A stretch of 64,000 bases of DNA, taken from Variovorax gracilis. GTDB lineage: Bacteria > Pseudomonadota > Gammaproteobacteria > Burkholderiales > Burkholderiaceae_C. The position numbers and the translations under genes were made by a program. Shown one piece after another: positions 1 to 64,000 of the stretch. The DNA lies in NCBI RefSeq assembly GCF_030317115.1, contig NZ_JASZYF010000010.1, positions 1 to 64,000 on the forward strand. Direction: 5' to 3'. The notes under the pieces are model-generated. The model was not told the DNA's origin, did no database searches, and saw only the letters and a list, made by a program, of their open reading frames with translations. The stretch's first letter is position 1. Every line of letters starts with the position of its first letter.

Positions 1-508
1 GGGCCTGCAGATTCCCTTCGGGCCTGCACCCCAAGTGGCGCGGCCAGCCCCGCCACCGGCGGCGCCGGCCGTGGTGCCGCCGCCGCCACCACCACCGCCC
101 CCGGCGACGCGAAACTTCGAGCTCAAGGCCGACGGCACGTTCGCGTTCGCCAAGTCGGACTTGACGCCTGCCGGGCGCACTCGCATCGACAACACGCTCG
201 CAGAACTCAAGGCCTCGAACATCCGGCTGCGCTCGATCGCCATCGTCGGCCACACGGACCCGATAGGCACCTTCGAGTTCAACCAGCGCCTGTCGCTGGC
301 ACGGGCCAACTCCGTGCGTGACTACCTGGTGAGCCAAGGCGTGCCGGCCAACATCATCCAGACCGAAGGCCGCAGTTTCTCGGAGCTGAAGGTCACTGAA
401 GCCGATTGCAGGGCCCAGGGCAAGGCCAGGAACCGCACGGCGCTCATCGCCTGCTTCGAGCCGAACCGTCGCGTGGAAATCCGCGCCGCCGGCGAGCAGG
501 GCGGCTAG
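1..508 (+). CDS. OmpA-family C-terminal domain protein (5' partial)
   Basis: The reading frame is open from base 2, so the true start lies upstream; about 168 residues are visible. A Pro/Ala-rich linker with a run of nine prolines precedes an OmpA/MotB-type peptidoglycan-binding domain. The domain shows the typical core IVGHTDPIG, followed by NQRLSLARANSVRDYL and a C-terminal NRRVEI. OmpA C-domains bind diaminopimelate in peptidoglycan in the periplasm and tether the outer membrane. A GTG at 35 is in frame but lies in the linker and has no ribosome binding site, so it is unlikely to be the start. The Cys pair near the end (DC...AC) could form a disulfide, as in many betaproteobacterial OmpA proteins. 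Identity beyond the domain cannot be judged. Confidence 0.85.
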   Translation, partial: GLQIPFGPAPQVARPAPPPAAPAVVPPPPPPPPPATRNFELKADGTFAFAKSDLTPAGRTRIDNTLAELKASNIRLRSIAIVGHTDPIGTFEFNQRLSLARANSVRDYLVSQGVPANIIQTEGRSFSELKVTEADCRAQGKARNRTALIACFEPNRRVEIRAAGEQGG

Positions 509-525
509 GCATTCCCGCTGAGCGG

Positions 526-547
526 CTCAGGAGCGCACGCTCCTGAG
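526..547. terminator. hairpin between convergent genes
   Basis: A perfect 10-bp inverted repeat (CTCAGGAGCG, two bases, CGCTCCTGAG) lies in the 88-bp gap between the stop codons of the OmpA-type gene and the convergent lipase. The position suggests a bidirectional transcription end. There is no T tract on either side, so intrinsic termination is not assured. Confidence 0.5.
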
Positions 548-596
548 TCGCAATCGCGAGCGGGGCTTTCGTAGTCGCCAAGTCCCGGTGATTGCG

Positions 597-2174
597 TCAA
601 CTCCCAGCGGCGAGGACGCCCTCGAAGAAGACCCGTGCCGATTGCATGCAATAAGCCGGCACCAGCTGACCGTGGTAGGCGAGGGCCACGGCCTGGTCCT
701 TGGCGGCGTCGGTCCCGGATGCGCCGGCCCGCTCTTGCGCCTTGGCCTGCGCAAAGCCTGCGCGTGCTGCCGCATAGGCATCGTTCACATCCGTCGTCTC
801 CAGATCGACCACGGTCATCGACGAAGCGGGCATGCCGCGCGCGCGGAAGTAGCCTGACGTCGCAAGGCTGCTGGTGAAGTTCACCGTCGGATCATTCGCG
901 CCGCCGCACATCAGCACGGGCCGCGTCGGCAGCCAGTTGCGCAGGTCGTTGGCCACCGCCGCCTTGCGCAGGCCGGTCGTGGGTGCGCAGCCGAGCGGCG
1001 ATGTCGTGTTGAGCGACGCCGGTGTCGCCGGCAGCGCGTTGCCAGGGCAGGGGTTGGCCTTGACGTCATTGAACCAGGTCGTCAGGTAACTCTGGCGCAC
1101 CAGGTTGTCCGCGCCGTAGTTGATGGCGACGCTGGCGTTCAGCGGGCCGGGCGTGGCGTCTGCCGGAAAGAATGCGTACTTCGGCAGCTTGCCCGACGAC
1201 AACAGCTCGTCGCTCGACAGGTAGCTCGGCAGCAGTGTGTCGATGCCGGATGCGTACTTGTCTTCGTAGATGTCGCTCGGGGCTGTGTACACGTTGCCGA
1301 ACTGCTTCTGCCAACTGGTCGTGAGCATCGGAAAGAAGACGGTGCTGCCGAGTTCCGGTGAGCCGGCAGCGGAATAGTCGATCAGCAGGCTGATCGCCGA
1401 CGGCGCGGACATGGGGGCGGACGCCGTCACCGACATGCCGGTTGCCTGCATCTCGCGATGCGCCGCCAACGCAGCGTAGCCGCCTTCCGAATAGCCGGTG
1501 ACCAGCAATGCGCCGCCGTCCACCGCCGACAGCGCGGCCAGCGTCGAGCGCGCCGCCTTGAGCGCGTCGATCATCTCCTTGCCCTGCTGGTCGGCATTCA
1601 GGAAGGGGTGATAGGGCAGGGACGACTTGTCGTAGCCCGCGTAGTTGGGTGCCACCACGATGTAGCCCTGCGCCGCGAACATGGCCGCCACGACCACGCC
1701 TTCCGCACCGGCCGGCTGGTTGGTATTGCTGAGGTTGGAGATGTCGTAGTTGCGCTCTGTCGCAGTGCCGTGCCCGTAGAGCACCAGGGGGCGCGGGCCG
1801 TTGCATGCGGGGTCCGTGCCGGAGGGCAGCATGATGGCGGCGCTGGCCGGGACCGATTCACCCTGTGCGCCGACCGTCTGGTATTGCAGATAGCGCACGT
1901 CGATGCCGCACTTGGGGTCGCCCGCGGCGCGCAGGAGTTGCTCGCCGGTGGAAACGGTTCCGATCAGGCTCTTGAATTCGTCTGCCGACAAGCGGATGAC
2001 GCGGTCGGGTGCGGCCGTGAGCGCGGTGCCGCGCGCTGGAGTCTCAGTGGCCCCGGCGACGGCCAGGGCCATGGCGTTGCTGCCGCCGCTGCCACCACCG
2101 CCGCAACCCGACAGCATCAGGGCACATGAAGCAGCAAGGGTGGATGCGATGAAGCAGGCGGCGTGGCGGGGCAT
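597..2174 (-). CDS. secreted alpha/beta-hydrolase (lipase-like) lipoprotein
   Basis: A 525-residue protein starting at the ATG at 2174, chosen because it begins a lipoprotein signal peptide (MPRHAACFIAS...ALMLSGC) followed by Gly/Ser-rich GGGGSGGS. The frame is open further upstream but that part lacks protein character. The catalytic region has an oxyanion-hole YGHG motif, then the nucleophile elbow GYSEGG (G-x-S-x-G). It resembles secretory lipases and prolyl-oligopeptidase-like esterases of Burkholderiales. Expected location is the outer membrane or periplasm, hydrolysing an ester of unknown nature. It lies 170 bp after the pdxA-like gene on the same strand, so it could be the distal gene of that unit or have its own promoter. 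No candidate operator was seen in the gap. Confidence 0.8.
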   Translation of the reverse strand: MPRHAACFIASTLAASCALMLSGCGGGGSGGSNAMALAVAGATETPARGTALTAAPDRVIRLSADEFKSLIGTVSTGEQLLRAAGDPKCGIDVRYLQYQTVGAQGESVPASAAIMLPSGTDPACNGPRPLVLYGHGTATERNYDISNLSNTNQPAGAEGVVVAAMFAAQGYIVVAPNYAGYDKSSLPYHPFLNADQQGKEMIDALKAARSTLAALSAVDGGALLVTGYSEGGYAALAAHREMQATGMSVTASAPMSAPSAISLLIDYSAAGSPELGSTVFFPMLTTSWQKQFGNVYTAPSDIYEDKYASGIDTLLPSYLSSDELLSSGKLPKYAFFPADATPGPLNASVAINYGADNLVRQSYLTTWFNDVKANPCPGNALPATPASLNTTSPLGCAPTTGLRKAAVANDLRNWLPTRPVLMCGGANDPTVNFTSSLATSGYFRARGMPASSMTVVDLETTDVNDAYAAARAGFAQAKAQERAGASGTDAAKDQAVALAYHGQLVPAYCMQSARVFFEGVLAAGS

Positions 2175-2344
2175 GGTCGAGGGTCTCCGGCAGTAAGGAT
2201 GAAAGGCACGGCGAGGATGCCCGCCACGCCCTTCGCTGCCATGCCAGAAACAGCCGATACCTCGTGAAGCGTCCGGCCTACAGGGGCCCAGGGCAGCGCG
2301 ATACCCTGCTCCCCGCACCAGCGGCGACGGCCACAAGCCGCGAT

Positions 2345-3364
2345 TCAGGTCGCCCGAGCTGTCGGCGCCTTCCTTTCGCGCGCCATTCGCACGCACAAGT
2401 CGAAAGCGTGTTGCAAGCCCTCGATCTTCGCTACGCCCTGGCCCGCGATGTCGAAGGCGCTGCCGCTCGCCGAGGTCGCCACCGGCACTGGCAGACCGCC
2501 ATGCAGCGTCACGCCCTGTTCGAAGCCCATGAGTTTCATCGCGATCTGGCCCTGGTCGTGATACATCGAGACGACAGCATCGAAGTCGCCTCGGCGCGCG
2601 CCGATGAAGACGGTGTCGGGCGAGTAGGGGCCACGGGCGTCGATCCCTTGCGCCTGCAGCTCGCGGACGGCCGGCGCGATGATCTCGATCTCTTCGCTGC
2701 CGATGGAGCCGCCGTCGCCCGCATGCGGATTGAGGCCCGACACCGCGATGCGCGGTGCCCGGACGCCGGCACTGACGAGGGCGTCGCGAATGATGTGCAC
2801 CGCGTCCTTCACGGCGTCGCCGGTGATGAGGGCCGCGACATCCTTCAGCGGCACATGCGAGGTGACGCGCGAGGTCCAGAGGCTGCCGGTGATGTTGAAT
2901 TCGCAGACGAAGCCCGGTACGCGAAATCGCTCCTGCATGTAGCGCAGTTCGTCCTCATGCTGCAAGCCGCCGAGGCGCAGCGAATGCTTGTTGAGCGGCG
3001 CGAAGACGATGCCGTCGACCAGGCCCCGGCGAACGGCCTCGGTGGCCAGTTGCATCGCCTCGAAGGAAGCCACGCCGGAATGCACGTTCGATTCGCCGAG
3101 CACCGGCGGACGCCCGCCCATCGTGTCCTGCGCCAAGAGGCTCGGCCGGCCGGGCTCGAATCGCAGCGCGTCGAGACTCTGGATTCGAAGGGGATCGAGC
3201 GTGGCGCCGCCGGCGATGCGTTGGCCGCTTTCGAGCACCAGCGGGTCCGCGACGATCAGCAAATCGGCCGCATCGATGTTGGGTGCGCGCGCGAGCAGCT
3301 TTACCGTCATCTCGGGACCGATGCCGCTCGGGTCGCCGGGCAGCACTGCGATTCTGGGTTTCAT
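2345..3364 (-). CDS. pdxA: PdxA-family NAD-dependent dehydrogenase
   Basis: A 339-residue protein of the PdxA/TphB family (4-hydroxythreonine-4-phosphate dehydrogenase and relatives). Visible marks are the N-terminal GDPSGIGPE, a conserved TSHVPL histidine segment and YHDQG near residue 280, the family's metal and substrate binding motifs. The start at 3364 is preceded by AAGGAAAGGA; an upstream in-frame codon inside the preceding gene is less likely. It follows the Bug receptor gene by 26 bp, so the two are probably cotranscribed. PdxA in vitamin B6 synthesis is usually not linked to a solute receptor. The neighbours fit a catabolic paralogue, for example D-threonate/erythronate phosphate dehydrogenase (PdxA2) or a TphB-like dihydrodiol decarboxylating dehydrogenase. 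Family assignment is firm; substrate is open. Confidence 0.88.
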   Translation of the reverse strand: MKPRIAVLPGDPSGIGPEMTVKLLARAPNIDAADLLIVADPLVLESGQRIAGGATLDPLRIQSLDALRFEPGRPSLLAQDTMGGRPPVLGESNVHSGVASFEAMQLATEAVRRGLVDGIVFAPLNKHSLRLGGLQHEDELRYMQERFRVPGFVCEFNITGSLWTSRVTSHVPLKDVAALITGDAVKDAVHIIRDALVSAGVRAPRIAVSGLNPHAGDGGSIGSEEIEIIAPAVRELQAQGIDARGPYSPDTVFIGARRGDFDAVVSMYHDQGQIAMKLMGFEQGVTLHGGLPVPVATSASGSAFDIAGQGVAKIEGLQHAFDLCVRMARERKAPTARAT

Positions 3365-3390
3365 CGGATTCCTTTCCTTGTTCTTCGAAG

Positions 3391-4377
3391 TCACTCGGCA
3401 CGCATGCCCGTGTCCCTGACCAGCTTGCCGTAGCGCTCGAACTCATTGCGGTTCATCTCTGCAAAGGCCTCGATGCTCGTGGCCGAGATCTCGCCGCCGA
3501 GCGCCTTGATGCGCTCCTGCACGTCGGCCGATCGCAAGCTTTGCGCAAGCTCGGCGTTGAGTCGCTCCACGGCTGCGCGCGGCGTGCCGGCGGTGACAAA
3601 GAGGCCGTACCAGGTGTTGACGTCCGCGCCGGAGACGCCGGCTTCCGCGAGCGTCGGGACCTCGGGCAGTTCCGGTGTGCGCTTTGCGGCGGCGACGGCG
3701 AGCGGGCGCAACTTGCCGGCCTTGATCTGCTGCATGGCCGAGGAGGTGCTGTCGAACATCATCTCCACCTGCCCGCCGATGATGTCGATGTGCGCCTGCG
3801 AACTGCCTCGGTACGGCACATGGATGGCCTTGGTGCCCGTGGCCAGTGCGAAGGCTTCACCGCCCACGTGCTGCGTGCTCCCGATGCCCGAGGACGCGTA
3901 CTTGAAAGAGCCCGGCCTGGCGCGCATCGCTGCGATCAGTTCTCCGACGTTCTGGTAGGGCGAGGTCGAAGGCACGACCAGGACATTCGGCATCACCGCC
4001 ACAAGGCCGACCGGCTGCAGGTCCTTGAGAGGGTCGTACTTGAGCTTGAGCAGGTGAGGCGCGACCGCTTGACCCGTGTTGGTGGCCAGGAGCAGCGTGC
4101 TGCCATCGCCTGCGGCGCGTGCGGTGAGTTCGGCCGCGATGGTGTTCGACGCGCCGGGCCGGTTCTCGACGACGACAGGTTGCTTCAGCGCGGCGCCGAA
4201 CTTGTCGGCGAGCAGGCGCGCGAGGATGTCGGTCCCGCCACCGGGGGAGGCGCCGACCATGATGCGCAGGGGCTTGTCCGGATAGGCAGTCTGCGCGGAG
4301 GCCGCGGGCGGCGCCGCGACCAACAGCAAGGCGGCCATGGCGCTGACTGCGCGGCACAGCAGGGGGCGGAATGTCAT
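3391..4377 (-). CDS. Bug-family tripartite tricarboxylate transporter receptor
   Basis: A 328-residue periplasmic binding protein with a Sec signal peptide (residues 1 to about 28, ending AASAQ) and the Bug core: YPDKPLRIMVGASPGGGTDILAR, then VVVENRPGASN, and LPEVPTLAEAG toward the C-terminus. Bug proteins bind carboxylates or other small anions by a pincer of two domains. No TctA/TctB membrane genes occur nearby, as is usual for the many orphan Bug genes of Comamonadaceae. The ribosome site GGAGAC precedes the ATG. It is divergent from a LysR-type gene 103 bp away and heads the Bug-pdxA unit, so the LysR protein probably controls it. The ligand may be the substrate of the PdxA-like enzyme. 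Confidence 0.92.
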   Translation of the reverse strand: MTFRPLLCRAVSAMAALLLVAAPPAASAQTAYPDKPLRIMVGASPGGGTDILARLLADKFGAALKQPVVVENRPGASNTIAAELTARAAGDGSTLLLATNTGQAVAPHLLKLKYDPLKDLQPVGLVAVMPNVLVVPSTSPYQNVGELIAAMRARPGSFKYASSGIGSTQHVGGEAFALATGTKAIHVPYRGSSQAHIDIIGGQVEMMFDSTSSAMQQIKAGKLRPLAVAAAKRTPELPEVPTLAEAGVSGADVNTWYGLFVTAGTPRAAVERLNAELAQSLRSADVQERIKALGGEISATSIEAFAEMNRNEFERYGKLVRDTGMRAE

Positions 4378-4465
4378 GGGGCGTGTCTCCGTTTTTTCTT
4401 CCAGGCTGACGGACGCAGCTTAGGGATGTTTGCCATTCCAATCCAATCGATATTCCTGAAGAATT

Positions 4466-4483
4466 CATATACATCTGTATATG
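4466..4483. promoter_or_regulatory. palindrome overlapping a LysR start codon
   Basis: The sequence CATATACATCTGTATATG has 8-bp inverted arms around a 2-bp centre and includes the ATG of the LysR-type gene. It sits in the divergent region between that regulator and the Bug-pdxA unit. It could be the regulator's own operator, blocking both transcription and translation of the regulator. Confidence 0.5.
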
Positions 4484-5419
4484 GCTCAACCTTCCGTCGA
4501 TCTTCCGCCCTGGCGCCTGCTGTTGCGCCTGCGCACGCGTCAATGGGTGCTCCTTGCGCTGCTCGACCAGCACCGGAACCTGGGCCGGGCGGCGGCGGCG
4601 ATGAGCGTCAGCCAGCCCGCGGCGACCAAGCTGCTGCAACAGCTCGAAGACACCTTCGCCGTACCGCTATTCACCCGCGTGGCGCGCGGGATGACGCCAA
4701 CGCCCTACGGCGAGGCGCTGGTGCGCCACGCCCGCTGGGTGCTCACCGACTTCGGCGCAGTGTGCGAAGAGGTCGAAGCGCTGCGTTCCGGCCTCAGTGG
4801 CGCGCTGCGCGTGGGAAGCGTTCCGGGTGCAGTGCCGGAACTGCTGGCGCCCACTCTGGTGGCCTACCAGCAGAAGCACGAACGCGTGGCTGTCAGCGTG
4901 GTGGTCGACACCAGCGACGTGATGCTGCGCCAGTTGGCGCGCGGCGAGGTCGACCTGATGCTGGGTCGACTCACCGAGGATCACAGCGCCGAGGCTTTCG
5001 ATTGCGTGTTGCTGCTCGGGGAGCCCCAGGTCGTGGTGGTGCGCAAGACGCATCCGCTGCTCAAGCGCAAGTCGGTGACGCTGCGCGAGCTGGTCGATTG
5101 GCCCTGGCTGTTGCAGCCGCCGGGTTCGCCGCAGCGTGGGCGCTTCGAGGCGGCGCTGCGCGAGGCCGGCATCCAGCAACGGTTGCGTGTCACCGAGACG
5201 GCGTCGCCGATCGCGATGACCGCGCTCCTGGAACATTCAGACATGGCCGCCGTGATGCCGGCGTCGCAGGCGGCCCACTATGCCAGGCTGGGCGTGCTGT
5301 GCGTCCTGCCGGTGAAGCTACCGATACGCGTGCCGCCCATCTACCTGATCACGCGACGCGCGCACAGCCTGTCCCCCGCGGCGGCGGAGTTTGTAGCGCT
5401 GTTGCGGCCTGCTTCATAG
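4481..5419 (+). CDS. LysR-type regulator of the Bug-pdxA unit
   Basis: A 312-residue LysR-type regulator. The winged helix-turn-helix lies at about residues 17-76 (GRAAAAMSVSQPAATKLLQQLE is the recognition region; the usual SQPA is present). The remaining two thirds form the effector-binding domain. The start at 4481 lies inside a palindrome and has no clear Shine-Dalgarno, so translation may be weak or leaderless. Some 15 extra residues precede the helix-turn-helix. It is divergent from the Bug receptor gene 103 bp away and is the likely regulator of that unit. Its effector is unknown. Alternative: a downstream start would still leave the DNA-binding domain intact only if before residue 17. 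Confidence 0.88.
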   Translation: MAQPSVDLPPWRLLLRLRTRQWVLLALLDQHRNLGRAAAAMSVSQPAATKLLQQLEDTFAVPLFTRVARGMTPTPYGEALVRHARWVLTDFGAVCEEVEALRSGLSGALRVGSVPGAVPELLAPTLVAYQQKHERVAVSVVVDTSDVMLRQLARGEVDLMLGRLTEDHSAEAFDCVLLLGEPQVVVVRKTHPLLKRKSVTLRELVDWPWLLQPPGSPQRGRFEAALREAGIQQRLRVTETASPIAMTALLEHSDMAAVMPASQAAHYARLGVLCVLPVKLPIRVPPIYLITRRAHSLSPAAAEFVALLRPAS

Positions 5420-5447
5420 GCGGTCGCTCCCGGTCCTCCTTCGCGCC

Positions 5448-6128
5448 TCAGATTCGTTTGCGCCGTGGAACGACATTGAGCTGAAGCGTCGCTTTCGCAG
5501 GCGCGTCGCCGAGCATCACCTGCAGCGGCGCGATGTCGATGAGCTGGTCCGCGTGCCACACCTTGACCGACGCCGCGCCTTCCGGCACGTCGATGGTCGC
5601 CAGCCCATCCATTCCCGTCAGCGCCGCCCAGGGCGAGTCGCTCACGTAGACATGCCCGCGCATCGAGTTGTGCAGATGGCAGCCGAGCAGCACGGCGCCG
5701 GCCTTTTCGAAAGTGGCGTCGGCGACCTTGCCGGGCTTGCCTTCGGGCTTCGCGGCGATCATCAGCTCGAAGCCGCCGGCCGGCCCGGCGTCGAACTGCA
5801 TGACACCGGCGGCGGACGCGCGCACGTGATGCTCCCACGGGTCGTTGTTCACGAAGCGCGCCTTGGCGCCGACAGCGACCAGGCTCACCGCCGGTACGAA
5901 GCGCATCTTTTCCTGGCTGATCGTCACTTCCCTGGGCAGCGGCCTGGCGGGGCTGGCCTTCGATGCGGTGGCCACGACGACGACCGCATCCACGACAGGC
6001 TGGCCGTCCTTGTCGAGGACGCTCACCTGGAGCGGCGTCGCAGCGCACAGCGCGCAGGCAAGCGCACCTGCCAATGCAATGGCGCTGCTGCGCAAGCGCG
6101 GAACACGCAAGCGAGGAGGCGTTCCCAT
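5448..6128 (-). CDS. secreted plastocyanin-like cupredoxin
   Basis: A 226-residue protein with an N-terminal signal peptide (hydrophobic run ALAGALACALCA) and a cupredoxin-like domain. Candidate copper ligands are in NNDPWEHHVR and GCHLHNSMRGHVYV (His, Cys, His and Met in the order expected for type 1 copper). Such proteins are annotated as methylamine-utilisation or plastocyanin-like proteins. Expected location is the periplasm, with an electron-carrier or copper-binding role. The gene starts 2 bp after the stop of the COG4315 lipoprotein and is surely cotranscribed with it. It ends 28 bp from the convergent LysR gene. The last residues (VVPRRKRI) are basic. The partner redox enzyme is not in the window. 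Confidence 0.75.
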   Translation of the reverse strand: MGTPPRLRVPRLRSSAIALAGALACALCAATPLQVSVLDKDGQPVVDAVVVVATASKASPARPLPREVTISQEKMRFVPAVSLVAVGAKARFVNNDPWEHHVRASAAGVMQFDAGPAGGFELMIAAKPEGKPGKVADATFEKAGAVLLGCHLHNSMRGHVYVSDSPWAALTGMDGLATIDVPEGAASVKVWHADQLIDIAPLQVMLGDAPAKATLQLNVVPRRKRI

Positions 6129-6130
6129 GC

Positions 6131-6532
6131 TCAGAGCTGACTCGTCTTGATGACGTGCCAGACCTTGTTGTAGTTGTCGCCGTAGACGTCGCCGGGTTCC
6201 TGGTCCTCGGGCCAGGTGTAAAGCGGTTGACCCTTGAACGCCCACTGCTTGCGACCGTCGTCCCGGGTGACGATCGAAAGGCCGCCGCTCGGCTTCGCGC
6301 CATCGGCGGCCATGACCGGCGGCCACTTGACGGCGCAGTCGCCGTTGCAGACGGAGCGGCCGCTGTTGGGTGCGTCCTTGTCGAAGGTATAGAGCGTGAG
6401 ACCCTTTTCGTTGACCAGGATGCCATTGGCAAGCTTCACGGTCGAGACGTCCTTCGAGGCCATCGGCGGTGGTGTGGCGCAACCGCCGAGCATGGTCAGA
6501 GCGATGGCGAGGCTGGCAACTGCAATACGCAC
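6131..6532 (-). CDS. COG4315-type secreted repeat lipoprotein
   Basis: A 133-residue lipoprotein with lipobox LGGC after a short signal peptide. It carries the COG4315 pattern: a GLTLYTFDKD segment, NGDCAVKWPP, then QWAFKGQPLYTWPED. These proteins of unknown function have two tandem units of this kind and are exported. I place the start at the GTG at 6532 because AAGGAG lies six bases upstream and the signal peptide then begins directly; an ATG 45 bases further up gives an unnatural His-rich leader. It is the first gene of a two-gene unit with the cupredoxin. The conserved Cys in NGDCAVKW is retained. Confidence 0.8.
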   Translation of the reverse strand: MRIAVASLAIALTMLGGCATPPPMASKDVSTVKLANGILVNEKGLTLYTFDKDAPNSGRSVCNGDCAVKWPPVMAADGAKPSGGLSIVTRDDGRKQWAFKGQPLYTWPEDQEPGDVYGDNYNKVWHVIKTSQL

Positions 6533-6663
6533 GAAGGTCTCCTTGTTGTGGTGGGATATGAGATGGTGCGCTCGCATTACACATTTCGATACAGTTTTGC
6601 CCTAGTGCAATTTGTCACGGACGCATGCTTTCGGTTGCCGGGCCAGTTGAAAAGGATCCACAC

Positions 6664-7269
6664 ATGGAATCAGTCAGTGCCGCCGCTTTCGACGAGTCCT
6701 ACTATCAGCGCTATTACTTCGACAAGAAGACCAAGGTGGCGGACCCGCAGCACATCGAACGCCTGGGCGCCTTTGTCTGCGCCTATCTGAAATACCTGCG
6801 CGTACCCGTGCGTCGGGTGCTGGACGTAGGCTGCGGCGTCGGGTTGTGGCGCGATATCGTGGCGCGGCATTTCCCGCAAGCCAGCTTTCACGGCGTGGAA
6901 TTCAGCGAGTACCTGTGCGGACGCTACGGATGGGAGCGCGGTTCGGTCGTGGACTATCGGGCCCGGCAGCCGTTCGACTTCCTCATCTGCCAGGGTGTGC
7001 TGGCCTACCTGAGCCCGGCGGACCTGAAACTTGCGCTGCGCAACCTCGGGGCGTTGAGCCAGGGTGCGCTCTACGTGGAGGTCGTCACGCGCGAGGACTA
7101 CGAACGCGACATCGTGGACGAAGACCTGACCGACCCGCAGCTCTTTCGCCACCGCGCCGAGGCGTACCGCCGCGGGTTGACCCGGCAGTTCAAGGAGATC
7201 GGAGGCGGCGTGTGGCTCAGCCGGCAATCCGACGTGCCGCTCTTCTCGCTGGAGTGCGTGTCGGAGTGA
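6664..7269 (+). CDS. class I SAM-dependent methyltransferase
   Basis: A 201-residue Rossmann-fold methyltransferase. Motif I is VLDVGCGVGLWRD (about residues 57-69), the acidic end of strand 2 is in FHGVEFSEY, and strand 4 is FDFLICQGVLAYL. The start at 6664 follows AAAAGGA; an in-frame ATG at 6625 has no such site. The protein is short and lacks a recognisable substrate domain, so the target (small molecule or protein) is unknown. It is divergent from the COG4315 lipoprotein gene (131 bp between). Its last 53 bases overlap antisense with the end of a LysR gene. Confidence 0.82.
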   Translation: MESVSAAAFDESYYQRYYFDKKTKVADPQHIERLGAFVCAYLKYLRVPVRRVLDVGCGVGLWRDIVARHFPQASFHGVEFSEYLCGRYGWERGSVVDYRARQPFDFLICQGVLAYLSPADLKLALRNLGALSQGALYVEVVTREDYERDIVDEDLTDPQLFRHRAEAYRRGLTRQFKEIGGGVWLSRQSDVPLFSLECVSE

Positions 7270-8218
7270 CCCTGAAGCCAGGGGGGCGTGTCCCGATCAC
7301 GTTGAAGAGCCAAGCCAGCCCCTCGTCTTGCAAGGCCACCTTGGGTGCAACGGCTCGAATCCGGAAGCGATTCAGCCGCATTGGCGCTTCCACGGCAACG
7401 ACGCCGAATCGCGCTCCATGCGCTGCGACGAATGCCCTCGGCAAGGCGGCGACCAGATCCGTCTCGGCGATGACGGCGAGGGCAAACATGAAGTTCGGAA
7501 CGGTCAGCGCGATGCGTCGCGAAAGCCCCTGCTCTGCCAGCATCCGGTCGACGAAACCGAAGGCATCTCCGGTATGCGACACGAGAAGATGCTGCAACGC
7601 GAGGTACCGGTCGACGGTCGGCCTGGCTGCGAACGAATGGCCGGCGCGCATCGCGATGACGAAGTCCTCTTCGTAGAGAACCCTCTCGGCGAAACGCGTC
7701 GGGGCATCGTCCGTGGGGATGATGGCGATGTCCATCGCGCGCGCCTCCAGGTCCGCGAACGCGGCGCGCCACGCATGATCGGGCGACGTTTCCCCTTGCG
7801 CGGGAAGCAACTGGCGCACGCTGATGCCGATGCCGGGAGCGCTCTCGCGCAAGACGGCCAGAAGCGGCGGCAGGAACACCGCTGAAGCCCCGTCGGGTGC
7901 GCCGATCGTGAAACGGCGGCTCGACGTCGCGGGATCGAACTTCTCCGCGGTCGAGATCACGCTTCTGACGCGTGCCAGGACGTCCCGGATGGGAGCGGCC
8001 AATTCGGCTGCGCGGGCCGTGGGCACGACGCCTTTCGGCGTCTTGAGAAAGAGCGGGTCGTTGAGCAGCCGGCGCAGCCTGCCGAGGCCATGACTGATCG
8101 CCGAGGGCGACAGGCTCAGTCGTTCGGCCGCCCGGCCGACGTGTCGAGTCTCCAGGACCACCTCGAAGAGCACCAGCAGGTTGAGGTCGGCGCGCGCGAG
8201 ATCAATCTCGTTCAGCAT
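7217..8218 (-). CDS. LysR-type regulator (NodD/LeuO-like branch)
   Basis: A 333-residue LysR-type regulator. The N-terminal LARADLNLLVLFEVVLETRH and AERLSLSPSAISHGLGRLR form the helix-turn-helix of the NodD/LeuO-like branch, and the effector domain follows. The C-terminal 25 residues (GFRVTPTRTPARRAARRIAG) form an Arg/Thr-rich tail beyond the usual end and are encoded in the 53-bp antisense overlap with the methyltransferase. The gene is divergent from the NTF2-like gene, with 77 bp between starts, and may regulate it. Effector unknown. Confidence 0.88.
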   Translation of the reverse strand: MLNEIDLARADLNLLVLFEVVLETRHVGRAAERLSLSPSAISHGLGRLRRLLNDPLFLKTPKGVVPTARAAELAAPIRDVLARVRSVISTAEKFDPATSSRRFTIGAPDGASAVFLPPLLAVLRESAPGIGISVRQLLPAQGETSPDHAWRAAFADLEARAMDIAIIPTDDAPTRFAERVLYEEDFVIAMRAGHSFAARPTVDRYLALQHLLVSHTGDAFGFVDRMLAEQGLSRRIALTVPNFMFALAVIAETDLVAALPRAFVAAHGARFGVVAVEAPMRLNRFRIRAVAPKVALQDEGLAWLFNVIGTRPPGFRVTPTRTPARRAARRIAG

Positions 8219-8295
8219 ATCGCTGAAATCGTATCACTTGATTCAGGAGCCTGGGAGTGCGATCGTCCCGACAAACCTGCTCAGGAGCGACCCCT

Positions 8296-8808
8296 ATGCA
8301 CGCCACGCAACATCCGGATCTCCCAGCCGAAGTCGCCGAACTCGTCCGGCAATCTCAGCAGGCCAACGCAGCCCTCATGCGCGGGGACATTCGCCGGTAC
8401 CTCGAATTGGTCCCCCACTCCGACGACTACACGCTGATGTCCCCGTTCGGAGGAACGCCGACGCACGGCCCGCAAATCACGAGCGAACGCTGGGAGGAAA
8501 TCGGGCGATTCTTCAGGAACGGTTCGTTGACGCAGGAACTCGTCCAGTCATACGCTTCGACCGACATGGTGGTTCTTGCGACGATAGAACGAGCACATGT
8601 CGAGGTCGGCGGTTTGCCGGCGCAGGCGTGGTCGCTGCGCGTCACCTTGGTCTATCGCCGCGACGGGAGCGGATGGCGTCTGGCGCATCGGCATGCCGAC
8701 CCGCTCGCCAACGGCGTCAGCCTCGAGCACGCCGCCTCCCTCGCCCGGGACCCCGGAAGTTGCGCTGGCCCGGAACAGGCAGGCCATGGCGCGGTCGTGG
8801 AAGTCTGA
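8296..8808 (+). CDS. NTF2-like/SnoaL-type protein
   Basis: A 170-residue protein of the NTF2-like (DUF4440/SnoaL) superfamily: ELVRQSQQANAALMRGDIRRYLELVPHSDDYTLMSPFGG, then a beta-rich middle and RDGSGWRLAHRHADPL, the typical end of such domains. Members act as polyketide cyclases, isomerases or ligand-binding proteins, so no reaction can be assigned. The start at 8296 has AGGAG upstream. The segment after ADPL (about 35 residues) lies beyond the domain and has no recognisable fold. The divergent LysR gene is the likely regulator. Confidence 0.72.
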   Translation: MHATQHPDLPAEVAELVRQSQQANAALMRGDIRRYLELVPHSDDYTLMSPFGGTPTHGPQITSERWEEIGRFFRNGSLTQELVQSYASTDMVVLATIERAHVEVGGLPAQAWSLRVTLVYRRDGSGWRLAHRHADPLANGVSLEHAASLARDPGSCAGPEQAGHGAVVEV

Positions 8809-8821
8809 AGCGGCCTGGGAT

Positions 8822-10915
8822 TCAACGCAACTCGGCCACACCGTCGGCAGCCCGGACCCCGAGACCTTGCGGCAGGACGAAGACGGGATTGATCTCTGCT
8901 TCAACCAACTGATCTTTCAACTGCGCGGCCATGCGGGAAAAGGCGACGATGGCATCGACCAGCGCTTCGACGTCGGCCTTGGGCCGGCCGCGGAAGCCGT
9001 CGAGCAGCGGCCACGTCCTGAGTTCGCGGGCCATGTTCAATGCGTCGTTCCTGCCAAGGCCGCCTTCCCGCGGGAGCAGGCGCATCGTCGTGTCCTTGAA
9101 CAGTTCGGCGGTGACGCCGCCCATTCCGAGAAGAATCGCGGTGCCGAGCGGATCGCGGTGCATGCCGAGAATCAACTCGGTTCCTCCGCTCACCATCTCC
9201 TGCACCAGGAAGCGAGTGGGGCGCACTCCGGTGTTGCGCTCCACCTCACTCGCCATCGCACCGAGTCGCGCCGCAATCTGGTCCGCCGTGACGTTGACTG
9301 CCACGCCACCCACATCGCTCTTGTGCGTGATCTCGCTGGAGAGGATCTTCAGGACCACGCGGCCCCCAAGTTCACGCGCCGCGCGCTCAGCTTCGTCTGC
9401 ATCGTGCACGACCAACTCGCGCGCGCAGGGCACGCCGAAGCGCGCGAACAATTGCTTCGCCTGCGCCTCGTCCAGCGAGCCCACGGGGAGATCCCGGAGC
9501 GCCTCCTGTTCCACTGCGACGGAGTCTTCGTCGACCGGCCTTTCCTGGCTCGACTGCAGCATGCCCGCAAGGGCCGCCGTACAGCTTTCAGCGGCAACGA
9601 ACGCAGGCACGCCATGCTGGGTGAGCAGCGTAGCGGCCTCGGGCGCATGTGGACTGACGTAGGCCAGCACGGGCTTGTCGGAGAAGGGCAGGCACTCCGC
9701 GATGGCGCCGGCCATCAGCTCGGGCCTGCCGACACCCGATGACCCGACGATGATGACCAAGGCGTCGTAAGCCGGACTGGCCAGCAAGGTCCTGATAGCG
9801 CCGCGCAAGAGGTCCGGTTGCAGGCCTGCGAGCGTGACATCGATGGGATTGCGATCCAGCGCGGCATGCTCACCGCTCTGCAAGGCCCGCAAGGCTTCGG
9901 CAGTCGCTGCATCGGGTGCCGGAGTCTCGAAGCCGGAAACGCCCAGGCTGTCGGACACCAGGGTGCCGGCACCCCCGGTCGAGGTCAGGATGGCCACTCG
10001 CCTGCCCCGCAGCACGCGGCGCGTGGCGAGTGCGGCAGATATGTCCAGCAGGTCGCCGAACGTCGTTGCGCGGATCACGCCGGTATGGCGGAACAAGGCG
10101 TCGTACATGCGGTCCGCACCGGCGAGCGCACCGGTGTGCGACACCGCGGCCCTGGCGCCGGCTTCGGAGCGCCCGATCTTGAACGCGACGATGGGCTTCC
10201 CGGCCCGCGCTGCCTTGAGCGCGGCCTCACGGAACTTCTCCGGATGGCGGATCGCCTCGATGTACAGCGCGATCACTTGGGTCGCTGGATCGTCGACCAA
10301 GGCATCGACGAAATCAGCCAGTTCGAGGTCCATCTCGTTGCTGGTCGAAACCAGCTTGGACAGACCGATGCCCCTGGCGGACGCACGCGACAGCAACGCG
10401 CCGAGGATGCCTCCGCTCTGCGACACGACGCCAATGGCACCTGCATGGAAGTGCTCCATCTCCAGGGCGCCACTGGCCGAGAGCACGATGCCGTCAGTCA
10501 GGTTCACCAAGCCGATCGTGTTGGGACCCAGGATGCGCATGCGTCCGGCGGCTTCCATCAGTTGCTGCTGGCGCCGCGCGCCTTCCTCGCCAGTCTCGGT
10601 GTAGCCGCTCGCCAGCACGATGGCCGCGGCTGCGCCACGCCGGGCCAGATCACGAACGGCGAGGTGCGCCCGTTCGGCACCGAGGAGCACGATGCCCACG
10701 TCGGGCACCTCGGGCAGCGAATCCACATCGCGGTAGCAAGCCAGTTCCCCGATGCGATCGAGCTTGGGGTTGACTGGATAGATCGAGCCGGCGAAGCCAT
10801 GCTTCAGCAGGTACGACACGGGACGGCCGGCCGTCTTGGCCGGATCGCCCGAGGCGCCGATCACGGCGACGCTGCGAGGCTGGAGCAAACGTGTGAGTGC
10901 TTCCATGGCCGTCAT
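8822..10915 (-). CDS. NDP-forming acyl-CoA synthetase (acetate-CoA ligase family)
   Basis: A 697-residue protein with the fused domain order of ADP-forming acyl-CoA synthetases: CoA-binding Rossmann domain (VAVIGASGDP at about 15-24), succinyl-CoA-ligase-like domain with the phosphoryl-carrying His260 in SHTGALAG, and a C-terminal ATP-grasp domain (from about residue 480, with VVLKILSSEITHKSDVGGV). It makes a CoA thioester with ATP to ADP plus phosphate, reversibly. Its start overlaps the stop of the enoyl-CoA hydratase gene by four bases (ATGA), so translation is coupled. Together with the hydratase and Bug receptor it probably activates an imported carboxylic acid. Some family members are feruloyl- or pimeloyl-CoA synthetases; a hydroxycinnamate or other aryl-propenoate is therefore possible, but not shown. 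Confidence 0.88.
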   Translation of the reverse strand: MTAMEALTRLLQPRSVAVIGASGDPAKTAGRPVSYLLKHGFAGSIYPVNPKLDRIGELACYRDVDSLPEVPDVGIVLLGAERAHLAVRDLARRGAAAAIVLASGYTETGEEGARRQQQLMEAAGRMRILGPNTIGLVNLTDGIVLSASGALEMEHFHAGAIGVVSQSGGILGALLSRASARGIGLSKLVSTSNEMDLELADFVDALVDDPATQVIALYIEAIRHPEKFREAALKAARAGKPIVAFKIGRSEAGARAAVSHTGALAGADRMYDALFRHTGVIRATTFGDLLDISAALATRRVLRGRRVAILTSTGGAGTLVSDSLGVSGFETPAPDAATAEALRALQSGEHAALDRNPIDVTLAGLQPDLLRGAIRTLLASPAYDALVIIVGSSGVGRPELMAGAIAECLPFSDKPVLAYVSPHAPEAATLLTQHGVPAFVAAESCTAALAGMLQSSQERPVDEDSVAVEQEALRDLPVGSLDEAQAKQLFARFGVPCARELVVHDADEAERAARELGGRVVLKILSSEITHKSDVGGVAVNVTADQIAARLGAMASEVERNTGVRPTRFLVQEMVSGGTELILGMHRDPLGTAILLGMGGVTAELFKDTTMRLLPREGGLGRNDALNMARELRTWPLLDGFRGRPKADVEALVDAIVAFSRMAAQLKDQLVEAEINPVFVLPQGLGVRAADGVAELR

Positions 10916-11703
10916 CCCTTCACCGCAGCCTTGGCCAGAAAGGCCTGCACCGACTCGCGGTGCTCGGTGCTCGTGTAGCAGATGCCCTGCGCCTGGCTCC
11001 CCTGGGCAAAGACCTGCTGGGCCGGCAACTCGAAGGTCTGGTCGAGGATGGCCTTGGAAAGGGCGAGCGCCGTCGCAGAGCCCTTGCTCAGTTCCGCGGC
11101 CCACGCCTGGGCGTCGGGAAGCAGCCGGTCTGCGGTGGTCTTCCGGTCCACGACGCCCAGGGCCAGCGCCTCGTCGACGTCGACCTTGCGACCGGTAAAG
11201 ATCAGTTCCTTGGCCTTCGGCAAGCCCACGCGGCGCGGCAGGAAGTACATGCCGCCGCCATCGGGAACGATGCCCCGGTGAATGTATGACCAGGTGAAGC
11301 TGGCCCACTCGCTGGCGATGATGAAGTCGCAGGCCAGGGCGGTATCCGCGCCGAGTCCGGAGGCGGCGCCGTTCACCGCGGCAATCACGGGCTTGGGCAT
11401 CGTGTGCAGCAGCATCTGCGCATGGTGCACGCGCTGCTGCCGGTGCCAGCCGTTGAACGCGATCTCGCCGGTGGGGGCGCTCATGCGGCGCTCCATGCCC
11501 GCAATGTCGCCCCCGGCGCAGAAGCCCTTGCCTGCGCCCGTGAGCACCAAGGCCCTGATGCGCTTGTCGGCGGCGATGCGCTCCAGAGCGATGATGAATT
11601 CGCCGCGCATCTCGTCGCTCATTGCGTTGCGCTTGTCCGGGCGGTTCAGGGCAAGCGTCGCGACGCCGCTCTCGACCTGCAGTTGGATCAGTGAATCAGT
11701 CAT
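10912..11703 (-). CDS. enoyl-CoA hydratase/isomerase family protein
   Basis: A 263-residue crotonase-fold protein. The oxyanion-hole segments are FCAGGDIAGM and AAVNGAASGLGADTALACDF, and the active-site loop is GIVPDGGGMYFLPRRVG with Asp at the position that varies by reaction. Members hydrate, isomerise or cleave acyl-CoA thioesters in the cytoplasm. The start at 11703 follows AAGGATGG. An ATG six bases upstream sits too close to the ribosome site. It lies 32 bp after the Bug gene and overlaps the CoA synthetase gene by four bases. The presence of a hydratase plus an NDP-forming ligase recalls the non-oxidative feruloyl-CoA route, but a vanillin dehydrogenase gene is missing. Confidence 0.88.
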   Translation of the reverse strand: MTDSLIQLQVESGVATLALNRPDKRNAMSDEMRGEFIIALERIAADKRIRALVLTGAGKGFCAGGDIAGMERRMSAPTGEIAFNGWHRQQRVHHAQMLLHTMPKPVIAAVNGAASGLGADTALACDFIIASEWASFTWSYIHRGIVPDGGGMYFLPRRVGLPKAKELIFTGRKVDVDEALALGVVDRKTTADRLLPDAQAWAAELSKGSATALALSKAILDQTFELPAQQVFAQGSQAQGICYTSTEHRESVQAFLAKAAVKG

Positions 11704-11735
11704 GGGGTCCATCCTTTTCAGTCTTGAACTCGGCC

Positions 11736-12716
11736 TCAATCGGCCTTCACGTTGTTTTCCTTGACGATGCGCGACCAGCGGGCAGTCTCGGTTTGAACGA
11801 AGTCGCCCAACTCGGCCGAGGAGCCGGCGCTGACGGTGAGGCCTTCCGGTTCGAGCATCTTGCGAAACTGGGCGCTCTCCGTGGCCTTCTTCGCGGCTGC
11901 GTTCAACCTGCCGATCACCTCCGTCGGCGTGCCCGCCGGGACGAAGAGGCCATACCAGCTTTCGACCGCGTAGCCCGGAACGGTCTCCGAGATGGCGGGC
12001 ACATCCTTCAGGGCCTGCGCTCGGCCCGGCGTGGTGACGCCGATGGCGCGCAGCTTGCCGGCGGCGACCTGCGAGGAAGCCGCGGCGGCGGTAGCGAACA
12101 TCATGTCCACCTGCCCGCCGAGCAGATCGGTCAAGGCGGGGCCCGCGCCCTTGTAGGGAACATGCGTGAGCTGCACCTTCGCCAGGTTGGTGAACATCTC
12201 GCCCGCAAGATGCGCCGAGGTGCCGTTGCCTTGCGACGCGTAGGACAACGCGCCCGGCTTTGCGCGCGCTGCGGCGACGACATCCGCCACCGACTTGTAG
12301 GAACTGTCCGCGCGCACCACGAGAACGTTGGGGCCGCGTGCGAGCAGGACAACAGGCGCGAAAGCCTTCTGCGTGTCGTAGGGGAGCTTCGCCATGAGGC
12401 TCGGATTGACCGCATGCGCAAAGGTCGAGACCAGCACCGAATAGCCGTCGGGTGGGCTCTTGGCCACGGCATCGCTGCCAATGATGGTGCCCGCGCCGGG
12501 CTTGTTGTCGACGATGACCGATTGACCCAGCGCCTGCGACATTCCCACGCCCAGCGCGCGAGCGATGGCATCGGTGCCGCCGCCCGGCGCGAAGGGAACG
12601 ACCAGCTTCACGGGCCTGTCCGGAAACGCCGCGAGGGCGGCGGAGGAGGCCGCCAACGCGGTTGCGGCCAGGCAGCCGGACAAGCGCCGCAGAAATGAAC
12701 GAAGGGGAAGGGTCAT
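11736..12716 (-). CDS. Bug-family tripartite tricarboxylate transporter receptor
   Basis: A 326-residue periplasmic receptor. The signal peptide covers about the first 30 residues (LAATALAASSAALA), followed by FPDRPVKLVVPFAPGGGTDAIAR, VIVDNKPGAGT and the C-terminal WSRIVKENNV typical of the family. The start at 12716 has AGGAGACA upstream; the longer frame from 12767 would put residues before the signal peptide. It is the first gene of the Bug-hydratase-ligase unit and is divergent from an IclR-family gene, with 142 bp between. The IclR protein is the likely regulator. No TctA/TctB genes are near. The ligand is likely the carboxylate that the ligase activates. Confidence 0.92.
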   Translation of the reverse strand: MTLPLRSFLRRLSGCLAATALAASSAALAAFPDRPVKLVVPFAPGGGTDAIARALGVGMSQALGQSVIVDNKPGAGTIIGSDAVAKSPPDGYSVLVSTFAHAVNPSLMAKLPYDTQKAFAPVVLLARGPNVLVVRADSSYKSVADVVAAARAKPGALSYASQGNGTSAHLAGEMFTNLAKVQLTHVPYKGAGPALTDLLGGQVDMMFATAAAASSQVAAGKLRAIGVTTPGRAQALKDVPAISETVPGYAVESWYGLFVPAGTPTEVIGRLNAAAKKATESAQFRKMLEPEGLTVSAGSSAELGDFVQTETARWSRIVKENNVKAD

Positions 12717-12822
12717 GGGTTGTCTCCTGCCGCGCGGGCAAATGGGCTGTCGTGATCTGGTGCTCACGGGCCGGAGTCACCATGGACGAAGCTTAGGAAG
12801 TCCTGGGCCGATTGGCATCCCA

Positions 12823-12845
12823 CCAATTCCATCCAGTGGAACTGG
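12823..12845. promoter_or_regulatory. putative IclR operator
   Basis: CCAATTCCA and TGGAACTGG form a 9-bp inverted repeat with one mismatch and a 5-bp spacer, located 13 bp before the IclR start codon in the region shared with the Bug unit. Its size and position fit a regulator-binding site for both directions. The gene itself has no clear Shine-Dalgarno. Confidence 0.5.
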
Positions 12846-12858
12846 CTAGACTTGCCGC

Positions 12859-13656
12859 ATGTCGTCCAGGTCCGCGCAGTCCCTCAGACCCGAGAACCCC
12901 GGCCGCTCTCCGTCCAACAGGTCGCTCGAGCGAGGCATCGAGATACTTCGATCGTTCCGGCCCGGTTCGGAACTGCTCGGCAACGCGGAACTCGCCGAGC
13001 GAACGGGCCTGTCGCGCTCCACCGTGAGCCGGCTGGCGCAGACGCTGGTCGGCATGGGCTACCTCCAAGTGGAGCCGCGCACGCGCGCCTACAGCCTCGC
13101 GCCCGCAGTGCTCAGCCTGGCGCACGCGATGCGGAGCGGCTCCACCGCGCTCGCCATCGCAGCACCGCACATGCGCGCCGCCTCCCAGGGGGAACGCATC
13201 AACGTGGGACTGGCCGCTCCCGATCGGGATGAGATGGTCTATCTGGAATCCATCCGCTACAACCGGCGGCCGTCGCTGCGAACGGTCGTCTCGGGGCAAC
13301 GCGTGCCGATGGAGCTGACCTCCCTCGGGCGGGCCTATCTCGCGAGCGCTCCGGAAGGGCGGCGCAAGGCCCTGCTGGCTCACTTCCGCCGGCTGCGGCG
13401 TGCGCAATGGACGCAACTCGGGCCAGCACTGTCGGAGGCGATTCGCGCGGTGGAAGAACAAGGCTACTGCGCGGCCGCATGGCAGCCCGAGGTCGTCGCG
13501 GTGGCCACGCCTTTGGCGTTCAAGGGCTCGCACTATGCGCTGAACGTGAGCCTGTCCACGGCTGAACCATTCGCGCAGATGGTGCGCGAGCTCGCTCCTG
13601 TGCTGCTCGCATTGAAAGCTCGCATCCAGCGTGGGCTGGACGCGGCGACCGACTGA
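12859..13656 (+). CDS. IclR-family transcriptional regulator
   Basis: A 265-residue IclR-type regulator. The N-terminal helix-turn-helix is at about residues 20-80 (SLERGIEILRSF, then ELAERTGLSRSTVSRLAQTL), followed by the GAF-like IclR effector domain with EGRRKALLAHF and ALNVSLSTAEPF. It is divergent from the Bug-hydratase-ligase unit and 7 bp from the convergent catR gene. Control of the Bug unit is inferred from position and from the inverted repeat at the start. Effector unknown. Confidence 0.9.
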   Translation: MSSRSAQSLRPENPGRSPSNRSLERGIEILRSFRPGSELLGNAELAERTGLSRSTVSRLAQTLVGMGYLQVEPRTRAYSLAPAVLSLAHAMRSGSTALAIAAPHMRAASQGERINVGLAAPDRDEMVYLESIRYNRRPSLRTVVSGQRVPMELTSLGRAYLASAPEGRRKALLAHFRRLRRAQWTQLGPALSEAIRAVEEQGYCAAAWQPEVVAVATPLAFKGSHYALNVSLSTAEPFAQMVRELAPVLLALKARIQRGLDAATD

Positions 13657-13662
13657 ACCTTC

Positions 13663-14580
13663 CTATTCCGCCCGCCTGGCCATGCTGCGCACGGAAGTCG
13701 GCAATGACCGGACCATCTCGGCCAGGTAGGTCGTCAACTCAGATTCGTCGCTTCGGCGGCGGTTCATGATCACCGGCGTGGTCACGCCTGCGTCGCCCAA
13801 GGGCAGGTAGAGCACGCCGTCGCGGTGCAGGTTCTGCACCGACTGCGGCACCAGTGCATACCCGAGGCCTGCGACCACGAGGCCGATGGCGGTTTGCACC
13901 TCGTTCGATTCCAGCGCGATCACGGGCTTCAGGCCGCGCGACTGGAACATCTCCAGCACCTGGTCGGCATAGCTCGGCCGCGGCTTCGCGGGATACAGCA
14001 GGAGCGGCTCCGTCGCCAGCTTGGCCAGGCTGATCGTCTTGTGCTTGACCAGGCGATGGTTCGCGGGCAACGCCACCATCACCGGCTCCTCACGAACCAG
14101 TTCGCCGACGACGTCATCGTCATCGAAGTTGAGCCGGCCGAAACCCATGTCGATGCGGCCCGCCTTGAGACCCTCCACCTGCTGCACCGTCGTCATCTCG
14201 TACAGGCTCAGGTCGACCGTCGGCTGTTCCTCACGGAATTTCCGGATCACGTCGGGCAGCTTGCCGTACAGCGTGGAGGGCGCAAACCCGATCGCGTACC
14301 AGGTGCGTCTGCCGCCCGCGATGCGCGCGGTTGCGGCTTGCACTTCCGACATGCGATCGAGCATCTGCTGCGCCTGGATCTGGAAGAACCGTCCGGCCGG
14401 CGTGAGACGCAGCGGACGCGACCCCCGGTGCAGCAGTTCCGCGCCGAGTTCCTCTTCGAGCGTGCGGATCTGCCGGCTCAATGGCGGCTGGGCGATATGC
14501 AACTGTTCGGCCGCGCGGCTGAAGCTCAGTTCGCGGGCGACCGCGCAGAAGTAGCGCAGATGGCGCAATTCGAGGTGCAT
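13663..14580 (-). CDS. catR: CatR/CatM-type LysR regulator of cat-ben genes
   Basis: A 305-residue LysR-type regulator. MHLELRHLRYFCAVARE and RAAEQLHIAQPPLSRQIRTLEEELG match the CatM/BenM/CatR branch, which responds to cis,cis-muconate (BenM also to benzoate). The start at 14580 follows ACAGGAGAC, and an upstream in-frame codon would run back through the divergent promoter. It is divergent from catB, with an ATAC-N7-GTAT site between them. It is the only aromatic-type regulator at the locus; no AraC-type benR is present, so this protein may control benzoate oxygenation as well as the muconate branch. Confidence 0.9.
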   Translation of the reverse strand: MHLELRHLRYFCAVARELSFSRAAEQLHIAQPPLSRQIRTLEEELGAELLHRGSRPLRLTPAGRFFQIQAQQMLDRMSEVQAATARIAGGRRTWYAIGFAPSTLYGKLPDVIRKFREEQPTVDLSLYEMTTVQQVEGLKAGRIDMGFGRLNFDDDDVVGELVREEPVMVALPANHRLVKHKTISLAKLATEPLLLYPAKPRPSYADQVLEMFQSRGLKPVIALESNEVQTAIGLVVAGLGYALVPQSVQNLHRDGVLYLPLGDAGVTTPVIMNRRRSDESELTTYLAEMVRSLPTSVRSMARRAE

Positions 14581-14629
14581 GGCGTCTCCTGTTGGCGGAT
14601 CACGTGCTCGGTGAAAACCCGGAGTCTCT

Positions 14630-14644
14630 ATACCTTGAAGGTAT
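14630..14644. promoter_or_regulatory. CatR/BenM-type operator (ATAC-N7-GTAT)
   Basis: ATACCTTGAAGGTAT is a perfect palindrome matching the ATAC-N7-GTAT consensus known for BenM and CatM recognition sites and the T-N11-A rule for LysR regulators. It lies 50 bp upstream of catR and 58 bp upstream of catB, where a shared activator and autoregulation site is expected. I did not find a second clear site downstream. Confidence 0.82.
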
Positions 14645-14701
14645 TTTGCCGGACTCAATCGATATTGGACCGCAAGCCTCGTGAAGACGAACATTCAACC
14701 C

Positions 14702-15856
14702 ATGAACACGAGCCCCACCATTCAATCCGTCGACGCCGTCCTGGTCGACTTGCCGACCATCCGCGCCCACAAGCTGGCGATGACGACCATGATGCGCCAG
14801 ACGCTCGTGATCGTGCAGCTGGTCTGCAGCGACGGCCTCACCGGCGTCGGCGAGGCCACCACCATCGGCGGCCTGGCCTACGGCGACCAAAGCCCCGAGA
14901 GCATCAAGAGCGCGATCGACAACTACCTCGCGCCGCTGCTCATCGGCACGGACGCGACCGGCGTCAATGTAGCGATGCAGCGCGTGTCCGCTTCCGTCCA
15001 AGGCAACTCCTTCGCCAAGTCGGCGGTCGAGATCGCATTGCTCGATGCGCAAGGCCAGCGCCTCGGCCTTCCCATCCACGCGCTGCTGGGTGGCGCCATG
15101 CGCGAGGCTCTGCCGGTGCTCTGGACCCTGGCGAGCGGAGATGCCACGCGCGACGTCGACGAGGCGCTTGCCTTGATCGAGGCGCGCCGTCACAACGTCT
15201 TCAAGCTGAAGATCGGAAGCCACCCGCTGGCAGAGGACATCGCTCACGTCCAGGCGATCCGCCGCGGCCTGGGCGACGACGTGATGCTCACTGTCGACGT
15301 GAACCAGGCCTGGGACGAGACTACCGCCGTCCAAGGCATTGCAGCGCTCGAAGCCATCGGCGTCAGCCTCGTGGAACAACCCGTGGCACGCCGCAATCGT
15401 CGCGCATTGAAGCGGCTCAGCGCCCGCTTCGATGTCGCCATCATGGCCGACGAGGCGGTGCACGATGCGATCGATGCCTTCGACCTGGCCGCCGATGCCG
15501 CTGCCGACGTCTACGCGCTCAAGATCTCGCAGGCCGGCGGCCTGTGGCCCACCTTGCGGGCTGCTTCCGTCGCCGACGCGAGCGGCGTCGGCATCTACGG
15601 CGGCACTCTGCTGGAGGGCAGCATCGGGAGCATCGCCGCGGCCCATGTCTTTGCCGCCTGCCCGAAGCTGAGCTGGGGCACCGAACTGTTCGGCCCGTTG
15701 CTGCTCAAGGACGACATCGTTGTCCGGCGTCCTGACTACCGCGACTTCGAACTGCAACTGCCGAAGGTGCCCGGCCTTGGCGTACAGCTCGACCTCGACA
15801 AGCTCGCCTTCTATCGCCGCGACCGCTCGTCGCAGGCCGTCGCCGTCACCGCCTGA
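14702..15856 (+). CDS. catB: muconate cycloisomerase
   Basis: A 384-residue enolase-superfamily enzyme that converts cis,cis-muconate to (+)-muconolactone in the beta-ketoadipate pathway. The catalytic KxK is in FKLKIG (about residues 168-170). Metal ligands are expected in VDVNQAWDE, LVEQPV and MADEAV, and the C-terminal loop GGTLLEGSIG is typical. I prefer the ATG at 14702; an in-frame GTG at 14681 has no ribosome site either and lies nearer the operator. It is 11 bp before catC. It opens a run of nine same-strand genes to benE. Chloromuconate cycloisomerases are close relatives, but the catC neighbour supports the unchlorinated pathway. Confidence 0.93.
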   Translation: MNTSPTIQSVDAVLVDLPTIRAHKLAMTTMMRQTLVIVQLVCSDGLTGVGEATTIGGLAYGDQSPESIKSAIDNYLAPLLIGTDATGVNVAMQRVSASVQGNSFAKSAVEIALLDAQGQRLGLPIHALLGGAMREALPVLWTLASGDATRDVDEALALIEARRHNVFKLKIGSHPLAEDIAHVQAIRRGLGDDVMLTVDVNQAWDETTAVQGIAALEAIGVSLVEQPVARRNRRALKRLSARFDVAIMADEAVHDAIDAFDLAADAAADVYALKISQAGGLWPTLRAASVADASGVGIYGGTLLEGSIGSIAAAHVFAACPKLSWGTELFGPLLLKDDIVVRRPDYRDFELQLPKVPGLGVQLDLDKLAFYRRDRSSQAVAVTA

Positions 15857-15867
15857 GGACCACCGCC

Positions 15868-16158
15868 ATGCTGTTCCACGTCGAAATGACCGTTCGCCTT
15901 CCGCACGACATGCCGCCGGCGCAAGCCGACCAGCTCAAGTCGCGCGAGAAGGAGATTGCACAGGGCCTCCAGCGCGACGGTGTCTGGCGCCACCTGTGGC
16001 GAGTTGCCGGGCGCTACGCCAACGTCAGCATCTTCGACGTTGCCGACAACGCGGCGTTGCACGACACGCTGATGACGCTGCCCCTGTTCCCCTACATGGA
16101 TATCGAGGTGCGGCCGCTCTGCCGTCACGCCTCGTCCATCCACCACGACGACCGCTGA
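15868..16158 (+). CDS. catC: muconolactone delta-isomerase
   Basis: A 96-residue protein of full family length. MLFHVEMTVRLPHDMP at the start and the FDVADNAALHDTLMTLPLFPYM segment near the end are diagnostic. It isomerises muconolactone to beta-ketoadipate enol-lactone, acting as a homodecamer in the cytoplasm in characterised cases. It follows catB by 11 bp and precedes catA by 49 bp. The next enzyme, enol-lactone hydrolase (pcaD/catD), and pcaIJ/pcaF are not in this window. Confidence 0.95.
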   Translation: MLFHVEMTVRLPHDMPPAQADQLKSREKEIAQGLQRDGVWRHLWRVAGRYANVSIFDVADNAALHDTLMTLPLFPYMDIEVRPLCRHASSIHHDDR

Positions 16159-16207
16159 TTTCCATTTCCCTCAACCCTGACCCCCACGACCCCACGGAGA
16201 CAAAGCC

Positions 16208-17128
16208 ATGAACGAAATGAGCAAGACCCAGCTGCTGGAAAAAGTCACGCACTCGAACCGGCCCAACGGCAACCCACGCGTCCAGAAGATCACGGCGCGC
16301 ATCGTCGGCGACCTTTTTCGCGCGATCGACGACCTGGACATCCAGCCCGACGAGTTCTGGGCGGGCGTCGACTGGCTTTCGCGCCTGGCATCGAGCGGCC
16401 AGGCGGGCCTGATCACCGCCGGCCTGGGCTTCGATCGTCTGCTGGACATCCGCCTCGACGAAGCCGATGAACGCGCGGGGCGCAATGCCGGGACCCCGCG
16501 CGCCATCGAAGGGCCGCTCTACATTGCCGGTGCGCCGCTCGCGAAGTACGAAGTGCGCGTCGATGAAGAAGGCGACGCGAAGCGCGGCGAAACGATGGTG
16601 ATGGAGGGTCGCGTGCTCGACATCCACGGCGAGCCCGTTGCCGGTGCCATCGTCGACGTGTGGCACGCCAACGAACTGGGCCGCTATTCGCACTTCGACC
16701 CTGACCAGGCCGAGTACGCCCTGCGCCGCCGCATCGAGACCGACGCCCAAGGGCGCTACCGCTTTCGCAGTTTCCTGCCGCCGGGCTACGCGATTCCCCC
16801 GAACAGCCCGACCTCGGAGTTGTTCAGCGCGATCGGACGCCACGGCAACCGCCCGGCGCACATCCACTTCCTCGTGGTCGCGCCGGGGCTGCGCACGCTG
16901 ACGACGCAGGTCAATGTGCCGGGCGACAGCTTCATCGACGACGACTTCGCCTTCGCAACGCGGGACGGCTTGATCCTCCAACTGGAGAAGAACACGCCCG
17001 CCAGGGGTTACGAGTCGCTCGGCGTGAACGAGCCCTTCACCCGTGTGCCATTCGACTTCATCATGCAGCCGGCCATTGACGAGAGCGAGGCCTCGCCTCA
17101 GGCCCGCGTGGCCCGCGCTGTCGGCTGA
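16208..17128 (+). CDS. catA: catechol 1,2-dioxygenase
   Basis: A 306-residue intradiol dioxygenase that splits catechol to cis,cis-muconate with non-heme Fe(III). The iron ligands are visible: Tyr160 (ELGRY), Tyr194 (PPGYAIP), His218 and His220 (RPAHIHF). The N-terminal helical dimerisation domain spans about residues 1-100. The start has GGAGACA upstream. The order catB-catC-catA is typical of betaproteobacteria and pseudomonads. The 147-bp gap to benA holds two hairpins. The overall sequence fits catechol-specific type I enzymes rather than chlorocatechol enzymes; only assay would settle that. Confidence 0.95.
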   Translation: MNEMSKTQLLEKVTHSNRPNGNPRVQKITARIVGDLFRAIDDLDIQPDEFWAGVDWLSRLASSGQAGLITAGLGFDRLLDIRLDEADERAGRNAGTPRAIEGPLYIAGAPLAKYEVRVDEEGDAKRGETMVMEGRVLDIHGEPVAGAIVDVWHANELGRYSHFDPDQAEYALRRRIETDAQGRYRFRSFLPPGYAIPPNSPTSELFSAIGRHGNRPAHIHFLVVAPGLRTLTTQVNVPGDSFIDDDFAFATRDGLILQLEKNTPARGYESLGVNEPFTRVPFDFIMQPAIDESEASPQARVARAVG

Positions 17129-17141
17129 TCCGACGCTGCCG

Positions 17142-17171
17142 CTCCCGAGCCGGCACGAGGCCGGCCGGGAG
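17142..17171 (+). promoter_or_regulatory. catA-benA intercistronic hairpin
   Basis: CTCCCG/CGGGAG and CCGGC/GCCGG arms form an almost continuous 11-bp stem with a small bulge and a 5-base loop, 13 bp after the catA stop. It is GC-rich without a T tract. It may be a processing or stabilising element, or a partial attenuator, between the cat and ben parts of the transcript. Confidence 0.5.
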
Positions 17172-17200
17172 GTCCATTTCCACACCGATCGTCGATGGGT

Positions 17201-17215
17201 GAAGCAGCGTGCTTC
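17201..17215 (+). other. short hairpin in benA leader
   Basis: GAAGCA and TGCTTC form a 6-bp perfect stem around a 3-base loop, 60 bp before the benA start. It is the second inverted repeat in the catA-benA gap. Its role is unknown. Confidence 0.3.
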
Positions 17216-17275
17216 GGCTTTGCGACGACCCCCTTTCAGTGAATCGCCAATTCGCCTACCTCCCAGGAGACACGC

Positions 17276-18661
17276 ATGATCCCCATCTATCCCGTCCCGT
17301 CGACGCCGAACCTCGCCAGGCTGGATGCCTTGCTCGAAGACGATCCGGTCGAGCACAAGTACCGCCTGGACCGTTCCGTCTTCACCGATGAGCAGTTGTT
17401 CGACCTGGAGATGAAGCACATCTTCGAAGGCAACTGGGTCTACCTGGCGCACGAGAGCCAGATCGCCAACGTCAACGACTATCTGACCGTGTATGTCGGC
17501 CGCCAGCCGGTGGTCATCACGCGCAGCAAGGACGGCAAGCTCAATGCGCTGGCGAACACCTGCACGCACCGTGGCGCCATCCTGTGTCGCCACAAGAAGG
17601 GCAACAAGTCGAGCCTCACCTGTCCGTTCCACGGCTGGACGTTCAACAACGCCGGCAAGCTGCTGAAGGTCAAGGACAACAGCGCCGAGGCCGGCTACCC
17701 GTCGAGCTTCAATTGCGAAGGCAGCCACGACCTCGCGAGGCTCGGCGCGTTCGAGAACTATCGCGGCTTCCTGTTCGGCAGCGTGAACCCCGACGTCGTT
17801 CCTCTGAAGGAACACCTGGGAGAGGCCGCCAAGATCATCGACATGATCGTCGACCAGTCGCCCGATGGCCTAGAGGTGCTGCGCGGTGCGTCGACCTACA
17901 CCTTCGACGGCAACTGGAAGCTCGGCGCGGAGAACGGTGCGGACGGCTACCACGTGTCGTCGGTGCACTGGAACTACGCGGCCACCACAAGCCGTCGCAG
18001 CGTCGACGGCAAGGTCGACACCGTGAAGGCGATGAACGCCGGCAAGTGGGCGCAACAGGGTGGTGGCTCTTACACCTTCAAGCACGGCCATCTGCTTTTG
18101 TGGACCAACTGGGCCAACCCCGAAGACCGGCCGTTGTATTCACAGCGCGACGAATGGATCGGGAAGTTCGGCGAGGCCCGCACGGACTGGATGCTGGGCA
18201 AGTCGCGCAACCTGTGCCTGTACCCCAACGTCTACCTGATGGACCAGTTCAGCTCGCAGATCCGCATCGTCCGGCCGATCTCGGTCAACAAGACGGAGGT
18301 GACGATCTATTGCATCGCGCCGAAGGGCGAGGCACCGGAAGCACGCACGCGCCGCCTGCGCCAGTACGAGGACTTCTTCAACGCGACCGGCATGGCCACG
18401 CCCGACGACCTGGAAGAGTTCCGGTCCTGTCAGCACGGCTACGGCGCACGGGCCGTGAAGTGGAACGACATGAGCCGCGGCGCCACGCACTGGATCAAGG
18501 GGCCCGACGCGACAGCCGACCTGATCGACCTGAAGCCGGACCTGAGTTGCGTCAAGACCGAAGACGAAGGGCTCTACATCGGCCAGCACGAATACTGGCT
18601 CGACACCATGAAGAAGGCCGTGATGGTCGAGCATGCCGAGCACGCCCCGGGAGGCCAGTGA
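17276..18661 (+). CDS. benA: benzoate 1,2-dioxygenase alpha subunit
   Basis: A 461-residue Rieske oxygenase large subunit. The Rieske cluster ligands are Cys96-x-His98 and Cys116-x2-His119. The catalytic iron region is [12 protein letters not shown], with bridging Asp223 and ligands His226 and His231. [21 protein letters not shown] and [12 protein letters not shown] strongly match BenA/XylX. It dihydroxylates benzoate to the 1,2-cis-diol carboxylate, with BenB as small subunit and BenC as reductase. It starts after CAGGAGACA. Its stop shares one base with the benB start (TGATG). Anthranilate dioxygenase AntA is an alternative, less likely given benD, benK and benE downstream. Confidence 0.95.
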
Positions 18662-19146
18662 TGTTGTCCTACCAGGAACTCCAGGCCTTCGTCTACTCGG
18701 AAGCCCGCGCCCTCGACGAGCACCGCTGGGTCGACTGGCTCGCCTGCTACGCGGACGACGCCGAATTCTTCATGCCGTCATGGGATGACGACGACAAGCT
18801 CACGACCGATCCGCAGAACGAGGTTTCGCTGATCTACTACCCGAACAAGCAGGGCCTCGAGGATCGCGTGTTCCGTATCCAGACGGAGCGCTCCAGCGCC
18901 ACGATGCCGGACACACGCACGGGCCATGCGATCAACAACCTCGAGGTGCTGTCCCAGGACGAGAAGCAATGCGTGGTGTCCTTCAACTGGACCACGCACA
19001 GCTTCCGCTATGACATCGTGGACGTGTACTTCGGGAGCTCCCAGTACACGCTCGACACGAGCGGAGACAAGCCGCTGATCAAGCGCAAGTACGTCGTCCT
19101 CAAGAACGACTACATCCACCACCTGCTCGACATCTATCACATCTGA
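18661..19146 (+). CDS. benB: benzoate 1,2-dioxygenase beta subunit
   Basis: A 161-residue small subunit of the aromatic-ring-hydroxylating oxygenase, with the NTF2-like fold. LDEHRWVDWLACYADDAEFFMP at the N-terminus and the C-terminal RKYVVLKNDYIHHLLDIYHI are conserved in BenB/XylY. It has no cofactor and supports the alpha3beta3 hexamer. It overlaps benA by one base, which ensures equal expression by translational coupling, and precedes benC by 31 bp. Confidence 0.95.
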   Translation: MLSYQELQAFVYSEARALDEHRWVDWLACYADDAEFFMPSWDDDDKLTTDPQNEVSLIYYPNKQGLEDRVFRIQTERSSATMPDTRTGHAINNLEVLSQDEKQCVVSFNWTTHSFRYDIVDVYFGSSQYTLDTSGDKPLIKRKYVVLKNDYIHHLLDIYHI

Positions 19147-19177
19147 ACCCTTCGCCAATTGGGACAAGGAGACAACC

Positions 19178-20194
19178 ATGTCATTCAACATCGCCTTGCA
19201 GTTCGAAGACGGGGTTTCGCGCATCATTCCGTGCGAGCCCAACGAACTGATCGCCGACGCGGCGTATCGCGCCAAGATCAACATTCCCCTCGACTGCCGC
19301 GACGGCGCCTGCGGCACCTGCAAGTGCCACTGCGAGAGCGGCAGCTACACGATGGGCGACTACATCGAGGATGCCCTGGCCGACGACGAAGCGGCCAACG
19401 GCTACGTGCTCACCTGCCAGATGAAGCCCACTTCCGACTGCGTGGTGCGCGTGCCGGCCTCGTCGGCGGCGTGCAAGACGGAGGTCGGCACGCACGGCGG
19501 AAAGCTCACGAAGATAGAACGCGACTCGGCGACGACTGTCTCGTTCTCGCTGCAGGCCGAGCGTCCGCTGGCCTTCCTGCCGGGACAGTACGTGAACCTC
19601 ACGGTGCCCGGCAGCAAGGAGACGCGCTCGTACTCGTTCAGTTCCGCCCCCAACACGTCCGAACTGGCCTTCCTGATCCGCGACGTGCCCGACGGCCTGA
19701 TGAGCACCTACATGCGCCAGAAGGCACAGCCCGAGGATTTCATGATGTTCACGGGACCGTACGGCAGCTTCTACCTGCGCCCGGCCGTGCGCCCGATCCT
19801 GATGCTGGCGGGTGGCACCGGCCTCGCGCCCTTCCTGTCGATGCTGCTGTGGCTGAAAGAGAACCCGACCGACCAGCCGATTCGCCTGGCCTACGGCGTG
19901 AACTCCAACGACGACCTGGTCGAACTCGAAACCCTGGCAGAGCTGAAGGCGAGCTTGCCGGACTTCGAGTTCTTCACCTGCGTGGTGGACGAGGACAGCG
20001 GGCATCCGAAGCAAGGCTACGTGACCCATCATCTTTCGGGCGATGACCTGCACGATGGCGACGTCGATGTGTACGTGTGCGGCCCGCCGCCGATGGTGGA
20101 AGGGGTGCGCAAGTGGATGTCCGGTGTCGGCGTGACGCCCAGGAGCTTCCACTTCGAGAAGTTCTCTTCCGCCAACGAAGCGGTGGCAGCATGA
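19178..20194 (+). CDS. benC: benzoate 1,2-dioxygenase electron transfer reductase
   Basis: A 338-residue reductase. The N-terminal plant-type 2Fe-2S domain has Cys40, Cys45, Cys48 and Cys80 (CRDGACGTCKC and LTC). An FAD-binding barrel follows (RSYSFSSAP) and then an NADH domain (MLAGGTGLAPFLSML and the C-terminal VYVCGPPPMVEGV). It passes electrons from NADH to the BenA Rieske centre. The start has AAGGAGACA. Its stop overlaps the benD start by four bases (ATGA). The architecture is that of class IB reductases. Confidence 0.95.
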   Translation: MSFNIALQFEDGVSRIIPCEPNELIADAAYRAKINIPLDCRDGACGTCKCHCESGSYTMGDYIEDALADDEAANGYVLTCQMKPTSDCVVRVPASSAACKTEVGTHGGKLTKIERDSATTVSFSLQAERPLAFLPGQYVNLTVPGSKETRSYSFSSAPNTSELAFLIRDVPDGLMSTYMRQKAQPEDFMMFTGPYGSFYLRPAVRPILMLAGGTGLAPFLSMLLWLKENPTDQPIRLAYGVNSNDDLVELETLAELKASLPDFEFFTCVVDEDSGHPKQGYVTHHLSGDDLHDGDVDVYVCGPPPMVEGVRKWMSGVGVTPRSFHFEKFSSANEAVAA

Positions 20195-20979
20195 GCGCGC
20201 ACCGCTTCAAGGACAAGGTCGTGATCGTCACCGGCGCCGCGCAAGGCATTGGCCGTGGTGTCGCGCTGCAGGTGGCGGCCGAAGGCGGCACGGTGCTGGC
20301 CGTCGACCGCGCCGACATCGTCGAGGAGGTCGTCGCCGAGATCGAAAAGGGCGGCGGCACCGCCGCGGCTTTCCGGGCCGATCTCGAAACCTTCGCCGGC
20401 GCGCAGGCCATGGTGGCGGAATGCCTGGCCCGGTTCAGGCGCGTCGATGTGCTCATCAACAATGTCGGCGGCACGATCTGGGCCAAGCCCTACGAGCACT
20501 ATGAAGAGGCGCAGATCGAGGCCGAGATCCGGCGCTCGCTTTTCCCGACGCTGTGGTCCTGCCGCGCCGCGCTGCCGTTCATGGTCAGGAAGAAGCGCGG
20601 CGTCATCGTCAACGTCTCGTCGGTCGCCACGCGCGGTGTGCACCGCGTGCCGTATTCGGCGGCCAAGGGGGGCGTCAATGCGCTGACCGCGTCGCTGGCC
20701 ATGGAGCACACGCGCAACGGCATCCGCATCAATGCCACGGCGCCAGGCGGAACCGATGCGCCTCCGCGTCGCGTGCCGCGCAACGCATCGAAGGCCAAGC
20801 CCAATGCGCGCGACACCGCCTGGTACCAGGGCGTGGTCGACCAGACGGTCGATTCCAGTCTCATGCACCGCTACGGGACGATCGACGAACAGGTCGCGCC
20901 CATCCTGTTCCTGGCATCCGACGACGCTTCCTACATCACGGGAACGGTCGTGCCGGTCGGCGGCGGCGATCTCGGCTGA
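20191..20979 (+). CDS. benD: benzoate cis-diol dehydrogenase (SDR)
   Basis: A 262-residue short-chain dehydrogenase. The cofactor motif is VTGAAQGIGRG, with the strand NNVGG and the catalytic pair Tyr-x3-Lys in YSAAKGG. It oxidises and decarboxylates 1,6-dihydroxycyclohexa-2,4-diene-1-carboxylate to catechol with NAD. The four-base overlap with benC and the match to BenD/XylL (APRRVPRN and the VDQTVDSSLMHRYG segment) make the assignment secure. Confidence 0.95.
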   Translation: MSAHRFKDKVVIVTGAAQGIGRGVALQVAAEGGTVLAVDRADIVEEVVAEIEKGGGTAAAFRADLETFAGAQAMVAECLARFRRVDVLINNVGGTIWAKPYEHYEEAQIEAEIRRSLFPTLWSCRAALPFMVRKKRGVIVNVSSVATRGVHRVPYSAAKGGVNALTASLAMEHTRNGIRINATAPGGTDAPPRRVPRNASKAKPNARDTAWYQGVVDQTVDSSLMHRYGTIDEQVAPILFLASDDASYITGTVVPVGGGDLG

Positions 20980-21030
20980 CGCCGCGGCGGCCTTCATTCC
21001 CCACACCCAACCACACATCGAGACAAAACC

Positions 21031-22413
21031 ATGCGCAACATCGATCTCCACAAGCTGGCCGACGAGGCCCGCTTCAATCGCTTCCACGGGCTGGTTCTCT
21101 TCTGGTGCGCCCTGATCATCATCTTCGATGGCTACGACCTCGCAGTGGCCGGCATCGCGCTGCCCTCGATCATGAAGGAGATGGGCGTGAGCCCGACGAA
21201 TGCGGGCTTCATGGTCAGCTCTGCCCTGTTCGGCATGATGTTCGGCGCCATCTTCCTCGGCACGATCGCGGACAGGATCGGCCGGCGACGCGCCATCGTC
21301 ATCTGCATCGCGCTTTTCAGCATCTTCACCGCGGCGGCCGGCCTCACCCACGAGCCGGTCAGCTTCAGCGTGATGCGCTTCCTGGCCGGGCTTGGCATTG
21401 GCGGCGTGATGCCGAACGTAGTCGCCCAGATGACCGAGTATTCACCGCGCAAGATCCGCAGCACGATGGTCACGCTGATGTTCAGCGGCTATGCGGTTGG
21501 AGGCATGCTGGCCGCGCTGCTCGGCAAGGGACTGATCGAAGCCTATGGCTGGTCGTCGGTGTTTCTCGCGGCAGGCTTGCCGGTACTGCTGATCCCCGCG
21601 ATCCTGAAATCGATGCCCGAGTCGATGCCCTTTCTCATGAAGGCGAATCGACTCGACGAGTTGCAACGCCTCGCGTCGCGCCTCGATCCCGCCTACCGGC
21701 CGGAGGCTGGCGACAGCTTCGCGTTGCCGCGCGAAGACAAGGCCGCGAGCGCGCCGATCGGCCGCCTGTTCCAGGACGGCCGCGGCTTCAGCACCGTGAT
21801 GTTCTGGATCGCGTTCTTCATGTGCCTGTTCATGGTGTACGCGCTCAGCTCGTGGCTGACGCGGTTGATGGCGGGCGCCGGCTACAGCCTGGGGTCCGCC
21901 TTGACTTTCGTGCTGGTGCTGAACTTCGGCGCCATGATCGGCGCGGTGGGCGGGGGCTGGCTCGCCGATCGCTTCCACATCAAGTACGTCCTGGTGGGCA
22001 TGTATGCGTTGGCGGCGGTGTCGATCACGCTGCTGGGCTATCGCGCTCCAACGGAATTGCTGTTCCTGCTGGTCGGCCTGGCGGGCGCTTCGACCATCGG
22101 CACGCAGATCGTGACCTACGCCTACGTCGGGCAGTTCTATCCGATGGCGGTGCGCGCCACGGGCATCGGCTGGGCCTCGGGCGTGGGACGAAGCGGCGCC
22201 ATCCTCGCGCCGATCGTGATCGGCAGCCTTGTGGGCCTGGCACTCCCGCTGCAGCAGAACTTCATGGCGATCGCGATTCCCGCGGTGATTGCGGCCGTTG
22301 CGGTGGCCTTGATCGACCATGGTCGCTCGACAGGTGCCCAACATGTCGATGCTTCAGGTGCGCCCCGCGAGAATTCGCCAGTTGGCTCGACGGCCGCAGT
22401 CGCCGCAAAGTAG
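21031..22413 (+). CDS. benK: MFS benzoate transporter (AAHS family)
   Basis: A 460-residue major facilitator with 12 predicted membrane segments. It carries the aromatic acid:H+ symporter signatures: FDGYDLAVAGIALPSIMKEMG in helix 1, GTIADRIGRRRA in the loop 2-3, and RFLAGLGIGGVMPN in helix 4. It imports benzoate with protons through the inner membrane. It lies 51 bp after benD and 9 bp before benE, so it belongs to the same transcript. A related role in importing another aromatic acid cannot be excluded. Confidence 0.9.
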   Translation: MRNIDLHKLADEARFNRFHGLVLFWCALIIIFDGYDLAVAGIALPSIMKEMGVSPTNAGFMVSSALFGMMFGAIFLGTIADRIGRRRAIVICIALFSIFTAAAGLTHEPVSFSVMRFLAGLGIGGVMPNVVAQMTEYSPRKIRSTMVTLMFSGYAVGGMLAALLGKGLIEAYGWSSVFLAAGLPVLLIPAILKSMPESMPFLMKANRLDELQRLASRLDPAYRPEAGDSFALPREDKAASAPIGRLFQDGRGFSTVMFWIAFFMCLFMVYALSSWLTRLMAGAGYSLGSALTFVLVLNFGAMIGAVGGGWLADRFHIKYVLVGMYALAAVSITLLGYRAPTELLFLLVGLAGASTIGTQIVTYAYVGQFYPMAVRATGIGWASGVGRSGAILAPIVIGSLVGLALPLQQNFMAIAIPAVIAAVAVALIDHGRSTGAQHVDASGAPRENSPVGSTAAVAAK

Positions 22414-22422
22414 CGGCCGGCC

Positions 22423-23796
22423 ATGTTGCACCACCTCGAGCGGCCGTCGGGGTCGCTGCCCGGCTGGCGCCGGGTGGTGGCCGATTTCGGCCCCACCTAT
22501 GCAGCCAACGGATTCATCGGCTTTGTCTTCGCGGCCACCGCGCCGGTCGCGATCATCCTGTCGGTCGGCGCAGGCGGCGGCTTGAGCGAGGCGGAGTTGG
22601 CTTCGTGGCTCTTCGGCGTGTTCTTCGTCAATGGCCTCGTCAGCGTGTCGATGTGCTGGCTGTACCGTCAGCCCCTGGCCTTCTTCTGGACCATTCCCGG
22701 TACCGTGCTGGTCGGTCCTGCGCTGATGCACCTCAGCTTCGCCGAGGTGATCGGGGCGTACTACGCGACCGGTGCGCTCATGTTGGTCCTGGGTTGCACG
22801 GGCTGGGTGCGCCGGGCGATGGCAGCGATCCCGATGCCGATCGTGATGGGCATGGTGGCCGCCGTGTTCCTGAGGTTCGGATTGGACCTCGTGCGATCGT
22901 TGCACGACGACGTCGCGTTGGCGGGGCCGATGGTCATCGCATGGCTGGCGCTGACGGCGGTGCCTGCGCTGGGGCGGCGACTGCCGCCGTTGATCGGTGC
23001 CCTGCTGGTGGGTGCCGCCATGACAGCATTCCTGGCGCGAATGGACATCGCCGCGCTCGGGGCCATCGAACTGGTTCGTCCCGTCGTGCGAATGCCAGCG
23101 TGGTCGTGGTCCGCCATGGTGGAACTCGTGGTGCCGCTCGCCGTCACGGTGCTGGTCGTCCAGAACGGCCAGGGCATCGCCGTGTTGAAGTCGGCGGGGC
23201 ACGAGCCACCGGTGAACGCCGTGACGGCAGCCTGCGGGATCGGAGCCATGCTGAGCGCGGCGGTCGGTGCGGTCAGTACCTGCCTCACCGGTCCCACGAA
23301 TGCAATCATCACGGGCTCGGGGGAGCGTCCCCGCCACTACAGCGCGGCCATCTTCACCGGCATCCTCGCAATGGCCTTCGGCCTGATGTCGCCGGCGTTC
23401 ACGCGGCTGATGCTCCATCTGCCAAAGGCCTTCATCATGGTGTTGGCTGGCCTGGCCATGCTGCGCATCTTGCAGTCCGCCTTCATGACGGCGTTCAAGG
23501 ATCGGTTCACGCTCGGCTCGCTGGTGGCCTTTCTTGTCACGGCAGCGGATCTCGCGGTTCTCAACATCGGCGCCGCGTTCTGGGGATTGGTCGTTGGCTT
23601 CGCCGTGTCCTGGTGCCTCGAGCGGCAGGACTTCCCGCCGCAACGCACCTCCTTCGGCATGGTTGAGCGGCTGCGCATGATCGCAGCCGCCGTTCACCGC
23701 CTCGTCATCGCTTCCGGCGCACTGATCGACGAGGCGACACCTCCCGTCAAAGCCCACCCAAAGAAAGAGCCAAGGCAGGGCCGCAACCCTGAATGA
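22423..23796 (+). CDS. benE: BenE-family benzoate:H+ symporter
   Basis: A 457-residue integral membrane protein of the BenE family, with about 12 hydrophobic segments. ANGFIGFVFAATAPVAIIL, TIPGTVLVGPALM, VLVVQNGQGIAVL and TCLTGPTNAI are typical. BenE is a second benzoate importer, unrelated to BenK, and is usual at the end of ben operons. The C-terminal tail after about residue 405 is basic and extends beyond the membrane domain. It ends 68 bp from the convergent outer membrane factor gene; I see no clear terminator in that gap. Confidence 0.93.
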   Translation: MLHHLERPSGSLPGWRRVVADFGPTYAANGFIGFVFAATAPVAIILSVGAGGGLSEAELASWLFGVFFVNGLVSVSMCWLYRQPLAFFWTIPGTVLVGPALMHLSFAEVIGAYYATGALMLVLGCTGWVRRAMAAIPMPIVMGMVAAVFLRFGLDLVRSLHDDVALAGPMVIAWLALTAVPALGRRLPPLIGALLVGAAMTAFLARMDIAALGAIELVRPVVRMPAWSWSAMVELVVPLAVTVLVVQNGQGIAVLKSAGHEPPVNAVTAACGIGAMLSAAVGAVSTCLTGPTNAIITGSGERPRHYSAAIFTGILAMAFGLMSPAFTRLMLHLPKAFIMVLAGLAMLRILQSAFMTAFKDRFTLGSLVAFLVTAADLAVLNIGAAFWGLVVGFAVSWCLERQDFPPQRTSFGMVERLRMIAAAVHRLVIASGALIDEATPPVKAHPKKEPRQGRNPE

Positions 23797-23864
23797 CCCC
23801 GCAAGGCCTTACGTGGGAGCCGCGCATCGGGTGCAGCGGTCACCATGCGCGAGGCCGTCGAAGT

Positions 23865-25379
23865 TCACGACTTGCCTCCAACATCCCCCGCCCCACCCAA
23901 CGCCTTCGACACAGCCACCAACCCCATCGCCAACCGGCTCGTGCTCTCCGCGTACTCCCGCTGCGCCTGCAGCCACGTCCGCTGCGCATCCAGCTGTACC
24001 AGAAAGTCCGTGAGCCCGTGCTCGTAGCGCACTTGCGCGAGTTGCAGCGCCTCGCGGCTGCTGCGCTCCCTCACCGCCAGTTGCGCGTTGCGGCGGCGTT
24101 CAGCCGTGTAGACGTTCAGCGCATCATCGATCTCGTGCCATGCCCTCAGCACGGTCTGCTGGTAGGCCACGGCGGCTTCCTGTTGCTGCAGCTCGCGCAG
24201 GGTCACGGTCGTGCGGCGGCGGCCGCCGTCGAAGATGGGCAGTTGCAGGCTGGGTCCGATGGCCCACGTGCGGCTGCCCCAGTCGCCGAAGCTGCTGCTG
24301 TTTACCGATTCGAAGCCGAAGTTCGCGCCCAGCGTGATGCGCGGGTACAGGTCGGCCACGGCCACGCCGACGGTCGCGGTGGCCTCGTGCAGCCGCGCCT
24401 GCGCCATCTGGATGTCGGGCCGGCGCAGCGCTATCTCCGAAGGCAGGCCCAGCGACAGATCGGGCAGCCGGGGCGCTGCCGCGGTGTCGGGCAGTGGCGC
24501 GAGTTGCGCCTGGAGCGCGCCGGGCCGCTCGGCGATGAGCAGGGTGAGCTGATTGATGGCCTGCGCCTCCTGCACCAGCAGTTGCGGCAACCGCGCGCGG
24601 AGGTCGGCGGCCTGCGCGTTCTGGCGCGTGACGTCGAGGTCGGTCGTGAGCCCGCCGTCGGCGCGGGCCTTGACGAGCTGCAGTGTCTCTTCGGCGGCCG
24701 CGATGTCTTCGCGTGTCAGGCGGATCTGGCGCTGCACCGCGCGCAGGTCGAAGTAATGCCGTGCCACTTCGGCCTGCACGCTGAGCTGCACCTGTGCGAG
24801 CATGGCCTTCGACGCGGCCACGTTGGCATCGGCGGCCTCGACAGAGCGGCGCACGCGGCCCCAGAGATCGATTTCCCACGAGGCGTCGAAGCCGGCCTGA
24901 TAGAAGTTGTGCGGGTCGCTCAGCACCTTGATCAAGTCGTCGCGATTGGCGGGGTTCAGTGCGCCGAGCAGCCGCGTCATTTCGCCGTCCTCGCTCTCGC
25001 GCAGCCGCGTCGCGCGCGCGCTGCCGTTGACCTGGATGCTCTTCTGCGAATCGACCACCGCGAGTTGCGCGCGGCTTTGCGCGAAGCGCAGGGCGGCGGT
25101 CTGCAGGTCCTGGTTGGCGGCGAGCGCCTGCGCTTCCAGTGCATCGAGCACAGGGTCGCCGAACATCGACCAGCCCTGCGGCGCCGCAGCGGCGGCCGGC
25201 GAGCCGAGTTGCGGGTCGAGCAGTTCCGGCGAGCCACTGTGCCATGCGGCGAAGTTGGAAGGCGCCTCGGGCTCCGGGGGCTTGAAATCGGGGCCGACGG
25301 CGCAGCCGGAAAGCAATGCAGCAGCAAGCACGCCGGCAAGGCATGCCGTGGCGCGGAGAGAGCAGGGCGAAGTCTTCAT
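23865..25379 (-). CDS. NodT-family outer membrane efflux lipoprotein
   Basis: A 504-residue outer membrane factor. The signal peptide ends in the lipobox LLSGC, followed by AVGPDFKPPE, the hallmark start of RND/MFP-type outer membrane lipoproteins. Two outer-membrane-efflux domains follow, with RRPDIQMAQARLHEATA between. It forms a trimeric channel through the outer membrane. The gene is last in a minus-strand unit with an HlyD-type adaptor, double ABC protein and two permeases; it starts 78 bp after the second permease. Together they form a complete tripartite exporter. Confidence 0.93.
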   Translation of the reverse strand: MKTSPCSLRATACLAGVLAAALLSGCAVGPDFKPPEPEAPSNFAAWHSGSPELLDPQLGSPAAAAAPQGWSMFGDPVLDALEAQALAANQDLQTAALRFAQSRAQLAVVDSQKSIQVNGSARATRLRESEDGEMTRLLGALNPANRDDLIKVLSDPHNFYQAGFDASWEIDLWGRVRRSVEAADANVAASKAMLAQVQLSVQAEVARHYFDLRAVQRQIRLTREDIAAAEETLQLVKARADGGLTTDLDVTRQNAQAADLRARLPQLLVQEAQAINQLTLLIAERPGALQAQLAPLPDTAAAPRLPDLSLGLPSEIALRRPDIQMAQARLHEATATVGVAVADLYPRITLGANFGFESVNSSSFGDWGSRTWAIGPSLQLPIFDGGRRRTTVTLRELQQQEAAVAYQQTVLRAWHEIDDALNVYTAERRRNAQLAVRERSSREALQLAQVRYEHGLTDFLVQLDAQRTWLQAQREYAESTSRLAMGLVAVSKALGGAGDVGGKS

Positions 25380-25457
25380 GGTTTGCCTTTCAGCAGCAAG
25401 CGATGCCGGGAATCCCGAAGTCCGGCTTTGGCGGCGCGCAGTGGGCGAGGCTGGAAG

Positions 25458-26588
25458 TCATACCAGTCTGTGGCGGAACAGCCAGGCAGCCAATGGCAGC
25501 GTGATCGCCGCGATGATGAAAAGGGGAATGAGGTTGTGCCAGACGGTGAGCAACCCCACACCTTCGAGATAGACGCGTTGCACGAGATCGATGGCAAAGC
25601 GCAGCGGGTTGGCCATGGTGGCGATCTGCAGCGCGCGCGGCATGTTGCTCACCGGAGTAGTCAGGCCCGACAGCAGCATCATCGGCATGATCAGCACGAA
25701 GGTGTAGAGCATGGCCTGCTGCATGTTGGCCGACACCGCCGAGATCGACAACCCGATGCCCACGCTCGCGATGGTGAAGAACGACAACCCGATGTAGAGC
25801 GTGACGAAGGACCCCGCCATCGGCACCCGGAACCACAGCAGCGTGATGAGCAGGACGAGCGTGGATTGCACCAGCCCGATCATCACCGGCGGAATGGCCT
25901 TGCCGATCATGATCTCGGTGGGCGACAGCGGCGTCACGAGCAGTTGGTCGAAGGTGCCTTGCTCGCGCTCCCGTGCCACGGACAGCGCGGTCAGCAGCAG
26001 GGTCTGGATCATGCTGAGCGCCGCGATCATGCCGGGCATGAAGTTCCAGCGCGTCTCGAGATTGGGGTTGAACCATGCGCGCGATTCGATCGAGACTGGC
26101 GCCTGAAGGCCGCCGTGCTTTCGCCGCCATTCATCATTGAAAGCGGAGACGACGGAGTTGACGAAGCCCGCCGCCGAACCCGCGGTGTTCGAGTTGCGCG
26201 CATCGATGATCACCTGGATCGGTGCGGATTCGCCCGCGTTGAGTTGCTGCTCGAACTGCGGCCCGATCTGGATCACGACCAGCGCGTCCTGCGCATTGAC
26301 GATGGGCGCGATCTCGTTGGGTGAGGTGAGCGTCGCGGCGCGGCGGAAGACGCCTGTGCCGTCCAGCTTGGCGATGAGCGCGGTCGATGCGCCGCTGCGG
26401 CTCTGGTCGAGCAGTGCGTAGTCGACATGGCTCAGGTCGTAGGTGGCGGCATAGCCGAAGAGCAGGCTTTGCATCAGCGCCGGCACGATCAGGATGACGC
26501 GGCTGGACGGGTCCTTGAGGATCGCCAGCAGCTCCTTGCGGCAGAGGTTGGCGACGCGGCGCACGAAGTCGGGCAATGAGCCGTTCAT
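25458..26588 (-). CDS. ABC-2 type permease (YbhR/YhhJ-like)
   Basis: A 376-residue ABC-2 permease with one N-terminal membrane helix (ILIVPALMQSLLFGYA), a large periplasmic domain of about 150 residues, and five C-terminal helices. REREQGTFDQLLVTPLSPTEIMIGK is the ABC-2 coupling loop. The start lies 5 bp after the stop of the other permease, so the two are translated together and probably form a heterodimer. It is the YbhR-like partner of an exporter like E. coli YbhGFSR. Confidence 0.92.
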   Translation of the reverse strand: MNGSLPDFVRRVANLCRKELLAILKDPSSRVILIVPALMQSLLFGYAATYDLSHVDYALLDQSRSGASTALIAKLDGTGVFRRAATLTSPNEIAPIVNAQDALVVIQIGPQFEQQLNAGESAPIQVIIDARNSNTAGSAAGFVNSVVSAFNDEWRRKHGGLQAPVSIESRAWFNPNLETRWNFMPGMIAALSMIQTLLLTALSVAREREQGTFDQLLVTPLSPTEIMIGKAIPPVMIGLVQSTLVLLITLLWFRVPMAGSFVTLYIGLSFFTIASVGIGLSISAVSANMQQAMLYTFVLIMPMMLLSGLTTPVSNMPRALQIATMANPLRFAIDLVQRVYLEGVGLLTVWHNLIPLFIIAAITLPLAAWLFRHRLV

Positions 26589-26593
26589 GATCT

Positions 26594-27748
26594 TCAGTCC
26601 AGGTTCTTGCGGGTGACGAAGCGCGCGACGCAAAGCAGCACCACCGCGTAGAGCATCAAGATCGCGCAGTTCCGGAATATCAGCGGCCACACATTGCCCG
26701 CGAGGAAGAGAGTGCGCACCAGCTCCATGAAGTAGGTCGCCGGTAACGCCTGCCCCACGATGCGGACGACGGTCGGCACATTGCGCAGGTCGAACAGAAA
26801 GCCCGACAGCATCAACGACGGCAGGAAGCTCGAGATCAGCGCCACCTGGCTTGCGAGGAACTGGTTGCGGGTGACGGAGGAAATGACCAGCCCCACTCCC
26901 ACCGCGACCAGCAGGTAGAGCATCGCGCTGACGACGATGACGGCAAGTGATCCGTACATCGGCACCTCGAACAGGAAGCGCGCGGCGACGAGGCACAGCA
27001 GCAGCCCGAGCATGCCGATGCCGAAGTAGGGAATGATCTTCGCCAGCAGGATCTCCACCGGCCGCACGGGCGTGACGAACAGCGCCTCCAGCGTGCCGCG
27101 CTCCCATTCGCGCGCCATCACGAGCGCGGTGAGAAAGGCGCCGACCAGCGTCATGATGAGCACGATGAGCCCTGGTACCAGGTACCAGGTGCTGGTATTG
27201 GCGCTGTTGAACCACAGCCGCTGCTCGATCGTGACTGCGCCGGTGCCCGGTGCGGTGCCGGCGCCCTGGTCGGCCATCCGCAAGGGGTTCTGTGCGAGGG
27301 CGCCGCTCGCGTAGCGCAGCACGATGCCGGCCTTGTTCGCATCCGCGCCGTGCACGATCACCTGGATGCTGGCATTGCCGGCTGCGAGCCGGCGCGAGAA
27401 GTCGCCCGGCACGCGCACGATGCCATCCACCTTGCGCTGGTGCATGAGCGCTTCGGCCTCGCGCATCGAGGTCAGCATCACCGGCGAGATGTAGGGCGTG
27501 AGCTGCAGGCCCGAGACGGCCTGCACGGCGGTAGGCGAGGTGTCTTCGAGCACCACGGCCATCGGCGCGTTCTTCACGTCGAGCGAGAGCCCGTAGCCGA
27601 AGATGAGGATCAGGATGATCGGCAGCAGGATGCCGATCGCCATGCTGCTCGGATCGCGCAGCAGTTGGCGCGTCTCCTTGCGCGTGAGCGCGAGCAGCCG
27701 TGGCCAGAAGCGGCTGTGCGTCGCGGGGGCCTGCGCGGGCGTGTTCAT
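26594..27748 (-). CDS. ABC-2 type permease (YbhS-like)
   Basis: A 384-residue ABC-2 permease with the same topology as its neighbour: the first helix is in ILLPIILILIFGYGL, then a periplasmic domain, then five helices. AREWERGTLEALFVTPVRPVEILLAK is the coupling loop. Its start overlaps the stop of the ATP-binding gene by four bases. The substrate of YbhGFSR-like exporters in enteric bacteria includes cationic drugs and Na+/Li+; transfer of this to the present system is inference. Confidence 0.92.
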   Translation of the reverse strand: MNTPAQAPATHSRFWPRLLALTRKETRQLLRDPSSMAIGILLPIILILIFGYGLSLDVKNAPMAVVLEDTSPTAVQAVSGLQLTPYISPVMLTSMREAEALMHQRKVDGIVRVPGDFSRRLAAGNASIQVIVHGADANKAGIVLRYASGALAQNPLRMADQGAGTAPGTGAVTIEQRLWFNSANTSTWYLVPGLIVLIMTLVGAFLTALVMAREWERGTLEALFVTPVRPVEILLAKIIPYFGIGMLGLLLCLVAARFLFEVPMYGSLAVIVVSAMLYLLVAVGVGLVISSVTRNQFLASQVALISSFLPSLMLSGFLFDLRNVPTVVRIVGQALPATYFMELVRTLFLAGNVWPLIFRNCAILMLYAVVLLCVARFVTRKNLD

Positions 27749-29535
27749 GCGGGCGCTCCGGCCGCAGGAGCGCTCGCGTTGCCGCGTGCCTGCGTGACGA
27801 TGTCGATGAAGGCCTCTTCCATGCTGAGGCGGCTGTCCGGTGCGCTGCCGGCCTGCACGCGCACCTGCTGCGGCGTGCCGATGGCAAGCAGCTTGCCGGC
27901 GTCCTGGATCACGATGCGGTCGCAGTATTCCGCCTCTTCCATGAAGTGCGTCGTGATGATCACCGTCACGCCCGCCGCGGCCAGCGCCGTGATGCGACGC
28001 CAGAACTCGCGGCGCGCCAGTGGGTCGGTACCGCTGGTGGGTTCGTCGAGGAAGAGGATCTCCGGCTCGTGCAGCAGGCCGGTCGCCATCGCCAGGCGCT
28101 GCTTGAAGCCGCCGGGCAACTGGCCGCTGGTGGCGTTCTCCTGGCCCACCAGGTCGAACTGCTGAAGCACCGTCTGCATGCGGTCGTGAAGCCGCTGCCC
28201 GCGGAGGCCGTAGGCGCCGCCGAAGAATTGCAGGTTCTCGGTGACGGAGAGGTTGCCGTAGAGCGCGAACTTCTGCGAGACGTAGCCGATCCGGGCGCGC
28301 GCCTGTGCGCGTGCGGTGCGCAGGTTGACGCCGGCCACCTGCAGGAAGCCGCTGCTGGCCGGCAGCAGTCCGCAGAGCATGCGGAAGGTGGTGGTCTTTC
28401 CTGCCCCGTTGGGGCCGAGCAGGCCGAAGATCTCGCCGCGCCGCACATCGAAGCTGGTGCTAGCGACGGCGGTGAAGTCGCCGAACTTGCGCACGAGGTC
28501 TTTCACCTGGATGACGACTTCGTCGGCGTCGGCGTCGTCGGCGGGCGGCGAGGTGTCGGATGGCGGTGTGGCCGCGGCCTTCGCGGAGGATTGCTTCGCG
28601 CGCAGCAGCACCATGAAGCCGTCTTCCAGGCGCGCCGGCACGGGCTCGGCCGGCGCACCGCCCAGCAGCGCGTCGACGGAAGCACCGTCCGCGTCCGGCC
28701 GTCGGATGAAGCGCACCTCGCCGCCTTGCGGCACCGCATCGATGATCGCCGCGGGTGCGTCGAGCAAGCGTGCCTGCAAGGTGCGCGGTGCCATGCCTTT
28801 GGGAGGTGTCGTGACGAAGCAGAGATCCCTCGCGTTGTCGCGGATCTCGGCGGGCGGACCTTGCGCGATCAGCTTGCCGCCGTGCAGCACGAAGACCTGC
28901 GCGCAACGCTCGGCCTCGTCCAGATAGGCGGTGCTGACGATGACCGACAGATGCTCTTCGTCGACGAGTTGCTGCACGATCTCCCACAGCTCGCGTCGCG
29001 AGAGCGGATCGACGCCGACCGTAGGCTCGTCGAGCAGCAGCAGCGCCGGCGAGCGCACCAGCGTGCAGGCCAGTCCCAGCTTCTGCTTCATGCCGCCCGA
29101 GAGCTTGCCGGCCGGACGCGATGTGAAGCGGCCCAGGTCGGTCATCTCCATCAGGCGTGCGTAACGCTCGCGCCGCTCGGCCTTGCCCACGCCGTGAAGG
29201 TCGGCGTAAAGGTCGAGGTTCTCCTGCACGCTCAGGTCTTCGTAGAGGCCGAAGCGCTGCGGCATGTAGCTGATGCGATCCTGCACCGCCTGCGGATCTT
29301 TCGCGACATCGATGCCCAGTACGGTCAGCGAACCCTCATCGGCGCGCATCAGGCCGGCGGCCAGCCGCAGCAGCGTGGTCTTGCCGGCGCCGTCGGGGCC
29401 GACCAGCGCGGTGAGCATTCCGGAAGGCACTTCGAGCGACACGTCGTCGAGTGCGCGAACCACGTCCACCGCACCCTTGACCTCGAAGCGCTTGTGCAGG
29501 CCGCGGCCCGCGAGCGCCGGCGCCGGCGTGTCCAT
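27745..29535 (-). CDS. double ABC ATP-binding protein (YbhF-like)
   Basis: A 596-residue protein with two complete nucleotide-binding domains. Domain 1 has Walker A GPDGAGKTTLL, signature LSGGMKQKLG and Walker B LLLLDEPTVGVDP. Domain 2 has Walker A GPNGAGKTTTF, signature LPGGFKQRLA and Walker B ILFLDEPTSGTDP. The signature of the second domain is degenerate (LPGGF instead of LSGGQ), as seen in YbhF. A linker of about 100 residues, rich in Ala, Asp and Pro, lies between. Its start shares one base with the stop of the HlyD gene (TGATG). Confidence 0.94.
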   Translation of the reverse strand: MDTPAPALAGRGLHKRFEVKGAVDVVRALDDVSLEVPSGMLTALVGPDGAGKTTLLRLAAGLMRADEGSLTVLGIDVAKDPQAVQDRISYMPQRFGLYEDLSVQENLDLYADLHGVGKAERRERYARLMEMTDLGRFTSRPAGKLSGGMKQKLGLACTLVRSPALLLLDEPTVGVDPLSRRELWEIVQQLVDEEHLSVIVSTAYLDEAERCAQVFVLHGGKLIAQGPPAEIRDNARDLCFVTTPPKGMAPRTLQARLLDAPAAIIDAVPQGGEVRFIRRPDADGASVDALLGGAPAEPVPARLEDGFMVLLRAKQSSAKAAATPPSDTSPPADDADADEVVIQVKDLVRKFGDFTAVASTSFDVRRGEIFGLLGPNGAGKTTTFRMLCGLLPASSGFLQVAGVNLRTARAQARARIGYVSQKFALYGNLSVTENLQFFGGAYGLRGQRLHDRMQTVLQQFDLVGQENATSGQLPGGFKQRLAMATGLLHEPEILFLDEPTSGTDPLARREFWRRITALAAAGVTVIITTHFMEEAEYCDRIVIQDAGKLLAIGTPQQVRVQAGSAPDSRLSMEEAFIDIVTQARGNASAPAAGAPA

Positions 29536-30560
29536 CAGGGCTTGCTCCCCGCCGTTGCGGTGTTGCCGTCGAGCGCGAGACGCACCGTCGCGGGCATGCC
29601 GAGGCGCAGACGGTCTTCGGGGTCGTCGGCCAGCACGCGGATCTCGTAGACCAGGCTGCTGCGCAGCTCCTCGGTCTGCACGGTCTTGGGCGTGAATTCG
29701 GCGACCGAGGAGATGTAGCCGACCTTGCCTTGCAAGGGCTGCCCCGGATGGCTGTCGGTGCTCAGCGTGGCGGCCATGCCGGGCTTGACGCGGCCGAGGT
29801 CGGCTTCAGTCACATAGGCGCGCACCCATTTGGGATCGGTGATCGCCAGCGTGAACACCGGCCGCTGCGGCGATGCCATGTCGCCCGGTTCCATCAGCCG
29901 CGCGCGCACCACCGCATCGATGGGCGCCTTGAGCTGCGCTTCCTGCAACTGGTGCCTGAGCACGGCGAGCGCCGCGACCGCGACGTCGAGTTGCGCCTGC
30001 GCCTGCGCGATGTCTTCCTTGCGCGGCCCGGTCACGACGAGCTGCTGTGCCTTGCGCACGTTCTCGAGCTGCGCCTGCGCCACCTTCTGGCGGGCCTGGG
30101 CGGCGTCGATGTCCTGCTGGCTGACCGCGCGGCCGACGGTGGTCTGGCGAATGGATTGCAGGCGCTCCAGTTGCTGGCGGGCCAGTTCGGCATCCGCGGC
30201 AGCGGCGGCGACTTGTGCCCGCGACTGGGCGACTTCCTCCGGGCGGCTGCCGCTCTTCAGGCGTTGCAGCGCCTGCGTCTGCACGGCGATCTGTGCCTCG
30301 GCCTGCGCGGCCTGCAGTTGCAGCGTGCGGGTGTCGAGCTCGCCGAGCACCTGGCCAGCCTTCACGCGGTCGCCTTCCTGCACGTGGAGCTTGCCGATGC
30401 GCTCGCTGCCGTTGAAGGCCAGGGATACCTGCCGCAGGTCGACGTTGCCGTAGAGCACGAGGCTGTGTGCGTCGGCGGGTTGCCGGTTGAAGTACCAGGC
30501 CGCGAAGGCGGCCCCTGCCAGGAGAACGATGGCGCCCAGGATGATCGGCTTCTTGTTCAT
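29535..30560 (-). CDS. HlyD-type membrane fusion protein (YbhG-like)
   Basis: A 341-residue periplasmic adaptor anchored by an N-terminal helix (IILGAIVLLAGAAFAAWYF). A lipoyl half (GNVDLRQVSLAF), then a long coiled coil rich in Gln/Ala (about residues 75-210), the second lipoyl half and a beta-barrel (PGDMASPQRPVFTL) follow. This is the order of YbhG. It links the inner membrane ABC complex to the NodT-like channel. It is the first gene of the exporter unit, divergent from a TetR gene with an 18-bp palindrome in between. Confidence 0.93.
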   Translation of the reverse strand: MNKKPIILGAIVLLAGAAFAAWYFNRQPADAHSLVLYGNVDLRQVSLAFNGSERIGKLHVQEGDRVKAGQVLGELDTRTLQLQAAQAEAQIAVQTQALQRLKSGSRPEEVAQSRAQVAAAAADAELARQQLERLQSIRQTTVGRAVSQQDIDAAQARQKVAQAQLENVRKAQQLVVTGPRKEDIAQAQAQLDVAVAALAVLRHQLQEAQLKAPIDAVVRARLMEPGDMASPQRPVFTLAITDPKWVRAYVTEADLGRVKPGMAATLSTDSHPGQPLQGKVGYISSVAEFTPKTVQTEELRSSLVYEIRVLADDPEDRLRLGMPATVRLALDGNTATAGSKP

Positions 30561-30620
30561 GGTCTCTTGCGCGCCGGGGATGACGCTGCGTTGTCGATGA
30601 AGTAGACTGATGATATCGAA

Positions 30621-30638
30621 TTTGAATTTAAATTCAAA
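30621..30638. promoter_or_regulatory. perfect 18-bp palindrome, putative TetR operator
   Basis: TTTGAATTTAAATTCAAA is a perfect palindrome in the 105-bp divergent region between the HlyD-type gene and the TetR-type gene. It lies 28 bp before the TetR start. AT-rich symmetric sites of this length are typical of TetR-family operators. Its composition stands out from the GC-rich surroundings. Confidence 0.78.
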
Positions 30639-30665
30639 CTGCTACTTTGTTTCCAGGGTTTACAG

Positions 30666-31424
30666 ATGCCAGCGACCGCGAAGAAGACATCCGCCGTTCC
30701 CGCCAAGCGCGCGTCACGCCCCGACGGCGACGCCACGCGGCTGACGTTGGTCGAGACGGCGGGGCAGGTCTTCGCCGAACGCGGCTATGCCGAAGCCACC
30801 AGCAAGGAAATCTGCGAACGCGCCGGCATGCCCCTGGCGTCGGTCAACTACCACTTCGGCAGCCGCGACGGCCTGTACGAGGCCGTGCTCATCGCCGCGC
30901 ATCAGCAGGTGGTGGGACTCGAGGACCTCATGGCATTGGCGGAAGGTATCGACGACCCGGTGCTGAGACTGCGCACGGTGCTGACGCAGCTCGTCAGGCT
31001 GGCGACGCGCGCGGGTGCGCCTTGGGGATTCCGCGTCGTGCTGCGCGAAGTGATGACGCCCTCTGCCGCGATGCCCGCATTGATCGAGAAGGCGATCCGG
31101 CCCAAGGCGCAGTTCATGCTTGGCCTCGTCAGCGGCGCAATGGGGCTGCCGCCGGAGCATCCGACCGTTCAGCGCGGGCTGGTTTTTGCGCTGTTGCCGT
31201 GTCTGGCGATCATGATCGTCCCGAAGGATGTGCCGGCCAAGCTGCTGCCGGCCATTGCACGCGACAGCGACGGGTTGGCAGATGAACTCATGAGCTACGT
31301 GATGGCGGGACTGGACGCGATAGCGCGGGCGCAGCGGCCCGAGCGGAAGGAAGTGAAGACGGGGAAGAAACAGGCGCGCCCGGAGCCTCCGCCTGCGCCA
31401 GCAGCCAGGCACGAAAAAGCGTGA
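30666..31424 (+). CDS. TetR-family regulator (CecR/YbiH-like)
   Basis: A 252-residue TetR-type regulator. The helix-turn-helix lies at about residues 25-70 (LVETAGQVFAERGYAEATSKEICERAGMPLASVNYHFGSR in substance). The ligand domain resembles that of CecR (DUF1956), which represses ybhGFSR in E. coli, and the gene neighbourhood is the same. Control of the exporter is therefore a good inference. The last 35 residues form a Lys/Pro/Ala-rich tail, encoded in a 137-bp antisense overlap with the end of gcdR. The N-terminus also has a basic, Ala/Pro-rich extension of about 20 residues. Confidence 0.9.
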   Translation: MPATAKKTSAVPAKRASRPDGDATRLTLVETAGQVFAERGYAEATSKEICERAGMPLASVNYHFGSRDGLYEAVLIAAHQQVVGLEDLMALAEGIDDPVLRLRTVLTQLVRLATRAGAPWGFRVVLREVMTPSAAMPALIEKAIRPKAQFMLGLVSGAMGLPPEHPTVQRGLVFALLPCLAIMIVPKDVPAKLLPAIARDSDGLADELMSYVMAGLDAIARAQRPERKEVKTGKKQARPEPPPAPAARHEKA

Positions 31425-32280
31425 GGGCGGGACGCTCGTCCTGGGTCGCGGGCGTCACGAGGAAATAGCTTCGTTCGCCGCGCAATGGCCGGTCGCAGGC
31501 TATGACGAGTTCACCCCGCGCCAGCTCCGCCTCGATCAACATGCTGGGCATCAATGCCACGCCGAGGCCGTGCGCCGCAGCGATCGCCAGCATCGAAAAC
31601 AGTTCGTAGCGCGGGCCGCTGTGCGCGCGTGCCGAATCCACGCGCTGCGCGTCGAACCACTGGCGCCATCCATCGGGTCGCGTGCTCTGCTGCAGCAGCG
31701 GCATGCGCGCCACCGCGGCCGGCGACAGCGGCTTGCGGCCGGCGAGCAGGGCGGGGCTGCAAACGGGCACCACGTCTTCATTGAGCAGCACTGTCGATTG
31801 CGTGCCGGCCCAGTTGGCCGTCTGCGCGGCGGTGCCGGCATAGAGCGCGGCGTCGAAGGTCGTGTCGTTGAACAGGAAGGGCCGCGTCCGGGTCTCGATG
31901 TGCACCGTGATGTCCGGGTGCTTCGCCGCGAAGTCCGGCAGCCGCGGGATCAGCCATCGCGTCGCGAAGGTCGGCACCGCCGCAAGCTGGAGCGAGCCGC
32001 CCTGGCCCTGCCGCGCCATTGCGTCGAGCGTGTCGCGCTCCATGGTGTCGAGTTGCCGTGCGATCTGTCGCGCGTAGTCGGCGCCGGCGGGTGTCAGCGC
32101 CACGCCGTGCCGGGTGCGGCGGAAGAGCGCCATGCCCAGGAAGTCTTCCAGCGCGGTGATCTGGCGCGACACGGCGCTCTGCGTCAGCGCCAGCTCCTGC
32201 GCCGCGCGCGTGTAGCTCTCGTGGCGGGCTGCAGCCTCGAAACAGATGAGGGCCTGGGTGGATGGGATCTTGCGCCGCAT
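31288..32280 (-). CDS. gcdR: GcvA-like LysR regulator, likely GcdR
   Basis: A 330-residue LysR-type regulator of the GcvA branch (STQALICFEAAARHESYTRAAQELALTQSAVSRQITALE at the N-terminus). It is divergent from gcdH, the arrangement of gcdR-gcdH in Pseudomonas and Burkholderia, where GcdR activates glutarate/glutaryl-CoA catabolism. The start is placed at the ATG at 32280. The C-terminal 30 residues (APGAPVSSPSS... rich in Ser, Pro and Ala) extend beyond the normal end and are encoded opposite the TetR gene. I did not find a convincing T-N11-A box in the 175-bp divergent gap. Confidence 0.85.
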   Translation of the reverse strand: MRRKIPSTQALICFEAAARHESYTRAAQELALTQSAVSRQITALEDFLGMALFRRTRHGVALTPAGADYARQIARQLDTMERDTLDAMARQGQGGSLQLAAVPTFATRWLIPRLPDFAAKHPDITVHIETRTRPFLFNDTTFDAALYAGTAAQTANWAGTQSTVLLNEDVVPVCSPALLAGRKPLSPAAVARMPLLQQSTRPDGWRQWFDAQRVDSARAHSGPRYELFSMLAIAAAHGLGVALMPSMLIEAELARGELVIACDRPLRGERSYFLVTPATQDERPALTLFRAWLLAQAEAPGAPVSSPSSLPSARAAAPALSRPVPPSRSS

Positions 32281-32455
32281 GGTATGCAAAGCCTACATAG
32301 TTGAGCGTTGGAGTTCGTCTATGGAACGCCAGTCCCGGATTGTGCTTTGACGTGAGTAAAACGCATAACTGGGTGTCGAATCATCGTTTGCGCTCCTCAC
32401 CCCGCGCGCTTACGATCACGGCCAACCTCAGCACTTCCACCCTCGGAGACTTCAC

Positions 32456-33655
32456 ATGGCCAAGCACGCCGCATTTCATTGGGACGACCCCCTTCTCCTC
32501 GACCAGCAGCTCACCGACGACGAGCGCATGGTGCGCGATGCCGCCAACGCCTACTGCCAGGAGCGTCTCGCACCCCGCGTGCTCGAAGGCTTCCGCAACG
32601 GCGAGACCGATCCGGCCATCTTCCGCGAGATGGGCGCCCTTGGCTTGCTCGGCCCGACCATTCCCGAGCAATACGGCGGCCCCGGCCTCAACTACGTCTG
32701 CTACGGCCTGATCGCCCGCGAAGTCGAACGCGTCGACTCCGGCTATCGCTCCATGGCCAGCGTGCAAAGCTCGCTCGTGATGGTGCCGATCTACGAGTTC
32801 GGCTCCGAAGCGCAGAAGCAGAAGTTCCTGCCCAAGCTCGCCACCGGCGAGTGGATCGGGTGCTTCGGCCTCACTGAGCCCGACCATGGGTCCGACCCCG
32901 GCAGCATGGTCACGCGCGCCAAGAAGGTGCCCGGCGGCTACTCGCTCACCGGCGCCAAGATGTGGATCAGCAACAGCCCGATCGCGGACGTGTTCGTCGT
33001 CTGGGCCAAGGAAGTCAGCGAGAGCGGCGCCGTCGGCCCGATCCGCGGCTTCGTGCTCGAGAAGGGCGCCAAGGGCCTGAGCGCTCCGGCCATCCACGGC
33101 AAGGTCGGCCTGCGCGCCTCGATCACCGGCGAGATCGTGATGGACAACGTGTTCTGCCCCGAGGAAAACGCATTCCCCGAAGTGCAGGGCCTCAAGGGTC
33201 CGTTCACCTGCCTCAACAGCGCCCGCTACGGCATCTCGTGGGGCGCACTCGGCGCCGCCGAGGACTGCTGGCACCGTGCGCGCCAGTACACGCTGGACCG
33301 CAAGCAGTTCGGCCGTCCGCTCGCCGCCAACCAGTTGATCCAGAAGAAGCTGGCCGACATGCAGACAGAGATCACGCTGGGCTTGCAAGGCTGCCTGCGC
33401 CTCGGCCGGATGAAGGACGAAGGCACGGCCTCGGTCGAAGTGACCTCGCTGCTCAAGCGCAATTCCTGCGGCAAGGCGCTGGACATCGCGCGCCTGGCCC
33501 GCGACATGATGGGCGGCAACGGCATCAGCGACGAGTTCGGCGTGGCGCGCCACCTGGTCAACCTCGAGGTCGTGAATACCTACGAAGGCACGCACGACAT
33601 TCACGCCCTCATCCTTGGCCGCGCGCAGACCGGCATCGCCGCGTTTGCCAACTGA
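32456..33655 (+). CDS. gcdH: glutaryl-CoA dehydrogenase
   Basis: A 399-residue acyl-CoA dehydrogenase. Diagnostic for glutaryl-CoA dehydrogenase are [45 protein letters not shown] and [16 protein letters not shown] with the catalytic Glu. It oxidises and decarboxylates glutaryl-CoA to crotonyl-CoA with FAD and electron transfer flavoprotein. This is the lower step of lysine, tryptophan and glutarate catabolism. The CoA transferase gene follows after one base. The divergent LysR gene is the likely activator. Confidence 0.95.
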
Positions 33656-33656
33656 C

Positions 33657-34898
33657 ATGGCGGCGCCGAAGGAAGGCGCCCTCGCGGGCCTCAAGGTTCT
33701 GGACCTCTCCCGCGTCCTCGCCGGCCCGTGGTGCACGCAGATCCTGGCCGACCTGGGTGCGGACGTCGTCAAGATCGAGCGCCCCGGCGTCGGCGACGAC
33801 ACGCGCACCTGGGGCCCGCCTTTCCTGAAGGACGCCGAAGGCAGGGACACCAACCAGGCAACCTACTTCACCGCCTGCAATCGCAACAAGCGTTCGGTCA
33901 CCATCGACATGGCCTCGGCCGAAGGGCAGGCACTGCTGAAGCAGATGGCCGCGCAGAGCGACATCCTGGTCGAGAACTTCAAGACCGGCGGGCTCAGGCA
34001 ATACGGGCTCGACCACGAATCCCTGCGCGCGGCCAACCCGCGCCTCATCTATTGCAGCGTGACGGGCTTCGGCCACGACGGCCCGCATGCCTCGCGTGCC
34101 GGATACGACCTGATGATCCAGGCCACCAGCGGGATGATGAGCATCACCGGCCGTCCCGACGACGCGCCCGGCGGTGGACCGTTGCGCGTGGGCGTGGCGC
34201 TGACCGACCTGTTCACCGGCGTCTACGCGAGCACCGCGATCCTTGCCGCGCTCGAAGTGCGGCACCGCACCGGCGAGGGCCAGCACATCGACATGGCGCT
34301 GCTCGACGTCGGCATGGCGATCCTCGCCAACCAGGCGAGCGCCTTCCTCAATACCGGGGTGGCGCCGCAGCGCCAGGGCAACAGCCACCCGAGCCTCGCG
34401 CCCTACCAGGACTTCCGCACGAAGGACGGCGCGATGCTGCTCGCCATCGGCAACAACGGCCAGTTCGCCCGCTTCTGCGAAGCAGCCGGGCACGCCGAAT
34501 GGGCCAGCGATCCGCGCTTTGCCACGAACACGCTGCGCGTGAAACATCGCGAAGTGCTGATCCCGCAGATGGAAGTCGTGACGCGCACCCGCACCACCGC
34601 GGAATGGATTGCGCTGCTCGAAGACAAGGCCGTGCCCTGCGGCCCGATCAACGACATCGCGCAGGCTTTCGATGACGACCAGGTCAAGGCGCGCGGCCTC
34701 GCCGTGAGCCTGCCTCGCGATGCGGGCGACGGCATCGACCAGATCGTCGGCGTCGCAAGCCCGCTGCGCCTGCAGGCCACGCCACCGGTGCTGCGCCACG
34801 CGCCGCCCGCACTGGGGCAGCACACCGACGAGGTGCTGGCCGAACTGGGCATTGACGAGAAGCGGCGGGCATCGCTGCGTGAGGCGGGCGTGGTGTGA
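33657..34898 (+). CDS. CaiB/BaiF family CoA transferase (glutarate-type)
   Basis: A 413-residue class III CoA transferase. LAGLKVLDLSRVLAGPWCTQ, DLGADVVKIERPG and YDLMIQATSGMMSITG (with the catalytic Asp) are typical. Next to gcdH it most likely transfers CoA from succinyl-CoA to glutarate, like the gene next to gcdH in other Proteobacteria and human SUGCT. The start lies one base after the gcdH stop. The stop overlaps a GTG that starts the trehalase gene (GTGTGA). Confidence 0.9.
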   Translation: MAAPKEGALAGLKVLDLSRVLAGPWCTQILADLGADVVKIERPGVGDDTRTWGPPFLKDAEGRDTNQATYFTACNRNKRSVTIDMASAEGQALLKQMAAQSDILVENFKTGGLRQYGLDHESLRAANPRLIYCSVTGFGHDGPHASRAGYDLMIQATSGMMSITGRPDDAPGGGPLRVGVALTDLFTGVYASTAILAALEVRHRTGEGQHIDMALLDVGMAILANQASAFLNTGVAPQRQGNSHPSLAPYQDFRTKDGAMLLAIGNNGQFARFCEAAGHAEWASDPRFATNTLRVKHREVLIPQMEVVTRTRTTAEWIALLEDKAVPCGPINDIAQAFDDDQVKARGLAVSLPRDAGDGIDQIVGVASPLRLQATPPVLRHAPPALGQHTDEVLAELGIDEKRRASLREAGVV

Positions 34899-36565
34899 AC
34901 CAAGCGGGCCCGGCTGGCACGCAGCGCGCGACGCGCGCGGCCGCCGCGCCCGCGCCCGACACGCTGACGCCGGCCGACCGCTACGAAGAACTGTTCATCG
35001 CGGTCCAGTCGAATCACGTCTTCTCGGACAGCAAGAGCTTCGTCGACTGCGTGCCGCGCATCGAGCCGGCGGACATCCTCGCGGCCTACCGCGCGCAATC
35101 CCCGCAGCCCGGCTTCGATCTCGCGGCTTTCGTGCATGCGCATTTCGATGTGCTGGAGCAGGCGGCGTCCGACTATGTGTCGGTGCCCGGGCAGCCCATC
35201 GCCGCGCACATCGATGATCTGTGGGCGGTGCTCACGCGGCATCCGCAGGCCCATCCGCCGCAGTCGTCGCTGTTGCAACTGCCGCACTCGTACATCGTGC
35301 CGGGCGGGCGCTTTCGCGAGCTGTACTACTGGGACTCGTACTTCACCTTGCTGGGCCTGCTCGGGGAGGGCCGTACGCAGCTCATGCGCGACATGCTGCA
35401 GAACTTCGCCTATCTGATCGACACCTACGGCCATGTGCCGAATGGCACGCGCATCTACTACCTGAGCCGATCCCAGCCGCCGGTGTTCGCCTTGATGGTC
35501 GAACTCGCGCAACAGCGCGGCGTTGCGAACGAAGTGGACTTCCTGCCGCAGCTTCGCAAGGAGCATGCGTTCTGGATGAAGGGCAGCGACGGCCTGGCGG
35601 AGGGGCAGGCTGCGCGGCGCGTGGTGCGCTTGCCCGGCGGCGCCTTGCTCAATCGCTACTGGGACGAGCGCGACACGCCGCGCGAAGAGTCGTGGATCGA
35701 GGACGTGACGACGGCGCACTCCTGCCAGCGCGACCCCGCCGAGATCTACCGCGACATCCGCGCGGCCTGTGAATCGGGCTGGGATTTCAGCACCCGTTGG
35801 CTGCGGTCGCCGCCGCCCCACGGCGGCCAGCGCACGCGGCCGCACGTGCGAGCAAGCACCGCGCCATCGTTGTCGAGCATCTGCACCACCGAGATCCTGC
35901 CAGTGGACCTCAACGCCTTCCTCCACAAGCTGGAATCGAAGATTGCCGCGCTCGCGCAGCAAGCCGGCGACGCCACTGGCGCGCGCGAATTCGCCGCGCG
36001 TGCCGACGAGCGCAAGGCCGCGATCCAGCAGTATTTCTGGGACCCGAGGCACAACGCCTATTTCGACTACGACTGGCGCCGCGGCGAGCTGCGCGATTGC
36101 CTGACCGCCGCCTGCGTGGTGCCGCTCTTCGTCGGTGTCGCCGAACCGGTGCAGGCGCAGGCGTTGGCGGAAACCGTGTCGCGCCGGTTGCTGGCGCATG
36201 GCGGGCTTTCGACGACCGAATGCGGCAGCGACCAGCAATGGGACCAACCCAACGGCTGGGCCGCACTGCAATGGATGGCGATTCGCGGACTGGCCGACTA
36301 CGGCCATGAAGCCCTGGCCGGCACCATCGCCAGGCGCTGGCTCGCGACGGTGGCGGCTGTCTACGAGCGCGAGGGCAAGCTGGTCGAGAAGTATGCGATG
36401 CGGCACGTGGAGCACGATGACACCGAAGGCGGCAGCGGCGGCGAGTACCCGCTGCAGGATGGCTTCGGCTGGACCAACGGCGTCACGGCCGCACTGCTCG
36501 CCCAGCAGCCCCGGCATACCGCGCATGGCTGCGTAGCCCACTCCGCGGCGCCGCAACATCGCTGA
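34895..36565 (+). CDS. trehalase, GH37
   Basis: A 556-residue GH37 trehalase that cleaves trehalose to two glucose. Signature 1 is present as PGGRFRELYYWDSYF (about residues 131-145). Signature 2 is QWDQPNGWAALQW, with Ala where most trehalases have Pro. The C-terminal GGEYPLQDGFGWTNGV is conserved. No signal peptide is visible, so it is likely cytoplasmic (TreF-like). The GTG start overlaps the CoA transferase stop. A segment of about 20 residues (SPPPHGGQRTRPHVRAS region, near residues 310-332) is inserted between STRWL and TTEILPVDLN. The C-terminus runs over the end of a convergent DUF1127 gene. Confidence 0.88.
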   Translation: MNQAGPAGTQRATRAAAAPAPDTLTPADRYEELFIAVQSNHVFSDSKSFVDCVPRIEPADILAAYRAQSPQPGFDLAAFVHAHFDVLEQAASDYVSVPGQPIAAHIDDLWAVLTRHPQAHPPQSSLLQLPHSYIVPGGRFRELYYWDSYFTLLGLLGEGRTQLMRDMLQNFAYLIDTYGHVPNGTRIYYLSRSQPPVFALMVELAQQRGVANEVDFLPQLRKEHAFWMKGSDGLAEGQAARRVVRLPGGALLNRYWDERDTPREESWIEDVTTAHSCQRDPAEIYRDIRAACESGWDFSTRWLRSPPPHGGQRTRPHVRASTAPSLSSICTTEILPVDLNAFLHKLESKIAALAQQAGDATGAREFAARADERKAAIQQYFWDPRHNAYFDYDWRRGELRDCLTAACVVPLFVGVAEPVQAQALAETVSRRLLAHGGLSTTECGSDQQWDQPNGWAALQWMAIRGLADYGHEALAGTIARRWLATVAAVYEREGKLVEKYAMRHVEHDDTEGGSGGEYPLQDGFGWTNGVTAALLAQQPRHTAHGCVAHSAAPQHR

Positions 36566-36749
36566 GCTGCGCGCATCCGGCGGCCGCGCCTTGCCGAAGC
36601 AATCCGGGGATCTCGCTGCGGCCGACGCCCAGGTCGCTCAGTTCGCGCTCGCTCATGCCCCGTAGCAGCCGGAGATCCTGGCGAGTTCGGCGCACGTTGC
36701 GAATCCTCTCCGCGATGGCGACAAAGAGGGCGGACTTGGGCGATGGCAT
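36483..36749 (-). CDS. DUF1127-type small protein
   Basis: An 88-residue protein with the DUF1127 pattern (IAERIRNVRRTRQDLRLLRGMSERELSDLGVGRSEIPGLL). The start at 36749 follows AAGGAG. These small Arg-rich proteins are linked to phosphate/carbon metabolism and RNA degradation in alphaproteobacteria; no function can be claimed here. The C-terminal 40 residues lie beyond the domain, and 83 bp overlap the trehalase end antisense, which suggests the true end may be tolerated read-out sequence rather than selected protein. It is divergent from a LysR gene. Confidence 0.7.
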   Translation of the reverse strand: MPSPKSALFVAIAERIRNVRRTRQDLRLLRGMSERELSDLGVGRSEIPGLLRQGAAAGCAQLSDVAAPRSGLRSHARYAGAAGRAVRP

Positions 36750-36837
36750 GAGTGGCTCCTTGGATGGGATGCCATGGTGCAAGCTCGCGTGCTATTGTGG
36801 AAGTTGAGATTTCTGTTGCAACCGATCAGATTTACTG

Positions 36838-37725
36838 ATGAGACAGCTCAACCTCGACCAACTCCGTACCCTGGTGTCCATCGTGGACCTCGGCACTTTC
36901 TCGGCCGCCTCCCGGGCGCTGCACCTCGCGCAGCCCACCGTCAGTCTGCACATCAGCGAACTCGAATCGCGGCTCGGCGCCAGGCTGGTCGTGCGGGGCA
37001 GCCGCCGCGTCACCCCCACGGCGGCGGGCGCGGCGCTGGTGGAGCGCGCGCGGCGCCTGCTGCGCGACGCCGACGATGCAGTGGACGCCGTGCGGCGCCA
37101 GGCCGAGGGCCGCGTAGGTCGCGTGCGTCTGGGCACCTCGACAGGCGTGGTCGTCGAGCTTCTGCCGCAGGTGCTCGAGGCTCTGAAGCGTGACCATGCC
37201 GGCATCGATGTCGAGGTCAGTATCCTCGGCTCGGGCGAGGCCATGTCGCGCCTCGCGATGGGCACGCTGGACATCGGGCTCGTGGCGATCCCGCAGCCTC
37301 CGACACGCGACCTGGTGGTCACGCGCTGGCGCAGCCAGCCGATGATGGCCTTCCTGCCGAAGAAGTGGGACGCGCCAAGGCGCATCACGCCGCCATGGCT
37401 GGCCGAGAGGCCCCTGATCATCAATGACGCGACCACGCACATGTACCGGCTCACGATGGAATGGTTCGCAACGGCCGGCGAGTCGCCGCGCCCGCGCCTC
37501 GAACTCAACTACGACGCGGCGATGCTCGCCCTGGTGGCGGCCGGCTACGGCGCAGCGGTGCTGCCGGTGCATCAACCGGTGGGTGCGGACTTCAACGAGC
37601 GGCTGCAAGTGCTGCCGCTGAGCCCGAAGCTCACGCGGCATCTGGGCATCGCGCACCGCCCGCGCGCATCGCTCGACGGCGCCGCCGAAAGCGTGCTCCA
37701 GATACTGGAAAGCTTCGGCCAGTGA
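36838..37725 (+). CDS. LysR-type regulator
   Basis: A 295-residue LysR-type regulator: MRQLNLDQLRTLVSIVDLGTF and ALHLAQPTVSLHISELESRLG form the helix-turn-helix; the effector domain follows. It is divergent from the DUF1127 gene, with 88 bp between starts, and convergent with a CopD-like membrane protein 13 bp away. No metabolic gene is directly paired with it, so the target is unknown. Effector unknown. Confidence 0.88.
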   Translation: MRQLNLDQLRTLVSIVDLGTFSAASRALHLAQPTVSLHISELESRLGARLVVRGSRRVTPTAAGAALVERARRLLRDADDAVDAVRRQAEGRVGRVRLGTSTGVVVELLPQVLEALKRDHAGIDVEVSILGSGEAMSRLAMGTLDIGLVAIPQPPTRDLVVTRWRSQPMMAFLPKKWDAPRRITPPWLAERPLIINDATTHMYRLTMEWFATAGESPRPRLELNYDAAMLALVAAGYGAAVLPVHQPVGADFNERLQVLPLSPKLTRHLGIAHRPRASLDGAAESVLQILESFGQ

Positions 37726-37737
37726 TAGCGCATCCGT

Positions 37738-38202
37738 TCAGACGGATCGCCCGATCACCGCGAAAGCGAACACCAGCACGCCCAGCGCCAGGTTCACCGC
37801 GACCAGCTTGCGAATCGCATTGAGGTTGGCGGCAGCCACCGGCCATTCGCGAGCCGCGACGGCGCGCTGCAGGCGAGGATAGGGCGCAAAGCGGATGTGC
37901 AGGAACAGCGCCATCATCACCAGTCCGATCGTGAGCATGGCGTGCACGCTCCAGTGAACACGCCCGAAGCCGCCGGACACCCAGACCATCAGCAGTCCGC
38001 TCGCGAGCAGCACGACGATGGCGGTCGAAACGCCGACGAAGAAGCGCGACAGCGTTGCCGCCAGGAAGGGCAGCCGCATCGGCGGCTCCAGCGTCGCCAC
38101 GGCAGCCGGTCGAACGGCGAAGTGCATCAGGGCCATGCCGCCAACCCAGAAAGCGGCGGCGAGCAGATGCAGGAAGAGGAGGGTGGAGAGGAGCAGGGAC
38201 AT
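37738..38202 (-). CDS. CopD-like four-helix membrane protein
   Basis: A 154-residue membrane protein with four predicted helices: LLFLHLLAAAFWVGGMALM, ATLSRFFVGVSTAIVVLLASG, the His-containing HWSVHAMLTIGLVMMALFLHIRF and NLALGVLVFAFAV. This is the layout of the CopD/DUF2269-type family. Conserved His residues could bind heme or copper. No copper gene is nearby. It stands alone between a convergent LysR gene and the Bug gene upstream, with 46 bp to the latter. Confidence 0.72.
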   Translation of the reverse strand: MSLLLSTLLFLHLLAAAFWVGGMALMHFAVRPAAVATLEPPMRLPFLAATLSRFFVGVSTAIVVLLASGLLMVWVSGGFGRVHWSVHAMLTIGLVMMALFLHIRFAPYPRLQRAVAAREWPVAAANLNAIRKLVAVNLALGVLVFAFAVIGRSV

Positions 38203-38248
38203 GCCGAAGCGTAGACCAGAAACGCGCCGGCATGGACCGCAGCGCGTG

Positions 38249-39229
38249 TCAGTCCACCTTGATCCCCGCCGCCTTCACCACCTGCTGCGCCTTGGCCGTC
38301 TCGTCGACGAGGAACTTGTCGAACTGCGCCGACGGCATGGTGAAGGGCTCCGCGCCGAGCTTGTCGAGCCGGTCCTTGAGGTCCGGCGCGACCATGATCT
38401 TCGCGACCTCGGCCTGCAGGCGATCGACGACGGGCTTCGGCGTCTTGGCCGGCGCGAAGAGGCCGACCCAGAAGAGGTATTCGGAACCGGGCACGCCGGC
38501 CTCGACGGTGGTCGGGACCTGCGGCATCACGGACGAGCGCTTGTCGGTGCCGACGGCCAGAGCCTTGAGGCGGCCGTCCTTGATCAGCGGCAGCGCCGAC
38601 ACCATGGGAGCGAAGAACCAGTCGATGCGCCCGCCCATCACTTCCGTCATCGCTTCCGGCGTCCCGCGGAAGGGCACATGCTGGGCCTGCAGGCCGGCAG
38701 CGAGACGGAACACCTCGGCGTTCATGTGCGTGGCGGAACCATTGCCCGCCGAGCCATAGTTGAAGCTGCCCGGCTTTGCCTTGACCTGAGCGACAAGATC
38801 CTTTTCATCGGCGAACTTGTTGGGCGAGGTGACGAGCACGTTGGGCAGGCTCGCCAAGGGCGTGACGCCAGCGAAGTCCTTCAACGTGTCGTAGGAGAGG
38901 TTCGGATAGATCGATGGGTTCACCAGATGCCCGGCCGAATGGATGAGCAGCGTGTAGCCATCGGCCGGCGCCTTGGCGACCTGCGCCGCACCGAGCGTGC
39001 CGCCCGCGCCGGGCTTGTTGTCGATGATCACGCTGGTGCCCAGCGCGGGTCCGAGCTTCTCCGCCATGAGGCGCGCCACGATGTCGGTGCCGCTGCCTGC
39101 GGTGAACGGCACCACGATGCGGACCGTCTGGCCGCGTGGCCAGTCGCCTTGGGCGTGGGCGCCAGCCACGGCGCACAGGGCGAGGGCGGCGGTGAGAAGC
39201 TGGCGGCGGCCGGGGAAGAATGTCGTCAT
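38249..39229 (-). CDS. Bug-family receptor of the LacI cluster
   Basis: A 326-residue Bug protein. The signal peptide (LLTAALALCAVAGAHAQ) is followed by WPRGQTVRIVVPFTAGSGTDIVAR, VIIDNKPGAGG and MPQVPTTVEAGVPG. CGGAGACACC precedes the ATG. It is the last gene of the LacI-linked minus-strand cluster, 79 bp after the cupin gene. It should bind the organic acid that the cluster degrades. It has no TctA/TctB partner in the window. Confidence 0.92.
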   Translation of the reverse strand: MTTFFPGRRQLLTAALALCAVAGAHAQGDWPRGQTVRIVVPFTAGSGTDIVARLMAEKLGPALGTSVIIDNKPGAGGTLGAAQVAKAPADGYTLLIHSAGHLVNPSIYPNLSYDTLKDFAGVTPLASLPNVLVTSPNKFADEKDLVAQVKAKPGSFNYGSAGNGSATHMNAEVFRLAAGLQAQHVPFRGTPEAMTEVMGGRIDWFFAPMVSALPLIKDGRLKALAVGTDKRSSVMPQVPTTVEAGVPGSEYLFWVGLFAPAKTPKPVVDRLQAEVAKIMVAPDLKDRLDKLGAEPFTMPSAQFDKFLVDETAKAQQVVKAAGIKVD

Positions 39230-39244
39230 GGGGTGTCTCCGTTG

Positions 39245-39268
39245 GAATCGTTGAATCGTTGAATCGCT
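39245..39268 (-). repeat. short tandem repeat (GAATCGTT, three units)
   Basis: Two exact copies of GAATCGTT and a third with one change (GAATCGCT) lie in tandem in the gap between the Bug start and the cupin stop. Function unknown; likely a local slippage product. Confidence 0.5.
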
Positions 39269-39308
39269 GGGGGATGAGGTACGACGGGATCGGGTTGCGC
39301 TTTCCGCC

Positions 39309-39668
39309 TCAGGCGGGCGGCGGTGCGTTCGCCATCACCAGCGCCACCAGAACGGGGCGGTTGGTGCGGTTGACGAGTTGCCGCTTCTCGCCGGGCGCGT
39401 AGCGGCAACTGTCATAGGGGCCGAGTTCCTGCTCGTCCTGCCGGCCGTCGAGTTCGGAGACGACGGTCAGCCGTCCTTCGAGCACGAGGTAGAGCTTTTC
39501 GATCGGCGAACCGTCGAGCGTGGTGTGACCGCCGGGCAGGATCTGGCTCATGCCCATCCACATCTGCGTCGAAGGGCCGGCGTCCTTGCCTTGCAGGCGC
39601 AGGCAGCGCATGTCGAAGTGGTTGGGCGCCTCGTAGGCCGGCGCCGAATCGAATCGGGTGACGTGCAT
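39309..39668 (-). CDS. cupin-domain protein
   Basis: A 119-residue single-domain cupin. The metal-site motifs are partly kept: PGGHTTLDGSPIEKLYLVLEGRLTVV for motif 1 (His and Glu present) and PYDSCRYAPGEKRQLVNRTNRP for motif 2, where the usual His is absent. It may be a small isomerase, dioxygenase or binding protein of the cluster. It starts 13 bp after the quinone-oxidoreductase-like gene. The missing motif 2 His argues for altered or lost metal binding. Confidence 0.78.
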   Translation of the reverse strand: MHVTRFDSAPAYEAPNHFDMRCLRLQGKDAGPSTQMWMGMSQILPGGHTTLDGSPIEKLYLVLEGRLTVVSELDGRQDEQELGPYDSCRYAPGEKRQLVNRTNRPVLVALVMANAPPPA

Positions 39669-39680
39669 GGCTGCTTCTCC

Positions 39681-40676
39681 TCAGGGGCGCAGGACGACAC
39701 GGTCGGTGCTGCCCGACAGCACGAGGCGATAGGCATCGAGCGCTTCGTCGAGCGCGAAGGCGCGCGCCACGGGGAAGGGCTTCAGCGTGCCGCGCTCGAA
39801 GCCTTCGCGCATGGCGTCGAGCTGTGCGGTCGAGGCGATGCAGTCCATCGCGAGCGAATCGATACCGACGTAGGTGTGCATGCCGCGGTAGAACGCGAAG
39901 ATGTCGAAGGGCACCGCGCGGTCCTGCGTGGAGATCAGGATCTGCGTTGCGCCCTTGGCCATCGCCTTGTTGGCCGCCTCGAAGTAGGCGCTGCCGACTG
40001 TGTTGTAGGCGATGTCGACGCCGCGTCCGTTCGTCAGCTCGCGCACGCGCGCCGCGATGTCGCCCTGCGTGGCATCGATCACATCGACCGGCGAACTCGC
40101 GAAGCCCTCGAAGGAACCGGCGCGCCGCTGCACCGCGATCACGCGCGCACCGCCTTGCGCGGCGAGCTGCACCGCAGCCTGGCCGACCTTGCCATTGGCG
40201 CCGAGCACCAGCACGGTCTGCCCCGACTGCGGCATGCCGCTGCGGCGAAAGCCCTCGTAGGCGGTGACGAAGGGCACGCCGACGGCGCCGGCCTCGTCCA
40301 TCGAAATGCTGCGCGGACGGTCGCGCAAGGCTGCCACCGGGAGCACCAGGAAGCGCGCATGCGAGCCGTCGCGCGTGATGCCGACGTCGCCGCCCGAACC
40401 GTAGACCTCGCGGCCGATCCAATCGCTCGGACCGTCCACCACCACGCCGGCAAAGTCGCGGCCCGGCGTACGCGGCCACACGGCTTGCGGCATCAGGCCC
40501 AGCGCCGCCTTCACGTCGCTGGGGTTGACGGCCGCGGCGCCGACCTTGACCACGGCGAAGCCGGGCTTGGCGACAGGTTGCGGTTGTGGTGCTGCTTCGA
40601 GTCGAAGAGCGTCCAGGTTCGCCGCCTTCTGGCTCACGCGCAATGCGCGGGCGCTGTCGTTGATCACCGCGCTCAT
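39681..40676 (-). CDS. MDR-family NADPH:quinone oxidoreductase-like dehydrogenase
   Basis: A 331-residue medium-chain dehydrogenase. GRDFAGVVVDGP, the cofactor motif LVLGANGKVGQAAVQLA (about residues 158-174) and the C-terminal ALDEALDAYRLVLSG are typical of quinone oxidoreductase/zeta-crystallin types. No zinc-binding Cys cluster is seen. It reduces enones or quinones with NADPH. Its start overlaps the stop of the BKACE gene by four bases. In the cluster it could reduce maleylacetate, a role normally filled by an iron-type dehydrogenase; this is inference. Confidence 0.85.
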   Translation of the reverse strand: MSAVINDSARALRVSQKAANLDALRLEAAPQPQPVAKPGFAVVKVGAAAVNPSDVKAALGLMPQAVWPRTPGRDFAGVVVDGPSDWIGREVYGSGGDVGITRDGSHARFLVLPVAALRDRPRSISMDEAGAVGVPFVTAYEGFRRSGMPQSGQTVLVLGANGKVGQAAVQLAAQGGARVIAVQRRAGSFEGFASSPVDVIDATQGDIAARVRELTNGRGVDIAYNTVGSAYFEAANKAMAKGATQILISTQDRAVPFDIFAFYRGMHTYVGIDSLAMDCIASTAQLDAMREGFERGTLKPFPVARAFALDEALDAYRLVLSGSTDRVVLRP

Positions 40677-41560
40677 GCCCGGCCCTCCCGCAGTCCCAGC
40701 ATCGAACGCGCCTCGCGCGCATTCGCGACTTCGCCGCCCAGGCTCTGGATGATGTCCCGCGCCTTCGCGACGAGCTGCGCATTGCTTTGTGCGAGCACGC
40801 CCTTGTCGAGGTAGATGTTGTCTTCCATCCCGACGCGCACATGGCCGCCGAGCAGCCATGCCTGCGCAACGATCGGGAATTCCATGCGGCCGATGCCGAA
40901 GGCACTCCAGAAGGCGCCGCGCGGCAGCATGTCGCGGGCATAGAGCACGGTTTGCGGAGTCGGCATGAAGCCGTACTTCACGCCGAGCACCAGTGTCCAC
41001 ATGGCGGGCCCTTCGAGCGTGCCATCGGCAATGAGGTCGAGCGCCATGTGGATGTCGCCCGAGTCGAAGATCTCCAGCTCCGGCTTCACCCCGGCGTCGC
41101 GAATCACCTTCGCCATGCGGCGCACGTTCTTCGGCGTGTTGATGACGACGTCGGGCCCGGAGTTCATCGTGTTGAGGTCGAGCGAGCAGACGTCGGGCTT
41201 GATGAGTGCGATGTGCTCGACGCGCTTTTCCGGCGGCAGCAGCGTGCTGCCCGGCGCCGCCACCTTGGGGTCGTCCTCGCTCGGGATGAAGCGGCCGCCG
41301 GGGCCGGTGGTGAGATTGATGATCAGCTCGCGGTTGGCGCGGCGGATGCGGTCCACCACGTCGCGGTACAGCTCGACCTGCATGGACGGTCGGCCCGTCT
41401 CGGGGTCGCGCACATGGATGTGGACCTGGCCGGCACCGGCTTCGGCGGCGGCGAGGCATTCGTCCGCGATCTGCGCAGGGGTGATCGGCAGGTGCGGCGT
41501 CTGCTCCGGCTTCACGAGGTTGCCCGTGACGGCGCAGGTGATGAGGGTCTTCGTGCTCAC
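40673..41560 (-). CDS. beta-keto acid cleavage enzyme (BKACE, DUF849)
   Basis: A 295-residue TIM-barrel enzyme of the BKACE/Kce family. The zinc ligands are seen in VHIHVRDPETG (His-x-His) and VGMEDN (Glu-Asp, with the preceding Arg). The family reaction is beta-keto acid plus acetyl-CoA to acetoacetate plus a shorter acyl-CoA. The start is a GTG at 41560, with GGAGG upstream, overlapping the SDR stop. Substrates of family members include 3-keto-5-aminohexanoate and dehydrocarnitine. Beside an intradiol dioxygenase, beta-ketoadipate is a plausible substrate, giving succinyl-CoA and acetoacetate. Confidence 0.9.
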   Translation of the reverse strand: MSTKTLITCAVTGNLVKPEQTPHLPITPAQIADECLAAAEAGAGQVHIHVRDPETGRPSMQVELYRDVVDRIRRANRELIINLTTGPGGRFIPSEDDPKVAAPGSTLLPPEKRVEHIALIKPDVCSLDLNTMNSGPDVVINTPKNVRRMAKVIRDAGVKPELEIFDSGDIHMALDLIADGTLEGPAMWTLVLGVKYGFMPTPQTVLYARDMLPRGAFWSAFGIGRMEFPIVAQAWLLGGHVRVGMEDNIYLDKGVLAQSNAQLVAKARDIIQSLGGEVANAREARSMLGLREGRA

Positions 41561-42321
41561 AGGTGCCTCCCCCCATCGACCACGATGCGCGTGCCGGTGA
41601 CGAAGCGCAGCGTCGTCGCGAGCGCCTCCACCGTCGCGGCCACGTCTTCGGGCAACCCGATACGCCCCAGCGGCGTCGTGCTGGCCATCTTGGCCTTGAA
41701 GTCGTCGCCGCGTCCCGGCACGAAGGCGGATTCGACCGCGCCCGGCGACACCGACACCACGCGCACGGCAGGCGCCAGCGCCTTGGCGAGCGCATCGCCC
41801 ACCACGTCCAAGCCGGCCTTGGCCGCGACATAGGCGAGATTGCTGCCCACGCCGGTGAATCCGGCGATCGAGGAGATGTTGACCACCAGCCCGTCGCCGC
41901 TTGCCTTCAGCAGCGGCGCGAAGGCGCGGATGGTGGCGAACACGCCGCGGAAGTTGGCGCGCAGCAGCTCGTCGATGAGTTCGTCCGTCAGCGCGTCGAG
42001 ATCGGCCGCGGGCACCGGCCGTGTGTGGCCGGCGCTGTTCACCAGGATGTCGCAGCGGCCGTGGGAGGACTGCACCTCGGAGGCGGCGCGCTGCAGGCTG
42101 GGCGTGTCGACGATGTCCGCGCGGATCGCCGAATGGCGCTGGCCGGCGGCGCTGGGCAGAGCGGCAGCGCGGGCGTCAGCGTCCTCGCCCTTGCGATGCA
42201 GCAGCACGCAGGTCGCGCCGAGCGCTGCGAGCCGGCGTGCGCTCGCGTAGCCGATCGCGCCGAGGCCTCCGGTGATGACGGCCACCTTGCCGTCGAGTCG
42301 GGTTGCGGGGTCAAAGCTCAT
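41557..42321 (-). CDS. short-chain dehydrogenase/reductase
   Basis: A 254-residue SDR. The cofactor motif is ITGGLGAIGYA, NSAG is at the usual place, and the catalytic Ser and Tyr-x3-Lys are in ISSIAGF and YVAAKAG. The start at 42321 is chosen because the frame upstream is just translated intergenic repeat. It overlaps the BKACE gene by four bases. It probably acts on a hydroxy or keto group of the cluster's substrate. The motif GGRHL at the C-terminus is normal for the family. Confidence 0.9.
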   Translation of the reverse strand: MSFDPATRLDGKVAVITGGLGAIGYASARRLAALGATCVLLHRKGEDADARAAALPSAAGQRHSAIRADIVDTPSLQRAASEVQSSHGRCDILVNSAGHTRPVPAADLDALTDELIDELLRANFRGVFATIRAFAPLLKASGDGLVVNISSIAGFTGVGSNLAYVAAKAGLDVVGDALAKALAPAVRVVSVSPGAVESAFVPGRGDDFKAKMASTTPLGRIGLPEDVAATVEALATTLRFVTGTRIVVDGGRHL

Positions 42322-42363
42322 GAGTTTTCCAGGTTGAAGTCGCGTTGAAGGGGCGTACGGGGG

Positions 42364-42451
42364 CTGCCGCGGACCCGGCTTCGCCGGTCCGCCAGCATGG
42401 CCCCCTGCACGGAGGTTGGCGGCCACACGAAGTGGGCAAGCCTGGGGGTGC
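42364..42451 (-). repeat. stop-associated intergenic repeat, copy 1
   Basis: One of four copies of an 76-88-bp GC-rich repeat. Shared marks are CGGACCCGGCTTCGCCGG (hairpin CCGGCttcGCCGG), a Pu/C-rich core, GGCCACACGAAGTGGGCAAG and CCTGGGGG. It abuts the stop codon of the intradiol dioxygenase gene with no spacer and lies on that gene's downstream side, between it and the SDR gene. Confidence 0.88.
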
Positions 42452-43321
42452 TCAAGGAATCGGTGGGCGAGGGAACTTCATTTCCCCCGGCTCCAGAACG
42501 AAGTCGTGCTGCAGGGTCGCGCGCTGTCCGCCTGGCTCGAGCTCGTAGCGCCCGATCAGCTTGCGCGTCACGCCGAACACCGGATCGCTTTCGAGGTTCT
42601 CGTCGTCGTCCGCGAACACCTGCGTGATCAGCACCTTGTGTCCCGGCTTGCTGACCATGAAGTGCAGATGCGCGGGGCGGTTCGGATGCCGAAGCTGCGC
42701 ACGCAGCAGGTCACCGCAAGGCCCATCGGTCGGCACCGGATAGCCGGCCGGCCGCACGCTGCGGAAGTGAAAGCGCCCCTCGGCATCGGTCTGGAAGCGT
42801 CCGCGAAGGTTCATGTCTTCCTGCGCCGCGTCCTGGTTCTCGTAGAGGCCGACGGGCGAGGCTTGCCACACGTCGACGGTGGCGCCGGCCACCGGCTGCC
42901 CGTCGGCGGTGCGGACGCTGCCCGACACCTCCAGCGGAACGCCGCCCGGCGTCTCGGAGCGCGCGATGTTCTCGCCCGCATCGCACACGGGCGCGTTGGC
43001 GCGCCAGAAAGGACCCAGCAGCGCAGCGGGCGACTCGCCTTGCGGGTCCTGGTTGTTGAGCAGTGCGACCAGCGTCGACACGCCGAGCAGGTCGGCGGCC
43101 AGCACGACCTCGTTCTTGGTGTCGCCGCTGGCCTGGCCGATGGCGACGAGGAATCCGAGCGCGTGCTCGAACTCGTCCTCGGTCAGCTTCACCTCCTGCA
43201 CGAAGGCATGGAGGTGGCGGGCCAGCGCGGCCATCACGGTCCGCAGGCGCGGATCGGGTGTGCGGTCCATGGCGTGGAGGGTCATCTGCAGCACGGAATC
43301 GGGGGTGGTGACGATGTTCAT
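42452..43321 (-). CDS. intradiol ring-cleavage dioxygenase (hydroxyquinol-type)
   Basis: A 289-residue non-heme Fe(III) dioxygenase. The iron ligands are Tyr160 (VGLY), Tyr194 (PAGYPVP), His218 and His220 (RPAHLHF), with the same spacing as in CatA. An N-terminal helical dioxygenase domain is present. GPFWRANAPV and PTDGPCGDLL place it closer to hydroxyquinol/chlorocatechol enzymes than to CatA. It opens the ring of a catechol or hydroxyquinol. The start at 43321 is divergent from a LacI gene. It is the first gene of the LacI cluster; copy 1 of the repeat separates it from the SDR. Confidence 0.88.
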   Translation of the reverse strand: MNIVTTPDSVLQMTLHAMDRTPDPRLRTVMAALARHLHAFVQEVKLTEDEFEHALGFLVAIGQASGDTKNEVVLAADLLGVSTLVALLNNQDPQGESPAALLGPFWRANAPVCDAGENIARSETPGGVPLEVSGSVRTADGQPVAGATVDVWQASPVGLYENQDAAQEDMNLRGRFQTDAEGRFHFRSVRPAGYPVPTDGPCGDLLRAQLRHPNRPAHLHFMVSKPGHKVLITQVFADDDENLESDPVFGVTRKLIGRYELEPGGQRATLQHDFVLEPGEMKFPRPPIP

Positions 43322-43337
43322 GGTGGGCTGGGGTTTA

Positions 43338-43351
43338 TGCAAACGTTTGCA
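43338..43351. promoter_or_regulatory. LacI-type operator O1
   Basis: TGCAAACGTTTGCA is a perfect 14-bp palindrome with the central CG characteristic of LacI/GalR-family operators. It lies 17 bp upstream of the dioxygenase start, so bound repressor would block that operon. Confidence 0.85.
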
Positions 43352-43395
43352 AATTAAACTCCGGTTTGGGCGGAACGTAAAATCAGGGTATCCCC

Positions 43396-43420
43396 TTGAC
43401 CCTTATGAAAACCGGGTCAA
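43396..43420. promoter_or_regulatory. inverted repeat TTGACCC-N11-GGGTCAA
   Basis: Two perfect 7-bp arms separated by 11 bp lie midway between the divergent dioxygenase and LacI genes. The site is distinct from the LacI operators. TTGACC could also serve as a -35 box. A second regulator is possible. Confidence 0.4.
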
Positions 43421-43438
43421 ATTGGCATCTGCTCCAAG

Positions 43439-43452
43439 TTCAATCGTTTGCA
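43439..43452. promoter_or_regulatory. LacI-type operator O2 (imperfect)
   Basis: TTCAATCGTTTGCA matches the operator at 43338 in 12 of 14 positions, including the central CG, and ends 4 bp before the LacI start. It fits autoregulation, and looping with O1 some 100 bp away is possible. Confidence 0.65.
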
Positions 43453-43455
43453 TTC

Positions 43456-44487
43456 ATGAACCCTTCGGCATCCTCCACCGTCACCATCCGCGACGTCGCG
43501 CAGGCCGCAGGCGTGCATGTGTCCACGGTGTCCCGCGCCCTCAATCCGGACAAGCGCGGGCTCATCAGCGCCGAGGTGCTTCGGGTGGTCGAGGAGGCGG
43601 CGCTGAAGCTCGGCTACCGGCCCAACCGCGCGGCTTCGGCGTTGCGCACGGGGCGCACGCACACCATCGGCGTGCTGGTGCCGGACATCACCAACCCCGT
43701 CTTTCCGCCGATCCTGCAGGGCATCGAGGCCAGCGCCGCGGCGCGCGGCTACTTCGTCTTCGTGACCAACGTCGTGGACCATGCACTGGCCCGGCCGATC
43801 GTCGAGCGCATGCTGGCGCAGCGGGTCGATGGGCTGGTGATGGCGACCGCCACGCGCGACGATCCGCTGGTCGACTACATCGCCAAGGCCGGGATGCATG
43901 CCGTGCTGGTCAACCGGGCCGACGAAACCGGGCGGCTGCCGGCCGTGGTAAGCGATGACCGGCTGGCGATGAAGCTCGCGGTCGACCACCTCGTGTCGGC
44001 AGGGCACCGACGCATCGGCCACCTGGCGGGGCCGCAGAACATCCCGACCGGCGTGGGCCGCCGGCAAGGCGTGGAGCAGGCGCTGCGCGACCGCGGGCTG
44101 GAGATGTCCTGCGTGGTCGAGTGCGAAAGCTACAGCCGCGAAGCCGGCCGGGCCGCGATGCAGCAGTTGCTCGCGGCGCCCACGCGACCCGACGCGGTGG
44201 TGTGCTGCAACGACCTCGTCGCACTCGGCGCGTACGACGTGCTGCGCGAACACGGCATCCGCGTGCCGCAGGACATCTCGATCACCGGACACAACGACAT
44301 GCCGCTCGTCGACATGGTGAATCCGCCGCTCACCACCATCCGCCTGCCGCACCGCGAGCTGGGCTGGCGCGCGGCGGAAATGCTCTTCGACGAGATCGAG
44401 GGCAAGGCGCTGTCGGCGTCGACGGTGGTCCTGCGTCCGGAACTGGTCGTGCGCGAGTCGACCCGCAACCTGGTGACCGCCGCCTGA
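43456..44487 (+). CDS. LacI-family repressor of the intradiol/BKACE cluster
   Basis: A 343-residue LacI/GalR regulator. The helix-turn-helix is VTIRDVAQAAGVHVSTVSRALN, with hinge helix RPNRAASAL, then a periplasmic-binding-protein-like effector domain (VLVPDITNPVFPPILQGIE; SITGHNDMPLVDMVNPPLTTI). The start at 43456 is chosen because the family's N-terminus begins just after it; an in-frame ATG at 43396 adds residues over the operators. It is divergent from the dioxygenase. LacI-family regulators usually sense sugars; use on an aromatic or organic-acid cluster is less common. Its stop is adjacent to that of the convergent gene, with no bases between. Confidence 0.92.
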   Translation: MNPSASSTVTIRDVAQAAGVHVSTVSRALNPDKRGLISAEVLRVVEEAALKLGYRPNRAASALRTGRTHTIGVLVPDITNPVFPPILQGIEASAAARGYFVFVTNVVDHALARPIVERMLAQRVDGLVMATATRDDPLVDYIAKAGMHAVLVNRADETGRLPAVVSDDRLAMKLAVDHLVSAGHRRIGHLAGPQNIPTGVGRRQGVEQALRDRGLEMSCVVECESYSREAGRAAMQQLLAAPTRPDAVVCCNDLVALGAYDVLREHGIRVPQDISITGHNDMPLVDMVNPPLTTIRLPHRELGWRAAEMLFDEIEGKALSASTVVLRPELVVRESTRNLVTAA

Positions 44488-44964
44488 TCAGCGCGGCTTC
44501 TGGAAGCCGCCTTCGATCCAGGCCTCCGCGCTCGCTGCGTTGAGCTTGAAATCCGGCCTCACCCGCGCCTGGCCGAGCGCTTCGCCGGATTCGTCGTGCG
44601 CCCGCAGCACAGCATGCGGATTGTCCTCGTCGGGCACGATCTGCAGCGATACCCGGATGCGCTCCGACCCGGCGCCGATGCTCACATGCTTGTTCAGTTG
44701 TGCATGCAGTTGCTGCTCGTGCCGGCGCAGCACTTCGGATGCGGTCTTCACCAGCGTGTGGAAGGCCGGCGCGTCGAGCGGCTTGGGGTTCTTCTTGTCG
44801 CGGCCCATGGTCCATGGCCCGACCAGTGCGGGCTCGGGGTCGCCGTGGCGCGTCATCGCGACGGCCCAGCCGTCGTCGTCCTCGTTCTTGATGACGCGTG
44901 CGGTCCAGAGCTCGTCGCTCCAGAGAGTGGCTTCTTGAATGGGGGTTGCGGCTTCTTCTGTCAT
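44488..44964 (-). CDS. hypothetical cytoplasmic protein
   Basis: A 158-residue protein that I do not recognise. It has no signal peptide or membrane segment. It is rich in charged residues (MTEEAATPIQ, NEDDDGWAVAM, KHVSIGAGSERIRVSLQIVPDEDNPHAVLRAHDESGEALG). The start at 44964 begins with codons typical of a cytoplasmic protein; the frame upstream lacks this. It is 20 bp downstream of the glutaminase gene and convergent with the LacI gene. It may belong to the glsA-EamA transcript. Confidence 0.7.
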   Translation of the reverse strand: MTEEAATPIQEATLWSDELWTARVIKNEDDDGWAVAMTRHGDPEPALVGPWTMGRDKKNPKPLDAPAFHTLVKTASEVLRRHEQQLHAQLNKHVSIGAGSERIRVSLQIVPDEDNPHAVLRAHDESGEALGQARVRPDFKLNAASAEAWIEGGFQKPR

Positions 44965-44984
44965 GTCGGGCGCGTTCGCGCGAA

Positions 44985-45899
44985 TCAAAAAATGGAAAGG
45001 CCGGTGCGCGCGACGAAGAGTTCGAGCGCCTTCATGCCCAGCAGGGAATTGCCCGTCGCATCGAGCGCGGGCGACCAGACGCATAGCGTGAGCTGGTCCG
45101 GCACCACCGCGACGATGCCGCCGCCCACGCCGCTCTTGCAGGGCAGGCCGATCGAGAAAGCCACGTCACCGGCGGCGTCGTAGGTGCCGCAGGTCAGCAT
45201 CAGGGCGTTGATGCGGTGCGTGTGGCGCTCGGTGGTGATTTCCGGCTCGCCATCGAAGGGGTGCGCGCCGTCGCGGCACAGGAAGCACGCCGCGCGGGCG
45301 AGTTGCACGCAGTTCATGCGAATCGCGCACTGGTGAAAGTACATGTCCAGCACTTCGCTCACCGCATTGTCGATCTTGCCGAAGCTCTTCATGAAGTTGG
45401 CGAGCGCGATGTTGCGATAGCCGGTGGCGGCTTCGGACGCGGCGACTTCGTCGTCGAAACCGACCGGCTCGCCGCACAGGCTCGACATCAGCGCCAGCAC
45501 GTCGGGCTTGGCGTGGCCCCGGCTGACCAGCCGGTCGGCCACGGCGATCGCGCCCGCATTGATGAAGGGGTTGCGCGGCTTTCCATGTTCGTTCTCGAGC
45601 TGCACCAGCGAGTTGAACGGATTGCCGGAGGGCTCGCGGCCAATGCGCTCCCACAGCGCGTCGCCCATGCACCGCATGGCGAGCGTGAGCGTGAAGAGCT
45701 TGGAGATGCTCTGGATCGAGAACGGCGTGGCCGCGTCGCCCGCCGAAGCCTCGACACCCTCACGCGTTCGCAGCGCGATGCCGAACTGGTTCGCCGGTAT
45801 GCGCGCCAGTGCGGGGATATAGCTGGCCACGGCGCCCTCGGCGCCCAGCAGTGGACGCATCTCTGCGTTGATCTGGTCGAGGACGGGCTGGAAGTTCAT
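44985..45899 (-). CDS. glsA: glutaminase
   Basis: A 304-residue serine-dependent beta-lactamase-fold glutaminase, converting glutamine to glutamate and ammonia. The catalytic Ser-x2-Lys is in FSIQSISKLF (about residues 61-70). PRNPFINAGAI, EVLDMYFHQCAI and GLPCKSGVGGGIVAVVP are family motifs. No signal peptide is present. It overlaps the stop of the EamA gene by four bases. The pairing suggests linked glutamine use and export. Confidence 0.95.
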   Translation of the reverse strand: MNFQPVLDQINAEMRPLLGAEGAVASYIPALARIPANQFGIALRTREGVEASAGDAATPFSIQSISKLFTLTLAMRCMGDALWERIGREPSGNPFNSLVQLENEHGKPRNPFINAGAIAVADRLVSRGHAKPDVLALMSSLCGEPVGFDDEVAASEAATGYRNIALANFMKSFGKIDNAVSEVLDMYFHQCAIRMNCVQLARAACFLCRDGAHPFDGEPEITTERHTHRINALMLTCGTYDAAGDVAFSIGLPCKSGVGGGIVAVVPDQLTLCVWSPALDATGNSLLGMKALELFVARTGLSIF

Positions 45900-46798
45900 G
45901 GCTTCAGGGCGGGCCGCCGGTTCACCAGCACGATCCCGAGTGCCACACCGGCGAGTGCCAGCACGAGTTGCAAGGTGAGCGATTCGGACAGTAGCACCAC
46001 GCCGAACACCAGCGCAAACAGCGGCGTCAGAAAGGTGAAGGACGAAATGCGCGTGGCCGGGTAGTGCCGCAGCAGCCACATCCAGGCCAGGTAGCTCGCG
46101 AAGGCGCCGATGGCGGTCTGCAGCGCGATCGAGAACCAAGCGTAGGTCGAATACGAAAAGCCCCATTGCTCGCCGAGCATCAGCGACAGCACCGGCGACA
46201 CCGCCGCGGTGACCGCGATTTGATAGAAGAGCGTCTTTTCGGCGCTGGCCGTCGCAAGCTTGGTGGTGCGGATCGCCATCGTCGTGAGTCCCCACAGCAC
46301 GCCGGCCGCGAGCGCCAGCGCATCGCCGTGCAACTGGCTGGACGTGCTGTGTCCGAAGCTTTCGCTGAAGGCCAGGATCACGCCCGCGAAGGCCAGCGCG
46401 AGGCCGACCCATTGCATGCCGTGCAGCCGCTCCGAGGGCACGACGCGCGGCAGCAGCACGGCGACCACGAAGGGCGCGGTGTAAAGGAACACCGTGAGCC
46501 GGGAGGCCGAGGTGTGCTGCAACCCGATGTAGATGCAGACGAACTCGCCCGCGAACAAGGCGCCGGCCAGCAGCCCGCCTGGCAGCGTGCCGTCGCGCTC
46601 GAACAGCGGAACGCCTCGCGAACGGCACCACAGCCACAGCAGCACGACGGCACCTGTCATGCGGATCGACGCCTGCCAGAGCGGCGGCACTTCGGTGACG
46701 GTCGTCTTGATGAGGATCTGCTGCAGCCCCCAGAACGCGCAGCAGGCGATCAGGAGGGTGGTGGCGCGGGAGTCGAGATGGTCCTTGCGGTCGATCAT
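45896..46798 (-). CDS. EamA/DMT-superfamily transporter
   Basis: A 300-residue membrane protein with ten predicted helices in two EamA repeats (LIACCAFWGLQQILIK at the start of repeat 1; LALAAGVLWGLTTMAI at the start of repeat 2). Such proteins are metabolite exporters. The start overlaps the stop of the BON-like gene by four bases, and the stop overlaps the glsA start likewise. Substrate unknown; an amino acid or amine would fit the glutaminase. Confidence 0.9.
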   Translation of the reverse strand: MIDRKDHLDSRATTLLIACCAFWGLQQILIKTTVTEVPPLWQASIRMTGAVVLLWLWCRSRGVPLFERDGTLPGGLLAGALFAGEFVCIYIGLQHTSASRLTVFLYTAPFVVAVLLPRVVPSERLHGMQWVGLALAFAGVILAFSESFGHSTSSQLHGDALALAAGVLWGLTTMAIRTTKLATASAEKTLFYQIAVTAAVSPVLSLMLGEQWGFSYSTYAWFSIALQTAIGAFASYLAWMWLLRHYPATRISSFTFLTPLFALVFGVVLLSESLTLQLVLALAGVALGIVLVNRRPALKP

Positions 46799-47334
46799 TC
46801 TTTGTCTTTTTGTTGATGGGTCGCGAGCGGATAGGGCGGCTTGCCGCGGGTGCCGGCCATGAGGTCGGGCACGACGGTCTCGACGTCGGCCACGGCCTTC
46901 GCTGCGCGTTCGAGCCGTCGGGCCAGGTCACGCGTCGGCACGCAGCCTTGCAGATAGACCCAGCGGCGCTGCACCGTCACCCACACGCTGCTGCGGCGAG
47001 TGCCCGGCACGCCGTCCAGCGCCTTGCGTACTTCGGGCGCGATGGCCTTGTCGTAGCGGTAGGCGTTGCTGTCCTTGCAGCGGCCGGCGAGCCAGCAGCT
47101 GGTGCCGCGCTCCAGCCGGCCGTGCATCTGGGAACGCACCTCGGCAGGCGTGTAGAGCGGCCCCAATGGCACGGGGCAGTCCTTCAGGCCCGACGACACC
47201 TGGAAGAACGGGTCGTCGAAGAAGTTGGTCCGCGCCTCGCTTTCGGCGGCATGGACTGCAGGTGAGACGGCAAGCAGCAGCACCGCGAGCGATGGCGTGC
47301 AGGAATGCGCCCGGCGAGAACTCGGCCCGTCCAT
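46795..47334 (-). CDS. secreted BON-domain-like protein
   Basis: A 179-residue exported protein with a signal peptide (AVLLLAVSPAVHA). Downstream lies a BON-like segment (VRKALDGVPGTRRSSVWVTVQRRWVYLQGCVPTRDLARRLERAAKAVADVETVVPDL), the alpha-beta-beta-alpha-beta pattern of that domain. Cys residues (DCPV, SCWLAGRC, GCVP) could form disulfides in the periplasm. The start shares one base with the stop of the flavin reductase. It overlaps the EamA gene by four bases. Function unknown. Confidence 0.75.
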   Translation of the reverse strand: MDGPSSRRAHSCTPSLAVLLLAVSPAVHAAESEARTNFFDDPFFQVSSGLKDCPVPLGPLYTPAEVRSQMHGRLERGTSCWLAGRCKDSNAYRYDKAIAPEVRKALDGVPGTRRSSVWVTVQRRWVYLQGCVPTRDLARRLERAAKAVADVETVVPDLMAGTRGKPPYPLATHQQKDKE

Positions 47335-47843
47335 CAGAGCGGATGCTCGGTATAGAAGCGTCCGCCGTGAAACAGGAGCGGCGAAGCGCCGGCGCTGTGC
47401 GAGCAGCGCTCCACTTCGCCGACGAAGATCACATGGTCGCCTTCGTCATACCGGCTGCGGTTGAAGCACTCGAAGCTCGCTGCCGCGCCCACCAGCACCG
47501 GCGCGCCGCCGACGCCCTCGCTGTAGACGACATCGGCCCAGCGATCGACGTCCTTCGTTGCGAAACGCTCCGCGAGATCCTTCTGGTTCGCCGCGAGGAT
47601 GTTGATCGCGTAGTGCGACCCTGTGCTCAGCGCGGCCATCGACGCCGCACTGCGCGCCAGGCTCCACAGCACCAGCGGCGGATCGAGCGAGACGGAGTTG
47701 AAGGAGTTGGCCGTGAGGCCGACCAGTGTGCCGTTGGCGGAACGCGCGGTGACGATCGTCACGCCGGTCGCGAACATGCCGAGGGCTGCGCGGAACTCGT
47801 CAGTCGAGAAGGAGGGCGGTTGCGCCTGGGCGGGAGCGGTCAC
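47334..47843 (-). CDS. flavin reductase family protein
   Basis: A 169-residue flavin reductase of the FMN-binding split-barrel type: FRAALGMFATGVTIVTA, GLTANSFNSVSLDPPLVLW and the C-terminal HVIFVGEVERC...LLFHGGRFYTE are typical. Such proteins supply reduced flavin to monooxygenases. The start is put at the GTG at 47843; the frame open further upstream is the intergenic repeat. No monooxygenase partner is nearby. It heads the minus-strand chain flavin reductase-BON-EamA-glsA-hypothetical, joined by overlaps of one or four bases. Confidence 0.85.
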   Translation of the reverse strand: MTAPAQAQPPSFSTDEFRAALGMFATGVTIVTARSANGTLVGLTANSFNSVSLDPPLVLWSLARSAASMAALSTGSHYAINILAANQKDLAERFATKDVDRWADVVYSEGVGGAPVLVGAAASFECFNRSRYDEGDHVIFVGEVERCSHSAGASPLLFHGGRFYTEHPL

Positions 47844-47927
47844 GGGGAAGCGGGAAGGAGAGTGAGGGGCTATTCTGGCCGATCCCGCCTCGACAAGTTT
47901 GCAGGACCCGTGCAGTCTGGTCCAGGA

Positions 47928-48015
47928 ATGCCGCGGAACCGGCTTCGCCGGGCCGCCGGCATTGCCCCCGGCGGGGGGCGGGCGGCCACGCGAAGCGGGC
48001 AAGCCTGGGGGCGAG
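47928..48015 (-). repeat. stop-associated intergenic repeat, copy 2
   Basis: The same element as copy 1: CGCGGAACCGGCTTCGCCGG hairpin end, a GC-rich hairpin core GCCCCCGGCGGGGGGC, GGCCACGCGAAGCGGGCAAG and CCTGGGGGCGAG. It lies 6 bp after the stop codon of the SpmA-SpmB fusion gene, in the same orientation to the gene as the other copies. Confidence 0.88.
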
Positions 48016-48021
48016 TTCCAC

Positions 48022-49251
48022 CTATCCGAAGAACCAGTAGCCCACGCCTATCGCGGCCAACACGCCAGCCAGTTCAGCCAGCAAGGCGCAGCCCACCGCA
48101 TGTCGCGCACGCTGGATGCCGACCGCACCGAAGTACACGGCGAGCACGTAGAACGTCGTCTCGGTGCTGCCCTGGATCACGGCTGCGACCAGCGCCGGGA
48201 AGCTGTCGACGCCATGGGTCTTCATGGTCTCGATCAGCATCGCGCGTGCCGCGCTGCCGGAAAAGGGCTTGACGAGCGCCGTGGGCAACGCATCGACGAA
48301 GCGCGTGTCCCAGCCGGTCCACGCCACCAGCCATCGGATGCCTTCCAGCGCAAGATCGAGCGCACCCGAAGCGCGCAGCACGCCGACGGCGCACAGCATC
48401 GCGACCAGGTAGGGCAGCAGGTTCTTCGCGACGTCGAAGCCTTCCTTCGCACCCTCGACGAAGCATTCGTAGACCTTGACCCGCCGGATCGCGCCCACCA
48501 GCAGGAAGGCGACGATCAGGCCGAAGAGCGTGAGGTTTCCGAGCAGCGACGACAGCGATGCCAGGGCCGCGGCCGACAGGGTCGCGAGCAACGCCATGAA
48601 GCCACCCAGCAACAGCGCGCCGGGCAGCAGGTAGGCCAGCACCACGGGGTCCCACAGCTTCAGCCGCTGCATGACAGCGACCGACAGCAGCCCTACCAGC
48701 GTCGACGCGCTGGTGGCGAGCAGGATCGGCAGGAACACCATCGTCGGATCGGCCGCGCCCAACTGCGCGCGGTACATGAAGATCGTGACCGGCAGCAGCG
48801 TCAACGACGACGCGTTGAGCACAAGGAACAGGATCTGTGCATTGCTCGCCGTCGTCGCGCTCGGGTTGAGCGTCTGCAGCTCGCGCATCGCCTTCAGCCC
48901 GATCGGCGTCGCAGCGTTGTCCAGTCCCAGCGCGTTGGCCGCGAAGTTGAGCGTGATGAGGCCGAGGGCCGGATGGCCCGGGGGCACCTCCGGCATCAGC
49001 CGGCGAAACAGCGGGCCGAGCAGGCGCGCGAGCCGGTCCACGATGCCGGCTGCCTCGGCGATGCGCAGGAAGCCGAGCCAGAGCGTGAGCGTGCCGAAGA
49101 GCAGCACCATCACCTCGACGGAGAGCTTCGCCATCGCGAACAGGCTCTCGACCACGGCAGCGAACACCGTGGCGTCGCCGCCGACGAGCCAACGCGCGAG
49201 CGCAGCCACCGCTGCCGTCAAGAAGAAGCCAAGCCACAAACCGTTGAGCAC
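48022..49251 (-). CDS. SpmA-SpmB fusion (nucleoside-recognition domain) membrane protein
   Basis: A 409-residue membrane protein with two Gate/nucleoside-recognition domains. The first half (LNGLWLGFFLTAAVAALARW, LNFAANALGLDNAATPIGLKAMRELQ) is like SpmA. The second (GAKEGFDVAKNLLPYLVAMLCAVGVLRASGAL, VIQGSTETTFYVLAVYFGAVG) is like SpmB. In spore formers these are separate dehydration proteins; fused versions are common in non-spore-forming Proteobacteria. The start is a GTG at 49251, five bases after AAGGA. It is divergent from the phosphatase, and probably a transporter of unknown substrate. Confidence 0.9.
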   Translation of the reverse strand: MLNGLWLGFFLTAAVAALARWLVGGDATVFAAVVESLFAMAKLSVEVMVLLFGTLTLWLGFLRIAEAAGIVDRLARLLGPLFRRLMPEVPPGHPALGLITLNFAANALGLDNAATPIGLKAMRELQTLNPSATTASNAQILFLVLNASSLTLLPVTIFMYRAQLGAADPTMVFLPILLATSASTLVGLLSVAVMQRLKLWDPVVLAYLLPGALLLGGFMALLATLSAAALASLSSLLGNLTLFGLIVAFLLVGAIRRVKVYECFVEGAKEGFDVAKNLLPYLVAMLCAVGVLRASGALDLALEGIRWLVAWTGWDTRFVDALPTALVKPFSGSAARAMLIETMKTHGVDSFPALVAAVIQGSTETTFYVLAVYFGAVGIQRARHAVGCALLAELAGVLAAIGVGYWFFG

Positions 49252-49329
49252 ACGAATCCTTGCTGCGAATGCGCGCCGATCATAGGGGGCACGTCAGCGG
49301 GTGCCGGCCCGCGCGCTACATTCGCGGCC

Positions 49330-50877
49330 ATGAACTTGAGCCGCAGAGATTTGAACCGGGCCGCACTGTGGCTGGCATTGGGGAACTGGGCCGCGCCCTT
49401 GCGCGCCGAAGAGAAGCCGGCCCCGCGCTGGTCGTCGAACCCGTTCACGCTCGGCGTAGCGAGCGGCCAGCCTCGGCCGGACAGCGTCGTGCTGTGGACC
49501 CGGCTTGCGCCCGGGGGCGAGGAAGATGCCGCGCGTCATGCGAAGACCGCGTGCGCCGTCCAATACGAGATCTGTTCGGACGCGGCCTTGCGCCGGACCG
49601 TCGCCCGCGGCGAGGTGTTGACCGATGCATCGCGAGCGCTCAGCGTGCATGTCCACGCGCGGGGCCTGCAGCCGCAGCGCGACTACTGGTATCGCTTCAG
49701 GTGCGGCAACGCCGTCAGCCCGGTCGGCCATACGCGCACCGCGCCGTCGCCCGATGCGGATGTGCGGCGCCTGCGCTTCGCGCTCGCTTCCTGCCAGCAC
49801 TACGAGCAGGGCTACTTCAGGTCGCATCGGGAAATCGCCGGCCGCGAACTGGATTTCGTGCTTTTCGTCGGCGACTACATCTACGAAGGCAGCAGCCCGG
49901 CCTACGAGGTGCGCAAGCACGGCACCCGGACTCCGTACACCCTCGACGCCTACCGCGACCGCCATGCGCTCTACAAGGGCGATGCCGATCTGCAGGCTGC
50001 CCATGCTGCGCATCCATGGATCCTGACCTGGGACGACCACGAGGTCGTCAACGACTATGCCGGCGACCGGGAGCCGGCCCGCGACGATCCCGAGCGTTTC
50101 CTGCGCCGCCGCGCAGCGGCCTACCAGGCCTACTTCGAGCACATGCCGCTGCTGATTCCGCCGCAGGGCAGCGCGATGCGGATTCATGACCGCTACACCT
50201 GGGGCCGCCTGGCCGAGCTCTGGACGCTCGACTGCCGGCAATACCGCAGCCGCCATGGCTGCCCCGATCCCGAGCGTGACGTCGGCCGCACGGTCATCGG
50301 CTGCGCGGAACTTGCAGAGCGCTCACGCACGATGCTCGGCGCCGAACAGGAGCGCTGGCTGGCACAAGGCCTGGCCGCTTCGACCCGGCAGTGGAAGCTG
50401 CTCGGCCAGTCCTCGCAGGTCAGCGCCACCGGAATCGACACGCCCGAAGGCCGCAAGGTCTGGACCGATGGATGGGACGGCTACCCCGAGGCTCGTCGAC
50501 GCTTGCTGGATGGCGCCCACAACGCAGGCGTGCGCAATCTGGTGGCGTTCGGCGGCGACGTGCACCGCCATGCCGCAGCCGACCTTCGCGTGGTGCCGAA
50601 CGACAGCGCTTCGCCCGTCGTGGCCACTGAATTCGTCGGTGGCTCGGTGACTTCCAAGGGTGCCAGCATGGCCGCCATGGCGCGCATGCGGCGCGACAAC
50701 CCCGACGTGGCGCATGCGCGGGGCGACCAGCGCGGCCATGCGTTCGTGGACATCACGCCTCGACAACTGCAGTGCGAGTTTCGCGCCACCGCGCACCCGG
50801 TGCTGGCCGATGCGGCCTTCGACACGCAGGCCCGCTTCGTGGTCGAGACGGGCCGCGCTGGCCTTCAATCAGCCTGA
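49330..50877 (+). CDS. PhoD-type alkaline phosphatase (Tat-exported)
   Basis: A 515-residue PhoD-like phosphatase/phosphodiesterase. The N-terminus MNLSRRDLNRAALWLALG has the twin-arginine motif SRRDL. Metal-binding segments are FALASC, FVGDYIYEG, WDDHEVVNDY and FGGDVHRH, as in PhoD with Fe3+/Ca2+. It releases phosphate from esters outside the cytoplasm. No phosphate box was recognised upstream. The start at 49330 gives the Tat signal directly. Its 3' end overlaps the AraC gene end by 9 bp. Confidence 0.92.
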   Translation: MNLSRRDLNRAALWLALGNWAAPLRAEEKPAPRWSSNPFTLGVASGQPRPDSVVLWTRLAPGGEEDAARHAKTACAVQYEICSDAALRRTVARGEVLTDASRALSVHVHARGLQPQRDYWYRFRCGNAVSPVGHTRTAPSPDADVRRLRFALASCQHYEQGYFRSHREIAGRELDFVLFVGDYIYEGSSPAYEVRKHGTRTPYTLDAYRDRHALYKGDADLQAAHAAHPWILTWDDHEVVNDYAGDREPARDDPERFLRRRAAAYQAYFEHMPLLIPPQGSAMRIHDRYTWGRLAELWTLDCRQYRSRHGCPDPERDVGRTVIGCAELAERSRTMLGAEQERWLAQGLAASTRQWKLLGQSSQVSATGIDTPEGRKVWTDGWDGYPEARRRLLDGAHNAGVRNLVAFGGDVHRHAAADLRVVPNDSASPVVATEFVGGSVTSKGASMAAMARMRRDNPDVAHARGDQRGHAFVDITPRQLQCEFRATAHPVLADAAFDTQARFVVETGRAGLQSA

Positions 50878-51798
50878 GACCTGCGTGCGCATGGCCTGGG
50901 CCTCGTTGCGAAACTGCCGCGGCGTGACCCCGGTCCACTGCCGGAACCGGCGGCCGAAGTAGACGGCGTCGCCGAAGCCGCATCGGTGCGCGACATCGCC
51001 GATGCGGTCGGTGGAGGTCAGCAGCAGTTCCTTCGCATGGTCCAGTCGCCGCTCGGTCACGAGTTCGGTGAAGGTGCGATCGGTCTGCTTCTTCAGCAGG
51101 TGCGCGAGGTAGTTGGGCGACAGCATGGCGGCGGCCGCCGCATCGTTGAGCGACATTTCCTCGTGCAGGTGTTCACGCACGTAGCGCATGACGCGTTGCA
51201 GCGCGTCGTGCCGCGAACTGCGGCCGCTGTGGCGTGCCGCATGTTCCAGCAGTTGCGCTTCCCGCCGCTGGCAAGCCAGTCCGAGCAGTTGCAGCAGGAT
51301 GCCGCGAATCGCACCTTGCGTACCGAAGGAGCGGGCCTGGTTCAACGCGGTCAACTCGTCCAGCCAGCCGAGGATGCGGGCGAAGTCCGTGTCGCCGAAA
51401 TGGAAGTCGACGTATTCCTGAAAGAGAAACGGCGCCAGTTCCGGCAGGCGGGCGATGGAGACTTCTTCGAGGTCCAGCGCTTCCACGTCGAGTTCCGGCC
51501 AGAGAAAGCCCTGGTCGAAATTGATGATGGCGTAGCGGGAGCCGGGCGGATGCGGAACGACATGCACGCGATAGGGCAGCACGAAGCTCACATGGCCCGT
51601 GCCAAAGGGCCGCACCGCGCCGCCGATCACTTGCTGCGAGCCACCCTGAACGCTCACCTGAATCTGGAAGTACTCGTGCCGGTGCGGTCGCGCGAGAACG
51701 TCGCGGGCACCTTCGAATCGGATGTCGAAGTCGAGGTGGTTGGCACGCTCTTGCATGCCGTACAGGCGGAGGCTGGGATGGCGGGACGTCGTTGGCAT
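50869..51798 (-). CDS. AraC-family regulator with cupin sensor
   Basis: A 309-residue regulator. The N-terminal cupin-type effector domain (LARPHRHEYFQIQVSVQGGSQQV) is followed by a C-terminal AraC double helix-turn-helix (SLNDAAAAAMLSPNYLAHLLKKQTDRTFTELV and IGDVAHRCGFGDAVYFGRRFRQWTGVTPRQFR). The start at 51798 opens the cupin domain; a longer frame upstream has a basic, less likely extension. It is divergent from the FAH-family gene, with 115 bp between, and is its likely regulator. Confidence 0.9.
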   Translation of the reverse strand: MPTTSRHPSLRLYGMQERANHLDFDIRFEGARDVLARPHRHEYFQIQVSVQGGSQQVIGGAVRPFGTGHVSFVLPYRVHVVPHPPGSRYAIINFDQGFLWPELDVEALDLEEVSIARLPELAPFLFQEYVDFHFGDTDFARILGWLDELTALNQARSFGTQGAIRGILLQLLGLACQRREAQLLEHAARHSGRSSRHDALQRVMRYVREHLHEEMSLNDAAAAAMLSPNYLAHLLKKQTDRTFTELVTERRLDHAKELLLTSTDRIGDVAHRCGFGDAVYFGRRFRQWTGVTPRQFRNEAQAMRTQVSG

Positions 51799-51913
51799 CG
51801 GGCGATCGTAAGGGTGTGTGGGTTGCGTCCGTGTTCTGCGTAAATGCGTGCGGCATCGCGACCGCATACGGGTCCAGAATGAATCTTTTCAGAGCACCCC
51901 TAGGAGACAAGAC

Positions 51914-52705
51914 ATGTCCAGTTCACGTCGCGGCCTGCTGGCGACATCCGCCGCCATGGCCAGCGGAGCCCTCGTCGGTTGCGCACTGCCGGCCGGCGCC
52001 GCACGCTCCCCGAGCACGCCTTTCGAAGTGTCTTCGTCGACGATTCCGATCGTCGGCAGCGAGCAGGTTTTTCCGGTTCGCCGCATCTATTGCATCGGAC
52101 GCAACTACGCCGCACATGCGCGCGAGATGGGTTCCGATCCGACGCGCGAGCCGCCTTTCTTCTTCCAGAAGCCGGCGGATGCGATCCAGGTCGTCATGCC
52201 AGGGACCGTGCCCAACCATCCCTATCCGAGCCTGACGAAGAACTACCACTACGAGGCCGAACTGGTGGTCGCGTTGTCCAAGGGAGGAACCAACATCCCG
52301 ATCGAGAACGCGCTGTCGCATGTGTACGGTTACTCGCTGGGCCTGGACATGACGCGCCGGGACCTGCAGCGCGAGATGGGCGACCAGAAGAAGCCGTGGG
52401 AGATCGGCAAGAGCTTCGACAGCTCGGCGCCGATCGGGCCGATCCATCCGGTTGCGAAGGTGGGTCATTTCACCGATGGCGCGATCTGGCTCAAGGTCAA
52501 CGGCCAGACCAAGCAGAGCGCGACGCTCAAGCACATGATCTGGTCGGTGGCCGAGCAGATCAGCCGGTTGTCGCAGGCCTTCGAGCTGATGCCCGGAGAC
52601 ATCATCTATTCCGGTACGCCTGAGAACGTCGGGCCGGTGGTGCGCGGCGACTTGATCGAAATGCACATCGACGGGCTTCCGAACCTGTCGGTCCGCGTGG
52701 TCTGA
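51914..52705 (+). CDS. FAH-family hydrolase with Tat signal
   Basis: A 263-residue fumarylacetoacetate hydrolase-family protein. The catalytic domain is clear: RIYCIGRNYAAHAREMG, PFFFQKPADAI, HYEAELVVAL (metal-binding Glu) and PGDIIYSGTPENVGPV. The first 35 residues read as a twin-arginine signal (SSRRGLLATSAAMASGALVGCALP), which is rare in a family that is normally cytoplasmic. The start at 51914 has TAGGAGACA upstream. It probably acts on a fumarylpyruvate or related beta-diketone. It ends 10 bp from the convergent hydratase. Confidence 0.88.
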   Translation: MSSSRRGLLATSAAMASGALVGCALPAGAARSPSTPFEVSSSTIPIVGSEQVFPVRRIYCIGRNYAAHAREMGSDPTREPPFFFQKPADAIQVVMPGTVPNHPYPSLTKNYHYEAELVVALSKGGTNIPIENALSHVYGYSLGLDMTRRDLQREMGDQKKPWEIGKSFDSSAPIGPIHPVAKVGHFTDGAIWLKVNGQTKQSATLKHMIWSVAEQISRLSQAFELMPGDIIYSGTPENVGPVVRGDLIEMHIDGLPNLSVRVV

Positions 52706-52714
52706 TCCAGAGGC

Positions 52715-53470
52715 TCAGAGGCGGGCTTCGGCCCGCCCGATGCCCGGGAATTCGACAACCACCGTATCGCCCTTGCCAACGGGCAGCACGCCGACCCACG
52801 AACCGGTGGTGACCACGGTGCCGGCGGGCACGGTCGCGCCGTTGCGCGTCGCATGCCGCAGCCAGATCGGCAGCAGCCAGGCGGGATCGCCCATCGAGTG
52901 CGCGCCCTTGCGCAGATCGGTTGCGCTGGAGCCGATGCGGGTCTCGCACGTTTGCGCCGCCCAGTCGCGCGCGGAGTAAGGCACCCAATCACCCAGTACC
53001 AGCGCACCATGCGACTGCTGGTCCGCGAGGCGCAGCAGGGCCGAAGCATTCGCCGGGTGTTCCCAGCGTGAATCGACGATCTCGATCGAGACGGCCATCG
53101 CATCGATCAAGGCCGCCGCTGTCTCAGGCGTGAGCGCCGCGGCGCGCTCGGGCGTCACGGCTTCGCCGAGGCGCAGCGCGATCTCGGATTCGATGCCCGG
53201 CGCATTGAAATGCATGTCGCTGTAGTTCGCCGGGCTGGCGCGCACGCCGGCCGGCGGCAGTGGTGCGTGCGTCAGCACGGCATCACGCGAAGGACCGCCG
53301 GACTTCCAGTGGCCGGGAACGGCCGTGCCGAACCAGCCCATCGCCTGCGCCACTCGGTCCTGCACGCCATAGGCCTGCGCCGCGTCGCCCACGCCGTCCC
53401 GCCAGGCCGCCGCATCGAGTGCGCGACCCTCGCGCCAGGCCGATGCCAGGGATTCCGCCAGATCGGTCAT
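52715..53470 (-). CDS. 2-oxopent-4-enoate hydratase-like protein
   Basis: A 251-residue protein of the FAH-like hydratase branch (MhpD/HpaH/XylJ). WKSGGPSRDAVLTHAPL, the Glu-x-Glu in PGIESEIALRLG, the SIEIVDSR metal segment and VTTGSWVGVLPVGKGD mark it. Members hydrate 2-hydroxypenta-2,4-dienoate or decarboxylate 4-oxalocrotonate with Mg2+ or Mn2+. It overlaps the Bug gene by four bases (start on stop ATGA). No extradiol dioxygenase is nearby, so the substrate is likely imported or made by another branch. Confidence 0.85.
   Translation of the reverse strand: MTDLAESLASAWREGRALDAAAWRDGVGDAAQAYGVQDRVAQAMGWFGTAVPGHWKSGGPSRDAVLTHAPLPPAGVRASPANYSDMHFNAPGIESEIALRLGEAVTPERAAALTPETAAALIDAMAVSIEIVDSRWEHPANASALLRLADQQSHGALVLGDWVPYSARDWAAQTCETRIGSSATDLRKGAHSMGDPAWLLPIWLRHATRNGATVPAGTVVTTGSWVGVLPVGKGDTVVVEFPGIGRAEARL
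52720..52737. terminator. hairpin with TTCG loop between convergent genes
   Basis: GGCGGGC and GCCCGCC form a perfect 7-bp stem with a stable TTCG loop, 14 bp after the FAH stop and inside the last codons of the hydratase gene. It lacks a T tract. It may terminate or protect the plus-strand transcript. Confidence 0.45.
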
Positions 53471-54447
53471 GCGTCCACCTTCACCTTGCCGTCCTTGACG
53501 ACTCTCGCCCACTTGTCGATCTCGCTGGAGATGAACTTGGTGAACTTCTCGCGCGAGCCGCCGCCGTCCTCGGCGCCGTAGGTGTCGAGCCGCTCCTGCA
53601 CATCGGGCATGGCGAGAACCGTGTTGACGTCGCGATTGATCTTGTCGGCAATGCCCGTCGGCAGCTTGCCGGGGCCGGCGAGCCCGTACCAGGTGGTGGC
53701 CTCGAAGCCATCGAAGCCCTGCTCCTGCATGGTCGGAATGCCCGGGTGGCCCTTGGCGCGCTTGAGTCGTGTCTGGGCGACGCCGACCACCTTGCCGCTC
53801 TTCACGTGCGGGGTGGCGGCCGTCATCGTCTCGAAGCTGTACTGAATCTGGCTGCCCATCAGGTCGGCCAGCAACGGCCCGCTGCCCTTGTAGGGCACAT
53901 GCATTGCATCGACCTTGGCCTGCAGCTTGAACATCTCCAGCGCCAGATGCTGCGCGGAGCCGGCACCGGCCGAGCCGAAGCTGACCTTGCCCGGTTCCGC
54001 GGCGCACAGGGCCACGATGTCCTTGACCGTCACGGCCTTCTGCGTGGGGCTCGCGATCAGCAGATTGGGCGTCACGCCGACCAGCACGATCGGCACGAAG
54101 TCGCGCTCGACGTTGTAGCGCAGCTTGGGCTGCAGGCTCGGCGCCAGGGCATGGCTGTTGATGTGGGCCATCAACAGCGTGCTGCCATCCGCCGGCTGGG
54201 TCGCCACGTATTCGGCCGCCAACACGCCCGCCACGCCGCCCTTGTTCTCGACGATGACGGTCTGATTCCACATGACGGCCAGCTTCTGGGCGACCACCCG
54301 GGCCAGCGCGTCGGTGCCGCCGCCCGGCGGAAAGCCGACCACGATGCGCACGGGGCCCGAGGGCCAGTCCTGTGCGAACACGCTGGGCACGCCGAGGGTC
54401 GCGGCCGCCGCCGCGCCTGCGGCCTGGATGAAGGAACGTCGTTGCAT
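53467..54447 (-). CDS. Bug-family tripartite tricarboxylate transporter receptor
   Basis: A 326-residue Bug protein. The N-terminus MQRRSFIQAAGAAAAATLG carries a twin-arginine-like QRRSFI before the hydrophobic part, so Tat export is possible, as for some Bug proteins. WPSGPVRIVVGFPPGGGTDALAR and VIVENKGGVAGVLAAEYVATQPADG follow. CGGAGACAAC precedes the ATG. It lies 35 bp after the aminotransferase gene and overlaps the hydratase by four bases. The ligand is likely the acid handled by this unit. Confidence 0.92.
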   Translation of the reverse strand: MQRRSFIQAAGAAAAATLGVPSVFAQDWPSGPVRIVVGFPPGGGTDALARVVAQKLAVMWNQTVIVENKGGVAGVLAAEYVATQPADGSTLLMAHINSHALAPSLQPKLRYNVERDFVPIVLVGVTPNLLIASPTQKAVTVKDIVALCAAEPGKVSFGSAGAGSAQHLALEMFKLQAKVDAMHVPYKGSGPLLADLMGSQIQYSFETMTAATPHVKSGKVVGVAQTRLKRAKGHPGIPTMQEQGFDGFEATTWYGLAGPGKLPTGIADKINRDVNTVLAMPDVQERLDTYGAEDGGGSREKFTKFISSEIDKWARVVKDGKVKVDA

Positions 54448-54482
54448 GTTGTCTCCGTTTTCTTGAATGAACGCGCGAGCGC

Positions 54483-55724
54483 TCAGGCCGCCTTCTGCAA
54501 GGCGGCCGGCGCGGCATGGCCGGCGAAGTAGTCCATCGTGGCCTGCACGCCGCTGCCGGCGAGCTTCACGCCGGAGAGCTTCAGCCCCATCTCGACGCCG
54601 GCGACCATCGCGACGAGCGTCAGGTCGTTGCTGTCGCCGAGGTGGCCCATGCGGAACATGCGGCCCTTGAGCTTGCCCAGGCCGGTGCCCAGCGACAGGT
54701 CGAAGCGCTGGTGGATGAGGCGGCGCACCGCATCCGCATCCACGCCTTCGGGAGTGATCACGCCGGTGAGCACCGGCGAGTAGACGGCCGGATCGGCACA
54801 CTGGATCGGCAGGCCCCAGGCGTTGACCGCGGCGCGGACGCCGGCCGCCCAGCGCTGGTGGCGCGCGAACACGTTGTCCAGGCCCTCGCCGAGGATCATG
54901 TCCAGCGCTTCCGAGAGGCCATAGAGCAGGTTGGTGTTCGGCGTGTAGGGCCAGTAGCCGTCCTTGTTCATCTCGACGATCTCGTCCCAGGCCCAGAAGG
55001 AGCGGGGCAGCTTCGCGCTCTTCATCGCTTCGAGAGCGCGCGGCGAGATGGCGTTGAAGCTGATGCCCGGCGGCAGCATCAGGCCTTTCTGCGAGCCGCT
55101 GATGGTGACGTCCACGCCCCATTCGTCGTGGCGGAAGTCGGCGCTGGCGAGGCCGGAGATGCTGTCGACCATCAGCAGGGCAGGGTGGCCCGCCGCATCG
55201 ATGGCGCGGCGAACCGACGCGATGTCGGAGGTGACGCCGGTCGAGGTTTCGTTGTGCACCACGCACACGGCCTTGATCTTCTTCTCCGTGTCCTTGCGCA
55301 GCCGCGCCTCGATCAGGTCCGCCTGCACGCCACGGCGCCAGCCGGCTGCCTGCGGCAGGTGCTCGTCGGTGCCGTTGAAGGCCAGGAACTCGGTCGAGAT
55401 GCCCAGCCGGGTGGCCATCTTCTGCCAGAGGGATGCGAAGTGACCGGTTTCGTACATCAGCACGTGATCGCCGGGGCTCAGCGTGTTCGACAGCGCGGCC
55501 TCCCACGCGCCGGTGCCGGAAGCCGGATAGATGATGACCGGGTGCTGCGTCTTGAAGATCTTGCGGATGCCTGTGAGCACCTGCCGGCCGAGCGTGCCGA
55601 ATTCGGGCCCGCGATGGTCGATGGTGGGCAGGCTCATTGCGCGCAGGATGCGATCGGGCACCGGGCTCGGGCCCGGGATCTGGAGGAAGTGCCTACCGGT
55701 GGGATGGGAGTCGAGTTGAAGCAT
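54483..55724 (-). CDS. serine-glyoxylate aminotransferase-like enzyme (class V)
   Basis: A 413-residue class V PLP aminotransferase. LQIPGPSPVPDRILRAMS and ISGSQKGLMLPPG (the PLP lysine) match alanine/serine-glyoxylate aminotransferases, as do the FWAWDEIVEMNKDGYWPYTPN segment and GHLGD near the end. It moves an amino group between an amino acid and a 2-oxo acid such as glyoxylate. It is the first gene of the aminotransferase-Bug-hydratase unit and is divergent from the GntR gene. The substrate may differ from serine. Confidence 0.9.
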   Translation of the reverse strand: MLQLDSHPTGRHFLQIPGPSPVPDRILRAMSLPTIDHRGPEFGTLGRQVLTGIRKIFKTQHPVIIYPASGTGAWEAALSNTLSPGDHVLMYETGHFASLWQKMATRLGISTEFLAFNGTDEHLPQAAGWRRGVQADLIEARLRKDTEKKIKAVCVVHNETSTGVTSDIASVRRAIDAAGHPALLMVDSISGLASADFRHDEWGVDVTISGSQKGLMLPPGISFNAISPRALEAMKSAKLPRSFWAWDEIVEMNKDGYWPYTPNTNLLYGLSEALDMILGEGLDNVFARHQRWAAGVRAAVNAWGLPIQCADPAVYSPVLTGVITPEGVDADAVRRLIHQRFDLSLGTGLGKLKGRMFRMGHLGDSNDLTLVAMVAGVEMGLKLSGVKLAGSGVQATMDYFAGHAAPAALQKAA

Positions 55725-55747
55725 GGAGCCGTCCTTTCGCCGTCAGT

Positions 55748-55760
55748 TTTGCATTCAAAA
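55748..55760. promoter_or_regulatory. GntR half-site, distal copy
   Basis: TTTGCATTCAAAA here is repeated exactly at 55814-55826, 66 bp apart (about six helical turns). It lies 24 bp upstream of the aminotransferase start. A second binding site for the GntR regulator, allowing control of both promoters, is inferred. Confidence 0.5.
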
Positions 55761-55814
55761 GACAAATGTGGATGATGGTTATCCCCTACGTCAAGGGGTT
55801 GAGGCGCAAAAAAT

Positions 55815-55831
55815 TTGCATTCAAAATGCAA
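55815..55831. promoter_or_regulatory. putative GntR operator
   Basis: TTGCATT and AATGCAA are perfect 7-bp arms around CAA, 18 bp before the GntR start codon. Together with the repeat at 55748 it frames the shared promoter region of the GntR gene and the aminotransferase. Confidence 0.62.
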
Positions 55832-55848
55832 CTCAAGGAAATGAACTC

Positions 55849-56544
55849 ATGGCGGAAGTGATCGAAATCTCGCGTCTCGCGCTGCATGACCAGGTGGCGT
55901 CGCGGCTGCGCACGATGCTCATCGAAGGCCAGATCGCGCCCGGCGCCAAGCTCAACGAGCGCGAGATATGCGAGCAGTTGCGCGTGTCGCGCACGCCGCT
56001 GCGCGAAGCCATCAAGCTGCTGGCGGCGGAGGGGCTGGTCGACCTGCTGCCGAATCGCGGCGCGGTGGCCGTCAAGCTGACCGAGGCCGATGTGGTCAAC
56101 ACCTTCGAGCTGCTCTCGATGCTCGAGGCCATGTCCGGCGAACTTGCGGCGCAGCGCATCACCGACGAGGAACTGGCCGAGCTGCGCGCGCTGCATTACG
56201 AAATGATGGCGTGCTTCGCCCGCCGCGACCTCTCCGGCTACTACCGCATCAACGCGCGTATCCACGTCGCGATCAACGACGCGGCCAAGAACCCGGTGCT
56301 GACGAGTACCTACCGCTCCATCAACGCCCGCGTGCAGTCGCTGCGATTTCGCACCAACCAGAACGAAGCCAAGTGGGCGGGTGCGGTGGCCGAGCACGAG
56401 CGGATGATCGAAGCCCTCAGCGCGCGCGACCCCGTGGCGATGCGGCAGGTGCTGGTCGAACACCTGAACCGGAAGCGCGACACCGTGCTGGAGCTGCTGC
56501 GCGCCGGCGAAATCTATCCACGGTCCAACGCGACCAAGACCTGA
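55849..56544 (+). CDS. GntR-family (FCD) transcriptional regulator
   Basis: A 231-residue GntR regulator of the FadR/FCD type. The winged helix is QVASRLRTMLIEGQIAPGAKLNEREICEQLRVSRTPLREAIKLL in substance (about residues 13-60). The FCD domain has the metal-binding Asp/His pattern (NARIHVAINDAAKNPVL; AEHERMIEAL). The start at 55849 follows AAGGAA; the frame open upstream runs over the operator. It is divergent from the aminotransferase unit and 10 bp before the flavin/Fe-S dehydrogenase gene, so it is cotranscribed with the latter. FCD regulators sense organic acids such as lactate or glycolate. Confidence 0.92.
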   Translation: MAEVIEISRLALHDQVASRLRTMLIEGQIAPGAKLNEREICEQLRVSRTPLREAIKLLAAEGLVDLLPNRGAVAVKLTEADVVNTFELLSMLEAMSGELAAQRITDEELAELRALHYEMMACFARRDLSGYYRINARIHVAINDAAKNPVLTSTYRSINARVQSLRFRTNQNEAKWAGAVAEHERMIEALSARDPVAMRQVLVEHLNRKRDTVLELLRAGEIYPRSNATKT

Positions 56545-56554
56545 AGCCTCACCC

Positions 56555-59500
56555 ATGCGCATCGAGCCCGCGAGCCATCTCCAGCCAGCCGGTACCGTCC
56601 TGCCCCCCAATGAAACCTGCGAGGCGCTCGCAAGGCGCCTGGCGGCCGAGACGCAGGGCGAGGTGCTCTTCGACGATGCATCGCGCGGCCGCTATGCGAC
56701 CGATGCGTCGATCTACCAGATCATGCCGGTCGGTGTGTTGGTGCCGAAGACCGAACGCGACATCGCGACCGCCATCGACGTGGCGCGCGATCTCAAGGTG
56801 CCGGTGCTGGCGCGGGGCGGCGGCACCAGCCAGTGCGGCCAGACCACGGGCGCGGCGCTGGTCATCGACAACAGCAAGCACTTCCGGCGCGTGCTGGACC
56901 TGGATCTCGAACGCCGCACCGTGACGGTGGAGCCGGGCATCGTGCTCGATCACCTCAATGCGCAACTCAAGCCGCACGGGCTCTGGTATCCGGTCGACGT
57001 GTCCACCAGCGCACAGGCCACGCTCGGCGGCATGGCGGGCAACAACTCCTGCGGCTCGCGCTCCATCGCCTACGGCAACATGGTGCACAACGTGGCCGGT
57101 GCGAGCGCGTGGCTGTCCGATGGCGAACTGGTCGACTTCGGCCCGGTCTCGGACCTGGGCGCGCGCGCGAGCGACATCGCGTTGCACGTGCGGCAACTCG
57201 TGGTGCAGCACCGCAGCCAGATCCAGGCGAACTGGCCCAAGGTGCTGCGGCGCGTGGCTGGCTACAACCTCGACATCTTCGACAACCAGAGCGAGAAGCC
57301 CTACACCGCGGACGGCAGCGTCAACCTCGCGCACCTGCTGATCGGCGCCGAGGGCACGCTGGCCTATACGCGCAGCCTGACGTTGAAGCTCTCCGAGCTG
57401 CCGCGCTCGAAGGTGCTGGGCATCGTCAACTTCCCGACTTTCCACGCGGCGATGGATTCGGCGCAGCACATCGTGAAGCTCGGCCCCACTGCGGTCGAAC
57501 TGGTCGACCGCACGATGATCGAGCTGAGCCTCGCCAATCCGGCGTTCAGGCCCACCGTCGAGACCGCGCTGATCGGCCGGCCCGCCGCGATCCTGCTGGT
57601 CGAGTTCTCGGGCAGCGACAAGGCATCGCTGTTGCCGAAGCTCAAGGATCTGGTCGACCTGATGGGCGAGCTCGGCCTGCCGGGAAGCGTGGTCGAGATG
57701 CGCGACGACGCGCCGCAGAAGAACCTGTGGGAAGTGCGCAAGGCCGGGCTCAACATCATGATGAGCCTCAAGGGCGACGGCAAGCCGGTGAGCTTCATCG
57801 AGGATTGCGCCGTGCCGCTGGAGCATCTGGCCGAGTACACCGACGGCCTCACCGAAGTCTTCGCCAAGTACGGCAGCCGCGGCACGTGGTACGCGCATGC
57901 GTCCGTGGGCACGCTGCACGTGCGGCCGATCCTGGACATGCGCACCGACGGCGCGGCCAAGATGCGAGCGATTGCCGAGGAGGCGAGTGCGCTGGTGCGC
58001 AAGTACAAGGGGGCCTTCAGCGGCGAACACGGCGACGGCCTGTGCCGCGGCGAATGGATCGAGTGGCAGTTCGGGCCGGCCCTCAACGAAGCGTTCCGCT
58101 CCATCAAGCAGAAGCTCGATCCGGTCAATCTCTTCAACCCCGGCAAGATCATCGATCCGCCGAAGATGGACGACAGCAGCCTGTTCCGCTTCGCCCCCGC
58201 GACCGCACCCAAGCCGTACCGGCGCATCCCGCTGACGCCCGTGCTCGACTGGTCCGCCTGGAACGTGCAGGCCGACCCGGTGACGGAAGTGACCACTGCG
58301 CCGGGCACCGGCGGCGACATCACGGGCGGCTTCGCCAAGGCCGTGGAGATGTGCAACAACAATGGCCATTGCCGCAAGTTCGACGCCGGCACGATGTGCC
58401 CGAGCTACCGCGTGACGCGCGACGAACAGCACCTGACGCGCGGCCGGGCCAACACGCTGCGCCTCGCGATCTCCGGCCAACTCGGCCCCGACGCCTTCAC
58501 CAGCGAGGCGATGCACGAGACGATGGACCTGTGCGTCGGTTGCAAGGGCTGCAAGCGCGATTGCCCGACGGGCGTCGACATGGCGAAGATGAAGATCGAG
58601 TTCCTGTCGCACTACAGGAAGAAGCACGGGCACACGCTCAAGGACAGGCTCATCGCCCGGCTGCCGGACTACGCGCGCGCCGCCAGCCGCATGGCGTGGC
58701 TGCTCAACCTGCGCAACACCGTGCCGGGCGCGCGCTGGCTCGGAGAGAAGGTGCTGGGCCTTTCCGCGAAACGCTCGCTGCCGGAGTGGCGCAGCGACAC
58801 CTTCTGGCGCGTCAGCGATCCGTCGATGTTCGCGAGCCGCGAACAGGCGATCGCCGCTGCGCGAGATGGGCACAAGGTCGCAGTTCTCTTCGTCGACACC
58901 TTCAACGGAACCTTCGAGAGCGAGAACGCGCTGGCCGCCGCGCGCGTGCTCAAGGCCGCCGGCTACCTGCTGCACACGGTGCAAAAGGATGGCGGCCACC
59001 ATTGCTGCGGCCGGACCTACCTTGCCAACGGAATGGTGGACGAGGCCAAGGCCAAGGCCGGAGCGTTGATCGACGCGCTGCTGCCGCTGGCCGACGCGGG
59101 TATCGCGATCGTGGGGCTCGAACCCTCGTGCCTGCTGACGCTGCGCGACGAAACCCTGGTCATGGGCTTTGGCGCGAAGGCGCAGTCGGTCGCCGGCCAG
59201 GCGCTGTTGTTCGAGGAATTCATCGCGCGAGAGGCGAAGGCCGGCCGTTTCCAGTTGGGGCTGAAGGCGGTCGACAAGCCGATCCTTCTGCATGGCCATT
59301 GCCACCAGAAGGCCTTCGGCGCGGTCAGTCCGATCCTCGACGTGCTCAAGCTCATCCCCGGCGCCAAGCCGGAGCTGATCGAGAGTTCATGCTGCGGCAT
59401 GGCGGGAAGCTTTGGCTACGAGGCGTCCCACTACGAGGTCTCGATGCAGATGGCGGAAGCCAGCCTGCTGCCCGCGGTGCGCCAGAACCCGGATGCCATC

Positions 59501-59599
59501 GTCGTGGCCGACGGCACCAGCTGCCGGCACCAGATCGCCGACGGCGCGCAGCGCGAAGCGGTTCACGTCGCTCGGCTGCTCGACGCTCAACTCGAATGA
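56555..59599 (+). CDS. FAD- and Fe-S-containing 2-hydroxy-acid dehydrogenase-like protein
   Basis: A 1014-residue fusion. An N-terminal FAD-binding domain (VLARGGGTSQCGQTTGAALVIDNS; GGMAGNNSCGSRSIAYGN) and FAD-oxidase C-domain (to about residue 540) are followed by two 4Fe-4S motifs (Cys600/606/615 and Cys660-x2-663-x2-666-x3-670) and two CCG domains (GGHHCCGRTY; SSCCGMAGSFG). This is the layout of GlcD-GlcF or Dld-II-type enzymes such as D-lactate or D-2-hydroxyglutarate dehydrogenase. Electrons go to the quinone pool. It is 10 bp downstream of GntR. The 2-oxo acid formed may be the partner of the aminotransferase. Confidence 0.9.
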   Translation: MRIEPASHLQPAGTVLPPNETCEALARRLAAETQGEVLFDDASRGRYATDASIYQIMPVGVLVPKTERDIATAIDVARDLKVPVLARGGGTSQCGQTTGAALVIDNSKHFRRVLDLDLERRTVTVEPGIVLDHLNAQLKPHGLWYPVDVSTSAQATLGGMAGNNSCGSRSIAYGNMVHNVAGASAWLSDGELVDFGPVSDLGARASDIALHVRQLVVQHRSQIQANWPKVLRRVAGYNLDIFDNQSEKPYTADGSVNLAHLLIGAEGTLAYTRSLTLKLSELPRSKVLGIVNFPTFHAAMDSAQHIVKLGPTAVELVDRTMIELSLANPAFRPTVETALIGRPAAILLVEFSGSDKASLLPKLKDLVDLMGELGLPGSVVEMRDDAPQKNLWEVRKAGLNIMMSLKGDGKPVSFIEDCAVPLEHLAEYTDGLTEVFAKYGSRGTWYAHASVGTLHVRPILDMRTDGAAKMRAIAEEASALVRKYKGAFSGEHGDGLCRGEWIEWQFGPALNEAFRSIKQKLDPVNLFNPGKIIDPPKMDDSSLFRFAPATAPKPYRRIPLTPVLDWSAWNVQADPVTEVTTAPGTGGDITGGFAKAVEMCNNNGHCRKFDAGTMCPSYRVTRDEQHLTRGRANTLRLAISGQLGPDAFTSEAMHETMDLCVGCKGCKRDCPTGVDMAKMKIEFLSHYRKKHGHTLKDRLIARLPDYARAASRMAWLLNLRNTVPGARWLGEKVLGLSAKRSLPEWRSDTFWRVSDPSMFASREQAIAAARDGHKVAVLFVDTFNGTFESENALAAARVLKAAGYLLHTVQKDGGHHCCGRTYLANGMVDEAKAKAGALIDALLPLADAGIAIVGLEPSCLLTLRDETLVMGFGAKAQSVAGQALLFEEFIAREAKAGRFQLGLKAVDKPILLHGHCHQKAFGAVSPILDVLKLIPGAKPELIESSCCGMAGSFGYEASHYEVSMQMAEASLLPAVRQNPDAIVVADGTSCRHQIADGAQREAVHVARLLDAQLE

Positions 59600-59624
59600 A
59601 ATCGGCGCAGCCGAGACCAGGGAG

Positions 59625-59710
59625 CCCGCGGAACCGGCTTTGCCGGGCCGCAGGGGTCGCCCCCGGAAGGGGGTTGGCGGCCACGCGAAGTGGGCAAGCC
59701 TGGGGGCGAG
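59625..59710 (-). repeat. stop-associated intergenic repeat, copy 3
   Basis: A copy of the element with CGCGGAACCGGCTTTGCCGG, the core GCCCCCGGAAGGGGGTTGGC, GGCCACGCGAAGTGGGCAAG and CCTGGGGGCGAG. It ends 4 bp from the metallophosphoesterase stop and fills the gap to the convergent dehydrogenase gene. Confidence 0.88.
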
Positions 59711-59714
59711 CTTT

Positions 59715-60521
59715 TCATGACACCTCGATCAGGAGGTCGGGGCGGAAGTTTTCCTGCTCGTTCTTGCCGACATATCCCAGCGGATTCGCGATCACGCGGC
59801 AACCGTCCTTCACGTAGTCGAACTGGCAGTGCAGGTGGCCGTGCAGCCAGAGGTCGGCCTGGGGCAGCAACTCGTCCAGCGAATTGCAGAAGCCCGCGGT
59901 GCCGGGGCTGAGCCCGTAGCGAGGATCGGCGCTCGCCAAGGTCGGCGCAAAGTGGGTGATCGCCACCGTGGTGCCGTCGAAGCTTTCGGCCAGTGCGTTG
60001 CGGAGCCAGGCCTGGCACGTCAGTGAGTGCTCTCTCAGCGCTTCTGCCAGGAAGATTTCGCCGTTGCGGAGCGTGGCCGCCTTCTGCAGATAGAAGTTGG
60101 CGGCGCGCATCGCCTTGCCGCGCTTCTTGAGGGCTTCGGTCATGCTGTCGGTCGGCTCCACGAGCGCGTCGAAGTCGGCCCAGAGGGTGGTGCCGATGAA
60201 GCGCACGCCGTCGATGACGCGCGTTTCGCGCTCCAGCCAGCCGATATCCAGCGCGTCGCAGGTTTCGCGAAGGCGGTCGTGGATTTCGTCGAAATCCGCG
60301 TTGTCGTATTCGTGGTTGCCCGGGACGTACAGCACCGGCGCCGGCCAGCCGTGGCGCGGGGAAAAACGGCCCAGGCCGAAATCGGGCTCCATCAGGCTGG
60401 AACCTGACTGATAGGAGCCGATGTCTCCGGCGAGCACCAGCAGGTCGGCGCCCGCAGCAGGTGCGATCTGGAGGTGCGGATGGACTTCGATGTGGAGGTC
60501 CGAGAGCAACTGGAGCTTCAT
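59715..60521 (-). CDS. metallophosphoesterase
   Basis: A 268-residue calcineurin-like phosphoesterase. The metal motifs are all present: SDLHIEVH, LAGDIG, PGNHEYDN, THFAPT and HGHLHCQFDY. No signal peptide is seen. The substrate could be a nucleotide, lipid or protein phosphate. It is divergent from the small gene at 60644, with 122 bp between. A copy of the repeat follows its stop. Confidence 0.9.
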   Translation of the reverse strand: MKLQLLSDLHIEVHPHLQIAPAAGADLLVLAGDIGSYQSGSSLMEPDFGLGRFSPRHGWPAPVLYVPGNHEYDNADFDEIHDRLRETCDALDIGWLERETRVIDGVRFIGTTLWADFDALVEPTDSMTEALKKRGKAMRAANFYLQKAATLRNGEIFLAEALREHSLTCQAWLRNALAESFDGTTVAITHFAPTLASADPRYGLSPGTAGFCNSLDELLPQADLWLHGHLHCQFDYVKDGCRVIANPLGYVGKNEQENFRPDLLIEVS

Positions 60522-60580
60522 GAATGCAGTCTAGGCCATGGTGTTATGCGCGGAGAGCATAAAGTTGGACTTGGAATATC

Positions 60581-60594
60581 GGGGAAAACCCTTA
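60581..60594. promoter_or_regulatory. GGG-N4-CCC motif, copy A
   Basis: On the minus strand this reads TAAGGGTTTTCCCC followed by GATATTCC. It resembles the motif at 61879 (TAGGGTAACCCC followed by TAATATCACC). Both lie in divergent intergenic regions before small membrane or hypothetical genes. The regulator, if any, is not known to me. Confidence 0.35.
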
Positions 60595-60643
60595 ATCTTT
60601 GTTCATCGTCAATCCACCAGCGCGCCAATGTTCGCGCACCATC

Positions 60644-60817
60644 ATGTTCAGCTTGATCGCCCAAGTGGCCCGCTTCTTCCGTCCCGCCCGTGAAATCAAC
60701 TCGTCCAGCCCGGCCGCCGTGCTGATGGAGAGCGCCGGCAGCCGCGCCGGCCTGGATGCCCGCCAGGCTCAGGAACTGCGTGTCGCCGCCAGCGCCTGGC
60801 TGAGTGTCGTGCGCTGA
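60644..60817 (+). CDS. small hypothetical protein
   Basis: A 57-residue protein (MFSLIAQVARFFRPAREIN at the start; AAVLMESAGSRAGLDARQAQELRVAASAWLSVVR at the end). It has an amphipathic basic N-terminus and a helical C-terminal part. I do not recognise a family. The ATG at 60644 is preferred to one 45 bases upstream, since its product begins more naturally. A motif like that before the gene at 61941 lies upstream. The short gap (13 bp) to the convergent LysR gene leaves no room for anything else. Confidence 0.55.
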   Translation: MFSLIAQVARFFRPAREINSSSPAAVLMESAGSRAGLDARQAQELRVAASAWLSVVR

Positions 60818-60830
60818 CCCGAGCGCTCCC

Positions 60831-61832
60831 CTACTTATCCTGTTTCCACCTGGCCTCCGGCGACGCCAGTTCGCCCGGCGTCTTGGCAAAGGCCGCGGCA
60901 GCCGACCGCAGCAGTGCCTTCCGCAGCCATTCGTGCGAATGCCCGTGCTGCGCGCGCCGATGCCAGACCGCATCCACGTGCACCAGCGGCTGGTCGAAGG
61001 GCAGGTCGCGCAGAACCAGTTGGTCGTCGATGCCTGTCACCCGTACGAAGTGCCGGGGCAGCACGGTCAGCAGATCCGAGTTCGCCACCACCCGGCCGGC
61101 CGTGAAAAACTGGTTCACCGTGACCACGATGCGCCGCTCTCGACCCAGCGCGCCCAGCGTCTGGTCGATGAATCCGTAGGGCCGGCCCGAAAAGCTCACC
61201 AGCAGGTGGCGTGCGGCACAGTAGTTGTCGAGGGTCAGGGGCTCCGCGGCCAGCGGGTGGTCCCGCCGCATCACGCAGACGTACTCGCCGATATAGAGCC
61301 GCTGGGTCTCGAAGGGCACGCCCACGCCCGATTGCCCGCGCGCCGCGAGGCTGGCGATCACTGCAGGAAAGTAGCCGATCGCCATGTCGACTTCCTCCTT
61401 CTCCAGCATGGGGCGCGGGTCGCGGGTGGTCAGCGGCAGCACGCGCAGGGAAACCGCGCGCGCCTCCCGTTCGACGATCTCCACCAGGCCCGGCATGAGT
61501 TCCGCGGCGGTGGCGTCCGCCATGGCGAGCAGGAAGGTCGTGTCAGCGATCCCGGCATCGAATTCGCCGGGCGCCAGGGTGTGCTGCAACTGCCTGAGCG
61601 CATCCCGCACGGTCGGCCACAGCGCCAGCGCGCGCGGGGTCGGTTCCACGCCAGCGCCGGAGCGGCGCACCAGCTCGTCGCCCAGCACTTCGCGCAGCCG
61701 TCGCAGCGCATTGCTGACGGCCGGCTGCGTGATCGAAAGATTTCTCGCAGCGCGCGTCAGGTTGCGCTCCGCCATCACTTCGTCGAAGACGCGAAGCAGG
61801 TTGAGGTCGAGCGTGCGAAAGTTGACGTCCAT
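60831..61832 (-). CDS. LysR-type regulator (NodD-like branch)
   Basis: A 333-residue LysR-type regulator. FRTLDLNLLRVFDEVMAERNLTRAARNLSITQPAVSNALRRLRE is the winged helix-turn-helix in substance; the C-terminal domain is of the NodD-like PBP2 type (GRPYGFIDQTLGALGRERR). It is divergent from the two-helix membrane protein at 61941. Target and effector are unknown. The last 20 residues extend beyond the domain. Confidence 0.88.
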   Translation of the reverse strand: MDVNFRTLDLNLLRVFDEVMAERNLTRAARNLSITQPAVSNALRRLREVLGDELVRRSGAGVEPTPRALALWPTVRDALRQLQHTLAPGEFDAGIADTTFLLAMADATAAELMPGLVEIVEREARAVSLRVLPLTTRDPRPMLEKEEVDMAIGYFPAVIASLAARGQSGVGVPFETQRLYIGEYVCVMRRDHPLAAEPLTLDNYCAARHLLVSFSGRPYGFIDQTLGALGRERRIVVTVNQFFTAGRVVANSDLLTVLPRHFVRVTGIDDQLVLRDLPFDQPLVHVDAVWHRRAQHGHSHEWLRKALLRSAAAAFAKTPGELASPEARWKQDK

Positions 61833-61878
61833 CAGTGTTGTGAATGATAAACATCAGAAAGATAAAGTGGCAAAACAC

Positions 61879-61892
61879 TAGGGTAACCCCTA
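61879..61892. promoter_or_regulatory. TAGGG-N4-CCCTA motif, copy B
   Basis: TAGGGTAACCCCTA has near-perfect arms in the divergent region between the LysR gene and the membrane protein gene, 49 bp before the latter's start. It resembles the motif at 60581. Confidence 0.4.
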
Positions 61893-61940
61893 ATATCACC
61901 GCATCGGCTCCCGCCCTTCGTTCTTTAGGAGGAACGCATC

Positions 61941-62486
61941 ATGACCAGTTTCGTACACGTTGACACCCCCGCAACCCACCCCGGCGTCGTTCGCGCCGAG
62001 GAAGTGATCGAGCGCATCCGCAGCGCGCGTCGTGGCTTTGACGGCGCACGTGGCCTGGCCGCGTTGCTCCTTGCCGCGATCGTCTCCTCGCTGCTGGTCG
62101 TTGCCGACCGGCTGATGTCCACCTCGGAAGAGGGCGGTCTGCTGGTCGCCTGGGTGGTGCTCTGGGGCGTGGCTTTCGTTGCCATCGCGCTCTTTGCCAG
62201 CACGGCCCGCGCCGTGGCTACCCGCGCGGTCGCTTCGGCCCGTGGCGCCTCCCGCCGCCGCGCCGCAGCGCGCGCCGACGAGCAGTTCATGGCGTACGCC
62301 AAGCATGACCCGCGCATCCTTCGCGACCTGCAGGCGATCAGCACCCGCCAGGAAGCGGCAGACGTCGCGGCTCCCGTCACCGCCAAGGAGCAAGCGATCG
62401 AAGTGGTCGCCAAGCGTTCCGCCAACGTGCGCACGCCGACGCTACACGAAGCGATGCGCCGCGTGAATCTTGGCCAGTACTATTGA
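61941..62486 (+). CDS. hypothetical two-helix membrane protein
   Basis: A 181-residue protein with two predicted membrane helices (about residues 39-55, GLAALLLAAIVSSLLVV, and 67-88, GLLVAWVVLWGVAFVAIALFA) and a helical, Ala/Arg-rich cytoplasmic tail. I do not recognise it beyond this. AGGAGGAACGC before the ATG is a very strong ribosome site, so high expression is likely. A clear intrinsic terminator follows the stop. The neighbourhood gives no function. Confidence 0.75.
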   Translation: MTSFVHVDTPATHPGVVRAEEVIERIRSARRGFDGARGLAALLLAAIVSSLLVVADRLMSTSEEGGLLVAWVVLWGVAFVAIALFASTARAVATRAVASARGASRRRAAARADEQFMAYAKHDPRILRDLQAISTRQEAADVAAPVTAKEQAIEVVAKRSANVRTPTLHEAMRRVNLGQYY

Positions 62487-62517
62487 TCCTCACGCCAGCC
62501 GCCCCATAGGCCCCAAC

Positions 62518-62544
62518 AAAAAGCCCCGCAATGCGGGGCTTTTT
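62518..62544. terminator. bidirectional intrinsic terminator
   Basis: GCCCCGC and GCGGGGC form a perfect 7-bp stem with an AAT loop, flanked by five A on the left and five T on the right. It serves the plus-strand membrane protein gene and, in reverse, the pckG transcript. Confidence 0.92.
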
Positions 62545-62556
62545 CGTTGGTGAAAC

Positions 62557-62632
62557 ACCGCGGATCCGGCTCTGCTGGTCCGCCGGTGTTGCCTCCCGAA
62601 GGGGGCTGGGCGGCGGAAGCCTGGGGGGCGAG
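62557..62632 (-). repeat. stop-associated intergenic repeat, copy 4 (shortened)
   Basis: A diverged and shortened copy: CGCGGATCCGGCTCTGCTGG, the core TGCCTCCCGAAGGGGGC, then GGCGGAAGCCTGGGGGGCGAG without the GCCACGCGAAGTGGGCA stretch. It ends one base before the pckG stop codon. Confidence 0.82.
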
Positions 62633-62633
62633 C

Positions 62634-64000
62634 TCAGGCCGCCAGACGCTGCTCGATAGCAGCCTTGGTGGCCGGCAGTTCCTTCGGCAGGTGATGCGCC
62701 AGCTGCTGGAACAGTTCAGAGTGCAACTTCAGTTCAGCCTCCCAGGCCGCCTTGTCGATGCTGGTGACGGTGTCGAACTGCGCGGCGCTGAAGTCCAGCC
62801 CGGTCCAGTTGAGGTCTTCATAGCGCGGGCTGACGCCAAAGACGTGGTCGGTGCCGTTGCCCTGGCCCTCGATGCGGTCGATCATCCACTTCAGGACGCG
62901 CATGTTCTCGCCGTAGCCCGGCCAGACGAACTTGCCGTCCGCGCCCTTGCGGAACCAGTTGGTCGTGTAGATCTTCGGCACCTTGGCGCCCGCGGCCTCG
63001 AGCTTCTTGCCCAGGTCCAGCCAGTGCTGGAAGTAATCGCTCATGTTGTAGCCGGCGAAGGGCAGCATCGCGAACGGATCGCGGCGCACCACGCCTTGCT
63101 GGCCGGCGGCTGCGGCGGTGGTTTCGGAGCCCATGGTCGCGGCCATGTAGACGCCTTCGACCCAATTGCGGGCTTCGGTCACCAGCGGCACGGTGGTCGA
63201 GCGGCGGCCGCCGAAGATGAAGGCGTCGATCGCGACGCCCTTCGGATCGTCCCAGGCTTCGTCGAGCGCCGGATTGTTGATGGCGGCGACGGTGAAGCGT
63301 GCATTCGGGTGGGCGGCCTTGGCGCCGGATTCCTTGGCGATGGCCGGCGTCCAGTCCTTGCCTTGCCAGTCGATGGCGTGCGCAGGCGCGTCGCCCATGC
63401 CTTCCCACCAGACGTCGCCGTCATCGGTGAGCGCCACGTTCGTGAAGATCACGTCGCGGTCGAGGCTGGCCATGCAGTTCGGATTGGTCTGCATGTTGGT
63501 GCCGGGCGCGACACCGAAGTAGCCGGCTTCCGGGTTGATGGCGTGGAGCTTGCCGTCGGCGCCGGGCTTGATCCAGGCGATGTCGTCGCCGATCGTCGTG
63601 ACCTTCCAGCCCTCGAAGCCGGCCGGCGGGATCAGCATCGCGAAGTTGGTCTTGCCGCAGGCGCTCGGGAACGCGGCGGCCACGTGGTACTTTTTGCCCT
63701 GGGGATTGGTCACGCCGAGGATCAGCATGTGCTCGGCGAGCCAGCCTTCGTCGCGGCCCATGTTCGATGCGATGCGCAGCGCGAAGCACTTCTTGCCGAG
63801 CAGGGCATTGCCGCCGTAGCCCGAGCCGTAGCTCCAGATCTCGCGCGTCTCGGGATAGTGGACGATGTACTTCGTCTTGTTGCAGGGCCAGGCCACGTCC
63901 TTCTGGCCGGCTTCGAGCGGGGCGCCCACGGTGTGGACGCAGGGCACGAATTCGCCGTCGACACCGAGTACCTCGTACACGGCCTTGCCCATGCGGGTCA
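62634..64000 (-). CDS. pckG: phosphoenolpyruvate carboxykinase (GTP), 5' partial
   Basis: The last 450 or so residues of a GTP-type PEP carboxykinase (family length about 600-620); the start lies beyond the window end, with the frame still open there. It converts oxaloacetate and GTP to PEP, GDP and CO2 in gluconeogenesis. The P-loop with the hyper-reactive Cys is [42 protein letters not shown] and [25 protein letters not shown] are family motifs. It fits growth on organic and aromatic acids, which feed in at the TCA cycle. Confidence 0.95.

Follow-up and report, generated by a model that had tools for sequence, protein, structure and literature searches.

A leadered branch of the FAH family in Variovorax gracilis and relatives: candidate Tat-exported, often lipid-anchored enzymes

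FAH-family enzymes are usually regarded as cytoplasmic or mitochondrial. An FAH-family gene of Variovorax gracilis was found to encode a complete catalytic domain behind a twin-arginine leader with a lipobox, and the leadered form proved to be characteristic of a whole branch of the family and not an oddity of one gene. Most probably (a probability of roughly 0.6 was assigned), the product is an FAH-fold enzyme that is exported in folded form by the Tat system, probably lipidated at Cys23, and located in the periplasm, where it would act on a 2,4-dioxo acid of the acylpyruvate type or on an acid resembling oxaloacetate. The window, i.e., the whole stretch of DNA that was analysed, comprised 64,000 nucleotides of contig NZ_JASZYF010000010.1.

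Gene and catalytic domain

The reading frame encoded 263 amino acids plus stop and was located at 51914-52705 on the forward strand. Frame and coordinates, and the assignment to an FAH-family protein with a twin-arginine leader, agreed with an earlier sequence-only reading of the window. A ribosome-binding site, AGGAGA (51902-51907, +), was read directly from the sequence 5' of the ATG at 51914. The FAA_hydrolase profile (PF01557) matched residues 58-263 (52085-52702, +) over profile positions 2-214 of 214, with an E-value of 3.1e-55 and a score of 187.6 bits against a curated cut-off of 23.9. The match was thus full-length, and the earlier statement that a whole catalytic domain follows the leader was upheld by this coverage and by the catalytic residues described below. 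None of the NCBIfam profiles matched the protein above its curated cut-off, and therefore no specific function was assigned. The host genome contained 24 matches to PF01557; four paralogues close to the window protein (39-54% identity) started without a leader.

Leader peptide

The predicted Tat/lipoprotein signal peptide comprised residues 1-22 (MSSSRRGLLATSAAMASGALVG; 51914-51979, +). It was supported by sequence, by conservation within the branch, and by a pLDDT below 50 over residues 1-25 of the AlphaFold model. The N-terminus of the protein, MSSSRRGLLATSAAMASGALVGC, showed two arginines at residues 5-6 (51926-51931, +), a hydrophobic stretch, and the lipobox LVGC at residues 20-23 (51971-51982, +) followed by Ala at position +2. 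Cys23, the predicted lipidated residue, was placed directly after the hydrophobic stretch, as in bacterial lipoproteins. In Tat-exported lipoproteins in general, a twin-arginine leader and then a lipobox are present within the first 25 residues, and the window protein shares this arrangement. The leader cited in the sequence-only reading corresponded to residues 3-24, and the lipobox had been missed.

Conservation of the leader was assayed in 103 proteins of at least about 64% identity, the window protein included (L103 was at 63.7%). The set combined loci from whole-genome searches with relatives from a contig search, which covered the best 80 of 413 confirmed relatives from Beta- and Alphaproteobacteria and favoured leadered matches, as one of its six search peptides was derived from the leader. 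Five further loci from a phylum search (L149-L153) were kept outside the counts. All 103 proteins carried an [RK]R leader, and the second arginine of the pair was kept throughout. By pattern, 88 pairs were RR and 15 were KR, one of the latter (L078) being KRR in fact; the twin-arginine pattern was passed by 98 proteins, and the remaining five have RR at the N-terminus. The KR pair, present in 15/103 by this pattern count, is the weaker predicted Tat signal. The residue after the arginines varied freely (G 23, N 21, H 18, and others; n=103), and the next two were mostly L, F, I or M, as is expected of Tat signals.

Homologues at 34-63% identity did not pass the twin-arginine pattern (0/31). An order-level whole-genome search, which was free of the leader-peptide bias, gave the same division: all five matches of at least 68% identity (own gene included) were leadered, and the 26 lower matches examined were all leaderless. 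A single leader would be little proof, because the loose pattern also matched 70 of 538 neighbouring gene calls. Conservation is decisive here, and a chance leader was rejected since the leader was kept in 103/103. Conservation of a twin-arginine leader among orthologues, as known from Tat substrates, was thus found, and tatC and a member of the lspA family were both detected in the host genome. Since the Tat system transports folded, cofactor-loaded proteins, this route would suit a metal-dependent FAH enzyme.

A standard lipobox was present in 79 of the 103 proteins. The residue before the cysteine was Gly in 76 and Ala in three of these (the pattern limited this position to G, A, S or N), and position +2 was occupied by Ala (75), Val (3) or Ser (1). 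According to the E. coli rule, Ala at +2 favours the outer membrane. Because 24/103 proteins were without a standard lipobox, lipidation cannot be branch-wide; 23 of these had no cysteine in the leader at all, and L080 had one in a non-standard box. It is conceivable, if rather unlikely for the window protein, that export is not followed by lipidation, and that signal peptidase I cleaves close to the AGA that follows Cys23, releasing a soluble periplasmic enzyme. Such processing would be in line with the proteins lacking a standard lipobox, many of which have AxA-like sites, and with the AGA in the window leader itself. It is opposed by the clean LVGC with its Ala at +2 in the window protein, and by the strong preference for Gly before the cysteine in the branch. 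Since the leader bears a lipobox, a membrane-anchored lipoprotein is likelier than a soluble periplasmic enzyme. Of the location proposed in the sequence-only reading, Tat export of an intact FAH domain is therefore well supported (leader kept across Beta- and Alphaproteobacteria; tatC present), and the soluble periplasmic state has become less likely. The product of the window gene is likely a Tat-exported lipoprotein.

Distribution and phylogeny

The leadered set spanned Comamonadaceae, Oxalobacteraceae, Polynucleobacter, Bradyrhizobium, Bosea and Roseomonas. A tree was calculated from 134 proteins with 210 columns of the mature domain, the leader being excluded. One branch, with an SH-aLRT value of 99, split off all 103 leadered proteins; the tree was the product of a quick search, in which 56 of 127 inner branches were below 80, and L080 and several leaderless rows drew long-branch warnings. 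The presence or absence of the leader needed one change of state on this tree, and the necessity of several gains was rejected on these grounds. The leadered set is a clade provided that the tree is rooted within the leaderless proteins, as it is by midpoint rooting. Most simply, the branch would have arisen once from leaderless, fumarylpyruvate-hydrolase-like ancestors. The lipobox group needed six changes, and repeated loss or gain of the lipobox is therefore possible.

In the genus, 29 of 61 genomes (own genome included) had a match at an E-value of 1e-100 or better; the corresponding figures were 34 of 200 for the family, 5 of 120 for the order, and 7 of 299 for the phylum. The leadered FAH gene is an accessory gene. 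Both forms were observed together in one locus (L102, 1501-3042), where a leaderless homologue with 57% identity to the window protein was located about 40 bases upstream of the leadered gene on the same strand, in one apparent operon.

Active site, fold and closest known enzymes

The catalytic centre of FAHD1 was taken from the available passages of PMC7056447, which list G24, R25, H30, E33, K47, E71, E73, D102, Q109 and K123. All ten residues had equivalents in the window protein (G62, R63, H68, E71, K86, E114, E116, D145, Q152 and K166), among them the metal ligands and the catalytic dyad. H68, E71, E114, E116, Q152 and K166, together with R149 (R106 of FAHD1), were kept in 103/103 leadered proteins, and D145 in 102/103; G62, R63 and K86 were invariant in an alignment of 60 sequences. 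A broken catalytic domain was rejected, as the catalytic residues are kept.

An AlphaFold model built on the 60-sequence alignment had a mean pLDDT of 88.1 and a pTM of 0.83. The best match among solved folds was 6j5y, a fumarylpyruvate hydrolase of Pseudomonas aeruginosa solved with pyruvate and Mn2+, which gave a TM of 0.94 by target length and 57% identity in the fold alignment; it was followed by 4maq, a putative fumarylpyruvate hydrolase of Burkholderia cenocepacia, and by FAHD1. Fold and catalytic residues are shared with the two bacterial proteins. The leadered proteins differ from fumarylpyruvate hydrolase by the Tat leader, by the lipobox in most of them, and by 23 positions that are fixed differently. 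FAHD1, an acylpyruvase and oxaloacetate decarboxylase, was more distant, with a TM of about 0.85 by target length and about 40% identity, and is described in the accessible part of PMC12176266 as a mitochondrial protein.

The 23 positions were fixed (at least 90%) in the leadered set for a residue that was rare (at most 20%) in the 31 leaderless proteins; closely related leadered proteins were compared here with a mixed leaderless set, and common ancestry explains part of the difference. Asn238 was present in 102/103 leadered proteins and Gly in 31/31 leaderless ones; Gln85, His102, Leu107, Ser167 and Gln215 were likewise fixed. Five of the 23 positions flanked catalytic residues, which is of marginal significance (hypergeometric p = 0.027). 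Since the catalytic residues of FAHD1 are kept and 23 positions are nevertheless fixed differently, an active enzyme with another substrate is suggested. The pattern suggests that the mechanism was retained and the specificity changed, with shared ancestry accounting for part of the signal.

Linkage to the gentisate pathway is usual for fumarylpyruvate hydrolases, although it does not strictly define them. No gentisate dioxygenase was present among the window neighbours scanned, i.e., the AraC-type regulator, the convergent hydratase/TctC/aminotransferase set, a GntR regulator, an FAD oxidase, and a Gate-domain protein. A match was present in 1079 plasmid records; in the three examined, leaderless homologues (50-55% identity; annotated with about 231-232 amino acids) adjoined genes for gentisate 1,2-dioxygenase, 3-hydroxybenzoate 6-monooxygenase or maleylacetoacetate isomerase. 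The leaderless kin resemble gentisate-pathway fumarylpyruvate hydrolases.

Regulator and neighbouring genes

An AraC-type regulator gene was located divergently to the FAH gene at 50869-51867 (-; Pfam HTH_18, HTH_AraC and AraC_binding). These coordinates give the longest reading frame, and the true start is perhaps internal. In the genus, a divergent AraC-type neighbour was present in 21 of 29 gene-bearing genomes, with 47-177 bases between the match ends. An AraC-type homologue occurred in 27 of 29 gene-bearing and in 5 of 32 gene-lacking genomes (Fisher p = 4.6e-10, kinship being ignored). The regulator probably controls the leadered FAH gene in this genus. A scan of 51700-52800 for promoters and terminators gave no hit. 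At locus L021 (3570-4899), genes for the beta and alpha subunits of protocatechuate 3,4-dioxygenase were observed just past the AraC-type gene adjoining the leadered gene.

On the other side of the window gene, a convergent set was located at 52715-55724 (-), its end separated by nine bases from that of the FAH gene. It comprised a PF01557 hydratase sharing the FAH fold, a TctC binding protein with an RR leader of its own, and a class V aminotransferase.

Same-strand partners were counted in the 71 of 81 loci in which the gene of interest was called; gene calls were made with a simple home-made caller, which missed some genes (in L100, for instance, an FAH gene), and labels such as TctC-like and DctP-like were given by similarity to a few reference genes. 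No close same-strand partner was present in 32 of the 71 loci. TctC-like genes made up 11 of 78 operon mates, in nine of the 71 loci, versus 8 of 469 other genes (p = 7e-6, kinship being ignored). A second FAH gene accounted for 4 of 78 operon mates versus 1 of 469 other genes (p = 0.002), all four cases belonging to one lineage (L036, L042, L043 and L055); relatives are not independent samples. The gene order in this lineage was TctC, second FAH and leadered FAH, with a dioxygenase gene added before the leadered gene in L036, and a similar gene set was present in L100 (Polynucleobacter).

In L036 and L064, a catechol-dioxygenase-type gene was located directly upstream of the leadered gene on the same strand. 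In L045 and L061, this place was taken by a flavin monooxygenase gene; the second gene downstream was TctC-like, and an amidohydrolase gene was close by. The latter two loci (L061, 171-8413; L045, 1403-5476), in which the flavin monooxygenase matched NF005720, appeared to be aromatic-degradation operons. Flavin monooxygenase and ring-cleaving dioxygenase genes each accounted for 2 of 78 operon mates versus 2 of 469 other genes, which was not significant (p = 0.10). When orientation was disregarded, 19 of the 130 gene calls adjacent to the leadered gene belonged to three families of solute-binding proteins, as compared with 12 of the 130 distant ones (p = 0.25; count limited to the 25 commonest families), and a general excess of such proteins beside the leadered gene was rejected.

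In eight loci (L046, L050, L053, L057, L059, L068, L071 and L076), a DctP-like gene was divergent on one side of the leadered gene and a metallo-beta-lactamase-family gene followed on the other.

The window gene itself was without TctC-like, second-FAH or ring-enzyme partners in an operon. For this reason, and because the excess of binding proteins was not significant, the link to uptake is suggestive only. The role put forward in the sequence-only reading, in which keto acids outside the cell are acted on prior to their uptake, is a plausible hypothesis.

The substrate could also be oxaloacetate: the enzyme would then remove oxaloacetate in the periplasm as a decarboxylase or tautomerase with a housekeeping role, as proposed for FAHD1, and would not cleave a dioxo acid derived from aromatic compounds. 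This is unlikely. It is consistent with the retention of all listed FAHD1 residues, FAHD1 being described as an oxaloacetate decarboxylase and tautomerase (PMC12176266, available part), and with DctP-type binding proteins among the adjacent gene calls (11/130). Against it stand the gentisate-type pathway genes adjoining leaderless kin in the three plasmid records, the genes for ring-modifying or ring-cleaving enzymes that immediately precede the leadered gene on its strand in L036, L045, L061 and L064 (in numbers that are not significant), and the opposite orientation of all 12 adjacent DctP-like genes, as assigned by similarity to a few reference genes.

Proposed function

In the preferred reading of a Tat-exported lipoprotein enzyme, the FAH-fold protein would fold and acquire its divalent metal while still in the cytoplasm and would then be exported by Tat. 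Cleavage before Cys23 and subsequent lipidation would probably anchor it on the periplasmic side of a membrane. A 2,4-dioxo acid of the acylpyruvate type, or else an acid resembling oxaloacetate, would come from outside and would most likely be cleaved, decarboxylated or tautomerised there, and the products would then be taken up. A more specific version can be offered tentatively for the whole branch: the enzymes, often lipid-anchored, may cleave C-C bonds of dioxo acids in the periplasm before uptake, the products being passed on to binding proteins of the TctC or TRAP type.

It is very unlikely that the leader is vestigial or misread and that the working protein is cytoplasmic, owing to an internal start or inefficient export. 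Characterised fumarylpyruvate hydrolases do act in the cytoplasm, and some relatives share apparent operons with cytoplasmic aromatic-degradation enzymes; yet the arginine pair is kept in every leadered protein while the next position varies freely, and the start codon of the window gene is preceded by a good ribosome-binding site. A role as a binding or sensing protein that is no longer an enzyme, to which the differently fixed positions such as Asn238 and the marginal clustering of five of them beside catalytic residues might point, is just as improbable, as all metal and catalytic positions are kept.

The proteins form a real branch, predicted to be exported, of the already known FAH family. 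If the tentative, more specific version is true, a reaction known from cytoplasmic aromatic catabolism would have been moved outside the inner membrane. The exported copies are likely annotated merely as 'FAH family protein'; the conserved export leader, the kept catalytic residues and the changed surroundings together would point to a separate function that is masked by automatic annotation. Periplasmic dioxo-acid chemistry is predicted for Variovorax and for many related environmental bacteria.

A search of the open-licence literature for an exported FAH-family enzyme of this kind (Tat, periplasm, signal peptide, lipoprotein) gave none in the passages available, which is weak evidence of novelty. 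PMC5839243 reports traces of an FAH protein in a Ruegeria exoproteome; its accessible passages describe no exported enzyme of this kind. PMC13390454, PMC3644233, PMC8778405, PMC9230146 and PMC5758756 mention FAH or fumarylpyruvate hydrolase as well as Tat, periplasm or signal peptide; their accessible passages describe no exported FAH enzyme.

Elsewhere in the window, a PhoD-like phosphatase of 515 amino acids (PF09423, PF16655) with a twin-arginine leader of its own, MNLSRRDLNRAALWLALG, was encoded at 49330-50877 (+); the listed start of its reading frame, 47899, is far too early.
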